From: a virus | IMG/VR virus record: IMGVR_UViG_3300025137_000081 | Coordinates: 1 to 41,389 of that record | Reading direction: 5' to 3' (one strand) | Length of the DNA stretch: 41,389 nt | Shown: piece by piece, positions 1-41,389 of the stretch | How the letters are laid out: every line of letters begins with the position of its first letter | How positions within the stretch are numbered: the stretch's first letter is position 1 | Position numbers and translations under genes: made by a program | Notes under the pieces: generated by a model | Seen by the model: the letters and a program-made list of their open reading frames with translations, nothing else | What the model was told of the DNA's origin: nothing | The model's database searches: none

Positions 1-204
1 GATTGTATTCTTTCCACCAAAAGAAGCCATTTGATATAAAGGCATTTCTACCTTTTGGGTCATAGCCCATAAATCAATTGGTCCCATATCCATAGGCTCA
101 GGGTTACCAAGCATTTGGGTTAGGTGATAAGAATCAACATGTGAACTTGCTTTATAGCTTGTATCACGTAGGAAAATCCCATTATTTAAAACTGGAGTTG
201 CCAT
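1..204 (-). CDS. Probable major capsid protein, N-terminal 68 codons only
   Basis: The minus-strand frame starts at ATG 204-202 in an A-rich leader (AAAAATTATG) and stays open to the window edge, so the gene is cut by the window and not broken. The visible product begins MATPVLNNGIFLRD and contains LWAMTQKVEMPLYQMASF. It is the next gene after portal and a scaffold-like protein, the usual place for the capsid gene in this kind of module, and I infer capsid identity mainly from that order. A different head protein cannot be excluded from 68 residues. Confidence 0.5.
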   Translation of the reverse strand, partial: MATPVLNNGIFLRDTSYKASSHVDSYHLTQMLGNPEPMDMGPIDLWAMTQKVEMPLYQMASFGGKNTI

Positions 205-266
205 AATTTTTGATTGTTTTTAGTTAATAATTAATTTTACTCTGTTAATATTTAATACATACTTGA

Positions 267-1568
267 TTAAATTCTTTTAAATATGTTGGTAGGTCTTTGA
301 ATCTTTCTTTTAGATGAAGTTTTTTTACTTTCTTCATCTCTTGCTTGCACACCTAATGAAGCACCGCCTGCATTAGTTTGCTCACTCTTCAATTTTCTGA
401 CCGTCTTCTCAACACTCTTTTGTGCACCCTTATCCATTATCTTTGCTTTGTAAGCTACTGGGTCTTGTAATAGCCACAGAGCCTCAGAGATTAATCCATA
501 ATTAGGTTCCACAAATTGATATTTTTCTAGTAGGTGTCCTAATAGATTAGTATTAGTTCCACTTACTGATGGGTAATTAGGCTGAACTAAACCATTATAT
601 AACATGGCTTGAGTTTTTCTGTCAACTTTAATATCTCCCAATTTACCTTCTTTTAATGTTTCATATACATTCTTCATGTACGCTTGTGATGCATTTTCTT
701 GTTGTTTCTTTTTAAGCTCTTGCTCTTGCAATTTTCTTGCAACAACTTTTTCTTGCATCTTATCCAATTTAGGTTTAAACTTAGAAGCTTGTGATTCAAG
801 TTTGCCTAAGTCTTTCCAAATTTCAATTTCTTCTTGTATATCTTCAGCAGTACCATATCCTGTTGCACTTAAATACTCAGTGATAATTTTTTCTTGATCA
901 CCTGCTTTTTTAATGTTTAACTCTTTATGCTGCTCTACTTGTGATAATGTAGAAAATAAACCTTTTAAATCTTTACCACCATCTGCTACATATTTTGCAG
1001 CTATTTGTAATTCTTGTGGTAAGCTCTGAAAAAATTGCTTTGGTGTTTCACGTCTTACTTGATTAGCTTTTTCTTCTAAGTTAGCTTCAATAAGTTCTTC
1101 CCAATCTTTAGCACTATATTCCTCTAAAGCTTTATCATCATCAAAAGGAACAATCTTATCATCTTTAATTAGTTTTCCAAATACATCTGAAATACCACTG
1201 ATAGATTTTCTACCTCTCTTTTCTTCTTTTTTAGTTTCAACTTCTTCTTCTTCTACATTGTCTAGAGAATCTAGTATATCCTCAGCTACTTCTGGTTTAG
1301 ATTCAGCTTTTACTTCTTCAGTAGTTTCTTCAGTAGTTTCATCTACTTTGGTTTCTTCTACTTTAGCATCTAAATCATCTACATCACTGACATCTGGGTC
1401 TGCAAAAGACATATCAGCTTTTTCCCCTCTTGAAAAAATACTTTTAGGTTTAGCCTTAGTATCTTGAATCATATCAGCACCGCTTGGAGCAGCATTGAAT
1501 ATTTCATCTAAATTTACATCTACTTGTTCTACTTTACTATTCACAGTTTGTGTTTGCGTTGCACTCAT
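267..1568 (-). CDS. Acidic scaffold-like head protein (433 aa)
   Basis: I do not recognise a named family. The first 120 residues are strongly acidic and low complexity (runs such as TEETTEEVKAE and NVEEEEVETKKEEKRGRK). The middle and C-terminal half is Lys/Glu/Gln-rich and probably helical (QEQELKKKQQENASQ near residue 285), ending in a basic tail (KRKIQRPTNIFKRI). An acidic, helical protein lying between portal and capsid genes is typical of a scaffolding or assembly protein, so that role is inferred from position and composition. It lies 130 bp downstream of the portal stop and 62 bp before the presumed capsid gene. It could instead be an internal virion protein. Confidence 0.6.
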   Translation of the reverse strand: MSATQTQTVNSKVEQVDVNLDEIFNAAPSGADMIQDTKAKPKSIFSRGEKADMSFADPDVSDVDDLDAKVEETKVDETTEETTEEVKAESKPEVAEDILDSLDNVEEEEVETKKEEKRGRKSISGISDVFGKLIKDDKIVPFDDDKALEEYSAKDWEELIEANLEEKANQVRRETPKQFFQSLPQELQIAAKYVADGGKDLKGLFSTLSQVEQHKELNIKKAGDQEKIITEYLSATGYGTAEDIQEEIEIWKDLGKLESQASKFKPKLDKMQEKVVARKLQEQELKKKQQENASQAYMKNVYETLKEGKLGDIKVDRKTQAMLYNGLVQPNYPSVSGTNTNLLGHLLEKYQFVEPNYGLISEALWLLQDPVAYKAKIMDKGAQKSVEKTVRKLKSEQTNAGGASLGVQARDEESKKTSSKRKIQRPTNIFKRI

Positions 1569-1684
1569 AATATTTGTTGGTTTTAATATTAATACTTCTT
1601 ACATATATAATATAAGAAATCTTTTATAATATATTGGTATGTTAAACTTAAAAAATTTTTAGAAAAATGAAAATAAATTGCAGT

Positions 1685-1696
1685 ATATAGCTAACG
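1685..1696 (-). repeat. 12-bp repeat CGTTAGCTATAT, copy 1
   Basis: On the minus strand this reads CGTTAGCTATAT and begins one base after the portal stop codon. The same 12-mer follows the stop of the gene ending at 15896, and a third copy lies at 13926-13937. Similarity between copies 1 and 2 continues past the core with one gap (TGC then TTTATTTTCA). The function is unknown. The 129-bp gap that holds it (1569-1697) is otherwise AT-rich, with no gene visible. Confidence 0.6.
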
Positions 1697-1697
1697 C

Positions 1698-4448
1698 TTA
1701 CTTTTTATCTTTCTTTTTTGGTGAATCATACTTGTTTTTGTTCTCCCTTGCTATTTGTAGTTTAGTGTTAGCAATTTGTTTGTCAGCAGCTATTTTTTCC
1801 CTTTCAACAGATAATCTACTATTCTCCATAGATGATTTAGAAGCATTCTCTTCACGCTTTAAATTCATTTGTTCACGGTACTGTGTAGTTTCTCTAATAT
1901 CTTTCATAGCATCTTGAAAATCAGATTGTTGGTTTTGATTAATATCAACCATAGAACCATATCCTGCTGATCTAATTTCTGCTAATGTAATATCATTCTG
2001 TCTGTCTTTTTCATTTTCAGCCATTTCAACTTGAAGTTTTTGCTGATCTTCTTGAGCCTTAGCTTTTAATTGTTGTTCCTGCATCTGACGTTGCTGTTGC
2101 ATATCTTGCTCTCTTTGCTTTTGCACTCTAGTTTCAGAATCTTTTAGTATATCTGATACTTCTGCAATTGAGTCAGCTTTAACAATATTACCTAATTCAT
2201 AGATACTTGCTCCAGTAGTATTATTAGTAAGAGCCATTTGTTTAAGATTTTCTAATATAGCTCTATGATTAGTTTTAGTAGTTGCAAATACATTAAAATC
2301 TCTTAGTAATAAATCAGTTCCATTTATCTGAAAATTGACCTTCTCAGCTTCTGTAGAGATATAAGATAATCTAACACTTGGATTAGTACTATAATAGTAT
2401 TGAGCTAAGTCAGTTCTCATTTGATGCACTCTTGGCATTAGATGATCTGAATGCTGTACAAAATACATCTCTGTTTGAGCGTATGATTGTTGCATAGCCT
2501 GAACTACTCCAGTAGCTGTTTGAGCTGATACAGCTCCTCCTAGACGTTGTGGGTTAATACCTATAGCATCAAAACATTGTTGTTTAAAGTAATTAGCTAA
2601 TTGTATTCTTGACATCAACCTACTAGTCTGTTCCATGTTCAGAGTCTGATAATGGTTGAAGTTGGTAGCATTCTCAGTATTAGTAATTGAAGTATCTAAT
2701 GGTAACATTTGAAAATCTTTCATTGCCACCCATGCTTTTGAATAATTATTTTTACCCCAATCTTCCCCCATGGAATGACGTGGTAAAGCATTTTGATCAA
2801 ACATGATTACTGTTCCTAATTCATCTATTAGAATGTCTGCAATCTGGTTATTAACCATATTGTATCCAACTTGGTATGCTTTCATTAGATCAACTAATGA
2901 TGTAGATCTAGTGTTTCTATCTGAAAATACTCTTCCTTCTACAGGAAGTTTACATCCATAAAGTGTATTGTTTCCTTTAAATTGAAAAGGCAATCTACCA
3001 GGTTTAGTTCTGTTAATACCTAAATAAATAGGGTTTATATTATCACCCATAGTAGATCTCCACATAGCAGGTAAATTTGGACCTATCTTAACTCCACCCC
3101 AAACTTCATTAATCCATATCCATTCTATGTGTTCACCCTGCAATAAATTTTCTTTGCTTTTGTTCTTGAAAATTGACGTATCAAAAATTGCTTTCTTAGT
3201 AATCTTAAATGTTTCATCAACTATTTCTTGAGTTACTTCTCCATCATCTTCTATCTTTGTTAAATGTCCTACTTTTCTTTGAGTCTTCCAATATATTGTT
3301 GCAACTCTTAATAGGTTTCCTTCACCCCAAGATGATACATCTTCATTCTCATCAAGTATCTCACTTAGTATATCACCACCATTTGCTGGATCATTCCAAT
3401 AGTTACTTGTAAATTGTCTGTATGCTAAACCTGGTGAATTAGTATTCCATTCATGTGATCTTGTTGCATCATAATATGCCCCATCATTTTGGTATCCATT
3501 TACTTGATATTGTGCTGATCTAGCTGGATAAATTCTTTGTAATGACTTTAGTTGTTTTTCATCCATTAAATAACCATATCTATCAATTGCATCTGATACA
3601 GTCATTAGATCAACTTTACCTGCATAATTTGAATCTGCAATATATCTTTGATCTGGGGACTTCTGATAAAATGTTAATACAGGATTCCATAGCTCAACAT
3701 CATAGTCATCTTCTAACATACGGAAATGCCAAAACTCTCTATCTGCAATAAGCATATCTCTAAAGCCTCTTTCTTCAAGTTCTTGCATTTTAAATCTTTC
3801 ATCATCTACTGCAAGTTGGTGGGATGCCCATTCTTCAACCATACTTCTGTATGACTTACTAAAGAAGTCTTCAATTTCTGGTAATGATTTAATAGCTTCA
3901 GGAGACATTTGCTGTTGTGCTTCTTCAGAAGCAGGGTCCATACCCATATCAACCATTCTACGTACAAGGTTAGCTTCAGCATCTGATAATAGAGCTTCTT
4001 CTATTTGCATTCTTTTTTGTTCTAGCATCTCATTATAGGATGCATCATCTACTGCTCTAAATTGTACTTTGGAATATCTCTTTGCAAATTCACCAGTTAA
4101 TACATTGATTACATTAGGAACAATTGGATAAAATTTTAATTCTAATGCAGAATCATTCTCTTTTGTAAGAGTGTCCATTAAATCTTTGTATTCATTATCT
4201 GGCTCAACAATGTAATCTGATTTATCAATTACACCTTTTGCTAATTTATAATTCTTTAATAACCTTCTAGAATTTATACGTAAAAATTCTATACCTTGAA
4301 GTTCTAACCAATCTAAGTTCCAAGCTGCCCAATCATCATCTTTCTTTTTATATGGTAAAAATTGAACTGGCTGCGTTAAACTAGAAAACGTTGGTCCAGC
4401 TTCAGCTTTGGCACCATTCTTAAGTTGCATTGCATTTAATACTCTCAT
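1698..4448 (-). CDS. Portal protein (916 aa)
   Basis: Large portal of the crAss-like type, forming the head vertex channel for DNA and the head-tail connection. It is called from its size, its position directly downstream of the terminase gene (stop and start adjacent at 4449/4448), and a sequence style typical of these portals: an N-terminal wing-like region, and a long C-terminal Gln/Lys/Glu-rich helical tail (about residues 765-916, for example QREQDMQQQRQMQEQQLKAK) ending in KYDSPKKKDKK. The tail looks like a coiled coil or a disordered region. No catalytic motif is expected. Many podovirus-type portals are 500-750 aa, so this one is long, which agrees with crAss-like phages. Confidence 0.8.
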   Translation of the reverse strand: MRVLNAMQLKNGAKAEAGPTFSSLTQPVQFLPYKKKDDDWAAWNLDWLELQGIEFLRINSRRLLKNYKLAKGVIDKSDYIVEPDNEYKDLMDTLTKENDSALELKFYPIVPNVINVLTGEFAKRYSKVQFRAVDDASYNEMLEQKRMQIEEALLSDAEANLVRRMVDMGMDPASEEAQQQMSPEAIKSLPEIEDFFSKSYRSMVEEWASHQLAVDDERFKMQELEERGFRDMLIADREFWHFRMLEDDYDVELWNPVLTFYQKSPDQRYIADSNYAGKVDLMTVSDAIDRYGYLMDEKQLKSLQRIYPARSAQYQVNGYQNDGAYYDATRSHEWNTNSPGLAYRQFTSNYWNDPANGGDILSEILDENEDVSSWGEGNLLRVATIYWKTQRKVGHLTKIEDDGEVTQEIVDETFKITKKAIFDTSIFKNKSKENLLQGEHIEWIWINEVWGGVKIGPNLPAMWRSTMGDNINPIYLGINRTKPGRLPFQFKGNNTLYGCKLPVEGRVFSDRNTRSTSLVDLMKAYQVGYNMVNNQIADILIDELGTVIMFDQNALPRHSMGEDWGKNNYSKAWVAMKDFQMLPLDTSITNTENATNFNHYQTLNMEQTSRLMSRIQLANYFKQQCFDAIGINPQRLGGAVSAQTATGVVQAMQQSYAQTEMYFVQHSDHLMPRVHQMRTDLAQYYYSTNPSVRLSYISTEAEKVNFQINGTDLLLRDFNVFATTKTNHRAILENLKQMALTNNTTGASIYELGNIVKADSIAEVSDILKDSETRVQKQREQDMQQQRQMQEQQLKAKAQEDQQKLQVEMAENEKDRQNDITLAEIRSAGYGSMVDINQNQQSDFQDAMKDIRETTQYREQMNLKREENASKSSMENSRLSVEREKIAADKQIANTKLQIARENKNKYDSPKKKDKK

Positions 4449-6638
4449 CTATTTATAATTTTTAAAGCCAGATCTTCTTATTCTAGAATTATTATCTCTT
4501 TTACTACGCCCAAGATTCTTAAATGGGCTATACTTTAATTTACTTATTTTTTCTGAATTTACCAAGGAATTGTCCTCTGATTCACGTCTTTTGGAATATC
4601 CTCTGTTAGATTGTTGTATTTTAACAAATGCAATTAATGCACCAAATGCTACCATTCTATCCACGTTTAAACCAGGGTGGTAAGCTTGCATTTCTTTTAA
4701 TAACATTGGATCAGGTATTCTTTCTATACCTAATGTTTGTCTCATTACATTACCTTCAGTATCTGTTTCCTCATCAATCACCTCTCTTAAAAACTCAATT
4801 GCATATGAAATTAAATGACTCTTAAATAAAGTTCCAGTATTTTTCCAACCATATTCTTGATACACTGTTTTGTTAGATCCTAGATCTTTTAGAAACAATA
4901 TTTGTTGTTTAGGAACTAAGTATCTTTGTTTTTTTCTAGCAATCATATGTTGTATAAACAAGGATATATTATTCTCAACAATAGTCCAAGCATTATACCA
5001 TTCAATTATTAATTCTAATCTTTCATGTGTTCTATTAATGTCATCAAATCTACCACACCAAGCAGCTACTATTTTATCTTTTTCTATAAATTGTTCTACA
5101 TCACCGCCTGATAAAGTTCTTGTTACTTCTATTGCATTTTTATAAACAAAAATACTACACAATGAATCTGATGTAGTTGTCTTACCTTCTGACACAGGGT
5201 CAATAGAAGCATAGTATGCTCCAAAATCAGGTTTCTTTTTTGCTGGTCTTTCCCAAACTACAATAGTACCTGTTTTATCAGTTTGTTTTTTGTTAACAGG
5301 AAATTGAGATATAGGTAGTTTGCTTGTTCTAGATGCAATAACACCTGTCTCATCTCTATCTAGTTTTATTAATTCATATGGATATTCTTTTTCTTCTATT
5401 TTTTTTATTTGTTTACTTAATATACCTTGTGGAAAAATTGATTCTTTTCTATAAGCAAATGCCTCTGCAATATTTAATGGCTTTTGAGATATTCTTAATT
5501 GGAATTGTTCACCATTTAATTCATTCTTCCATCTTTCTCTTTCCATCTTAATTGCTTTGATAGCTTCCTCTATTTGAGAATTACCATAATCATCAATATA
5601 AGGTGGCATAGACCACTGTTCAGGTATAAACAACCCTGCCATACCAATAGTACCATCAGCATCCATTAGATTAGTTTCTACTGCATATATATCATTAGCA
5701 CCAGGATTCAGTATCATATCCTTTAAAGGATTACACTGTTCTAAATCACCTACAGATCCTGCTGCTATAAATTGTCCAGTTGTCATCATACCTGAAGACA
5801 TAGCAGGACGCAGATACTCATATGTCTGCATCATGTTTTTTGCAATACCTGCTTCCTCATGAAAGAAGTAAGTACATGGACCCCCTACCCCTGTAGTAGC
5901 ATTCTTTTCAAAAGAAGCACCTTGTATTTTAGATTTGAGCCCTCTGGATGTTTTTCTATTGTTTATTTTTACTTCAATCTGTTGTTGCCATAATAATACC
6001 TTTTCTGGATTACTTGGCCTATACCATGCAGTATGCTCATTTAAAAAAGTTTTATATTCTTCAAGAAATTTCCATGAACCTTTATCATTTATATAATCTT
6101 TAAGTGATGCTCCTACTTTGCATATAGATCCTTCTTCAAACCAGTATTGGTTTATAATTTTACCCATATGAAAATATGATGAAGCTATCTGTCTTTTTTT
6201 AAGTATAGCAACATGTTGATTATTTAGTTCTGCAATGATTTCATATAATGCCATGTGATATTGAGCATCTCTTACTTTTGCAAAACCATAACGCTTTTCT
6301 TCTTTATCAAAAATAGGAAGGAAATTAAGCCACATATAATAGTCCCTAGTTAGGTACCATTCTTTATTGCCATCTTTGTAGATTACACCTGTTCTACATT
6401 TATTTTTTTGATCATTCCAATATGCATTAAAATCTTTAGATCTAAAAGGTGCACTACAATAATTACCCTGATCATTAAATATTCTAGCTTGCTCATTAAA
6501 TTTTAAAGCCATCTTGGTAAAATTATACTCACCAGGTTCTTTAAAAATAAGCTCTAGATATTCTTGAAAATCAGCATCAGTTTGAAATTCTTTTGTACCC
6601 CATTTACCATCATATATAGGAATAATTCTACTCATCAT
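4449..6638 (-). CDS. terL: Terminase large subunit (729 aa)
   Basis: ATP-driven DNA packaging motor and headful nuclease. A divergent Walker A region (KKRQIASSYF, near residue 146) and a Walker B/catalytic segment (TYFFHEEAG, near 258-264) mark the ATPase domain. The C-terminal RNase H-like nuclease shows an acidic first motif (SIDPVSEGK, near 475), a middle acidic motif (TIVENN) and a last Asp (NVDRMVAFG). The far C-terminus is basic (SKRRESED, RSKRDNNSRIRR). The start overlaps the GroES-like gene by 11 nt, which suggests translational coupling. No small terminase subunit is recognisable beside it. Confidence 0.9.
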   Translation of the reverse strand: MMSRIIPIYDGKWGTKEFQTDADFQEYLELIFKEPGEYNFTKMALKFNEQARIFNDQGNYCSAPFRSKDFNAYWNDQKNKCRTGVIYKDGNKEWYLTRDYYMWLNFLPIFDKEEKRYGFAKVRDAQYHMALYEIIAELNNQHVAILKKRQIASSYFHMGKIINQYWFEEGSICKVGASLKDYINDKGSWKFLEEYKTFLNEHTAWYRPSNPEKVLLWQQQIEVKINNRKTSRGLKSKIQGASFEKNATTGVGGPCTYFFHEEAGIAKNMMQTYEYLRPAMSSGMMTTGQFIAAGSVGDLEQCNPLKDMILNPGANDIYAVETNLMDADGTIGMAGLFIPEQWSMPPYIDDYGNSQIEEAIKAIKMERERWKNELNGEQFQLRISQKPLNIAEAFAYRKESIFPQGILSKQIKKIEEKEYPYELIKLDRDETGVIASRTSKLPISQFPVNKKQTDKTGTIVVWERPAKKKPDFGAYYASIDPVSEGKTTTSDSLCSIFVYKNAIEVTRTLSGGDVEQFIEKDKIVAAWCGRFDDINRTHERLELIIEWYNAWTIVENNISLFIQHMIARKKQRYLVPKQQILFLKDLGSNKTVYQEYGWKNTGTLFKSHLISYAIEFLREVIDEETDTEGNVMRQTLGIERIPDPMLLKEMQAYHPGLNVDRMVAFGALIAFVKIQQSNRGYSKRRESEDNSLVNSEKISKLKYSPFKNLGRSKRDNNSRIRRSGFKNYK

Positions 6639-6909
6639 ATCTTATAATTGCATAGACATCTCCTAATTGCAATAATAAGTGTTCTTCCCCATTATGTTGC
6701 ATTGGTGTTGGCATAGCATGATCTGCATATTGCACTGTATCACCAATTTGTATTGACGTTACTTCATCTCCTCTTCCTACAACTGTACCTTGAAAAGTTT
6801 GCTTGGAAAATTGTTCAGGTAAATATAAACCTGATGCAGTTTTAGTCTCTGGTTTTATTTCTTTAATTAACAATTTCATTCCTACTGGTACTACTGTTTG
6901 ATTTCTCAT
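6628..6909 (-). CDS. GroES-like co-chaperonin (93 aa)
   Basis: The whole protein fits the chaperonin-10 pattern: an N-terminal strand (VVPVGMKLLIKEI), the mobile-loop region (ETKTASGLYLP), the FQGTVVGRGD turn, the IGDTVQYAD segment and a C-terminal strand (LGDVYAIIRYDE). Co-chaperonin rings cap the host GroEL chamber, and phage versions such as T4 gp31 help fold capsid protein. Its place directly upstream of and overlapping terL, inside the head module, supports an assembly role. Length matches cellular GroES (about 95 aa). Binding of the host GroEL is inferred. Confidence 0.82.
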   Translation of the reverse strand: MRNQTVVPVGMKLLIKEIKPETKTASGLYLPEQFSKQTFQGTVVGRGDEVTSIQIGDTVQYADHAMPTPMQHNGEEHLLLQLGDVYAIIRYDE

Positions 6910-6942
6910 CTTTTTATTTGGTTTTTTATAATTAAACTTTGT

Positions 6943-7461
6943 TTACATTTGGTCATAAGCAAGACCTGCACCACCACGTACTGAGCTTTCTTGTTCATTT
7001 CTCATATCAGTAAAAGCTCCTTTATATGATTGTCTGATATTTTCAAACTTAGCAGCTGCATTAATCATAGAGTTCATATTACCATCTCTACCATGTTCTA
7101 TGGGTGTTACCTCCATATACTTAGCAAGTCTGTCTAACATAGCCTTAATACCTACATAAGCCCTAAAAGTAGGTGTCTCATACATTTTTTTACACATGTC
7201 TATTCCATACCTAATCTTTGGATCTTCTGGTGACTCTTCTAAACCAATCTCTTCAATTATTATATCTTCCTTTTCATGTTCTGGTAAATTAAAAAAAGGA
7301 TTTAAATCAGGATTAGGACAAGTCATATAAAATAAATACTGATATATCTGCATATGTGTATCAGGGTATTCATCCATAATACCTTTTAAAAATGGAAGGG
7401 AATAACAGTGTTCTGTTAATATTAGTTTACTATTCTGTATATCAAATAATTTTACTATCAT
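6943..7461 (-). CDS. Conserved-looking head-module protein, unknown function (172 aa)
   Basis: No family recognised. Features include an N-terminal strand (MIVKLFDIQNSKLIL), an aromatic patch (IYQYLFYMTCPNPDLNPFF), an acidic stretch (EKEDIIIEEIG) and a mostly helical C-terminal half ending in a Gly-rich tail (SSVRGGAGLAYDQM). There is no signal peptide or membrane segment. It sits 9 nt downstream of the next upstream gene and 33 nt before the GroES-like gene, so it belongs to the same late operon. A packaging or head-completion role is possible but is inferred only from position. Confidence 0.7.
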   Translation of the reverse strand: MIVKLFDIQNSKLILTEHCYSLPFLKGIMDEYPDTHMQIYQYLFYMTCPNPDLNPFFNLPEHEKEDIIIEEIGLEESPEDPKIRYGIDMCKKMYETPTFRAYVGIKAMLDRLAKYMEVTPIEHGRDGNMNSMINAAAKFENIRQSYKGAFTDMRNEQESSVRGGAGLAYDQM

Positions 7462-7470
7462 AAGCTTTTA

Positions 7471-7815
7471 TTAAGATGGACAATTAGCACAGCCGTCAGT
7501 ACATAAATCATTACAATCTCTAGCGTTTAGTATTGCAACTAAAGAATTATAACTGTTTACTACATGTAATCCAAAACTTGACTGATCTACATTAAATGCA
7601 TTTTTCATTATTAATGTACACACAGGTAAATAAACATTATCATATGGATCAAACTTTCTTGATACACCAACTATTTCATTAACATCAATATATATTGGTG
7701 TTTGTTTATTATAAGTTAGTTTAGTTGGTGATCCAGTATCAGGATCATAATCAACTAGTATCTCACATTTAGTAAGGGTTCTATAGTCAGGTTTAAAAAT
7801 TGGAATTCTAGGCAT
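7471..7815 (-). CDS. Late protein with Cys-rich C-terminus, unknown function (114 aa)
   Basis: Predicted beta-rich body (CEILVDYDPDTGSPTKLTY, PIYIDVNEIVGVSRKF, VYLPVCTLIMKNAF) followed by a short tail with four closely spaced cysteines (CNDLCTDGCANCPS). The tail could bind a metal or form disulphides, and it would fit a small virion protein. It is packed between the nuclease gene (5 nt away) and the 172-aa gene (9 nt away). No named family recognised. Confidence 0.7.
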   Translation of the reverse strand: MPRIPIFKPDYRTLTKCEILVDYDPDTGSPTKLTYNKQTPIYIDVNEIVGVSRKFDPYDNVYLPVCTLIMKNAFNVDQSSFGLHVVNSYNSLVAILNARDCNDLCTDGCANCPS

Positions 7816-7820
7816 AGTAT

Positions 7821-8639
7821 TTATTTATTTAAGTTATCTTTTAACCACATCACTAATGAGTTAACCTCATCCTTTAAATATGGTAATTCATATATTTTTA
7901 TATCTTCTAATACTGGCTCACCATTGACATGTTCATTAATTGGGTAGCCATTTGTATCAGTACCTACTTGTTTAAATTTAACATGTTGTATAGTAAGTTT
8001 ACCAATCTTTAGTTTAGGGTTATGCTTTTTAATAATATACGCATAAATACTGAGCTGTAGGTTATAATGATTCAAATTACAGTCATCTAAATGGTTTACA
8101 GGCCTAAACATCTTGTTTGTGATTCCTTCCCAATTAGTAAATCCTTTTTCTTTTATTTCTTTATTAGTTTTATAATCATTTATATTTATATAACCATTTA
8201 CTACTTCTACTACGTCAGCTTGTCCACATACCCCAATTGATTTTAAATATACTAAATGCTCAGGATACACTCCTTCAGATAGTTTCTGAACAGGTGCTAA
8301 CTTAACACCAGTTTCATTTACTATTGGTTTAACAATAGGTACTTCAACACCATGGCGTTCTATGGTTTTAAAGTCTAACATATCTGCTTCTCTTTGATTG
8401 TGGTAAAAATTACCTAAAGTAATTGCTCTATTTGTTTCACCATCCCAAGCAGCAATAATTTCTTTAGGGGTCATACCATACCACTTAGATCTTTTGTTCT
8501 TTGAAGACTTAACAGCTTGACCATCTCTATCAAACTTAGGTTTAAACTTACCTATAAATGATGTTACACTAAGCCAAGTAATGTTAGCATCATCTATACT
8601 TTCATATAAGTGTCCTTCTTCTTTAAATGAAATAGCCAT
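7821..8639 (-). CDS. PD-(D/E)XK nuclease, RecB/Cas4-like (272 aa)
   Basis: The PD-(D/E)XK core is visible: an early helix with HNQREAD, an Asp in CGQADVVEVV, the catalytic pair in INDYKTNKEI (D...K), and the downstream Gln/Tyr helix motif LQLSIYAYIIKK. The order and spacing fit RecB/Cas4-type nucleases that process DNA ends. A nuclease of this type is common in the structural arm of crAss-like phages, where it may act in packaging or DNA maturation. The start ATG shares one base with the preceding gene's stop (8639). All motif residues needed for activity appear intact. Confidence 0.78.
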   Translation of the reverse strand: MAISFKEEGHLYESIDDANITWLSVTSFIGKFKPKFDRDGQAVKSSKNKRSKWYGMTPKEIIAAWDGETNRAITLGNFYHNQREADMLDFKTIERHGVEVPIVKPIVNETGVKLAPVQKLSEGVYPEHLVYLKSIGVCGQADVVEVVNGYININDYKTNKEIKEKGFTNWEGITNKMFRPVNHLDDCNLNHYNLQLSIYAYIIKKHNPKLKIGKLTIQHVKFKQVGTDTNGYPINEHVNGEPVLEDIKIYELPYLKDEVNSLVMWLKDNLNK

Positions 8640-8827
8640 CAGTCTAGAGTTGTATTAGCAGTCCACATATTTCCATATAGTGGTATATCTTGTTTAGATG
8701 GAGCTACTATATTATAAACTACAGTGGTTGGCTTCTCACTTAGTAAAGTTATAGCTTCTTCAGCAGTAATTTGTTCTTCTGCTAATAGTTCACCTACAAT
8801 TTGTGCTTTGGTTAATTTTTCAGTCAT
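8639..8827 (-). CDS. Small protein, unknown function (62 aa)
   Basis: The N-terminal half is helical and Leu/Glu/Ala-rich (KAQIVGELLAEEQITAEEA), like a short UBA/SHOCT-type helix pair. The second half is neutral (VVYNIVAPSKQDIPLYGN). It overlaps the upstream Cys-rich gene by 8 nt and touches the nuclease gene at one base, so it is read in the same operon. No family recognised. Confidence 0.65.
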   Translation of the reverse strand: MTEKLTKAQIVGELLAEEQITAEEAITLLSEKPTTVVYNIVAPSKQDIPLYGNMWTANTTLD

Positions 8828-9176
8828 TTTTTTCTATTTGTTTAATTAATAATTCTTCTGTTTCTTCTGGCATTAATGCACTCCAATATCCTTTTGGACA
8901 TTCACTTGACAATGATCTAACTTTAAAAGCTAAACTACATCCACAATCTGAACAGCAAGGTTGTGTACCAGGAGCTAAACAATCATCCCCTTTAGCATCA
9001 AACAAAGAACACTTGATACATATCTGAAATCTATCAGTAGCAACTGCTTCAATATGTTCTTTTTTAAATGTATTATTTTTAATGCCTTCAGCAATTTTAT
9101 CTATATTTTTAAATACATCTAAATATTTTGACCATTTACTTTTCACTTCTAAATTTTTTCTTTTTAATAATATCAA
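8820..9176 (-). CDS. Zinc-ribbon-like Cys-rich protein (118 aa)
   Basis: A helical N-terminus rich in Lys is followed by a cysteine cluster from about residue 53: CIKCSLF, DDCLAPG, CCSDCGC, SECPKGYW. The repeated CxxC pairs and the ending CPKGYW resemble a zinc-binding module found in many Bacteroidota phage proteins. Zinc binding is inferred from the cysteines; the partner is unknown. It overlaps the IHF-like gene by 41 nt and the 62-aa gene by 8 nt. Confidence 0.7.
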   Translation of the reverse strand: MILLKRKNLEVKSKWSKYLDVFKNIDKIAEGIKNNTFKKEHIEAVATDRFQICIKCSLFDAKGDDCLAPGTQPCCSDCGCSLAFKVRSLSSECPKGYWSALMPEETEELLIKQIEKND

Positions 9177-9498
9177 GTTCCATTTGCTTCATTGCTTTTT
9201 CCATTTGAACAATATTAGTTTGTATATCCTCACTTTTAGCAAATCCTACATATGTTCTTTTAGCTAGGTTACCCAATATACTTTTATTCTTTTTTATTGC
9301 TTTATCTAACTTACCTTTTCTTAAATAAAAAGTACCTAACCCATCTACATTTATTCTAGGAAATACTAAGCTAGATAAATTACTTCTTACTTTAGCATAG
9401 TAAAAAGCAATAAAATCATCAACTACTGATTGATGTACACCTACTTTATCAGCTAGGTCTTTCCTAAATTCCTTATGACTCTTTGGATTCACGCCCAA
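9136..9498 (-). CDS. IHF/HU-like DNA-bending protein (120 aa)
   Basis: N-terminal helices (FRKDLADKVGVHQSVVDDFI) followed by the HU/IHF strand signature INVDGLGTFYLRKGKL fit the HU/IHF fold. The C-terminus adds a Lys-rich helix (MKQMELDIIKKKKF) beyond the usual 90-100 residues. IHF-like proteins are a known crAss-like phage component, and bending of phage DNA for packaging or replication is the likely job. The start overlaps the upstream gene by 26 nt; an internal start would shorten this overlap but would cut into the basic N-terminus. Confidence 0.8.
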   Translation of the reverse strand: MGVNPKSHKEFRKDLADKVGVHQSVVDDFIAFYYAKVRSNLSSLVFPRINVDGLGTFYLRKGKLDKAIKKNKSILGNLAKRTYVGFAKSEDIQTNIVQMEKAMKQMELDIIKKKKFRSEK

Positions 9499-9844
9499 GT
9501 ACTTTATAATCCAATAATACTACGCCTTCAGTCTGTACATTAATATCTTTATTAAGCATAATTGTTTTTTTATTATTGCCTTCTTTAAATAATAATTCCT
9601 TTTTTTCTGCTTTAGTTATAGCATTTCTTGCTGATTGAGGACTTTTAAAAATTTGCTTTTCTACTAAACTCTTACAAAATTTAGTTAACTCAATTTTACC
9701 AGTCTTTGCTAATTCAGTTAAAAATTTTAAATCAGAATTACTTATTAATATATCTTTAAAGAAACAATAAGTTATTATTTGATACTTCATTGTAATATCT
9801 AAAGAAGTCTGTAATTTAAGCTCTACTTTTTGTACTATTGCCAT
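9473..9844 (-). CDS. Winged-helix-like protein, possible regulator (123 aa)
   Basis: Predicted helices and a wing: SDLKFLTELAKTGKIELTKF, then SPQSARNAITKAEKKELLFK, then a strand pair around NNKKTIMLN. This resembles a replication- or transcription-type winged helix in which NAI..AEK forms the recognition helix. It is placed directly before the IHF-like gene and one base after the amidase gene, in the late operon. A role in late transcription is a guess. No family named with certainty. Confidence 0.65.
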   Translation of the reverse strand: MAIVQKVELKLQTSLDITMKYQIITYCFFKDILISNSDLKFLTELAKTGKIELTKFCKSLVEKQIFKSPQSARNAITKAEKKELLFKEGNNKKTIMLNKDINVQTEGVVLLDYKVLGRESKES

Positions 9845-9845
9845 A

Positions 9846-10769
9846 TTATAAACTCATTATCATATCTACAAAATCAGGATGAGGATAACAGTCCATTTTT
9901 CCTTTCCTAACGTTAGTATGTGTTAATAACCCTTTTACTTTACCATAGAATGCATCATCTTGAAAATCAAAACCTTTTGTTGGACCATGTTTTTTAATAA
10001 ACTGTTTTAATCCTAGTCTAATATCTATTTCATCTCTTTCCCCCACCCATCTAATCCATTTTTCTGTTTCTTTGATTTGTTTTTCACTGTAAGCATGCCA
10101 ATAAAGTTTACCTTTAAAAGCTTCATCTAAAGCAACTACTTGTTCTTCCTGACATTTAGATTTGACATATGTTTTATAGTCACTATCTAAATAACCCATG
10201 TTACATAATTCAATTCCTACAGAATGACGGTTCATATATCCTGATCCTGTTCTACCTAAATGCCAACCTTGTGCTCCCTTTGGGAAAGCTTGTAGCATAA
10301 CACCATCATGGTCATCATTACCATTTCTATGATTAACCCCACCCAATACAAATTCAGTGGCTATTCTCCCCCTAGTATCTCTACCCCAATGATCAATACA
10401 TCTATAAGGATTAGAATTACCAGCAGTATGATGTAAAAAAATATATTCATTTTGTATTGGTCCTTTTAAATACTCACCTTTAGGTAGGTAATACTTATGA
10501 ATTACTTGATCATATGATGTAGTAAAATATTGTTTATTAATATCTGTATCTTCATCAATTGTTGCATCTAGATTTAAATTCTCTACATTAAGTAAAATAA
10601 CCCAACAGTCACTATCAACTATACCTGTTACAGGTAACTCCATAGTTAATTGAAATCTTTCAACATGTTTTTCTGTAATTGGTCCAAAGTGTCCATCTAC
10701 AAGTATACCCAATTTAGTTTGTAGTGTTTTTACTTCTGAACCTCTATCTCCTAACTTCAGCTGCCTCAT
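9846..10769 (-). CDS. Endolysin: N-acetylmuramoyl-L-alanine amidase with peptidoglycan-binding domain (307 aa)
   Basis: Residues 1-60 form a PG_binding_1-like domain (RQLKLGDRGSEVKTLQTKLG, VDGHFGPITEKHVERFQ). The rest is an Amidase_2-type zinc amidase: first ligand in IFLHHTAG, substrate-groove motifs GWHLGR and NRHSVGIEL, and the C-terminal HTNVRKGKMDCYPHP carrying the last ligands. It cleaves the bond between N-acetylmuramic acid and L-Ala, for lysis or for wall penetration. No signal peptide is present, so export needs a holin, or the protein is carried in the virion. No holin is obvious nearby. Confidence 0.9.
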   Translation of the reverse strand: MRQLKLGDRGSEVKTLQTKLGILVDGHFGPITEKHVERFQLTMELPVTGIVDSDCWVILLNVENLNLDATIDEDTDINKQYFTTSYDQVIHKYYLPKGEYLKGPIQNEYIFLHHTAGNSNPYRCIDHWGRDTRGRIATEFVLGGVNHRNGNDDHDGVMLQAFPKGAQGWHLGRTGSGYMNRHSVGIELCNMGYLDSDYKTYVKSKCQEEQVVALDEAFKGKLYWHAYSEKQIKETEKWIRWVGERDEIDIRLGLKQFIKKHGPTKGFDFQDDAFYGKVKGLLTHTNVRKGKMDCYPHPDFVDMIMSL

Positions 10770-10771
10770 AT

Positions 10772-11074
10772 CTATTCTGGATTAACAGCTTGAGCCATTG
10801 CTTCTTGAAAAGCTTTACCTTCTTCAGAGTTTGGGTCAACTCCTCCTTCTTTTTGTGTAGCATATTGTTGAGCCATGAACATTTGTGCTTGCATACGCTC
10901 AGCTCTTGACTTTTCAATTTGAGCCAATAACATTTCATAATCAGCTTGTATCTCAAGATGAGGAATGTTATCCTTGTAAAATTCAGTGATTTCTTCTCTA
11001 CGTTTGTTCATCTCCTCTTTACTCATTTGAGGATCCTTTTCATTGAGTGGAGCTGTGTTGGTTTTTTTTGACAT
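10772..11074 (-). CDS. Helical charged protein, unknown function (100 aa)
   Basis: Mostly helix and possible coiled coil: EEMNKRREEITEFYKD, then a Met/Gln-rich helix (ERMQAQMFMAQQYATQ). It lies 2 nt upstream of the amidase gene and is the first gene after a promoter-like box at 11108-11101. Possible roles are lysis accessory or assembly chaperone; neither can be decided. No family recognised. Confidence 0.7.
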   Translation of the reverse strand: MSKKTNTAPLNEKDPQMSKEEMNKRREEITEFYKDNIPHLEIQADYEMLLAQIEKSRAERMQAQMFMAQQYATQKEGGVDPNSEEGKAFQEAMAQAVNPE

Positions 11075-11100
11075 CTTCTAATATTTTAAATTAATATTAG

Positions 11101-11108
11101 CAAAGATA
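11101..11108 (-). promoter_or_regulatory. Promoter -7 box TATCTTTG for the 11074-to-267 late run
   Basis: On the minus strand the 61-bp gap before the 100-aa gene holds TATCTTTG, a full match to the Bacteroidota -7 pattern TAnnTTTG, 27 nt before the start codon. A matching TTTG -33 box at the usual distance is not evident, so the call rests on the -7 box and position. Confidence 0.45.
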
Positions 11109-11135
11109 TACAAAATTAGTTTAAATAAAAAAAGT

Positions 11136-11402
11136 TTATTGAATTATTTCAGAAACCTTATTACGTATAAATATATCTATTACGCTTTTAAGCTCTGTAT
11201 AACTACGGAATTTTAAAGACTGACATGGTGTAGTTACATACCAAGATCCGTCTATCTCTGCTTCATTGTTATCCCCAGACAAAAAGGTTAACTGTCCAAA
11301 AGATCTTTCATAATAAAATACATTATCAGGAAGATCTAAATCTAGTATACTGTATGGACTTATTTTTTTAAATCCTAATTTAATTAAGTCTGCCTGTTTC
11401 AT
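11136..11402 (-). CDS. Small late protein, unknown function (88 aa)
   Basis: Mixed alpha/beta composition with an N-terminal helix (MKQADLIKLGFKKI), aromatic residues (VFYYERSFGQL) and a C-terminal helix (KSVIDIFIRNKVSEIIQ). There are no cysteine motifs or membrane segments. It lies 6 nt after the basic 96-aa gene. The style, beginning xQADLIKLGFKKIS, resembles small phage proteins seen widely in metagenomes, but no named family is claimed. Confidence 0.65.
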   Translation of the reverse strand: MKQADLIKLGFKKISPYSILDLDLPDNVFYYERSFGQLTFLSGDNNEAEIDGSWYVTTPCQSLKFRSYTELKSVIDIFIRNKVSEIIQ

Positions 11403-11408
11403 AACTCA

Positions 11409-11699
11409 TTACCATTTTACTTTATCTGCCCAATAAGCAGCACTCATTTTACCTTTCTTAATGTTCTTACCGTGTCTAGCTTTGAAAGATTTTCTTTTAG
11501 CTTTCATTTTTGCAGATTCACCAGATTTAGGTTTACCAGCTGTACTAGCACCTTGCTCACCAAATCTAATGGTTTTTACTTTATCACCCACCTTAGCCAC
11601 AACTACGTGTGATTTTTTAGGGTGAGAAGGAGTTCTCTTAGGTTTGTTAAACCCAGATACTCCTGCTCTTGCTAGTCTACTATCTTTCTTCTTTGCCAT
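11409..11699 (-). CDS. Basic DUF6321-like protein (96 aa)
   Basis: Very rich in Lys and Arg. The segments HPKKSHVVVAKVGDK, TIRFGEQGAST, SFKARHGKNI and KMSAAYWADKVKW are the conserved core of a phage family that I recall as DUF6321. The function of the family is unknown. High positive charge and a place among other basic small genes suggest a nucleic-acid-binding virion or packaging protein, by inference only. It starts 2 nt after the next upstream gene. Confidence 0.75.
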   Translation of the reverse strand: MAKKKDSRLARAGVSGFNKPKRTPSHPKKSHVVVAKVGDKVKTIRFGEQGASTAGKPKSGESAKMKAKRKSFKARHGKNIKKGKMSAAYWADKVKW

Positions 11700-11701
11700 T
11701 A

Positions 11702-12034
11702 CTATTGTTTGATCATTACTATACCTGCTACATTTAATGGTGCAGCTCCTGTACCGTCTGTTTGAAATACACTACCAGCTTGAACTCCAGCAGCCCCTGC
11801 TGTTGCATCATCTTTATGAGCTGATACACCTATTCCTGATATAGCATTTAATTTCTGATCAGTAAATTTTTTTAACTGACTTAGTGTAACTAATTCTGTT
11901 TGTAACTTAGGTTGAGGTTTTAATCTCTCTTGTGGGTTAGGATACCTAGCTACTGTAATATAATTATCCGCTTTAGGGGTAACTGTACCTTTTTGTTTTA
12001 ACATGCCCATCATGTCTTGTAGTATTGTACTCAT
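11702..12034 (-). CDS. Small structural-type protein (110 aa)
   Basis: The N-terminal half has a helix and a Lys/Gln/Pro-rich linker. The C-terminal half has Gly/Ala-rich beta character (SAHKDDATAGAAGVQAGSVF), ending LNVAGIVMIKQ. That ending resembles the strand-rich tip found on many phage head- or tail-decorating proteins (YRTDGTG... then a short hydrophobic strand). A virion surface protein is likely, but no family is named. Confidence 0.65.
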   Translation of the reverse strand: MSTILQDMMGMLKQKGTVTPKADNYITVARYPNPQERLKPQPKLQTELVTLSQLKKFTDQKLNAISGIGVSAHKDDATAGAAGVQAGSVFQTDGTGAAPLNVAGIVMIKQ

Positions 12035-12049
12035 TTTTTTATTTTTAAA

Positions 12050-12292
12050 TTAACGTTTTTTTCCTTTGTGTAACCCATGTTTAGCATGTTGTTTACCTTT
12101 TTTTGTTGCGGCTCTTTTCTTTTTATTAGCTGCAGCTAGTTTAGCTTTACCTTTTTTAGTACTCTTTAACTTAGCAATAGTCTTTTTTGGAGCATATACT
12201 TCACCTGTCTCAGAACTTTTCTTTCCTGATGCAGTTGTCCACTTCTGTTTAGTCCATCTAGTAAGACTTTTTTGCTGTTTAGTCTTAGCCAT
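12050..12292 (-). CDS. Highly basic DUF5872-like protein (80 aa)
   Basis: The core SLTRWTKQKWTTASGKKSSE followed by TGEVYAPKKTIAKLKS matches what I recall as the DUF5872 family, found in phages, bacteria and large algal viruses. About one third of residues are Lys or Arg, and the tail (KKKRAATKKGKQHAKHG) is histone-like. The start overlaps the preceding stop (TAATG). Family function is unknown; binding of packaged DNA is inferred from charge. Confidence 0.78.
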   Translation of the reverse strand: MAKTKQQKSLTRWTKQKWTTASGKKSSETGEVYAPKKTIAKLKSTKKGKAKLAAANKKKRAATKKGKQHAKHGLHKGKKR

Positions 12293-12459
12293 TACTTCTT
12301 TGCTTTTAGTTTAGCTGTTTTAGATAAGTCTTTGAAATGAACTAAAGGCTTACTAGTCTTAGTATGCTTCTTACCAGTATGTAATTTACCATTGGCCATT
12401 TTGTGCATACCACCTTTCCATTCAGTTCCGTTTTTTAAATAGTGTTTTACTCCTTTCAT
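12292..12459 (-). CDS. Basic mini-protein (55 aa)
   Basis: A 55-codon frame (start MKGVKHYLKNGTEWKGG, end FKDLSKTAKLKAKK) fits exactly between its neighbours, sharing TAATG junctions at both ends (12459 and 12292-12294). It has the same Lys-rich composition and codon use. The motif GTEWKGGMHKMANG with Gly/His/Lys resembles other small phage proteins of this cluster. Perfect coupling with both neighbours is the main evidence that it is real. Function unknown. Confidence 0.72.
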   Translation of the reverse strand: MKGVKHYLKNGTEWKGGMHKMANGKLHTGKKHTKTSKPLVHFKDLSKTAKLKAKK

Positions 12460-12656
12460 TATTTCTTTGTTTTATAACCTCCACCATTAGCTTTATAACG
12501 TTTAGCTAACATTTGTGCTTTACGTGCTGACCATTGTCCTGGTGCTCCACCCTTACCACCTGCTTTGATTGAATTAAATAATCTTTTACGCATTCCAGGT
12601 TTTGTATAATTCCCAGAACTATTTACGGTACTTTTTTTCTTTTTCTTAACGGCCAT
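12459..12656 (-). CDS. Basic SARKAQ-motif protein (65 aa)
   Basis: The core MRKRLFNSIKAGGKGGAP followed by GQWSARKAQMLAKRYKANGG is a recognisable conserved motif of phages and large algal viruses, where I recall it sitting next to or fused with the DUF5872 core. Here it is a separate gene two positions upstream of the DUF5872-like gene. Its Lys/Arg content is very high. The start overlaps the previous gene by 11 nt. Function unknown. Confidence 0.78.
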   Translation of the reverse strand: MAVKKKKKSTVNSSGNYTKPGMRKRLFNSIKAGGKGGAPGQWSARKAQMLAKRYKANGGGYKTKK

Positions 12657-12804
12657 TCTTTTTATTTTTAGCTACAGTATGACTAAATTCTTTTTGTCCA
12701 CCTCTTACACGGGGTGCCTGATTAATAAAGTAATTAAATGGATTAGCAGTCTGCTGTACCTTTTTATCCAAAATAAAATTTATTCTTCTATCATTAGTTG
12801 CCAT
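12646..12804 (-). CDS. Small basic protein (52 aa)
   Basis: A 52-codon frame (start MATNDRRINFILDKK, end SHTVAKNKKNGR) links two recognised genes, overlapping each by 11 nt: its ATG lies in the last codons of the 103-aa gene, and its stop lies inside the first codons of the 65-aa gene. The overlap geometry and A-rich leader support translation. It contains an aromatic patch, NPFNYFINQAPRVRGG. No family recognised. Confidence 0.68.
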   Translation of the reverse strand: MATNDRRINFILDKKVQQTANPFNYFINQAPRVRGGQKEFSHTVAKNKKNGR

Positions 12805-13105
12805 ACTTTTCCTTTAACATTTTATTTAATACTCCACATTTTTCATATTCTTCTGTCTCTATGTAATATGCAATCATATTTTCTAACTCTTCTTCTCTGG
12901 GTCCATGTTGTGGATCATACGGTAAAATTAACTCTACGCCATTATCAAATTGATTCTGCATCATATTTTCAAATGTAGTTTGGCCGGACAATACTTTCCA
13001 GGCATTACTATAAGCTGTCTGTAATAGCACTGCATCAAGCTGCATTTGTTCTATTTCACTCAGTCCATTTGTCTCATCACCTGAGTCATCATCCCAATTT
13101 CCCAT
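12794..13105 (-). CDS. First gene of the late minus operon (103 aa, acidic)
   Basis: Acidic, helical protein (MGNWDDDSGDETNGLSEIEQ; EELENMIAYYIETEEYEKCG), strikingly different in charge from the basic genes that follow. The segment IETEEYEKCGVLNKMLKEKY looks like a UVR-type helical hairpin (ExxYExAaxLrD), which in other proteins mediates protein binding. It is the most upstream minus gene, next to the divergent control region. It might act as an acidic partner for the basic proteins. Function unknown. Confidence 0.68.
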   Translation of the reverse strand: MGNWDDDSGDETNGLSEIEQMQLDAVLLQTAYSNAWKVLSGQTTFENMMQNQFDNGVELILPYDPQHGPREEELENMIAYYIETEEYEKCGVLNKMLKEKYGN

Positions 13106-13341
13106 AGTATATATTTAGTTAGTAACTCTTCTATAAGAACAATATAGTCATTTTTTAGATTTTATAAAAGTGTTCACTCAACTAATGTTGTCTCACCGGA
13201 TATAAAAAAATTTTTTCCCCCACCAAAAAGTTGTGTGTTTTGCATGCTTGAGATGTACTATGGTTCTGCTCCCCAGCTATATATTGAGGCAGGGATACCC
13301 CCGTAAGTAATCCTCAATAACTTAATTAAATATTTATAATT
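13106..13341. promoter_or_regulatory. Divergent control region between late and early arms
   Basis: This 236-bp gene-free stretch separates the two transcription directions. It holds an A7T6 tract (13204-13216) followed by C5, then TTCTGCTCCCCAGCTA (13264-13279) that is nearly repeated in the next intergenic region, and a stem-loop at 13282-13319 just before the first plus gene. On the minus side, TATATTGTTC lies about 50 nt before the 103-aa gene and is a weak -7 candidate. Promoters for both arms must lie here or be phage-specific; exact boxes cannot be fixed by eye. Confidence 0.55.
13282..13319 (+). repeat. Stem-loop in the leader of the first early gene
   Basis: TATTGAGG (13282-13289) and CCTCAATA (13312-13319) form a perfect 8-bp inverted repeat with a 22-nt loop containing a smaller GGG/CCC pair (13292-13300). 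There is no T-run after it, so it is not a terminator. It ends 22 nt before the ATG and could shape the mRNA leader or be a protein site. Confidence 0.5.
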
Positions 13342-13674
13342 ATGAGTGTATTCTTTAGAAAACTAAGAATCAATGAGAACACAGGAACTGCTACAATCAT
13401 TGTAACAGACAAGCCTATCTCAAGTACAAAGAGAGAGATTGCAGGAATGCAGACTGCTCTAAGAACAAGTAGTAATGTAACCTTTGGAGTTCTAAGTCTT
13501 ATAGACCCTGAAACAAACAAAGTAATGGGTGCTAAACATCCAACTATTAAAGCATTGCAAACAAAACTAAATCAAGGTGATGAAATGCCAGGATTCCAGT
13601 TGAGTGATAATGCAGTAGTAGACTTAAACACAGGTGAAGAAACCAACCTAAGATGGGTTGAAGCATCCAACTAG
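13342..13674 (+). CDS. First early-arm protein, unknown function (110 aa)
   Basis: Soluble alpha/beta protein with N-terminal strands (FRKLRINENTGTATIIVT), a helix (TKREIAGMQTALR) and a later strand/loop region (FGVLSLIDPETNKVMG, DNAVVDLNTGEETNLRW). It is the first gene of the plus block and is followed 14 nt later by a strong terminator, so it can be expressed as its own unit. That arrangement is typical of a gene needed at high level early on. No family recognised. Confidence 0.72.
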   Translation: MSVFFRKLRINENTGTATIIVTDKPISSTKREIAGMQTALRTSSNVTFGVLSLIDPETNKVMGAKHPTIKALQTKLNQGDEMPGFQLSDNAVVDLNTGEETNLRWVEASN

Positions 13675-13688
13675 TTTGAGAACAAAAG

Positions 13689-13718
13689 CAATCAGGTGTA
13701 AAAGCCTGGTTGTTTTTT
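13689..13718 (+). terminator. Rho-independent terminator after the first early gene
   Basis: CAATCAGG (13689-13696) pairs with CCTGGTTG (13705-13712, two G-U pairs) around an 8-nt loop, followed by six T residues. Confidence 0.75.
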
Positions 13719-13852
13719 AATTAAGGGACACATTAGCAGCGTAGTTACTGCCATCTGCTCTACTACTTTACTATAATCTGCTCCCTAACTATGTTTTGTT
13801 ACTAATAACTAATAAAACTTGGTAATAATTAATTAAATGTGTGTGTAACACT

Positions 13853-13900
13853 GAATAGGTGGTCTTATATCCACTTATTACCACCTTTTACCACATAATA
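13853..13900 (+). repeat. Three 10-bp phased direct repeats with an inverted copy
   Basis: CCACTTATTA, CCACCTTTTA and CCACATAATA follow one another at 13871, 13881 and 13891 with exact 10-bp spacing (consensus CCACnTwwTA). An inverted relative (reverse complement CCACCTATTC) lies at 13853-13862. One-helical-turn phasing suggests cooperative binding by one protein, as with iterons or operators. Confidence 0.6.
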
Positions 13901-13925
13901 ATTATTACACGTGCTATAAGTATAA

Positions 13926-13937
13926 ATATAGCTAACG
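13926..13937 (-). repeat. 12-bp repeat CGTTAGCTATAT, copy 3
   Basis: On the plus strand ATATAGCTAACG. Minus-strand similarity to the 15899 copy extends to about 17 of 20 bases (CGTTAGCTATATTTATACTT against CGTTAGCTATATGTATGCTT). It does not follow a recognised gene. Confidence 0.55.
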
Positions 13938-14063
13938 TTACAACAAGTGTAGCTATTACACTCAACACTACTACAAGGGTATTATGTTTGTCTTCCTCTA
14001 TAGGATAATAGACATAGTACCCGGAATATCCTTAATCAGAATAAATATATAAAAACCAAAATT

Positions 14064-14465
14064 ATGAAACAATTACTATTAGGTATAGGCCTTATCCTAT
14101 CATTGTCTTCTTGTGTCAAAGAAGAGTTAGAACCAACATGCAATTTATTTGAGCTAAACCCAAATGATACTATCACTATGTACTTTGAAAGACAAGAGTC
14201 TAATGGTACATTTAGATCACATGCTTGGTCACAAGATAATTATCAGGTATATCTTGATATATACATGGCTACTACACCACCACCACACTCTATGAATGGA
14301 TGGTTGTCTTGGTCATTTGATTCAGCTAATAGTAATCCAGACTATTATATATTCAGTAATGGACAGTATCTTATTAACCCAAGCGGTTGGGAAGATGACT
14401 ACTATTACATAACAATACCAATTTCAGATGTCATCAATAGTGGTGACACAATCATTCAACTTTAA
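14064..14465 (+). CDS. Probable surface-exported lipoprotein (133 aa)
   Basis: A signal peptide (MKQLLLGIGLILSL) ends in a lipobox LSSC with the lipid-bearing Cys at residue 17. The next residues, VKEEL, fit the Bacteroidota lipoprotein export signal (x-K-[D/E]2 directly after the Cys), so the mature protein is predicted to be lipidated and moved to the cell surface. The mature domain is beta-rich with many Tyr, Trp, Ser and Asp (GWLSWSFDSANSNPDYYIF). The gene lies early, 11 nt before a membrane-protein gene. Known phage lipoproteins of this kind often block receptors or DNA entry by rival phages; that role is inferred. Confidence 0.8.
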   Translation: MKQLLLGIGLILSLSSCVKEELEPTCNLFELNPNDTITMYFERQESNGTFRSHAWSQDNYQVYLDIYMATTPPPHSMNGWLSWSFDSANSNPDYYIFSNGQYLINPSGWEDDYYYITIPISDVINSGDTIIQL

Positions 14466-14475
14466 ATAAATTATT

Positions 14476-14802
14476 ATGAAAAATGCATTCAAAATCTTTA
14501 TCAAGACAATATTTGTCTTCGTACTACCAATCATCACAACAATTAGTGTTGTTTATTTTCTAAGTGGTGACTCTGTCTATGTACAGAGTTATCTCACTTG
14601 GATTATGTTAATCTCATTAGTATTAATTAGCTATCTTAATGCTGTGTTTTATCACACCTTCATGTCTAAAACAAAAATACTTCCGTCTATATCAGGATCA
14701 TTTGTGCCAGGTATAGCAATAGGTATAATAGTAGATACACATCACAAAGGTTATAAGATATTAGTTATATTACCGTTCTATTCAATAGAGTTAGGAAGAT
14801 AA
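14476..14802 (+). CDS. Integral membrane protein (108 aa)
   Basis: Three hydrophobic segments are visible: about residues 9-29 (IKTIFVFVLPIITTISVVYF), 40-60 (LTWIMLISLVLISYLNAVFY) and 75-103 (SFVPGIAIGIIVDT, then ILVILPFYSI). The inner-membrane location is inferred. It follows the surface lipoprotein gene by 10 nt and is separated from the next gene by two large hairpins, so the two form a discrete early transcription unit. Superinfection exclusion or host-envelope modification is a reasonable guess; a holin is less likely because of its early position. Confidence 0.72.
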   Translation: MKNAFKIFIKTIFVFVLPIITTISVVYFLSGDSVYVQSYLTWIMLISLVLISYLNAVFYHTFMSKTKILPSISGSFVPGIAIGIIVDTHHKGYKILVILPFYSIELGR

Positions 14803-14823
14803 AAAGTCTCATGAGTGGGGTAC

Positions 14824-14867
14824 TAACAACACCAGTATTATTATAGTTAGTAATACTAGTGTAGTTA
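14824..14867 (+). repeat. Large hairpin 1
   Basis: The 17-base arms 14824-14840 and 14851-14867 pair at 15 positions around a 10-nt loop. No T-run follows. Confidence 0.6.
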
Positions 14868-14879
14868 GGCCTTGTTAAT

Positions 14880-14940
14880 ATTATACTATACAGGTGGGTT
14901 CGTTTTCATAATAACTTGTTTGCTCACCTGTTAGTATAAT
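14880..14940 (+). repeat. Large hairpin 2
   Basis: Arms 14880-14896 (ATTATACTATACAGGTG) and 14925-14940 (CACCTGTTAGTATAAT) pair over 16 bp with one bulged T and a 28-nt loop. It ends 15 nt before the next ATG. With hairpin 1 it fills most of the 153-bp gap 14803-14955, which holds no gene. Confidence 0.65.
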
Positions 14941-14955
14941 TAAAAAAAAAATAAA

Positions 14956-15477
14956 ATGTCAGATACATATTCAATCAATAAAGAAATAATTCATAATCTA
15001 TTTAAAAACATACTATCACAGTCTAGTTTTAAACAGAAACAAAATTATGAAAGCACTCTTAGTATACTATTAAGAGAATTAAGTGATACACAGATAGAGA
15101 TTATTACAACTCTATTACTTAAAGAAGAAGAATATCAGCCTGTAAAGGTTGGTGATTATGTTAAAATGGAAGTACCAAAATACCACAAGGGTTCAGAGTA
15201 TGAAGAAGATGTCATGATTGACATGGGTCTTATGCGTGAAGAAGAGCTTGGTATATGTTATGCTGAAGTTTTAGATGATTCATCTTGGAGTAGTACTGAG
15301 GAGTTTAATCCTTTTTACTCTTCATTAAAAGTAAACCTGTTATATCATGATAAAGAAAAGAATTTAAAGTTTCATGAGACAACCATTAATCCTATGGCAA
15401 TCAAAAAGATTAGTAAAGGTCACATTAGATACTTTAAATCATTAAAAAACATCACTAAAACCAAGAAAGATGCCTAA
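14956..15477 (+). CDS. Early protein, unknown function (173 aa)
   Basis: The N-terminal half is helical (SILLRELSDTQIEIITTLLL). The second half begins with a KOW/SH3-like strand pattern (PVKVGDYVKMEVPKYHKG) and continues with beta strands (LKVNLLYHDKEKNLKFHETT). The end is basic (KNITKTKKDA). The segment GDYVKMEV often occurs in small beta-barrels that contact nucleic acids or proteins. It overlaps the next gene by 8 nt. No family recognised. Confidence 0.7.
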   Translation: MSDTYSINKEIIHNLFKNILSQSSFKQKQNYESTLSILLRELSDTQIEIITTLLLKEEEYQPVKVGDYVKMEVPKYHKGSEYEEDVMIDMGLMREEELGICYAEVLDDSSWSSTEEFNPFYSSLKVNLLYHDKEKNLKFHETTINPMAIKKISKGHIRYFKSLKNITKTKKDA

Positions 15478-15658
15478 AATTAATTTAGAAATTATAAAGG
15501 ATGAGTATAACCTTTATAAAAAAGGAGGTAAACCAACTGGTTTTGGTGAATATATGAATACTAAATATAGTCTTACTGATATAGATCTTGTAAAAGAGAT
15601 AGATAACAACATGGCTATGTTGAGAATACTAAAGGATTATGTCATGGATAAAGAATAG
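15470..15658 (+). CDS. Small early protein (62 aa)
   Basis: Basic and helical (INLEIIKDEYNLYKKGG, then LVKEIDNNMAMLRILKDYV). It overlaps the upstream gene by 8 nt and the downstream HTH gene by 20 nt, so the three are probably co-translated. No family recognised. Confidence 0.65.
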   Translation: MPKINLEIIKDEYNLYKKGGKPTGFGEYMNTKYSLTDIDLVKEIDNNMAMLRILKDYVMDKE

Positions 15659-15896
15659 TAAAAGATTTGGTATAGTTAAATACCAAGTCATGACAGATCC
15701 AGCTGTATCAGTATCAGCTAAGGCATTATATGCCGTTTTATGTTGTTATGCAAATAAAGAGAGAGAATGTTGGCCATCTATTAGTAGATTAGCTGATGAA
15801 CTTGACTCAGGTCAATCTAGTGTAAATAGATGGATAAAAGAGCTAAAACAACATAAATATATTAAAAGAGTAGGCAGAAAGTTAACAATAAAATAA
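15639..15896 (+). CDS. Helix-turn-helix DNA-binding protein, HTH_36-like (85 aa)
   Basis: The whole chain fits the winged-helix domain found at the N-terminus of phage and plasmid replication initiators: VMTDPAVSVSAKALYAVLCC, then WPSISRLADELDSGQSSVNR as the helix-turn-helix, then WIKELKQHKYIKRVGR as the wing. There is no further domain, so it may act as a transcription regulator or a minimal origin-binding protein. It is the last gene of a three-gene overlapping set. The 12-bp repeat starts 2 nt after its stop. Confidence 0.75.
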   Translation: MSWIKNSKRFGIVKYQVMTDPAVSVSAKALYAVLCCYANKERECWPSISRLADELDSGQSSVNRWIKELKQHKYIKRVGRKLTIK

Positions 15897-15898
15897 GA

Positions 15899-15910
15899 CG
15901 TTAGCTATAT
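15899..15910 (+). repeat. 12-bp repeat CGTTAGCTATAT, copy 2
   Basis: It begins two bases after the HTH gene stop, the same position relative to a stop as copy 1 after the portal gene. The sequence that follows (ATGCTTTTTATTTTCA) resembles that after copy 1. An imperfect short stem plus T-rich run could give weak termination. Confidence 0.6.
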
Positions 15911-15979
15911 GTATGCTTTTTATTTTCAGAATTAATTAAAATACATTTAATTAGACTGACTGAATGCAAGTTATATTAT

Positions 15980-15987
15980 TATCTTTA
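15980..15987 (+). promoter_or_regulatory. Promoter-like -7 box TATCTTTA before 16004
   Basis: TATCTTTAC lies 16 nt before the ATG, one base off the TAnnTTTG pattern. The 107-bp gap (15897-16003) also holds the 12-bp repeat and an 8-bp inverted repeat TAATTAAA/TTTAATTA at 15933-15953. No -33 box is clear. Confidence 0.35.
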
Positions 15988-16003
15988 CCTCAATAAAATA
16001 AAG

Positions 16004-16276
16004 ATGATATTACAGCTTCCAAACGGCAGAATTATTGAGTGTTCATTAGAACAATACCTTTCATTGACAGATGAAGAGTATCAGGATCTTAATGGTTTGA
16101 GTTCTGTATATACTAAGGAAGTGGGTGACCCGTTTTATAATAGGTTTGCTAGACACACTAAAGCACCAGTTCAAGAAGATGCAATAGAGCATATTGAAGA
16201 ACATGAACCAGCTTTAGATGAACTAACAGCTTATGAAAAACTAGATGACCCATATTTTCATTCAGATGATTGCTAA
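16004..16276 (+). CDS. Acidic protein, unknown function (90 aa)
   Basis: It begins with a compact beta-alpha unit (MILQLPNGRIIECSLEQYLS, LTDEEYQDLNGLSS) and continues with an acidic, probably flexible tail (IEHIEEHEPALDELTAYEKL) ending in FHSDDC. I recall similar LPNGRIIE...LSLTDEEYQ starts in other Bacteroidota phages, always unassigned. The acidic tail may be a protein-binding element. It is preceded by a promoter-like box. Confidence 0.7.
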   Translation: MILQLPNGRIIECSLEQYLSLTDEEYQDLNGLSSVYTKEVGDPFYNRFARHTKAPVQEDAIEHIEEHEPALDELTAYEKLDDPYFHSDDC

Positions 16277-16318
16277 ATCATCAATCAATTATTTTATTAA
16301 TCCATAAACAATTTAAAA

Positions 16319-16888
16319 ATGCAAAATCAAGTAAACATCATTGCTGATGACATGGGAAATGTTATCCGCCAGTCAAACACTAATTCAGAATTTGGCTATG
16401 TAAGGCTACAACAGAAAAGAGTAACCTTTGGTACTAACAGTAGCTTTGTTAAAAGTTCTAACCTATCTACGTTAATACATGGTAAGTTAGAAGACTTACA
16501 AGAAATGAATTGGAAAGCTGATCAAAAATTAGCTGGTAAAATCCAAGTTAGAGAACAATTAGAGCCATTTAGTTCTAATGATCCTGACAGAGACTATAAA
16601 TATGCAGGTGATACAGGTATCATATGCTGTGTAGATGGTCAACCAATTTATAGAAAGACGTTCTTTACACCAGATGTAAATGCTGGAGATGTATTATTGA
16701 CGCACACTAATGGTGCTGATATAAGAGAAGCTAATGGTTCTACTAGTATATTAAATGCTAATAGTGCTAAGCCTACATCAGCTCAAGCTTTTGGAATTAA
16801 CGTTGATGAGAAAGAAGAAGTTAGTAATGAAGTAGTAGAAGAAGAAACAGAAGAAGTTCTAGAAGAGGCAGAGACCTTTGAACTTTAA
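16319..16888 (+). CDS. Protein with SSB-like acidic C-terminal tip, unknown function (189 aa)
   Basis: The body is mainly beta (FGYVRLQQKRVTFG, KLAGKIQVREQLEP, GIICCVDGQPIYRKTFF). The last 30 residues are strongly acidic and end ETFEL. This is like the C-terminal tip of the SSB gene of this same phage (GDDFDL): an acidic stretch, then a Phe-acid-Leu end that in SSBs recruits replication partners. The body is not an obvious OB fold, but it could be a ssDNA-binding or recruitment protein. The gene stands alone with a 42-bp leader and a small hairpin after it. Confidence 0.7.
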   Translation: MQNQVNIIADDMGNVIRQSNTNSEFGYVRLQQKRVTFGTNSSFVKSSNLSTLIHGKLEDLQEMNWKADQKLAGKIQVREQLEPFSSNDPDRDYKYAGDTGIICCVDGQPIYRKTFFTPDVNAGDVLLTHTNGADIREANGSTSILNANSAKPTSAQAFGINVDEKEEVSNEVVEEETEEVLEEAETFEL

Positions 16889-16916
16889 TAAAGATTTCTA
16901 AAGAATGCATAAAGGT

Positions 16917-16934
16917 TAACCCATCAGAGGGTTA
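16917..16934 (+). repeat. Short hairpin TAACCC/GGGTTA
   Basis: A 6-bp stem with a 6-nt loop in the gap after the 189-aa gene. No T-run follows, so termination is doubtful. Confidence 0.4.
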
Positions 16935-17018
16935 TTAAATGTGAATCTATTTGTGATCACAGCCTTTGTTCATTTTTATACTACTAAAACATTAACTAAT
17001 TTCTTAAATAAACACACT

Positions 17019-17561
17019 ATGCTATCTCATGAACAAATTTCAAAACTAAAATTAAATGAACAACAATTAATCTTAAGCAAACGCATTGAGCGTTATCAAT
17101 ACTTGGGTATACTGGAAGAATATCAGTTACACCCACCATCACTAATTAACTCCTTTGAATATAGTAAGTTAAATCCATACCAACACTTTTTGTTTAAACG
17201 TGTATTACATGGTCTTAATGTATATAAACCTGAAGAAGTTAAAAAGTTACATTGGGACAAAAGAAGACGCATTTCTAAAGTTTGGAAGCGTGGGCAAAGA
17301 GAAATCAATGCTTGGAAACAAACACTTTGTAATAAGAAAATAAATTCTTATCTTAGGGAAACGTTTAAACACTCTCCATTAGCACAGTATATAGCAAGTA
17401 TACCAGCTGAAGAGACATTAGATGACTATCATAATACTATGACTTTTAAAGACTTAGGTATAAATTATGAAGATGTGATTCTAAAATTTATGTCTCTAGG
17501 TTTGTTACCTAATAATTTCTTTACAATTAAACCAAATGAGTATCAAAAAAGTCTCAAGTAA
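17019..17561 (+). CDS. Protein of unknown function (180 aa)
   Basis: I place the start at 17019 (MLSHEQISKLKLNEQQL). An upstream in-frame ATG at 16941 adds 26 hydrophobic and Thr-rich residues with poorer context, and leaves no leader after the hairpin. The product is basic and helical with many Tyr/Leu (RIERYQYLGILEEYQLHPP; KLHWDKRRRISKVWKRGQRE). The Arg/Lys-Trp-rich centre suggests nucleic-acid contact. It overlaps the HNH-like gene by 26 nt. No family recognised. If the longer start is real, the extra segment could be a membrane anchor. Confidence 0.6.
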   Translation: MLSHEQISKLKLNEQQLILSKRIERYQYLGILEEYQLHPPSLINSFEYSKLNPYQHFLFKRVLHGLNVYKPEEVKKLHWDKRRRISKVWKRGQREINAWKQTLCNKKINSYLRETFKHSPLAQYIASIPAEETLDDYHNTMTFKDLGINYEDVILKFMSLGLLPNNFFTIKPNEYQKSLK

Positions 17562-17805
17562 AATGTCAAAATTAAATGCTGCTTATAGCAAATTGCGTAA
17601 GCAGTATTTAACAGACAAACCCATCTGTCATGCTAAAATACATAACTGTAGTTTACATGCCACAGATGTACATCACAAACATGGCCGTGGAGTGTATCAT
17701 TTAGATACTACTACATGGTTATCTGTTTGTAGAAACTGTCATATGTGGATAGAAGAACATCCAGCTGAATCTTATGAATTAGGATTCTCAGGCTCAAGAT
17801 CATAG
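17536..17805 (+). CDS. HNH-type zinc protein (89 aa)
   Basis: A compact zinc-finger/HNH pattern: ICHAKIHNCS, then DVHHKHGRGVYHLD, then LSVCRNCHMWIEEHP. Two Cys pairs and the HH...H arrangement fit a beta-beta-alpha-metal fold, and the closing helix (ESYELGFSG) is typical of short phage HNH-like proteins. It may nick DNA or act as a recombination accessory. It is not a free-standing homing enzyme at an obvious insertion site, because it is coupled with its upstream neighbour. Activity is uncertain, since the catalytic Asn is not clear. Confidence 0.7.
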   Translation: MSIKKVSSKMSKLNAAYSKLRKQYLTDKPICHAKIHNCSLHATDVHHKHGRGVYHLDTTTWLSVCRNCHMWIEEHPAESYELGFSGSRS

Positions 17806-17811
17806 TAATAT

Positions 17812-17885
17812 GGTCTCATAGCTCAACTGGATAGAGCAACAGCCTTCTAAGCTGTAGGTTCTAGGTTCAAATCCTAGTGAGATCA
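17812..17885 (+). tRNA. tRNA-Arg, anticodon UCU
   Basis: A complete cloverleaf is visible: acceptor GGTCTCA/TGAGATC (one G-U pair), D arm GCTC/GAGC, anticodon arm ACAGC-CTTCTAA-GCTGT with anticodon TCT (17846-17848), 5-nt variable loop, T arm CTAGG-TTCAAAT-CCTAG, discriminator A. CCA is not encoded. It reads AGA/AGG, and AGA is the common Arg codon in these genes. Confidence 0.93.
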
Positions 17886-17898
17886 CAAAAAATAATTT

Positions 17899-18999
17899 AT
17901 GAATAATAGAGAAACTGTACAGGCAGATGCATTAGCAATTGCTACAAATAATAAAAGATGTGGATTAGGTATATCTATGGGTGTTGGTAAAACAAGAATT
18001 GCTATAAAGCACCTTATGATTAACTTTAATCCTTTAATAGAAGCCTTGGTAGTGATACCAAAACACTCAGTAGCCCAGTCATGGATTGATGAGTTAGGTA
18101 AGATGAATTTAGAAAAGTTAACAAAACATATAACATTTACTACATATCTATCATTAAAGAAACATAATCCAAATGATTATGATATAGTATACTTAGATGA
18201 ATGTCACTCACTTAAATATTCACATGAGTTATTTTTAGGACCTTACGTTGGTAAAATCTTAGGATTAACAGGTACACCACCAAAGAATAAAACAACTGAG
18301 AAAGGTATGTTAGTACAAAAGTACTGTCCTATTAAATATGAATTTAGTGTTGATGAAGCAACTGACTCAAATATATTAAATGATTATCAAATAGTAATAC
18401 ATGAATTAGAGCTATCAAAAGTACCTGCTTTAAAAAAGAAAAATAAAGCCGGTGGCCATTGGTGGACAACAGAAGAAAAAGATTATAACTATGTCACGTC
18501 TAGATTAGCAGAAGCACAATCACAACAGCAAATACAATTTGCAAGAATTATGAGAATGCGTGCTTTGATGGACTATACAAGTAAAGAGAGCTATGTAAAG
18601 AGTATACTAAAGAATATAAATACACAGTGTATTGTATTTGCAAATACTCAAAAACAAGCAGACAGAATATGTAAGCATAGTTATCATTCTGGAAATCCAA
18701 AATCAGAGGATAACCTTGAGTTGTTCTCTGATGGTAGGATTAATCATTTATCCTGTGTGTTACAGTTATCAGAGGGTGTTACAATACCTAATTTAAAACA
18801 AGGTATTATTATGCATGCATATGGTAATGAAAAGAAAACTGCTCAAAGAATAGGTAGATTACTTAGACTTAATCCATCTGAGACAGCAGTATGTCACATA
18901 CTATGTTATAAAGGAACCCAAGATGTAAAGTGGGTAGAAGCTGCTATTAGTAGTTTTGATAAAAATAAAATAAAACGTTATAATCCACTTAAAAGATAA
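17899..18999 (+). CDS. Superfamily 2 (SNF2/DEAD-like) helicase (366 aa)
   Basis: An ATP-dependent DNA or RNA translocase. Motif I GISMGVGKT is at residues 24-32, motif II DECHS near 100, motif III TGTPP shortly after, and motif VI AQRIGRLLRL near 315; motifs Ia and V are also plausible (VVIPKHS, LSEGVTIPNL). Compact SNF2-type helicases of this size are usual in crAss-like phages, probably in replication restart or recombination. It follows the tRNA by 13 nt and precedes a zinc-ribbon gene by 4 nt. All core motifs are intact. Confidence 0.88.
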   Translation: MNNRETVQADALAIATNNKRCGLGISMGVGKTRIAIKHLMINFNPLIEALVVIPKHSVAQSWIDELGKMNLEKLTKHITFTTYLSLKKHNPNDYDIVYLDECHSLKYSHELFLGPYVGKILGLTGTPPKNKTTEKGMLVQKYCPIKYEFSVDEATDSNILNDYQIVIHELELSKVPALKKKNKAGGHWWTTEEKDYNYVTSRLAEAQSQQQIQFARIMRMRALMDYTSKESYVKSILKNINTQCIVFANTQKQADRICKHSYHSGNPKSEDNLELFSDGRINHLSCVLQLSEGVTIPNLKQGIIMHAYGNEKKTAQRIGRLLRLNPSETAVCHILCYKGTQDVKWVEAAISSFDKNKIKRYNPLKR

Positions 19000-19003
19000 A
19001 ATT

Positions 19004-19237
19004 ATGGGAAAAATGAAAGAAATATTTATGGAACAAATGGAAAAAGAATACCATGGAAGCCATGAAGCAATGATAGCTGATATGGCTAGACAAACATGTG
19101 AAGAATTCATAAAAGATGAGGCAAACATGTGTCCTAATTGTTATAATGCATCATTAGAACGTAATGAAACAGAAGCAAGGTGTGTACATTGTGGACAAGA
19201 ATTTATATTTGTTGGTGAAGCACTTAGATACAAATGA
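19004..19237 (+). CDS. Small zinc-ribbon protein (77 aa)
   Basis: The helical N-terminus (MKEIFMEQMEKEYHGSHEAM) is followed by a zinc ribbon: CPNCYNASL, then CVHCGQEF, two CxxC knuckles separated by about 15 residues. Such ribbons bind nucleic acid or polymerase subunits. It lies 4 nt after the helicase and overlaps the next gene by 4 nt (ATGA). No named family. Confidence 0.72.
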   Translation: MGKMKEIFMEQMEKEYHGSHEAMIADMARQTCEEFIKDEANMCPNCYNASLERNETEARCVHCGQEFIFVGEALRYK

Positions 19238-19512
19238 CTTTTGACTACAAGCATAATGATATAACAATAGAGTTTCATTATGATTATGAACCAGGAGAAC
19301 CAGAAGTACATACGTACTCTAATGGTGATCCAGGTCATCCTGGCTCAGGACCTGTTGTGTCAATACACAAAGCTATGCTAGTGCTAGCAGACATACATGA
19401 TCATAAAGTTACTGTGGATATAAGCCCATTATTAACTGAAATGTATGATTTAGACCTAGATAGAGTAGAAGAAGATATAATAGAAGAACATTTAAATAAT
19501 AGTTATGAATAA
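19234..19512 (+). CDS. Early protein, unknown function (92 aa)
   Basis: Begins with amphipathic strands rich in Asp/His/Tyr (FDYKHNDITIEFHYDYEPGE), followed by a Gly/Pro loop (NGDPGHPGSGPVVS), then helices with an acidic C-terminus (DRVEEDIIEEHLNN). Starts on ATGA with its upstream neighbour and contains the start of the next small gene in its last codons. No family recognised. Confidence 0.68.
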   Translation: MTFDYKHNDITIEFHYDYEPGEPEVHTYSNGDPGHPGSGPVVSIHKAMLVLADIHDHKVTVDISPLLTEMYDLDLDRVEEDIIEEHLNNSYE

Positions 19513-19648
19513 AAAAGTAAGACAATACAGAAGTAATCAAGGACGCAGTCCTGAAAAAATGGAAAAAATATATAAAGGTTGCTTTGCACTGATATGTGCA
19601 GGCTTTGTATTATTTATAGTTACTTTAGCTTGTAAGATTATATTATGA
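19505..19648 (+). CDS. Small single-pass membrane protein (47 aa)
   Basis: A basic N-terminal half (MNKKVRQYRSNQGRSPEKM) precedes a transmembrane segment (GCFALICAGFVLFIVTLACK). Positive charges come first, so the N-terminus is predicted to be inside. The start overlaps the upstream gene by 8 nt and the stop overlaps the next start as ATGA, which supports translation. Function unknown. Confidence 0.68.
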   Translation: MNKKVRQYRSNQGRSPEKMEKIYKGCFALICAGFVLFIVTLACKIIL

Positions 19649-20028
19649 AAGATCAGCTATTTGTACAAGCCACAATAAAGGAAGGTAAATTACACTTCCC
19701 TATAAAAGCCTTTGAAACTAAGTATAATAAGTTTCTTAAAGATATGCCGGAGGGTGCACGTATAGAATTATTTATAGGTGTACAAGATGGTAAAGGTAGC
19801 AACCCACAATTAGCAAGGGTACATGCAATGATAAGAGAGATAGCAAATGAAATAGGCTATACATTTGAAGAAGCAAAACTACAAGTTAAGCGTAAAGCTG
19901 GCCTATGTTTTGTTAAAAATGGTGTAGAGCACTGTAAATCTTTTGGTAAATGTGATAAAGAAGAACTCAATTTAGCTATACAAGCTTGTATTGAGATAGG
20001 AGATTTTAGTGGTATGCAACTTAGATAG
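19645..20028 (+). CDS. NinB-like recombination-associated protein (127 aa)
   Basis: The segment QLARVHAMIREIANEIGYTF followed by EEAKLQVKRKAGLCF, and the ending SFGKCDKEELNLAIQACIE, resemble the family of phage ssDNA-binding or recombination helpers related to lambda NinB. In that family an H-x-I-x-E-I-A helix and a later Ser/Glu-rich helix are the usual landmarks. The assignment is by pattern only. The stop lies directly against the stop of the inverted gene at 20029, with no gap. Fits the recombination genes further downstream. Confidence 0.5.
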   Translation: MKDQLFVQATIKEGKLHFPIKAFETKYNKFLKDMPEGARIELFIGVQDGKGSNPQLARVHAMIREIANEIGYTFEEAKLQVKRKAGLCFVKNGVEHCKSFGKCDKEELNLAIQACIEIGDFSGMQLR

Positions 20029-20490
20029 TTATCTTACTATCTTTAATTGATCAGCTATATCTTCTACTTTCTTTTGTAGATCAGGGTCTATTTTACCTGA
20101 AGCAACTTGTTGAGCTAAATTTTGAATTTCAGCATCATCATACTCTACTTCAACTTCTTTAGCTAGACCTTGTTGTTGAGCTTCATATTTCATTAGCTGA
20201 ACCAAAGAAAATAATACATAGAGATCAGACTGCCATTCATCAAACCTGATGCCTGGATCACCATCTCTTTCTATATTATGAACTACTAGTTTGTTAAATT
20301 CATTTATAGTTTCTGGTAATCTTAACTGATCTTCTTCAGATGACCTTAAAATAAATTTACTAGTAATACGCTGCAGTGCATCAATATAAGATGTATGAAC
20401 TTTTAGGTTTTCAATCAATTTAGTTTGATCATATTGCCAGACAGTTCTTTTATCATCAGATCTGCTTTGTATATTTTTTTCTTCAGCCAT
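20029..20490 (-). CDS. Inverted gene inside the early block, unknown function (153 aa)
   Basis: The only minus-strand gene between 13342 and 38170. The product is acidic and helical (YIDALQRITSKFILRSSEED; KEVEVEYDDAEIQNLAQQVA; LQKKVEDIADQLKIVR). It is tail-to-tail with the NinB-like gene without a spare base and head-to-head with ung over 26 bp. A TATCTTTG box upstream gives it its own promoter candidate. The composition resembles small head or tail helper proteins, so it might be a late gene placed in the early arm. No family recognised. Confidence 0.7.
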   Translation of the reverse strand: MAEEKNIQSRSDDKRTVWQYDQTKLIENLKVHTSYIDALQRITSKFILRSSEEDQLRLPETINEFNKLVVHNIERDGDPGIRFDEWQSDLYVLFSLVQLMKYEAQQQGLAKEVEVEYDDAEIQNLAQQVASGKIDPDLQKKVEDIADQLKIVR

Positions 20491-20509
20491 AATAAATTAT
20501 TTAATAACA

Positions 20510-20517
20510 CAAAGATA
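20510..20517 (-). promoter_or_regulatory. Promoter -7 box TATCTTTG for the inverted gene
   Basis: The minus strand reads TATCTTTG, a full TAnnTTTG match, 19 nt before the ATG of the 153-aa gene. The A of the plus-strand ung start codon lies in this box. No clear -33 TTTG. Confidence 0.45.
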
Positions 20518-21200
20518 TGGAAAATATTGAAATAAACATAATAAAACTCAGGGAAACACTGAATGCTAACCTGATAGAGAGTGATTGGCATAATATGTTA
20601 TCACCATATATAAACGGTCTTAACTTTGATATAATTGTTGACAATCTTGTAAAAGATGTGAATGAGGGTAGAAGATTTACACCAAGATTTAAAGACATTT
20701 TTAATGCGTTCTATGAATGTCCTTATGGGGATACTAAAGTTGTAATAGTTGGTCAAGACCCTTATCCTCAATTAGGAGTTGCTGACGGAATAGCATTTAG
20801 TTGTAGTAGAAAAGGTAAAGCAGAAAAATCCCTGCAGTATATTAATAAAGCATTAGGAACTGATCATGTAGATCTTAGATGCTGGTCTAATCAAGGCGTA
20901 CTTATGATTAATACAGCATTTACTTGTGAGATAAACAAAATAGGCTCACACTATGGTAGATGGAAAAGCTTTACTGAATACTTATTTGAAAATATAAATA
21001 GACATAAGTCTAAAACTATATTTATACTGATGGGTAAGAAAGCAGAAGAATGGCAAACTTTATTGCCAGACTGTATAATCCTTAAATGTCCACACCCAGC
21101 ATCAGCTGCTTATAGAGGTGGTGAATGGGATTGTAAAGACGTATTTAATAAAACTAATGAAGAACTAACTAAACAAGGTAAAAGTTGTATAGATTGGTAA
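20517..21200 (+). CDS. ung: Uracil-DNA glycosylase, family 1 (227 aa)
   Basis: Removes uracil from DNA. Motif VIVGQDPYP (residues 76-84) carries the catalytic Asp; GIAFSCS follows in the uracil pocket; the C-terminal loop CPHPASAAYRG (about 191-201) corresponds to HPSPLSA, with its catalytic His retained and changes in the intercalation loop. Length is normal. Ung is common in crAss-like phages and is puzzling unless uracil must be purged from phage DNA or host DNA. The start overlaps the -7 box of the inverted gene. Confidence 0.92.
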   Translation: MENIEINIIKLRETLNANLIESDWHNMLSPYINGLNFDIIVDNLVKDVNEGRRFTPRFKDIFNAFYECPYGDTKVVIVGQDPYPQLGVADGIAFSCSRKGKAEKSLQYINKALGTDHVDLRCWSNQGVLMINTAFTCEINKIGSHYGRWKSFTEYLFENINRHKSKTIFILMGKKAEEWQTLLPDCIILKCPHPASAAYRGGEWDCKDVFNKTNEELTKQGKSCIDW

Positions 21201-21215
21201 AATTTGTTATATTTG
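21184..21215 (+). promoter_or_regulatory. Bacteroidota-type promoter before 21239
   Basis: GTTG (21184-21187), 20-nt spacer, TATATTTG (21208-21215): a good match to TTTG-N19-21-TAnnTTTG. It lies across the end of ung and would drive the replication operon starting at 21239. Confidence 0.5.
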
Positions 21216-21238
21216 TAAACACTAAAGATTAATAATAA

Positions 21239-21769
21239 ATGACTGATAATCAGGAAGTTACACAAGCAAGTCAGGATAAAAAGATACAAAAGTTCAAGAA
21301 GAAGTTTTTTAAGGAATATGGGGTTCATCTCTATATATACTCCTCTGGAGAACCAGATTATAGAATAGATCTGAAAACCTTAGAAGAATGTACTCTAGTA
21401 GCTTTAAAAAAAAGTTATCCTCAGTATAATTACATGGAGCATTTAAGATATAGAAATAGAGAAAAAGCATACATAATTCATTGTCATGTGATGTCATACT
21501 TAGCACACAATGAAGGGTATACTAAATCTTCAATAGCTAAATTCTTATTAAAAAATCATGCTACTGTAATTAATTCATGTAAACAAATTGATAATGCTAT
21601 GTTTACAAAAGATAAATTAATATTAACTGCACTAAATAACATTTTAAAAGAAATAGAAACTTATGTGGGAACTGTTCCAAAAAATTTTGAAAGCCAACTT
21701 AACCCCAAACCAAGCGTTGATCCTATTTGGGATAAAGCAAGGAATTTCATTAAAGCAAACAACCAATAA
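21239..21769 (+). CDS. DnaA domain IV-like DNA-binding protein (176 aa)
   Basis: Residues 78-115 (CHVMSYLAHNEGYTKSSIAK, then FLLKNHATVINSCKQI) follow the DNA-binding domain IV of DnaA: a helix, a turn, and an H-x-T-V helix that reads the DnaA box. No AAA+ domain is present, so it cannot be a full DnaA. It may mark the phage origin or capture host DnaA boxes. The N-terminus is basic (KKIQKFKKKFFKEYG). The gene heads the replication operon and shares 107 nt with the next gene in another frame. Confidence 0.68.
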   Translation: MTDNQEVTQASQDKKIQKFKKKFFKEYGVHLYIYSSGEPDYRIDLKTLEECTLVALKKSYPQYNYMEHLRYRNREKAYIIHCHVMSYLAHNEGYTKSSIAKFLLKNHATVINSCKQIDNAMFTKDKLILTALNNILKEIETYVGTVPKNFESQLNPKPSVDPIWDKARNFIKANNQ

Positions 21770-22253
21770 AGAAAAGTATGAGTTGGTACTAAATGGTTAT
21801 CTAGAAAAAAAAGATGACCAATATATAATGACACAAGAAGCTAAGCTTATTTGTATCAAGCTTGATAACTATTTTGTTAAAGCTAAAAAGAAAACAGATA
21901 TACAACTGATGGGTAAAAACTTTGTAGATAAGATAAATAACTATAGAGAAATATTTCCTGCTAAAAAATTACCAAGTGGTAAACCTGCAAGAAACAATGT
22001 TAAAGCACTAGGAGAAGCATTTAGATGGTTCTTTGAAACTTATGACTATACCTGGGATGATGTAATAAAAGCTACTAAGATGTATGTTAATGAGTATAGA
22101 GATGCTCAGTATATGTATATGCAAACCAGCCAATATTTTATCTGCAAACAAGATAAGCATAGAGTAAAGCACTCTACATTAGCAGACTACTGTGATATGA
22201 TACTAGAAGGTGTCAGTACAGAGGATGATCACTTTAAAGAAAACGTAGTATGA
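21663..22253 (+). CDS. Putative replisome organizer or helicase-loader-like protein (196 aa)
   Basis: The N-terminus (WELFQKILKANLTPNQALIL, then FGIKQGISLK) looks like the helical start of phage replication proteins of the organizer/loader type. The later region has repeated Tyr/Asp helices (FRWFFETYDYTWDDVIKATK, MYMQTSQYFICKQD) like a DnaB-interacting C-terminus. It lies directly upstream of the DnaB-like gene (4-nt ATGA overlap), the usual place for a loader. The first 107 nt lie inside the DnaA-IV-like gene in a different frame. Function by context only. Confidence 0.6.
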   Translation: MWELFQKILKANLTPNQALILFGIKQGISLKQTTNKEKYELVLNGYLEKKDDQYIMTQEAKLICIKLDNYFVKAKKKTDIQLMGKNFVDKINNYREIFPAKKLPSGKPARNNVKALGEAFRWFFETYDYTWDDVIKATKMYVNEYRDAQYMYMQTSQYFICKQDKHRVKHSTLADYCDMILEGVSTEDDHFKENVV

Positions 22254-23206
22254 AGAAAACATCAGAAGCATGGGTTGGGCAATATGCAGCTTTCAATGAA
22301 GCTCTTAAATATATGTTTAAGAGATCAACTGGAGAAGAGAAGTCTATATATACACCTTGGCCTAAATTTAATGATGCTGCTACTGATGGTATAGAGTGGA
22401 ATACACTAACTGTAATTGGTGGTAGACCTGGTTCAGGTAAAACATTGATTAAAGATCAAATTATTAGAGAGTCTTTTGCTCTTAATCCTAATGATAAATT
22501 TAGAGTATTAGAATTTCAATTTGAGATGGTTGGTAGAACCTCAGCTATTAGAGAGTTTAGTTCTATTACTGGTAAAACTTATAAAGAACTGTGTAGTGCA
22601 GGATCTATACTAAGTAATGATACACTAAACACATGTCATTTATATGCTAAAGAAAGAGTAAAGCATCCGGTTGATATAATTAGTACACCTATGACTGTTA
22701 ACCAAATGCGTGAACAAATAGATGCCTATATGAATTTACATAAAGGAGTAAATACAATGATAACTCTTGACCATACTATGTTAGTTAAGAGGGCACCATA
22801 TCAAAATAGCACATTAGACATGTTATTTGAGTTAGGTGAGTTCTTTACACAGTGTAAGAGAGATTATCCTTGTTTGTTTATTGCTTTGTCACAACTTAAT
22901 AGGAATATAGATAACCCGGATAGGGCTATAGATGGTAAATATGGTAACTATATACTTGAGTCAGATATATTTGGCTCAGATGCAATGCTACAACATGCAG
23001 ATATGTTAATAGGTATCAACAGGCCAGCTAAACAAAAGATTAGGTTTTATGGACCTGATAGATATATAATAGAAAATGATAGAACATTAGTACTACACTT
23101 CTTAAAAGCAAGAAATGGTGATGCACGTATGTCATTCTTTAAAGCAAAGTTTGAACAAATGCAGATAGAAGAAATGGCTACACCTGGCCAGCAACCAAGA
23201 AGATGA
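22250..23206 (+). CDS. dnaB: DnaB-type replicative helicase (318 aa)
   Basis: RecA-fold helicase core. Walker A is GGRPGSGKT at residues 57-65, Walker B is in MITLDHT, the sensor-type SQLNRN appears near 221, and the C-terminal KARNGD carries the arginine-finger-like loop. The protein is a bare RecA core without the N-terminal primase-binding domain of cellular DnaB (about 450 aa), as in several phage helicases. It unwinds the phage fork with the DnaG-like primase encoded downstream. Confidence 0.88.
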   Translation: MKKTSEAWVGQYAAFNEALKYMFKRSTGEEKSIYTPWPKFNDAATDGIEWNTLTVIGGRPGSGKTLIKDQIIRESFALNPNDKFRVLEFQFEMVGRTSAIREFSSITGKTYKELCSAGSILSNDTLNTCHLYAKERVKHPVDIISTPMTVNQMREQIDAYMNLHKGVNTMITLDHTMLVKRAPYQNSTLDMLFELGEFFTQCKRDYPCLFIALSQLNRNIDNPDRAIDGKYGNYILESDIFGSDAMLQHADMLIGINRPAKQKIRFYGPDRYIIENDRTLVLHFLKARNGDARMSFFKAKFEQMQIEEMATPGQQPRR

Positions 23207-23757
23207 TAAACACAAAAAAAATAAATATTGAAATTATGGGATTAACACCTGCAGAACGCAAAAGTAAAGTTAAAAAATTAAGAGAAGAGCATGAAGATTA
23301 CTTTCAGAAAGAAGGTAACTTAAGTGCACTATACATTCCTAAGATGGCATATAGACCAACTGGTAAGGATGAGTTACATGTTAGTTTCTTTCCAAGTGAA
23401 ATGGAAAAAGAAAAAGATATATATACAGAGTTTGTAAGTATTGATTATGAAAGTGAAGATCCTAAGAGAACTTTATACTTACATAAATACAATCCACATT
23501 GGAAAGCAGAGTATGAATTAATCACAAGCAACTCTGGATTTCAAAGACATTTAATTCCAGTAGGTGAATTAAAAGTTGTAAGTGATGTAACTAATAGGTT
23601 GGGTGGTATGAAAGTATCAGACCCAGTAAAGGTCCAAACTATATTTGATTTACCTAATCCTGATGACAAGGTTGAGAACCCTGTTGCAGAAGCTTTAAAA
23701 GAGTTAAATGAAACACTCAAAACAATTAGAAATATTATGCAAAAATTAAGTAACTAA
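23203..23757 (+). CDS. Replication-operon protein, unknown function (184 aa)
   Basis: An N-terminal basic helix (TPAERKSKVKKLREEHEDYF), a beta-rich centre (LHVSFFPSEMEKEKDIYTEF) and a C-terminal helical tail (EALKELNETLKTIRNIMQKL). It sits between the helicase (4-nt overlap) and the RecA-type ATPase (2-nt gap), so it likely works in replication or recombination. No family recognised. Confidence 0.7.
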   Translation: MINTKKINIEIMGLTPAERKSKVKKLREEHEDYFQKEGNLSALYIPKMAYRPTGKDELHVSFFPSEMEKEKDIYTEFVSIDYESEDPKRTLYLHKYNPHWKAEYELITSNSGFQRHLIPVGELKVVSDVTNRLGGMKVSDPVKVQTIFDLPNPDDKVENPVAEALKELNETLKTIRNIMQKLSN

Positions 23758-23759
23758 CT

Positions 23760-24443
23760 ATGGCACAAAGTATATTAGTAATAGCAGATTCAGGTACAGG
23801 AAAGTCTACCTCAATCAGAACATTAGACCCTAAAGAGACTTTCATTATAAATATTGCAAATAAACCTTTACCTTTTAAAGGCTATAAGAGTAAGTATACT
23901 CAGATTAGTAAAGAAAACCCAAAAGGTAATTTAACATCAGCAGCATCAGCTCCTGGTATTATTAAGGCAATGAAGCATGTTAATGATAAAATGACAGACA
24001 TCAAAACTATTGTTGTAGATGACTGGCAGTATATGAGTTCTTTTGAATACTTTGATAGAGCTAATGAGAAAGGTTATGATAAGTTTACTCAGATTGCAGC
24101 AAACTTAGCAATGGTTGCTAAGCTACCTAAAGATTTGAGAGATGATCTAACTGTTATCTTTTTAACTCACTCAGAAGATTCAACTGATATAAATGGAAAT
24201 AGGAAAATAAAAGCAAAGACTATTGGTAAAATGATTGACAATACTCTTACTTTAGAAGGCCTGTTCTCTATAGTCTTATTTGGTAAAGTAAATAAAAATG
24301 ATGATGGTGAACTCACTTATGGTTTTGAAACACAAAACTCAGGAGAGAACACATGTAAATCACCTATGGGTATGTTTGAGGATAAGTTTATCCCTAATGA
24401 CCTAAAATTTGTAAAAGATTGTATTGAAGAATATAATCAATAA
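23760..24443 (+). CDS. RecA-type ATPase, Sak4-like (227 aa)
   Basis: Walker A IADSGTGKST at residues 8-17, Walker B IVVDDW near 84-89, and the sensor VIFLTHSED near 135-145 fit the phage AAA_24/Sak4 group of RecA-related single-strand annealing helpers. An SSB gene follows 27 nt downstream, and Sak4 proteins are known to work with their own SSB. It drives strand annealing and recombination-dependent replication. Length fits the family. Confidence 0.82.
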   Translation: MAQSILVIADSGTGKSTSIRTLDPKETFIINIANKPLPFKGYKSKYTQISKENPKGNLTSAASAPGIIKAMKHVNDKMTDIKTIVVDDWQYMSSFEYFDRANEKGYDKFTQIAANLAMVAKLPKDLRDDLTVIFLTHSEDSTDINGNRKIKAKTIGKMIDNTLTLEGLFSIVLFGKVNKNDDGELTYGFETQNSGENTCKSPMGMFEDKFIPNDLKFVKDCIEEYNQ

Positions 24444-24470
24444 TTAATAATTAATAAAAAAAAGTAAATT

Positions 24471-25145
24471 ATGTTAAGTACTAAAGACATGTCTGCCGGA
24501 TCAGGTGGAACTAAACCAGTAATTGGAACAGGTAATCACAAAGTGAAAATCAACTCAATTACATTTGATCAAACACCATATGATGCAGATGCATATAATA
24601 TTACCCTGCATATAGAAGGTGAACCTGTAACAGGAGAGTTTAATGGTTTCTTAAAAGATATGAATAATCCTAATGGTCCACGTTATGAAGGTCAAGTAGG
24701 TAGAGTGAGATTCTCTCCATATCCATTTAAAGATGCTACATTAAATAATGGTAATGAGATCAGCCGTGATACTGAGGTATTGAAAGCAATGGTCTTCTTA
24801 TCAGAAGTAGTAGGTAAAAGAACTGAGCTAGATGCTATTGAAGCAAATACAATTGAAGACTTTATGGTAAAAGCTGCAACTGTATGTTCAGAAACAGGTT
24901 GGATTAATGCATGCTTAGGTGCACGTGAGTGGGAAAACAAAGAAGGTTATGTAAATAATGATTTGTTCTTACCTAAGAGAAGCAGAAACGGAGTGCCATT
25001 GGAAGCTTTGGATACTGAAGGTTCTAGCTTGTTAACATTTGACAAAAATGATACTAACCACTTTAGACCTATGGTCCAAAAAGCTCCTACTGTAGCTACT
25101 AGCTTTGAGCCAGCAGTAACTAGTGGAGATGACTTTGATTTATAG
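24471..25145 (+). CDS. ssb: Single-stranded DNA-binding protein (224 aa)
   Basis: The N-terminal half is a beta barrel (HKVKINSITFDQTPYDADAY, RRTE-type strands, VGRVRFSPYP), compatible with an OB fold. The C-terminus is an acidic tip, SGDDFDL, the classic SSB tail that recruits partners. It sits directly downstream of the Sak4-like ATPase and ends before a strong terminator, which closes the operon from 21239. The SSB call rests on the tail, operon position and size. Confidence 0.72.
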   Translation: MLSTKDMSAGSGGTKPVIGTGNHKVKINSITFDQTPYDADAYNITLHIEGEPVTGEFNGFLKDMNNPNGPRYEGQVGRVRFSPYPFKDATLNNGNEISRDTEVLKAMVFLSEVVGKRTELDAIEANTIEDFMVKAATVCSETGWINACLGAREWENKEGYVNNDLFLPKRSRNGVPLEALDTEGSSLLTFDKNDTNHFRPMVQKAPTVATSFEPAVTSGDDFDL

Positions 25146-25163
25146 TTAGTAATTTGAAAAGAG

Positions 25164-25198
25164 TGGGCTCAGTATAATGCTGGGCCCATTTCTTTTTA
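25164..25198 (+). terminator. Rho-independent terminator after ssb
   Basis: TGGGCTCAG (25164-25172) pairs with CTGGGCCCA (25180-25188, one G-U pair) around a 7-nt loop, followed by TTTCTTTTTATT. Confidence 0.82.
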
Positions 25199-25211
25199 TT
25201 ATTTTTGGAAT

Positions 25212-26189
25212 ATGTTTAATACTAAAAACTTTGTACTAGAAGGATCTGATATACCAAGTACGTGGGTTTTCCAATACTATCTAAACTTACCTGAAAAATT
25301 AACAGGACAAGACTTAAAGATTGTATCTATCTTTAATACCAATGAGAGAACACCAAGCTTTTGCATATATGTTGATAAAACTATTATGCAATATAAGTTT
25401 AAAGATTTCTCTACTGGTAAAAGCGGCAATAAGATTGACTTAGTTAAATCAATATTTAACTTTGACTTTCCTACAGCAATGCAGAGGATGGTTAGAGATT
25501 ACAACGCTTACGTGAGATCATCAGAATATATTGAACAAAAATTTGAACCTCAATCCAAATGGGAAGTAGACCTTATTAAAGATAGGGCCTGGACCGTGGA
25601 GGATAAAGATTATTGGTTATCTTTTAGAATTGGTAAAACATTACTAAGTAATTATAATGTAAAGCCTATTGAATACTATAACTTAATAAAAGAACAAGAG
25701 GGAGAAATTAAAAAATTGAGAATTGCTAGCAAACATATGTACGGATACTTTGATAAGTATGGTGAAGTATATAAAATCTATCAACCTCATAGTAAGAAGC
25801 ACAAGTTTCATAAAGTTAAACCTTATTTACAAGGGTTTGACCAGCTGAAATTTGATCAACCATACTTAGTAATATGTTCATCTCTTAAAGATGCTATGTG
25901 TTTAAAAGGTATGGGTTATAATTTAGAAGTATTAGCACCAGACAGTGAGAATACTATGATTAAACCTCATATAATTGAGCATCTTAAGAAAAAGTATAAA
26001 AAAATAATAACTCTTTTTGATAATGATGATGCAGGCAAAGCAGCTATTAAAAAATATAGTGAGCTTTATAAACTAGATGGTATGGTATGTCCTACAGCTA
26101 AAGATATATCTGATGCTATGAAAAATTCTGGTTTTAAATTAGTGCATTTGATGATTCAACCTATATTAAAAAAGATTTTAAATAAATAA
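25212..26189 (+). CDS. dnaG: DnaG-type primase with TOPRIM domain (325 aa)
   Basis: Makes RNA primers. The N-terminal part matches the CHC2 zinc-finger domain layout (SIFNTNERTPSF, then FKDFSTGKSGNKIDLV), but the four zinc ligands are replaced (for example SIFN where CPFH is usual). The TOPRIM core shows VICSSLKDAMCLKGMG near residue 218 and LFDNDDAGK near 267. It is short, without a helicase-binding C-terminal domain. Its first codon lies 14 nt after the terminator, so it opens the next operon. Confidence 0.85.
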   Translation: MFNTKNFVLEGSDIPSTWVFQYYLNLPEKLTGQDLKIVSIFNTNERTPSFCIYVDKTIMQYKFKDFSTGKSGNKIDLVKSIFNFDFPTAMQRMVRDYNAYVRSSEYIEQKFEPQSKWEVDLIKDRAWTVEDKDYWLSFRIGKTLLSNYNVKPIEYYNLIKEQEGEIKKLRIASKHMYGYFDKYGEVYKIYQPHSKKHKFHKVKPYLQGFDQLKFDQPYLVICSSLKDAMCLKGMGYNLEVLAPDSENTMIKPHIIEHLKKKYKKIITLFDNDDAGKAAIKKYSELYKLDGMVCPTAKDISDAMKNSGFKLVHLMIQPILKKILNK

Positions 26190-26192
26190 ATT

Positions 26193-26516
26193 ATGGATTA
26201 TTTTGAATTAGAATGTGCAGTTGAAAGCTGGGCAGAAGAAAAAGGTATCCTTGATAAAATTCAAGGACCAGATAAAGTAGCTTCACCAATGGCTCAAGCA
26301 CTGAAGACACTAGAAGAAACAACTGAGCTTATACAAGCTATCAATAGTAATGACCATGCAGAGACCATTGATGCTATAGGTGATATAATGGTCACCTTGA
26401 TTATTCAGGCTAAGATGCAAAATGTATCTTTAGAATACTGTCTTGAATCAGCTTATAATGTAATCTCAAAACGTACAGGTAAAATGATTAATGGTCAATT
26501 TGTAAAAGATAAATAA
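26193..26516 (+). CDS. MazG-like NTP pyrophosphohydrolase (107 aa)
   Basis: An all-helical fold with the MazG-type metal site: KTLEETTELIQAIN supplies the first Glu pair, and ETIDAIGDIMVTL supplies the ExxxD partner. Such enzymes hydrolyse (d)NTPs to (d)NMPs, remove odd nucleotides, or lower ppGpp. It lies 3 nt after the primase and 1 nt before the RusA-like gene. Confidence 0.78.
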   Translation: MDYFELECAVESWAEEKGILDKIQGPDKVASPMAQALKTLEETTELIQAINSNDHAETIDAIGDIMVTLIIQAKMQNVSLEYCLESAYNVISKRTGKMINGQFVKDK

Positions 26517-26517
26517 T

Positions 26518-26919
26518 ATGAGAAAAATAAGATGGTGGATACCAGGTAACGTTCCTAGCAGTAAAAATGGTAGGCGTTGGACAGGTAAATACTTTATTGC
26601 TAGCAAAGCTGTAATGAATTATAGAAAAGCTACTAAGGATATATATTTAAAATATACTAAGGATTTTAAGCAAGAACTAGAAAAGGTAGAATTACCAGTA
26701 AAAATATCTTTTGAATTTATCAGAGGAAGCCGCCATAAGTTTGACTATATAAATCCTGCACAGACAGTGCAAGATGATATGGTTAAGTATGGGTGGATTG
26801 AAGATGACAATGCAGAGTTTATAATTCCTGCATTTGAACAATATACTTATGATAAAGAAAATCCAGGTGTGTGGATAGAATTAATAATTAATGAAAAAAA
26901 AGAAGATAATATCAATTGA
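26518..26919 (+). CDS. rusA: RusA-like Holliday junction resolvase (133 aa)
   Basis: Signature regions of RusA are visible: PSSKNGRRW near the N-terminus, RHKFDYINPAQTVQDDMV in the centre with acidic residues for metal, and the closing PAFEQYTY strand. The conserved D...D pair (KFDY and QDDM) and following GWIEDDNAE fit the active site. It cleaves four-way junctions formed during replication and recombination. The next gene begins 29 nt before its stop. Confidence 0.85.
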   Translation: MRKIRWWIPGNVPSSKNGRRWTGKYFIASKAVMNYRKATKDIYLKYTKDFKQELEKVELPVKISFEFIRGSRHKFDYINPAQTVQDDMVKYGWIEDDNAEFIIPAFEQYTYDKENPGVWIELIINEKKEDNIN

Positions 26920-27187
26920 TGAATTCTTTAGAATGAAAGAAATGTTTTCTGGATCATTAGAAGACAAAGAACTTGCATTTGAAATATACAACAATCAGTA
27001 TACAGATAGAAAGATACTTGATCTATTGATGCTAAAAGCATTAATGTTCAGTGACAGAAAAGCTTTTGCTGCTACTATAAAAGTAGATTTTACCGTAGGT
27101 AATGGTAAAAAATTATATACATTTTTATCATTGGAACAAGCTGATGATATTTATAAACAAATTTTAGATAAATTAATGGATGATTAA
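26891..27187 (+). CDS. Small acidic-helical protein, unknown function (98 aa)
   Basis: Starts KKKKIISIDEFFRMKEM, then a helical run with many Leu/Met (ILDLLMLKALMFSDRKAF) and a mixed beta segment (TIKVDFTVGNGKKLYTF). It overlaps RusA by 29 nt and the VWA gene by 8 nt. It may be an adaptor for the VWA/MoxR genes that follow. No family recognised. Confidence 0.65.
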   Translation: MKKKKIISIDEFFRMKEMFSGSLEDKELAFEIYNNQYTDRKILDLLMLKALMFSDRKAFAATIKVDFTVGNGKKLYTFLSLEQADDIYKQILDKLMDD

Positions 27188-28343
27188 TATACAAGATCAG
27201 GTTGCAAGAACAACCAAAAGTTTAATATTTACTGAGCCCTTTTACGGGCTCTTTTTAATTGGTATCAATAAAAAGTATAGTGAGAACATTCCCACTGCAG
27301 GTGTAAGTAAACACAATATTGGTATACAATTGACTATAAACCCAGAGTTCTATAATGATCTCAGTGAAGACCATAGATTTGGTTTGATAAAACATGAGCT
27401 ATTACATATAGCTTTTGGACATCTTATTTTAAGGGACCTATATACAGATCATAAGTTATTTAATATAGCTGCAGATTTGGAAATAAACCAGTACATACTG
27501 GAAAGCAAACTACCTACGGGTGGGCTGTTATTAAATAGTTTTCCTGAATTAAATCTTCCTACAAAAGCAGGTACCAAAAAGTATTATGAGCTTTTGGAAC
27601 AGGCAAAAGAGGATGGAACATCTCCTTCATTAGATAATCTTATGAATCAAATGGATGGTACCAGTCAGTACTGTCATGGCACGTGGAATGATTTTGATGA
27701 ACTGCCTGAAGCAGATAAAAAACTAATGCAAAAACAAATTGAGCATCAGTTAAAAGATTCTGCTGAACAAACAATCAAGAAAATGGGAACTATTCCGGGT
27801 GAATTAGCAGACCTTATACATAGACTTACTCATATTGAGCCAGCTAAATTTGATTGGAAAGGTTATTTAAAAAGGTTTGTTGGTAATTCAAGTATAGTAT
27901 ATACTAAGAAGCTCAGACGTAAGTATAACAAACGGTATGCTGCTAATCCAGGCCTTAAAATTAAGTTTAAGAATCATATTCTTGTTGGTGTTGACACAAG
28001 TGGGTCTGTAAATAATGATGAATTAAAAGAATTCTTTAATGAGTTAGCACATATGTGCAAAACTGGTCATAAAATTACAGTAGCACAATGTGATACAAAA
28101 CTTAATAGTGTGAAAGAGTTCAATCCTAAGCATGATTGGGAAATACATGGTAGAGGTGGGACTTCATTCCAACCTGTAATAGACCATTACAATGAAAAGA
28201 AAGGAGCTTATACAGCTCTAATATATTTAACAGATGGTGAAGCATATTCTCCTGATGACTGTCCTAAGAACACATTATGGGTTCACAGCAGTGTATCAGA
28301 AATAAATGATGAATTACCAGGACAAAAAATCAAATTAAATTAA
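27180..28343 (+). CDS. VWA-domain protein with metallopeptidase-like N-terminus, DUF2201-like (387 aa)
   Basis: N-terminal half: a conserved EPFYGLFLI start and a HExxH motif in KHELLHIAFGH (about residues 71-81) as in zinc metallopeptidases, then IAADLEINQYI. C-terminal half is a VWA domain with a full MIDAS set: VGVDTSGSV near 269-277, GGTSF near 325 and YLTDGE near 348. In bacteria this DUF2201-like fusion pairs with a MoxR-type ATPase, and that gene lies 7 nt downstream. The pair probably acts as a chaperone-like or metal-loading machine on an unknown client. An intrinsic terminator lies inside its 5' end. Confidence 0.85.
   Translation: MINIQDQVARTTKSLIFTEPFYGLFLIGINKKYSENIPTAGVSKHNIGIQLTINPEFYNDLSEDHRFGLIKHELLHIAFGHLILRDLYTDHKLFNIAADLEINQYILESKLPTGGLLLNSFPELNLPTKAGTKKYYELLEQAKEDGTSPSLDNLMNQMDGTSQYCHGTWNDFDELPEADKKLMQKQIEHQLKDSAEQTIKKMGTIPGELADLIHRLTHIEPAKFDWKGYLKRFVGNSSIVYTKKLRRKYNKRYAANPGLKIKFKNHILVGVDTSGSVNNDELKEFFNELAHMCKTGHKITVAQCDTKLNSVKEFNPKHDWEIHGRGGTSFQPVIDHYNEKKGAYTALIYLTDGEAYSPDDCPKNTLWVHSSVSEINDELPGQKIKLN
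27234..27256 (+). terminator. Intrinsic terminator inside the VWA gene
   Basis: GAGCCC (27234-27239), 6-nt loop, GGGCTC (27246-27251), then five T residues. It lies 54 nt into the coding sequence, in codons for a conserved motif (EPFYGLFL). Confidence 0.7.
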
Positions 28344-28350
28344 TAAAACA

Positions 28351-29622
28351 ATGGCACAAGTAAATTTAAACGTTACAGAACTAAAAGGATTTGTAAATCA
28401 CATAATAAAAAATAATAGATTCCTACAAACAGAGGGTAAAAGTCCTGTATCAGTAGAAGTTGTAGGAGAATCAGGTATAGGTAAGACATCTACCATAGTA
28501 GAGCTTGCTCAGGATAATAATTTAAAGTTTGTTAAGCTAAACTTAGCACAGATAGAAGAGTTAGGTGACCTTGTTGGTTTCCCTGTACGTCAATTTCAAA
28601 TGTACAAAGAGAAGACAGTACCGGCTAAAAAATTAGATGATCTAAGTATGGTTACTGCTGCACAAAGAGCTGCAGGTAATAGTTTAGCTAATTTAAATAC
28701 AACAACTACTAAGAAAATTGGTATGTGGGTTGATGAACTAGCTGTACAAGAGTACCTAAAGAATGGATATAAAATGTCAGGTAAAAATAGAATGTCTTAT
28801 TGTGCTCCTGAATGGATTGCTGATGCAAAAGAAGGTGGTATATTATTACTAGATGACTGGAACCGTGCTGATACAAGATTTATTCAGGCAGTTATGGAAC
28901 TGATAGACCGTCAGACTTATATTTCATGGACATTACCAAAAGACTGGCACATAATTTTAACAGCAAACCCTGATAATGGAGATTATATGGTTAACAGTGT
29001 AGATAGTGCACAGAAGACTAGATATGTAACCGCTAACCTTAAGTTTGATGTTAATGTATGGGCACAATGGGCAGAGGGTGCAGGAATTGATACTAGATGT
29101 ATTAACTTCCTATTACTTCACCCAGAGTTAGTAACTCAAGAAACAAATGCAAGATCAATTACAACGTTCTTTAATGCTATATCTAGCTTTGAAAAGTTTG
29201 AAGATAGTTTATCATTAATTCAAATGATTGGTGAAGGTAGTGTAGGAGATGAATTTGCTTCTATGTTTACTACATTTATTAATAATAAACTTGATAAACT
29301 AGTAACACCTAAAGATTTATTGACTCATGATAATGAATCTTATATTCTTGGTGAACTAAGATCTTGTATTGGACAAGATGATACATACCGTGCAGATATT
29401 GCTGCAACCTTAGCAACTAGACTTGGTAATTATTCTGTAGTATATTCTAAAGAAAATACTATAGGGCAAAAGCAAACTGATAGATTAATCTCTCTCTGTA
29501 CAAAAGATTATTTTACTAATGATCTTAAGTATTTAATTGTGAGAACAATCTTTAACGGAAATAAAAAGAAGTTTAATAAGATGATGATGAATCCAGACAT
29601 TATCAAAATGACAATGAAATAA
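28351..29622 (+). CDS. MoxR-type AAA+ ATPase (423 aa)
   Basis: Walker A GESGIGKT at residues 39-46, Walker B GILLLDDWNRAD near 161, sensor 1 in IILTANPDNGDY, and an Arg-rich end of the core (DSAQKTRYVTANLKFDV) mark the MoxR branch of AAA+ ATPases. These form rings that act with VWA proteins to remodel or activate a client. Length is longer than usual MoxR (about 330), with a C-terminal helical extension. It is followed 1 nt later by two related genes that are candidate clients or adaptors. Confidence 0.87.
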   Translation: MAQVNLNVTELKGFVNHIIKNNRFLQTEGKSPVSVEVVGESGIGKTSTIVELAQDNNLKFVKLNLAQIEELGDLVGFPVRQFQMYKEKTVPAKKLDDLSMVTAAQRAAGNSLANLNTTTTKKIGMWVDELAVQEYLKNGYKMSGKNRMSYCAPEWIADAKEGGILLLDDWNRADTRFIQAVMELIDRQTYISWTLPKDWHIILTANPDNGDYMVNSVDSAQKTRYVTANLKFDVNVWAQWAEGAGIDTRCINFLLLHPELVTQETNARSITTFFNAISSFEKFEDSLSLIQMIGEGSVGDEFASMFTTFINNKLDKLVTPKDLLTHDNESYILGELRSCIGQDDTYRADIAATLATRLGNYSVVYSKENTIGQKQTDRLISLCTKDYFTNDLKYLIVRTIFNGNKKKFNKMMMNPDIIKMTMK

Positions 29623-29623
29623 A

Positions 29624-30676
29624 ATGGCAAATAAATCAGTATATCAAAACCTTGATCTTGCTGCTTTATCTTACTTTGATTTAGAGAGTGATACCATAAA
29701 CGGTATCCTCTCTTCTTCAAATGAGATAAATGAAGTGTTATGCACTGAAGATCAAACAACATATGAAAAAATACACAGTATATTAACGGTCCCTACAGAA
29801 GATGACCAAACTTTTAGAACTAAAAAGAAAGCTTTTATATTACCTAAGTGTAGTGTATCACAAGATAGATTAAAAGCAGCTCTTAAAGAGCACGGTATTA
29901 CTGTAACTAATGATTATGAATTAGCAGACTTAATTATAGGTCATGATGAAATAGCACCATATGAGAAGTTAAGTAATGGAGATAACATACCCAGTACTCT
30001 TATGATGGCAAAGTTATGGAATTATGAAACTACTAAAGGTAGAAGCACAGCTTGTCATCCTATGGAAATATCAATTTATAACTCAGGTATTCCAACTCTA
30101 ATAACTGGTAAGTTGACTGACAAAGTAAGATACTATGATTTAGATATAGAAAGTAGTGTATATGATGTGTGGATGATTACAGGTATGGCTTTAAACTTAG
30201 CACATCTTATAGATACAACAGACTTAAGTGTAGTTGATCCTGAGACAGTGTTACATAGCTCAGCTAGTAAAATGGTTCTTGATGAACAATTGCTAGCAGA
30301 TCTTAAAACTCAACTTAATTCTTATAGTGATGATAAAGCTATTGCTCTTAAGATTGTCCCTACTATTGACTATAAAAGAAACTATCATTTATTATGGCAG
30401 TTTGCACAAGACTGTAATAGTATAACCTATGCAGATAATAGAGATAAAGATCTTCAGTATTGGTTAGAAGCTTCTGGATTTAAAAAGTTTGAAAGAAAAA
30501 GTGCTCAAGATATGATACTATGGTTAGAAGTAAATGATAAGTTATGTAAAACAACTTTTAGATATTTAGAACCTATAGTAAGAAGAGAAATAAGCATACA
30601 TAATAGAGATCTTTATACATTTCAAGTAGCTGTAAAGAAAGAATATCAACAATATTTAAAAAAACAAGATGATTAG
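29624..30676 (+). CDS. Paralog A: BRCT-like module protein beside VWA/MoxR (350 aa)
   Basis: Residues 65-105 (KKAFILPKC, DRLKAALKEHG, YELADLIIG) look like a BRCT-type fold (strand, helix, strand ending in a conserved AD-hydrophobic motif). The rest is helical, with HSSASKMVLDEQLLADL and DKAIALKIVPTIDYKRNYHL. The neighbour encoded at 30669 has the same parts in the same order, so the two are probably diverged copies. No named family. Its place right after MoxR suggests it is a client or adaptor of that machine. It overlaps the next gene by 8 nt. Confidence 0.72.
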   Translation: MANKSVYQNLDLAALSYFDLESDTINGILSSSNEINEVLCTEDQTTYEKIHSILTVPTEDDQTFRTKKKAFILPKCSVSQDRLKAALKEHGITVTNDYELADLIIGHDEIAPYEKLSNGDNIPSTLMMAKLWNYETTKGRSTACHPMEISIYNSGIPTLITGKLTDKVRYYDLDIESSVYDVWMITGMALNLAHLIDTTDLSVVDPETVLHSSASKMVLDEQLLADLKTQLNSYSDDKAIALKIVPTIDYKRNYHLLWQFAQDCNSITYADNRDKDLQYWLEASGFKKFERKSAQDMILWLEVNDKLCKTTFRYLEPIVRREISIHNRDLYTFQVAVKKEYQQYLKKQDD

Positions 30677-31853
30677 AAAATTCAATTTAAGTATACAAGT
30701 AGATGAAAAAACTACTGTAACTAATAACAATAGCATAGTAAATAATAATAAAGTAACCACAAAACTATTGAGTAATGCATTTACTCTAGTAGAAGAAGGT
30801 GTATATGTTGGTCAAACTAACAGTTGGCAAATAGAGAAAGAGTTAATAAAAGAAATCTTACCTCCGTCACCAGAAGTAATAGATGTACAAGATAAAAAGC
30901 TGTACAGATGGCCACATTTAGATTTACCTAGACAAAAAGTTGATCTATTAAAAGAAAAGTTTAATTGTAAAATAACTAGATCTATAGATAAAGCTGACAT
31001 AGAGGTAATATCTATTAATACAATGAGAAAGTTAATGGAAACTAATTGGTACCCCTCATATAATTACAGTGGTATGTATGATCTATTAAGCTTTCTTAAA
31101 AAGTCTGACTCTCTAACAGCAGATTCTTTATTAAAGTGTAAGGAACTGTTAGAAGGAATACCTAAAGACTCAAGAATACATATTAGTAAATCTTACTTTC
31201 ATGGGAACTCAGTACATTTACTTGATGCTAATAGAATTATAGGTAATTATATAGAAGCTGAAAGGGATAAACTGAGAGATAATGGTGGTAGAGAAATACT
31301 AGTTAAAGGACAAGAGAACATAGATAAATATCATAGTATAATTAATACTTCATCTCAAATAGTATTTGATGTTGATATAAATAACTTAATTGATAAAGAC
31401 TTAGCTGTTATTGAAAATACTGAATTAGAAAACATTGAACAAATGATTACTAGTTCAGATAGAGATAATAGATCCTTAGCCTTAGAAATGCTAGCAAATT
31501 GTAATGTTAATGCTTCTTTTGATGTAGTTAGTAATATTTATTACTGGCAATATGACTGGTTAAAAGACACTAATAATTGGAATACAGTAAATGTTAAAGC
31601 ACTGAGATCTAAAATGAAAGTCTTTGAAGGTGGTGGTAGTGTAAGCAACTGCTATAGCTACAATAATTATATCAAAAATTTGATACATCATGATAAATTA
31701 ACTAAGTTTGCTATTGATAATACAAGAGAGAAAATGTATAAACACATTATGTCTCCTCTAGTAGGTAATGATAGAGAAGACACAGTGTTCCATGTATCTT
31801 TAGAAGCTCTTCAACTAAGAGATAACTTAATAGAAAACATTAATAATGACTAA
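30669..31853 (+). CDS. Paralog B of the BRCT-like pair (394 aa)
   Basis: Same layout as its upstream neighbour: KKLYRWPHL, VDLLKEKFN and KADIEVIS in the BRCT-like part, then NTSSQIVFDVDINNLIDKDL and NRSLALEMLANCNVNASFDV matching the HSSASKMVLD and KAIALKIVPT regions. It carries extra sequence before and between these parts, including an Asn-rich N-terminal stretch (VTNNNSIVNNNKV). Function unknown. Translational coupling (8-nt overlap) ties it to paralog A and the MoxR gene. Confidence 0.7.
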   Translation: MIRKFNLSIQVDEKTTVTNNNSIVNNNKVTTKLLSNAFTLVEEGVYVGQTNSWQIEKELIKEILPPSPEVIDVQDKKLYRWPHLDLPRQKVDLLKEKFNCKITRSIDKADIEVISINTMRKLMETNWYPSYNYSGMYDLLSFLKKSDSLTADSLLKCKELLEGIPKDSRIHISKSYFHGNSVHLLDANRIIGNYIEAERDKLRDNGGREILVKGQENIDKYHSIINTSSQIVFDVDINNLIDKDLAVIENTELENIEQMITSSDRDNRSLALEMLANCNVNASFDVVSNIYYWQYDWLKDTNNWNTVNVKALRSKMKVFEGGGSVSNCYSYNNYIKNLIHHDKLTKFAIDNTREKMYKHIMSPLVGNDREDTVFHVSLEALQLRDNLIENINND

Positions 31854-31986
31854 AAAAGATGATAGAAAAGCGTTGATAGAAACTATATTATTCTATAAAG
31901 AAAAAATAAACCAGACACCTGGTGTTAAAGCAATGATACAGAAACTACAACAAAAATTAGATAAACTAGATGATAAAAACAAATAA
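31846..31986 (+). CDS. Small helical protein (46 aa)
   Basis: A 46-codon frame (start MTKKDDRKALIETILFYKEK, end LQQKLDKLDDKNK) overlaps paralog B by 8 nt and the next nuclease gene by 17 nt. The sequence is a single charged helix pair with a Leu-rich, coiled-coil-like end. The overlaps at both sides and clean codon use support it. Function unknown; it may bridge the two neighbours. Confidence 0.65.
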   Translation: MTKKDDRKALIETILFYKEKINQTPGVKAMIQKLQQKLDKLDDKNK

Positions 31987-32962
31987 AGAAAAAGAAGAGA
32001 AGTTTTATGCAAATAAAGATTTTTGCTTTAGCTACTCTTCTTTGAATAAATTATTATTTTCACCATCCTTATTCTATAAGGACTATATATTACATGACCG
32101 TGAGGTCAGAACTGATAAACATTTAATTGAAGGTAAACTAATACACTGTCTCTTGTTTGAGGCAGGTGAAGTTAATAATAAATTTAATGTTGTACCAGGG
32201 AAAAGCCCAAGTGATAATATCAGAAAGGTATTAAAAGATATGGCTCTTCATACTGATGCAGAAACATTAGTAGATTGTGATGACTTTATCATACTAGATT
32301 CACTAAAGAATTTAAACCTATATCAATCTCTTAAAGCTGATGAGTCAAGAATAGCTAAGATAAGAACAGAAGACAATGAACCTTATTGGAAATTTGTTGG
32401 TAACAGTAATGTTGATGTAGTTGATCAAGATACTTTAGTGAGATGTACTGAGAGAGTAGAAATACTAAAAGAAAATAAAGATGTTATGTCATTGTTTAGT
32501 GAAGTAACAACTGATTTTGATTTAGATCCTATTGAAACATTTAGTGAGAAGTATCTTAAGTCTGAACTTAAAGGTTTAGATTTTGGCCTGCATGGATTTA
32601 TAGATTATTATAAGGTTGATAGTGATAAAAAGCAAGTAACCATATGTGATCTTAAGACAACTGGGAAGACAATCTCAGACTTTAAAGACACTGTAGACTT
32701 TTATAATTACTGGTTACAAGCTTCTATTTATATGAAGTTAGTGTATGATACCTTGGGTGATGATGCTGATGATTATGAATTAATGTTTAAGTTTGTTGTA
32801 ATTGATACATATGATCAAGTATATGTCTTTGATGTATCTAGAGAAACTATGGGTGGATGGGCTGATGGCCTTGGAGGTGCAATTAAAACTGCTGAATTCC
32901 ATTATAAAAGTAGAAATTACTCATTGCCTATTGAATTTTTATCAAAAAAGGTTACCTTATAG
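31970..32962 (+). CDS. PD-(D/E)XK exonuclease, RecB/Cas4-like (330 aa)
   Basis: The nuclease core is complete: an N-terminal SYSSLNKLLFSPSLFYKDY helix, EGKLIHCLLFE (His helix), LHGFIDYYKV (first Asp), VTICDLKTTGKT (D-x-K), and WLQASIYMKL (Q-x-x-x-Y). This matches RecB/exonuclease VIII-type processive nucleases that resect ends for recombination. It is a second PD-(D/E)XK enzyme besides 7821-8639, and lies in the recombination and replication arm. Start overlaps the 46-aa gene by 17 nt. Confidence 0.83.
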   Translation: MIKTNKEKEEKFYANKDFCFSYSSLNKLLFSPSLFYKDYILHDREVRTDKHLIEGKLIHCLLFEAGEVNNKFNVVPGKSPSDNIRKVLKDMALHTDAETLVDCDDFIILDSLKNLNLYQSLKADESRIAKIRTEDNEPYWKFVGNSNVDVVDQDTLVRCTERVEILKENKDVMSLFSEVTTDFDLDPIETFSEKYLKSELKGLDFGLHGFIDYYKVDSDKKQVTICDLKTTGKTISDFKDTVDFYNYWLQASIYMKLVYDTLGDDADDYELMFKFVVIDTYDQVYVFDVSRETMGGWADGLGGAIKTAEFHYKSRNYSLPIEFLSKKVTL

Positions 32963-32963
32963 T

Positions 32964-33551
32964 ATGGGTTTAATATATACTGACTATTTTCAGAAGAGTA
33001 AAGTATTTCTATATCCTTTATTAGGTATAGGTAGAAAAGCTAAATACGTCCCTTTACAGACTTATGTCTGTTGGGACAGTGTTTACTCTGTTGAAGATTG
33101 CAGATTAATATTAGAATATAAAACTAAACAGACAAAGGGCTTTAAGGATTTTGCAGAAAAGTATTTAGATAATCATGATATGTATGATGACTTTGTAGAA
33201 CTATCAAAAGATAAAGTTATATATATATTTAATTTGACTAAAGCATTTAAACCTGATCATAAAAGGTTTATAAATGGGAAATATTCTCAACTTAGTCTAA
33301 ATGCTAAGATACTTATTATAGATTTCTTTGGTGATAAAGAAAAGGCAGGAGAATATATCCAGACATTTCTCACACCAGATGAAAGTTTTGAATCATATGC
33401 TCAATACTTTAAAGTAGATAAAGATTTACTAGAGAGTATAGGGGAATTATGTTCAAAACCTGACATAGAAAAAGAAACTTTAGTTAATAATAATGCAGTA
33501 TTGTATCAATTGTTAAAAAAAGATTCCATACATTTGACAAAACAAAAATAA
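32964..33551 (+). CDS. Early protein, unknown function (195 aa)
   Basis: Start at 32964 (MGLIYTDYFQKSKVFLYPLL), one base after the nuclease stop. An in-frame upstream start would add 54 codons lying over the nuclease gene and is rejected. Contains GIGRKAKYVPLQTYVCW near the N-terminus and a helical, acidic C-terminal half (KDLLESIGELCSKPDIEKET). I recall conserved unassigned proteins beginning with a similar sequence in other crAss-like phages. No function is known to me. Confidence 0.7.
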   Translation: MGLIYTDYFQKSKVFLYPLLGIGRKAKYVPLQTYVCWDSVYSVEDCRLILEYKTKQTKGFKDFAEKYLDNHDMYDDFVELSKDKVIYIFNLTKAFKPDHKRFINGKYSQLSLNAKILIIDFFGDKEKAGEYIQTFLTPDESFESYAQYFKVDKDLLESIGELCSKPDIEKETLVNNNAVLYQLLKKDSIHLTKQK

Positions 33552-33555
33552 AATT

Positions 33556-33975
33556 ATGGCAAACCAAATTGGACAAAATATGATGTTAGTAAATTCTACA
33601 TTTAGAAATGCTAAATCATTTACATTAATTCCAGTGAGCATGGACTCACCATACACAGAAGCTATGTTTGACCCTGCGTCAGGCATCTTAGCAGTCATCA
33701 GTAAAGTAATGAAACAATCTTATCATATGGTCCCAAAGTTAGATGATGATGGGCAACCAATTAGACTTAAGAAACCTAATCCACAAACTGGTAAGACACA
33801 TAAAGAAGAAAGAAGATTAGTAGATACATTTTCTGAGTTCTATCTTAGTGATAGAGCTGATATAGAAACATTTATTCATATGTTTGCAATAAATGCAGAA
33901 CATTTTAAAGTAGATGAATTCTTTGTAGACTTAAAAAAGACTGAACCTTCCAAGATTATATTACCTGGTCAATAG
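33556..33975 (+). CDS. Early protein, unknown function (139 aa)
   Basis: Alpha/beta protein: an N-terminal Asn/Ser-rich stretch (NQIGQNMMLVNSTFRNAKSF), then SMDSPYTEAMFDPASGILAV, a Lys-rich insert (LKKPNPQTGKTHKEERR) and a C-terminal helical part ending IILPGQ. Followed by an 8-bp inverted repeat using the stop codon and by a terminator, so it closes the operon from 25212. No family recognised. Confidence 0.7.
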   Translation: MANQIGQNMMLVNSTFRNAKSFTLIPVSMDSPYTEAMFDPASGILAVISKVMKQSYHMVPKLDDDGQPIRLKKPNPQTGKTHKEERRLVDTFSEFYLSDRADIETFIHMFAINAEHFKVDEFFVDLKKTEPSKIILPGQ

Positions 33976-34004
33976 TTCTTGGTTGACTCTATTGACTTAA
34001 AAAG

Positions 34005-34031
34005 AAAAGCTCATTGATTTGGGCTTTTTTT
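34005..34031 (+). terminator. Rho-independent terminator after 33975
   Basis: AAAAGCTC (34005-34012) pairs with GGGCTTTT (34021-34028, one G-U) around an 8-nt loop, with T7 from 34025. Just upstream a perfect 8-bp repeat GTCAATAG/CTATTGAC (33968-33975 and 33989-33996) adds a second hairpin. Confidence 0.78.
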
Positions 34032-34051
34032 GGCTCTAATAAATAAATTAC

Positions 34052-34336
34052 ATGGCAGAATTAACTGATTCAGATATAATGGATATAAATATCCTATTAG
34101 CAATGACCAAGTGTATGGGAGAAATAGCACATGGCCTGCAGTATAAACATACCCATCAAGTTAAACAGAAAATCAAACACGTGATTAAAACTGTTGACTT
34201 ATATGAAAGAGAAATAAATAAAAAAATGAAAAGAGGTGGTAGTGATGGTATAGAACAAATATATGATTGTATTATGGATCTTGTTTTAGAAGCTAAAGAA
34301 ATTACTCTTAAGAATGTCAAGGATGAAAAGAAATAG
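34052..34336 (+). CDS. Small helical protein, unknown function (94 aa)
   Basis: Mostly helices (LAMTKCMGEIAHGLQYKHTH; CIMDLVLEAKEITLKNVKDE) with a basic centre (KKMKRGGSDG). It opens the operon that ends with the DNA polymerase. Overlaps the following basic gene by 23 nt. No family recognised. Confidence 0.66.
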   Translation: MAELTDSDIMDINILLAMTKCMGEIAHGLQYKHTHQVKQKIKHVIKTVDLYEREINKKMKRGGSDGIEQIYDCIMDLVLEAKEITLKNVKDEKK

Positions 34337-34523
34337 ACTTCCTGGCTATAATCCTGAGACTAAAGAATATAATACATTTGCAATGATGTTTGGAGAAAGT
34401 ATGTGTACTGTCTCTAAATATCCAGAAAAAAAGAAATACAAATATGTTGATAAGAGAACTAAGAAATATGGTAATCCTAGAAAACATAGTGGTATAATGG
34501 GTAAATATAAACAAAAGGTATGA
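34314..34523 (+). CDS. Small basic protein upstream of PolB (69 aa)
   Basis: Strongly basic (RMKRNRLPGYNPETKEYN; KKKYKYVDKRTKKYGNPRKH). Overlaps PolB by 4 nt (ATGA) and the upstream gene by 23 nt. A start at the Met of MKRNR (34323) is equally possible and reduces the overlap to 14 nt. It may be a polymerase-associated or nucleic-acid-binding factor, from charge and coupling. No family recognised. Confidence 0.62.
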   Translation: MSRMKRNRLPGYNPETKEYNTFAMMFGESMCTVSKYPEKKKYKYVDKRTKKYGNPRKHSGIMGKYKQKV

Positions 34524-36514
34524 AGAAACATTGGGTAATGGATTATGAGACTTTATCTAATTGTTTTACAGGCGTATTTGAACATTACAAAACTCAGGAA
34601 ACTAAAGTTTTTGTAATTCATAACCTGCAAAATGATTTAGATATATTAGTTCATTTTCTAGAAAGTAATATTAATAACAAAGAGTGGCATATATCCTATA
34701 ATGGATTAGCTTTTGATTCACAGATCACTCACTATATATTAGATAACCACTTCATGTGGTCTGACCTAAGTGGATCAGAGATAGCTGAGATTATATATGC
34801 CTATGCACAAAAAACTATTGAGGCTTCTAATAATAAACAGTTTGCAGAGTATGCACCTTGGAAGATGCAGATAATGCAAATAGATATATTTAAAATGCAT
34901 CATTGGGATAACCCGGCTAAACGTTCTAGTCTTAAATGGATACAATATAGTATGGATTGGCAAAACATTCTTGATATGCCTATTCACCATGAGACAAAGA
35001 TAACTACACAAGCTGAGATAGATACAATTATAGAGTATTGTATTAATGATGTGAAGTCAACTAAAGAAATATACAATAGATCTAAGTCTCAAATAGGACT
35101 TAGGAAAGAACTTACTAAAACATATGGTATTAACCTATTCAGTGCATCAGAACCAAGAATAAGTAAAGAACTCTTTGGTTATTACTTAATGCAGAAACTT
35201 AATATACAGAAGCGTGACCTTAGAACTATGAGGACTAAAAGAGATATAATTAAAATATCAGACATTATTCTTCCTTATGTTAAATTTACATCTGCTGATT
35301 TTAATCTTTTATTAAATAGATTTAAATCTTTAGAAGTTAATGCAGACAACCTTAAAGGTAGTTTTAAGTATCATGTAAACTATAAGAATGTAAAGACTCA
35401 TTTTGGCACAGGTGGTGTTCACGGTGCAGCTAAGAAAGGTGTTTATGAAAGCACAGATGATATGATTATAATGTCTTCAGATGTTACTAGTTATTATCCT
35501 AACTTAGCTATAAAGAATAAGTGGTCTCCTGGACATTTTCCTAAAGAAGCATTTTGTGATCAGTATGAATGGTTCTTTACAGAACGTAAGAAGATTCCTA
35601 AGAGTAATCCAATGAATTATGTATATAAGATTATACTTAACTCAACATTTGGCCTTAGCAATGATGATAAGAGCTTCTTTTATGATCCTGAATTGTTCTG
35701 TAGAATAACAATTAATGGTCAACTTAGTCTTATGATGTTATATGAACAGATAATGGAAAGAATACCCGGTGCTGTAGCTTTATTGCAAAACACAGATGGT
35801 GTTGAGACTATTATACCTAGGGATTATATAGATGAATACATGCAAATATGTAAAGAATGGGAGGAAACAACCAATCTTAATCTTGAACATGATAAATATC
35901 AGAAGCTTGTATTAGCTGATGTCAACAATTATATAGGCGTTAATGAGTTTATAGAAGTTGACATTACCAAATGGAGAGAAATTAAACAGAGTCAGCCTCA
36001 TTACTTATTTAAAGTAGAGAATGATAAATTTAGTTATGCTCCTGTTAAACTTAAGGGACGTTTTGATTTTCATGATTTACAATTGCATAAGAATAAGTCC
36101 AAATTAGTTATACCAAAAGCTATCTATCAATACTTTGTTAATGATAAGCTACCTGAAGACTATCTAGATGAGAATAAAAACATTCTAGATTATTGTATAG
36201 GTGGTAAATCTAAGGGTAACTGGAAACAAGTTGCTAGAAAGATTAAGGATGGTAAACTAAATGAAGAAGAACTTCAGAAAATAAATAGATACTTTATCTC
36301 TAAGGATGGAGTGAAAATAATCAAAGTAAATAAATCAGATGCAAGAGAAATACAATTAGAAGCAGGCCGGTGGCTGCAGACAGTATACAATGAGATGGTT
36401 GTGGAACCCAAGTGGGAGACATATAACATCAATAAAGGTTACTATATGCAAGCAATTGAGTCTGAGATAAATTCTATTCTCTCTGTGTCAACAAATCAAT
36501 TAAAATTATTTTAG
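34520..36514 (+). CDS. polB: Family B DNA polymerase with 3'-5' exonuclease (664 aa)
   Basis: Exonuclease motifs: VMDYETL at residues 6-12 (Exo I), NGLAFDSQITH near 60 (Exo II) and EYCINDVKST near 175 (Exo III). Polymerase motifs: SSDVTSYYP near 318 (motif A), KIILNSTFG near 369 (motif B) and LQNTDGVE near 422 (motif C, where NTDG stands for the usual DTDS). Only about 50 residues separate motifs A and B, so the fingers are very short, as in compact phage PolBs. A strong terminator follows its stop. Confidence 0.92.
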   Translation: MKKHWVMDYETLSNCFTGVFEHYKTQETKVFVIHNLQNDLDILVHFLESNINNKEWHISYNGLAFDSQITHYILDNHFMWSDLSGSEIAEIIYAYAQKTIEASNNKQFAEYAPWKMQIMQIDIFKMHHWDNPAKRSSLKWIQYSMDWQNILDMPIHHETKITTQAEIDTIIEYCINDVKSTKEIYNRSKSQIGLRKELTKTYGINLFSASEPRISKELFGYYLMQKLNIQKRDLRTMRTKRDIIKISDIILPYVKFTSADFNLLLNRFKSLEVNADNLKGSFKYHVNYKNVKTHFGTGGVHGAAKKGVYESTDDMIIMSSDVTSYYPNLAIKNKWSPGHFPKEAFCDQYEWFFTERKKIPKSNPMNYVYKIILNSTFGLSNDDKSFFYDPELFCRITINGQLSLMMLYEQIMERIPGAVALLQNTDGVETIIPRDYIDEYMQICKEWEETTNLNLEHDKYQKLVLADVNNYIGVNEFIEVDITKWREIKQSQPHYLFKVENDKFSYAPVKLKGRFDFHDLQLHKNKSKLVIPKAIYQYFVNDKLPEDYLDENKNILDYCIGGKSKGNWKQVARKIKDGKLNEEELQKINRYFISKDGVKIIKVNKSDAREIQLEAGRWLQTVYNEMVVEPKWETYNINKGYYMQAIESEINSILSVSTNQLKLF

Positions 36515-36581
36515 AAAAGGGAGAGTAGGCATACTGCCAAACAACAATTTATTAAATGTTTTTTACAACTCTCCCTTTTTT
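36515..36581 (+). terminator. Terminator after polB with a long, structured loop
   Basis: AAAAGGGAGAGT (36515-36526) pairs perfectly with ACTCTCCCTTTT (36568-36579), then more T residues to 36581. The 41-nt loop itself contains GGCA/TGCC (36528-36538). Confidence 0.75.
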
Positions 36582-36597
36582 ATTCCATTAAATTTAT

Positions 36598-36605
36598 TAT
36601 CTTTA
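36598..36605 (+). promoter_or_regulatory. Promoter-like box TATCTTTA before 36626
   Basis: TATCTTTAC lies 20 nt before the ATG and directly after the polB terminator. It is one base off TAnnTTTG and matches the box before 16004. The DNA where a -33 element would lie overlaps the terminator. Confidence 0.4.
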
Positions 36606-36625
36606 CACTTTAAAAGTTTATAATT

Positions 36626-37513
36626 ATGGGTTATACAAAACCAAAAGAAACAACTAAATGGCATTTAGAAAATGCAAGCTTACCTAATCATGGTAAGACA
36701 TATACAGTAGTATCACATAAATCCGTGATAGACAATACATTACAGCTTTTAGCTAGTAGTGGATTTACAATAGAAAAAGAAATATATAGAGCAAACATGA
36801 ATGCCAATGTAGCACAAGGCATATATCATATCTACCCTTCTCAAACAACTGATGAAGAAATCATCAATGAGAAAGAACTTGGGATGATGTTTGCCTGGAC
36901 TAATTCATATGACAAAAGCACACGTTTTCAATGTGCTGTTGGTGCCTATGTAGCAGTATGTTACAATGGTATGGTAGCAGGTGATATGATGAACTTTAAA
37001 AGAAAACATACTGGGTCAGCTGATTATGATGTTAAAGTACATTTAGCAGATCAGATTAAGAATGCTGAAAAGTACTATAAACGTATCTTACAAGATAAAG
37101 AATCAATGAAGCTTACAACTTTAGATTGTAGTCAACAGTCTGAGCTTGTTGGTAGATTGTTTATTGAAGAAGATTTACTTGACTCACAACAAATGTCTTG
37201 TGTTAAGAGTGAAATGAATAAGGGATCATATGATTATGGGACCTTAGAAAACAGTGCTTGGACATTTTATAATCATATTACACATGCATTAAAGAAAGCA
37301 CATCCACGGGATTGGCTAGCAGATCAACAAAACTTTCATGACTTTATGATGGTAGAGTGTGTAAATAATAATTTATCAGGTCTAAACACTTTTGAATTAA
37401 ATACAGATAACACTGACCTTGGTATTAGTATGACTGATACAGACAATGCAATAGAAATAGATGAGGATATAAGCCACTCTATATTAGTTCAAGATGTATA
37501 CATGGGTAGATGA
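36626..37513 (+). CDS. DUF932-like phage protein (295 aa)
   Basis: The central segment FQCAVGAYVAVCYNGMVAGD followed by FKRKHTG and a tail of aromatic and acidic helices (WTFYNHITHALKKA) matches the DUF932 family (phage/plasmid-like protein of unknown function). Length 295 is usual. It has its own promoter-like box and stands alone between terminators, so it may be strongly or separately expressed. DUF932 proteins are suspected of DNA or host-interference roles but no activity is settled. Confidence 0.82.
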   Translation: MGYTKPKETTKWHLENASLPNHGKTYTVVSHKSVIDNTLQLLASSGFTIEKEIYRANMNANVAQGIYHIYPSQTTDEEIINEKELGMMFAWTNSYDKSTRFQCAVGAYVAVCYNGMVAGDMMNFKRKHTGSADYDVKVHLADQIKNAEKYYKRILQDKESMKLTTLDCSQQSELVGRLFIEEDLLDSQQMSCVKSEMNKGSYDYGTLENSAWTFYNHITHALKKAHPRDWLADQQNFHDFMMVECVNNNLSGLNTFELNTDNTDLGISMTDTDNAIEIDEDISHSILVQDVYMGR

Positions 37514-37584
37514 TAAACACTGTGTTTTTTCTTGTGGTATGTGTTCTATGCTTTTATCTTTGTAGTAAAGCTGATATTGATTAA
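37510..37584 (+). CDS. Tiny membrane peptide coupled to the DUF932-like gene (24 aa)
   Basis: ATGA at 37510-37513 joins the stop of the DUF932-like gene and the start of a 24-codon frame: MINTVFFLVVCVLCFYLCSK and then ADID. It is one short hydrophobic helix with three Cys. The tight ATGA overlap is the main evidence; the frame is short enough to be chance. Confidence 0.5.
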   Translation: MINTVFFLVVCVLCFYLCSKADID

Positions 37585-37590
37585 ATAACT

Positions 37591-37653
37591 GGGAGACTTA
37601 AACCAACTCAAGATCTAAGTTTATGCATTCTTGGATCTTGGGCTCCCTTCCTT
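37591..37653 (+). terminator. Nested-hairpin terminator
   Basis: GGGAG (37591-37595) pairs with CTCCC (37643-37647), and inside it CAAGATC (37609-37615) pairs with GATCTTG (37634-37640), before a T-rich TTCCTTTT. A possible start at 37623 lies inside the loop, which argues against using it. Confidence 0.55.
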
Positions 37654-37658
37654 TTACT

Positions 37659-37877
37659 ATGAAAAGATTTATAATATTTACAATTGTATGGATTAGTCAA
37701 CAACTTGCAATTCCTTTTTGGATAGTTGGACATATTCATTTATCAATACATAACTATCAGGACCTATATGAAATATTAACTAGTATAGGCCTGCATGTTA
37801 TAGTAGCTATAGGATTTGTTATAGACTACAAGCTCAATAAAAAAAATTACAATTTTCCTCCTCATAAAAAAGAATAA
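37659..37877 (+). CDS. Two-pass membrane protein (72 aa)
   Basis: Start placed at 37659 (MKRFIIFTIVWISQQLAIPF) because the in-frame ATG at 37623 lies within a terminator hairpin. Two transmembrane segments: about residues 4-27 and 42-62 (ILTSIGLHVIVAIGFVIDYK), with a basic, Pro-containing tail (KLNKKNYNFPPHKKE). Size and topology are compatible with a small holin-like or exclusion protein. Function unknown. Confidence 0.65.
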   Translation: MKRFIIFTIVWISQQLAIPFWIVGHIHLSIHNYQDLYEILTSIGLHVIVAIGFVIDYKLNKKNYNFPPHKKE

Positions 37878-37880
37878 CAC

Positions 37881-38183
37881 ATGAATTCTAAAGAAAGAAA
37901 AGAAAGACCAGTCTTTACTGGTGTATTAAGATATTTTCCTGATGCTATTATGGAAATTGCTAAGGTGTCGTTAGCTGGCAACAAACAACATCACCCTGAT
38001 AAACCTTTGCATTGGGACCGTAGCAAGTCTAATGATGACTTAGATGCATTGACTAGACATTTAATGGATGCAGGAACTATTGATGATGATGGTATTCGTC
38101 ATACTGCTAAAGTTGCTTGGCGTGCTCTTGCATGTTTACAAAAAGAATTAGAAGAAGATAAGAAATATTCTAATGATGACTAG
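37881..38183 (+). CDS. dATP/dGTP diphosphohydrolase-like domain protein, DUF5664-type (100 aa)
   Basis: The sequence follows a phage family I recall as dATP/dGTP diphosphohydrolase N-terminal (DUF5664): VLRYFPDAIMEIAKVSLAGN, KQHHPDKPLHWDRSKSNDDL, ALTRHLMDAGTIDDDG, HTAKVAWRALACLQKEL. The conserved His/Asp/Glu residues would hold metal. It would adjust the dNTP pool. It is the last plus gene; its final 14 nt overlap the end of the opposing minus gene. Confidence 0.78.
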   Translation: MNSKERKERPVFTGVLRYFPDAIMEIAKVSLAGNKQHHPDKPLHWDRSKSNDDLDALTRHLMDAGTIDDDGIRHTAKVAWRALACLQKELEEDKKYSNDD

Positions 38184-38382
38184 CTAAAACTTCTTTTAAC
38201 CATTCGTAATCTGGGTGGTTCTTAGTTGCTAGCAATCTAAAAGAAATTTCATCTGCTAACTTCTCTGATGAATTAAATTCTTCTACAGATTTATGATCTT
38301 CAACCTTTCTGTTTCTATTATACTGGTCAGCTAACCACTCTTTACCTCTTAAATATTTATTTAAAAGTTTCATTATCTCCAA
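38170..38382 (-). CDS. Small basic protein at the convergent junction (70 aa)
   Basis: Helical and charged (MKLLNKYLRGKEWLADQYNR; SSEKLADEISFRLLATKNHP). It starts inside the last codons of the upstream structural gene (10-nt overlap) and ends 14 nt inside the opposing plus gene. No family recognised. Confidence 0.65.
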   Translation of the reverse strand: MEIMKLLNKYLRGKEWLADQYNRNRKVEDHKSVEEFNSSEKLADEISFRLLATKNHPDYEWLKEVLASHH

Positions 38383-38792
38383 AGTATTCCACCAACAACA
38401 TCTTCTGCTACTATTGCAGTTGCATTTCCATTTGTTGCAGCAGCTGTAATATTAAAACCTAAACCAAGTTTAAACCTTAACCCAATAGGTAACTCCATAG
38501 CTAGAGAACCTACTGCAGGTATTGTCAATGTTACTAAAGGTATATCAGCATCTACTGGAGCTGAAGCTTTGTCAAATATTCTTAGATAAGCAGGGGCTGC
38601 AGCTTTGTTATGTAAATTAATTCCATAGACTGAACCAGATCCTTTTTTTATAAAGCCTAGATTTGTAGTAGCAGCTGAAATAACTGCATGTACTTCTAAT
38701 CCACCAAATCCATATTGGTTTGGCATTGCCATATCTTTTGGATACTCTGCATTAAGACTTGATGATTCTGATGTATTAAATTGTACTCCCAT
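38373..38792 (-). CDS. Virion structural domain protein (139 aa)
   Basis: Beta-sandwich-like small protein: GSGSVYGINLHNKAAAPAYL, RIFDKASAPVDADIPLV, LRFKLGLGFNITAAATNG, ending AIVAEDVVGGILWR. This pattern (NLHNKAA...RIFDKAS... then LPIGLRF) is widespread in phage tail- or head-associated proteins and probably decorates the virion. It lies between the large adhesin gene and the 70-aa gene on the minus strand. No named family. Confidence 0.7.
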   Translation of the reverse strand: MGVQFNTSESSSLNAEYPKDMAMPNQYGFGGLEVHAVISAATTNLGFIKKGSGSVYGINLHNKAAAPAYLRIFDKASAPVDADIPLVTLTIPAVGSLAMELPIGLRFKLGLGFNITAAATNGNATAIVAEDVVGGILWR

Positions 38793-38811
38793 TTTTTTAT
38801 TTTTTTAATTG

Positions 38812-41389
38812 TTATAATGTATATCCACTATTGTTCAATGCAGCTTTTACTTGATTATAGTAATATTGATTAGTATTACCGTCAGCTACTTCTGCTGTAT
38901 AAGTTAAATAAGTTGGAGATCCTGATGACTCTGGATACAACGTTTGTGTTGTTGTATTGTATGCAGAAGCTTGTGGTGCATATGCAAATCCATTTGCAGT
39001 TAAACCACCAGTTGCCATTAAACCGTCATCAGCCAATAAAGGATTAAGTTGTACTCCGTTAGGACCTGTGTTATAATCAACTGGGAAAAATATACCTCTG
39101 TATATAGAATTATTTCCTGCTGCCGTTACCATGTTACTAATAAAACCTTTAACAGTTGTTACGTCATCTGTTATAGTAGTTACTGTACTATTAGCCCTAT
39201 CTGCCCATGTACCAGTACCAGTACCTGCCATATTATATTGACTTGATTCATCAGCAAAACAAAGGAATTGTACTCTATCAGCACTTGGCCAAATTGTATT
39301 ATAGTTAGTTCCATCTGCTGGAGTTCCATTTTCACCTCCAGAGAAGAATGCTATCTGTCTTTCTGAATTCTGATGACTCCAATAAACGTGTGAATTAAAT
39401 TGATCACGTCCATTTGTTGCTGCGTTTGTATTTCCACTTGCTTCAGTTCCACCTGTCTGATAGAAATCTTGAAGTAAGTTTCTAAAGTTAGCTGGATTAG
39501 TATAATCTGCAGCCATCATAGCATCTGTTATATCAAATTTTACAATATCATTTTGATTAAGAGTATGCGGATTACTTAATATTGCCGTAGCTTGATTAGG
39601 TATTCCCCCATCTGTATAAGATACTACAGTTGTTCCTGCTGGAACTCTAGCAGCTGCAGCTCCAACACCTACAACAGTCATACCTACAGCAACACAATAA
39701 AATGATTTTGCTGTTTGACCATTTGCTGCATTAACTCTACCACTAATTAAATTTGCTTGTACAGTATTTCCAAACCTTATAGTAGTTGTTCCGCTTCCAG
39801 TATTACTATCAGTTATTCTAGTAATTACTTCTGGAACACTTGCCATTTTAGCAGTTCTTCTAATTGTACTAACCATAGATCCTGAAGTATCACTCCAGTA
39901 TTGGAAATATGTATTTACTGTAACACCTAATCCACCAATTGTAAAAGTTTGTGTGTCAGAACTACCATCATTGTCAGTTACATTTAATACAACTGGGAAG
40001 CTACCTCCCGCACTTGGCACAGTCCCACTTAAAGTTCCTGTACAATTTCCATTATTAGTAAAAGTTAACCATGACGGCAAACTTGGTGTAGTAAAACTTA
40101 ATTGATTACATGGTGTATCTTGATCTGCTACTGTCCATGTATAAGTCCAAGTATCACCACCTGTTAAATTAGGATATGTATTAGCTGTAACCGGATCAGT
40201 AGATGTCCAGATAACTGGATCTGCTATTGCTCTTAGGGTTATAGTTTGTGTAGCAATATTACTATCACAATAACCATCATTTACTTTCCATTGAAAAGAG
40301 GTAACACCAAAATAATTAAGAGTAGGTGTATAAACCCAATTACCTGTTGCAGCATCAAGAGTTACTGAACCTTGACCAGCCGGTATTGGAGTAACTAGTG
40401 TATATGTTAAACCATATCCACCAAAACCATCATCATTTGCTACTACTGTACCACCTACAGAAGTATCTTCATCAATTATAATAGAGCCATTATTAGCTAC
40501 AGGACATGCATTTGCTGAAGTTGACTTACAACATGCATCCCAGTATAACATATTGTTGCCTCCTGGAATATCATAATTAATATAACTAAGTTTTAGTGAC
40601 TCACCAAATAAAAGGCTTGAGGTTGGGTAACCGTTATCTACACCTGGAGTCCATGTAACTGTATTATCAAATAAATTACCCACAGTACCCCATCCATCAG
40701 GAAATCTAATAACATTATCTGGTAGTGCAGATCCTGACTGAACATTTTCTGCTATAACCACACCATGTTCTCCATCAGTTAAGTTATCCATCCCTTTAAT
40801 GTCAATAAATGCAAACTTAGATAAATCTAAAGCTATATATGCATTTAAAAAAGTCTGAGTCCATTTACCGGCTGCTCCACCATTAGCAGTCATTGTTAAT
40901 GTATCAAATCCTCTTTGAGGAATTATTGTTGATGCATCTCTAAACTTAACTTCATTAGCAGCACCTGTATCTCTTACTAAAACTTGTGTAAGTGCATCAT
41001 TTTGTATTACAGTATCTAAATATAGTTCTTTTGTTTGTTTAAGCTTACCATCATTAGTAATTTGAGTAGCTGGTGTACCTGAGTTTCCATCTTGAATAAG
41101 TAATGAACATCCTAAAGTGTTTGAATCAGGGGTCCATAGTGGAATTCTATATACACTACATATTTCTCCTACAATTGCTGCAGGATTATCTTGCCATGCA
41201 AAAGTAGTTCCATCAGAAATAAGAATCTGATCTACAGTGCCAATAGGCAACTCTACTTTATAATTAGTAGCATCTCCTTGCCATAGTGAACCATATGTTA
41301 ATGCTTCAACCACATCATCATCTTGCCACTTTACTCTACCATCTGCTAAACCTACAAGCACTTTATTTAATCCACCTAATGCTCCAAGT
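38812..41389 (-). CDS. Tail adhesin with Ig-like and VWA-like domains, N-terminus cut by window
   Basis: The frame stays open to the window end; a GTG at 41361 is only an internal codon (LGALGGLNK precedes it), so the true start lies outside. Regions from the N-terminal side: a beta-rich fibre shaft with VDQILISDGTTFAW-type motifs (about 41200), a tandem-repeat/cadherin-like domain (IDEDTSVGGTVVANDDG, VTSFQWKVNDG, about 40480-40280), a putative Ig domain (LPSWLTFTNNG, TLSGTVPSAGG, about 40075-39985), then a VWA-like domain with DTSGSM (near 39885), GGTE (near 39450) and FFSGGENG (near 39345). Such modules bind host surface glycans or proteins. Confidence 0.82.
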   Translation of the reverse strand, partial: LGALGGLNKVLVGLADGRVKWQDDDVVEALTYGSLWQGDATNYKVELPIGTVDQILISDGTTFAWQDNPAAIVGEICSVYRIPLWTPDSNTLGCSLLIQDGNSGTPATQITNDGKLKQTKELYLDTVIQNDALTQVLVRDTGAANEVKFRDASTIIPQRGFDTLTMTANGGAAGKWTQTFLNAYIALDLSKFAFIDIKGMDNLTDGEHGVVIAENVQSGSALPDNVIRFPDGWGTVGNLFDNTVTWTPGVDNGYPTSSLLFGESLKLSYINYDIPGGNNMLYWDACCKSTSANACPVANNGSIIIDEDTSVGGTVVANDDGFGGYGLTYTLVTPIPAGQGSVTLDAATGNWVYTPTLNYFGVTSFQWKVNDGYCDSNIATQTITLRAIADPVIWTSTDPVTANTYPNLTGGDTWTYTWTVADQDTPCNQLSFTTPSLPSWLTFTNNGNCTGTLSGTVPSAGGSFPVVLNVTDNDGSSDTQTFTIGGLGVTVNTYFQYWSDTSGSMVSTIRRTAKMASVPEVITRITDSNTGSGTTTIRFGNTVQANLISGRVNAANGQTAKSFYCVAVGMTVVGVGAAAARVPAGTTVVSYTDGGIPNQATAILSNPHTLNQNDIVKFDITDAMMAADYTNPANFRNLLQDFYQTGGTEASGNTNAATNGRDQFNSHVYWSHQNSERQIAFFSGGENGTPADGTNYNTIWPSADRVQFLCFADESSQYNMAGTGTGTWADRANSTVTTITDDVTTVKGFISNMVTAAGNNSIYRGIFFPVDYNTGPNGVQLNPLLADDGLMATGGLTANGFAYAPQASAYNTTTQTLYPESSGSPTYLTYTAEVADGNTNQYYYNQVKAALNNSGYTL

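Follow-up and report, generated by a model that had tools for sequence, protein, structure and literature searches.

A block of five genes in the replication-recombination arm of a phage genome, comprising a DUF2201 metallopeptidase-VWA protein (P1), a MoxR-type ATPase (P2), two partners of a common fold (P3 and P4) and a small upstream protein (U), is tentatively read as encoding one dedicated protein-remodelling machine that works with the phage recombination and replication genes, a reading we hold at somewhat less than even odds. The window analysed was the complete IMG/VR virus record IMGVR_UViG_3300025137_000081 (41,389 nt). The block looks like a dedicated protein machine because an apparently intact pair is always followed by two related partners. 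A preliminary description had listed four coupled genes, namely a DUF2201 HExxH/VWA protein, a MoxR ATPase and two proteins without a family, and all four open reading frames were found where it had placed them (Table 1), closely packed, with a gap of 7 nt between P1 and P2, a gap of 1 nt between P2 and P3 and an overlap of 8 nt between P3 and P4. The operon is larger than these four genes, however, and probably includes U.

Table 1. Features of the module and its neighbours, in window coordinates.
Feature	Coordinates	Strand	Residues	Description
Sak4-like annealing protein	23760-24443	+		within same conserved block
DNA primase	25212-26189	+		within same conserved block
RusA-like Holliday junction resolvase	26518..26919	+		conserved neighbour 5' of module
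U	26891..27187	+	98 aa	small helical protein directly 5' of P1, 8-nt overlap with P1
P1	27180..28343	+		DUF2201 metallopeptidase (HELLH) fused to VWA domain with complete MIDAS
Hairpin in P1	27234..27256	+		GAGCCC-TTTTAY-GGGCTC plus T-run within P1 codons; intrinsic-terminator-like
P1 zinc motif	27393..27407	+	72-76	HELLH
P1 D99	27474-27476	+	99	candidate third zinc ligand
P1 MIDAS	27993..28007	+	272-276	DTSGS (D272xS274xS276), completed by T328 and D352
P2	28351..29622	+		MoxR-type AAA+ ATPase
P2 Walker A	28465-28488	+		GESGIGKT
P2 Walker B	28843-28857	+		LLLDD; acidic pair DD, not DE
P3	29624..30676	+	350 aa	BRCT-like segment and helical C-terminal half
P3 BRCT-like segment	29825-29941	+	about 68-106	
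P3 helical C-terminal half			about 187-345	HEAT-like
P4	30669..31853	+	394 aa	N-terminal beta domain, BRCT-topology segment, variable middle, helical HEAT-like C-terminal half
P4 BRCT-topology segment			about 75-145	from AlphaFold secondary structure
Exonuclease VIII-like protein	31970..32962	+		conserved neighbour 3' of module

The order P1-P2-P3-P4 was intact in 286 related loci and was broken only at contig ends, with each missing member at most 237 nt from the end of its contig, so that the conserved linkage of the partners to the MoxR/VWA pair that had been expected was borne out. The position of the module was fixed in the same loci, with the RusA resolvase on one side and the exonuclease on the other, and a DNA polymerase gene was also near. 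This neighbourhood of recombination genes does not prove a role in recombination.

The module was carried by uncultured phages, most of them marine, that appear to be related to crAss-like phages. The terminase had relatives in crAss-like, Flavobacterium and Cellulophaga phages (25-26% pairwise identity to those of crAss-like and Flavobacterium phages), which is consistent with the Bacteroidota phage setting initially proposed. Profile searches, in which an empty result weighs little for want of a positive control, did not find P1-P4 in Cellulophaga phi14:2, Fpv20 and five crAss-like phages, or P3 and P4 in six phages with MoxR/VWA pairs; neither AR9 nor the other named phages searched yielded P3/P4. 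Fecal scaffolds labelled 'Bacteriophage sp.' were not used as phage relatives because in three of the four the pair adjoins bacterial housekeeping genes, and HxxxH without the Glu was present in those copies that could be read.

Bacillus phage AR9 encodes distantly homologous MoxR/zincin-VWA genes (AR9_g028/g029). Immediately 5' of them an early promoter is annotated, and two genes that are paralogs of each other come after them. This arrangement favours an early role of the module, the timing being an analogy because AR9 is distant (about 26% identity in P1). For the same pair as it occurs in group 2.2 jumbo phages, a virion assembly chaperone with a processing peptidase has been proposed (PMC7824862); the proposal draws on a parallel with ATV p618/p892, of which p618 is a virion component (PMC4124505). 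Such a function seems very unlikely for the module, which lies in the replication-recombination arm and away from the portal and terminase genes of the opposite strand; moreover, the annotated AR9 promoter is early whereas, of the 43 virion proteins of AR9, 41 belong to the late class (PMC5312081).

P1 was matched by the Pfam families DUF2201_N (8.6e-19) and DUF2201 (VWA; 3.2e-15) and by phrog_1314 (3.4e-63), while a PDB sequence search with its profile gave no match. The 'HNH endonuclease' label of phrog_1314 was rejected for P1 because Pfam gives DUF2201_N and VWA and no HNH family. The HELLH motif, D99 and the MIDAS residues were invariant in 43 P1 homologs, in agreement with the complete HExxH and complete MIDAS first noted, and HELLH was retained by most of the distant phages in the alignment. 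P1 was matched by 456 phage records.

P2 had a weak match to Pfam AAA_5 (3.3e-4; 21.1 bits, just below the 22-bit cut-off), a clear one to phrog_1297 'ATPase' (2.4e-34) and a profile match in the PDB to the AAA region of midasin (3e-7). Its Walker A, Walker B, sensor 1 and Arg finger residues were invariant in alignments of homologs, and these matches and motifs uphold its original assignment as a MoxR AAA+ ATPase. The Asp conserved in Walker B where Glu is usual could slow ATP hydrolysis.

Near the start of P1 a hairpin followed by a T-run lies within the coding sequence and coincides with the highest synonymous conservation in the gene (z 4.7). The stem and T5 were intact in 56 of 68 dereplicated loci and lost together in nine. 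The hairpin uses rare codons, and most of the clade preserves it, with the T-run, at synonymous positions. It is apparently an intragenic attenuator. Frameshifting at the T-run was set aside because the hairpin lies 5' of the T-run, which is the arrangement of a terminator and not the usual one for frameshifting.

No Pfam or PHROG family was found for P3 or P4, their profiles matched nothing in the PDB by sequence, and tblastn queries made from the window proteins and from a diverged member, with E values up to 1 allowed, found no direct homologs in annotated phages. The AlphaFold models (mean pLDDT 86.6 for P3 and 89.5 for P4) nevertheless retrieved the same four viral proteins with a Foldseek probability of 1.00, two of them from one phage, the distant ctz6O13, which thus has two proteins of this fold. 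The full-length TM-scores of these matches were low (0.31-0.42) and the domain arrangement therefore varies. The secondary-structure order of the two models was nearly identical, and in one pairwise hhalign comparison the C-terminal halves were co-linear (E 3.6e-4, probability 37%). On these models P3 and P4 are related and have one common fold, as had been claimed from short shared stretches; like the linkage, this check favoured the original claim. Three of those stretches are in register (KKAFILPKC/KKLYRWPHL, ADLIIG/ADIEVIS and IALKIV/LALEML); the fourth, SSASKMVLD/SSQIVFDVD, is not, as hhalign pairs its two halves with other parts.

The BRCT-like start ascribed to both proteins found weak but recurrent support in P3. 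P3 has the beta1-alpha1-beta2-beta3 order and spacing of a BRCT domain (PF00533) and superposes locally on PARP1 (Foldseek probability 0.90, E 0.31, 42 residues) and on other BRCTs; matches to PDB BRCTs had an E of 0.2 or worse, and superposition was good only over about 40 columns, the first half of the domain. Among 54 P3 homologs the Pfam profile appeared in 11, always below threshold (best E 0.0083, residues 66-115), and it was not seen for P4. P3 thus differs from a BRCT domain in aligning over its first half only, below the Pfam threshold, within a larger unfamiliar fold. The modelled P4 segment has the full beta1-alpha1-beta2-beta3-alpha2-beta4-alpha3 order, and the C-terminal half of P4 gave sub-threshold DNA_alkylation/HEAT matches.

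P3 and P4, and perhaps U, might instead be clients that the MoxR/VWA pair matures or assembles, as for enzymes encoded beside MoxR. Characterised MoxR-VWA pairs do serve an associated enzyme complex, rubisco (PMC4660213) or cNOR (PMC13036017), and P3 and P4 are always directly 3' of P2. We consider this unlikely, since neither protein has an enzyme or metal centre recognisable in Pfam, PHROG and PDB profile searches and maturation alone would leave the peptidase domain unexplained.

The U profile matched P4 in an 89-ORF search (E 6e-4), hhalign gave the same E of 6e-4, and both P4 and P3 share an ED..LA.E helical-hairpin motif with U in their C-terminal parts. U was usually directly before P1 in related loci, with diverged equivalents where a direct match was absent. 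Rates of change across the module were uneven. P1 and P2 were its most constrained members (median pairwise identity 0.81 and 0.87) and were more conserved than the primase (0.67) and the exonuclease (0.66), while P3 and P4 changed faster and the lowest values were those of P4 (0.37), the fastest-evolving of P1-P4, and U (0.38). Rapid change of P4 and U within so conserved a module would be explained at least equally well by a host-facing role. Under host attack or counter-defence, the machine would take apart or cleave either a protein of the host or a defence complex bound to DNA, P4 and U being its variable recognition parts; this reading also draws on the early promoter of the AR9 homologs and on the bacterial MoxR-vWA ternary conflict systems, in which a third component takes part (PMC7159879). 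We nevertheless regard it as rather unlikely, as the only match to a known defence family was a marginal one of P2 to BrxF (E 0.009), P3, P4 and U having none in PADLOC or NCBIfam, and as the block keeps a constant place among core recombination genes, without a single loss in these genomes. Most counter-defence genes are patchy in distribution.

In the favoured remodelling machine, P2 would assemble into a MoxR AAA+ ring on which P1 would dock through its VWA domain, with the MIDAS metal holding an acidic residue of the target, and the zinc-peptidase domain of P1 would be able to cut the displaced target. The P3/P4 paralogs, with their BRCT-like module and HEAT-like half, would act as an adaptor or scaffold pair between motor and target. 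The latter would most likely be a nucleoprotein complex of the phage or host, met early in infection, and the machine may remodel or cleave a host or replisome protein as previously suggested. Expression of the block would probably be trimmed by the terminator-like hairpin. A more specific version, which we regard as highly improbable, has the machine clear or remodel protein-DNA complexes, either defence proteins bound to DNA or intermediates at which replication or recombination is blocked, with the BRCT-like paralogs as a DNA-damage-style targeting unit and output set by the attenuator; if true, it would be a phage analogue of the eukaryotic AAA+ motor and HExxH protease in DNA-protein crosslink repair.

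MoxR/metallopeptidase-VWA pairs occur across hundreds of phage records, and a clade with fixed partners, a recombination-operon setting and a core more conserved than primase offers a concrete handle on their role. The partners can serve as bait, the early or recombination idea can be weighed against the published virion-assembly idea, and a widely propagated annotation is shown to be wrong for P1.

A MoxR AAA+ protein beside one with an N-terminal metallopeptidase and a C-terminal VWA domain has already been described in group 2.2 jumbo phages (PMC7824862; phrog_1297, phrog_1314; AR9_g028/g029), and no established target was found for any such phage pair. Here, in contrast, P1 comes before P2, two fixed paralogs with BRCT-like and HEAT-like parts follow, a small protein lies upstream and the whole module is inside recombination genes. 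ATV p618/p892 is likewise a viral MoxR with a VWA partner (PMC4124505), but from an archaeal virus, as a virion component and with no fused peptidase (PMC7824862). The bacterial ternary conflict systems, whose third components include VMAP and iSTAND, share a MoxR and vWA pair acting with a conserved extra component (PMC7159879), whereas the present module is phage-borne and P1 has an intact metallopeptidase motif. Neither effector domains nor a third component of the VMAP, iSTAND or FtsH type was found with Pfam for P3/P4 or with PADLOC and NCBIfam for P3, P4 and U. To our knowledge, the VWA proteins of CbbQO, NorQD and RavA-ViaA have no HExxH peptidase domain. These systems also combine a MoxR motor with a VWA/MIDAS partner, but are bacterial and have known metabolic or respiratory clients (PMC4660213, PMC13036017, PMC10585395); for CbbQO, mutants support client binding by VWA/MIDAS as well as remodelling driven by ATP (PMC4660213), and for NorQD both have been modelled (PMC13036017). 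The MoxR/metallopeptidase-VWA pair itself is therefore already known in phages, and what is new here is the constant pair of partners, the location among recombination genes and the apparent attenuator.

The four open reading frames of the preliminary description, encoding a metallopeptidase-VWA protein (P1), a MoxR-type ATPase (P2) and two partner proteins (P3 and P4), were recovered at 27180-31853, densely packed on the + strand. Their order proved constant over 286 loci of the clade of uncultured, mostly marine phages, running Sak4, primase, RusA, (U), P1, P2, P3, P4, exonuclease and polymerase, where U is a small protein 5' of P1; many of these loci are the same or closely related contigs and thus represent fewer than 286 independent events. 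P3 occurred without P4 in nine loci and P2 without P3 in two, all ending at most 237 nt from the last gene seen. A MazG-like gene lay between primase and RusA in the window and its best match in many relatives was downstream of the polymerase, so this gene seems mobile while the rest of the block is fixed.

Coordinates of the module and associated features
Feature	Position	Strand	Description
MazG-like gene	26193-26516	+	
U	26891-27187	+	98 aa, directly 5' of P1
P1	27180-28343	+	DUF2201_N (Pfam 8.6e-19) and DUF2201 VWA (Pfam 3.2e-15)
Terminator-like hairpin and T-run	27234-27256	+	P1 codons 19-26: GAGCCC TTTTAC GGGCTC TTTTT
P2	28351-29622	+	MoxR-type AAA+; phrog_1297 2.4e-34
P2 Walker B	28843-28857	+	
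P3	29624-30676	+	ORF; no Pfam/PHROGs family
P4	30669-31853	+	ORF; no Pfam/PHROGs family

The complete HExxH and MIDAS motifs claimed for P1 were borne out, as HELLH (72-76), D99 and the MIDAS residues were invariant in 43 homologs. The PHROG family phrog_1314, matched by P1, carries the label 'HNH endonuclease', which was rejected since the member tested combines a DUF2201 metallopeptidase with a VWA domain. The label has propagated into other phage annotations (RefSeq records e.g. NC_021532, NC_049430). The MoxR assignment of P2 was upheld by its match to phrog_1297, and its score against Pfam AAA_5 was slightly below the family cut-off. GESGIGKT, the Walker B stretch, N206 and R224 were invariant in 30 P2 homologs. 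The Walker B ends in Asp-Asp in all 30 clade members, where distant aligned ATPases have Glu second; with this acidic pair hydrolysis may be slow, and P2 is possibly a slow or hydrolysis-impaired ATPase.

No family was found for P3 or P4 in Pfam, PHROGs, PADLOC or NCBIfam searches. AlphaFold2 models from their own alignments (mean pLDDT 86.6 for P3 and 89.5 for P4) had a similar element order, and separate searches of predicted viral structures returned the same four proteins as the only strong matches of both, each at probability 1.00: A0A8S5QMV2 (crAss-like virus), A0A6J5LXR8, and A0A8S5TKB2 and A0A8S5TL70. The last two both belong to Podoviridae sp. ctz6O13, so a distant phage also has two proteins of this fold. 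Full-length TM-scores were low (0.31-0.42), indicating that domain arrangement differs. Profile-profile comparison of P3 with P4 aligned the C-terminal halves (E 3.6e-4, probability 37%), borderline on sequence alone. The models give P3 and P4 related folds, as had been proposed; of the motif pairings then offered, IALKIV/LALEML fell in aligned register and SSASKMVLD/SSQIVFDVD fell outside it.

The BRCT-like start described for both partners was partly supported. P3 residues 68-115 resemble BRCT, with PARP1 BRCT matched at Foldseek probability 0.90 but E 0.31 (42 columns, 1.9 A, 28% identity) and other BRCTs ranked below it; Pfam BRCT was sub-threshold in 11 of 54 P3 homologs (best E 0.0083), at 66-115 in both with a listed location. 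In the P4 model, residues 77-145 run through the complete BRCT order of elements, but no Pfam BRCT support was found among the P4 homologs searched. Both are termed BRCT-like, not BRCT domains. Their C-terminal halves are entirely helical, and four P4 homologs matched DNA_alkylation (HEAT-type fold) below threshold.

A helical hairpin motif, ED..LA.E, is common to U, P4 and P3, and a U profile found P4 among the window ORFs at E 6e-4. Four of five inspected loci without a direct U match had a 131-146 aa protein with this motif in the same place, and in a search of five proteins the U profile matched these equivalents at E 1e-6 to 1e-5. U is a probable fifth member of the module. Median pairwise identity across 57 dereplicated genomes was 0.87 for P2, 0.81 for P1, 0.76 for RusA, 0.67 for primase, 0.66 for exonuclease, 0.58 for P3, 0.38 for U and 0.37 for P4. 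The P1/P2 motor was thus kept more strictly than primase and change was fastest in P4 and U, which would also suit a host-facing role.

Synonymous conservation in P1 peaked (z 4.7 over windows) at a hairpin that draws on rare codons (CCC, GGG, CTC) in a gene of 33% GC. No other GC-rich hairpin was kept along P1, this one being present in 87% of 68 dereplicated sequences. Stem and T-run were both intact in 56 of the 68 loci, both lost in nine forming a diverged subset, and the stem lacked T5 in two, with one unplaced (Fisher p 1e-9 for co-occurrence, uncorrected for relatedness). The element looks like an intrinsic terminator kept within the gene and would trim expression of P1 and the 3' genes; since U overlaps P1, ribosomes passing from U to P1 could mask it.

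No near named relative of the window was found, and its terminase was 25-26% identical to those of crAss-like, Flavobacterium and similar phages. A profile search of seven crAss-related or flavobacterial phages found none of P1-P4. Large contigs in the clade reached 107-120 kb. One bacterial-genome match, WLWP01000004.1 (114,697 bases, Pseudomonadales MAG), carries the module with P3 at 77% identity and, being of phage-genome size, is probably a phage binned with a bacterium. P2 also matched unverified fecal 'Bacteriophage sp.' scaffolds (MT838754, MT837937, MT836813, MT839739), three of which contain bacterial housekeeping genes and are probably of chromosomal origin; their readable DUF2201 proteins have HxxxH without Glu.

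CbbQO mutants support a VWA partner gripping an acidic client residue via MIDAS, with force from the MoxR ring (PMC4660213), and a like mechanism has been modelled for NorQD (PMC13036017). In the present module, P1 would bind and may cut a client driven by P2, while P3 and P4 would link motor to client or be the client. The core pair is widespread, with P1 matched by 456 annotated phage records. In Bacillus phage AR9 the homologs, annotated AAA ATPase and 'zincin-like protease fused to vWA domain', directly follow an annotated early promoter; AR9 virion proteins were late in 41 of 43 cases (PMC5312081). This promoter and the position among recombination genes suggest that the machine acts early, on nucleic-acid complexes, and the published proposal of virion assembly (PMC7824862) fits the present gene context less well. 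The AR9 pair is followed by g030 and g031 (8357-10201 of locus L227), mutual paralogs (46% over 84 aa, E 1e-16) that parallel P3 and P4 in position although homology to them is not detectable, so that in AR9 too, seemingly independently, two related proteins come after the pair. The two-gene core is already known. Judged by the sources searched, the novelty lies in the invariable BRCT-like/HEAT-like partners, in U as a likely fifth component, in the constant placement among recombination genes and in the hairpin conserved within P1.
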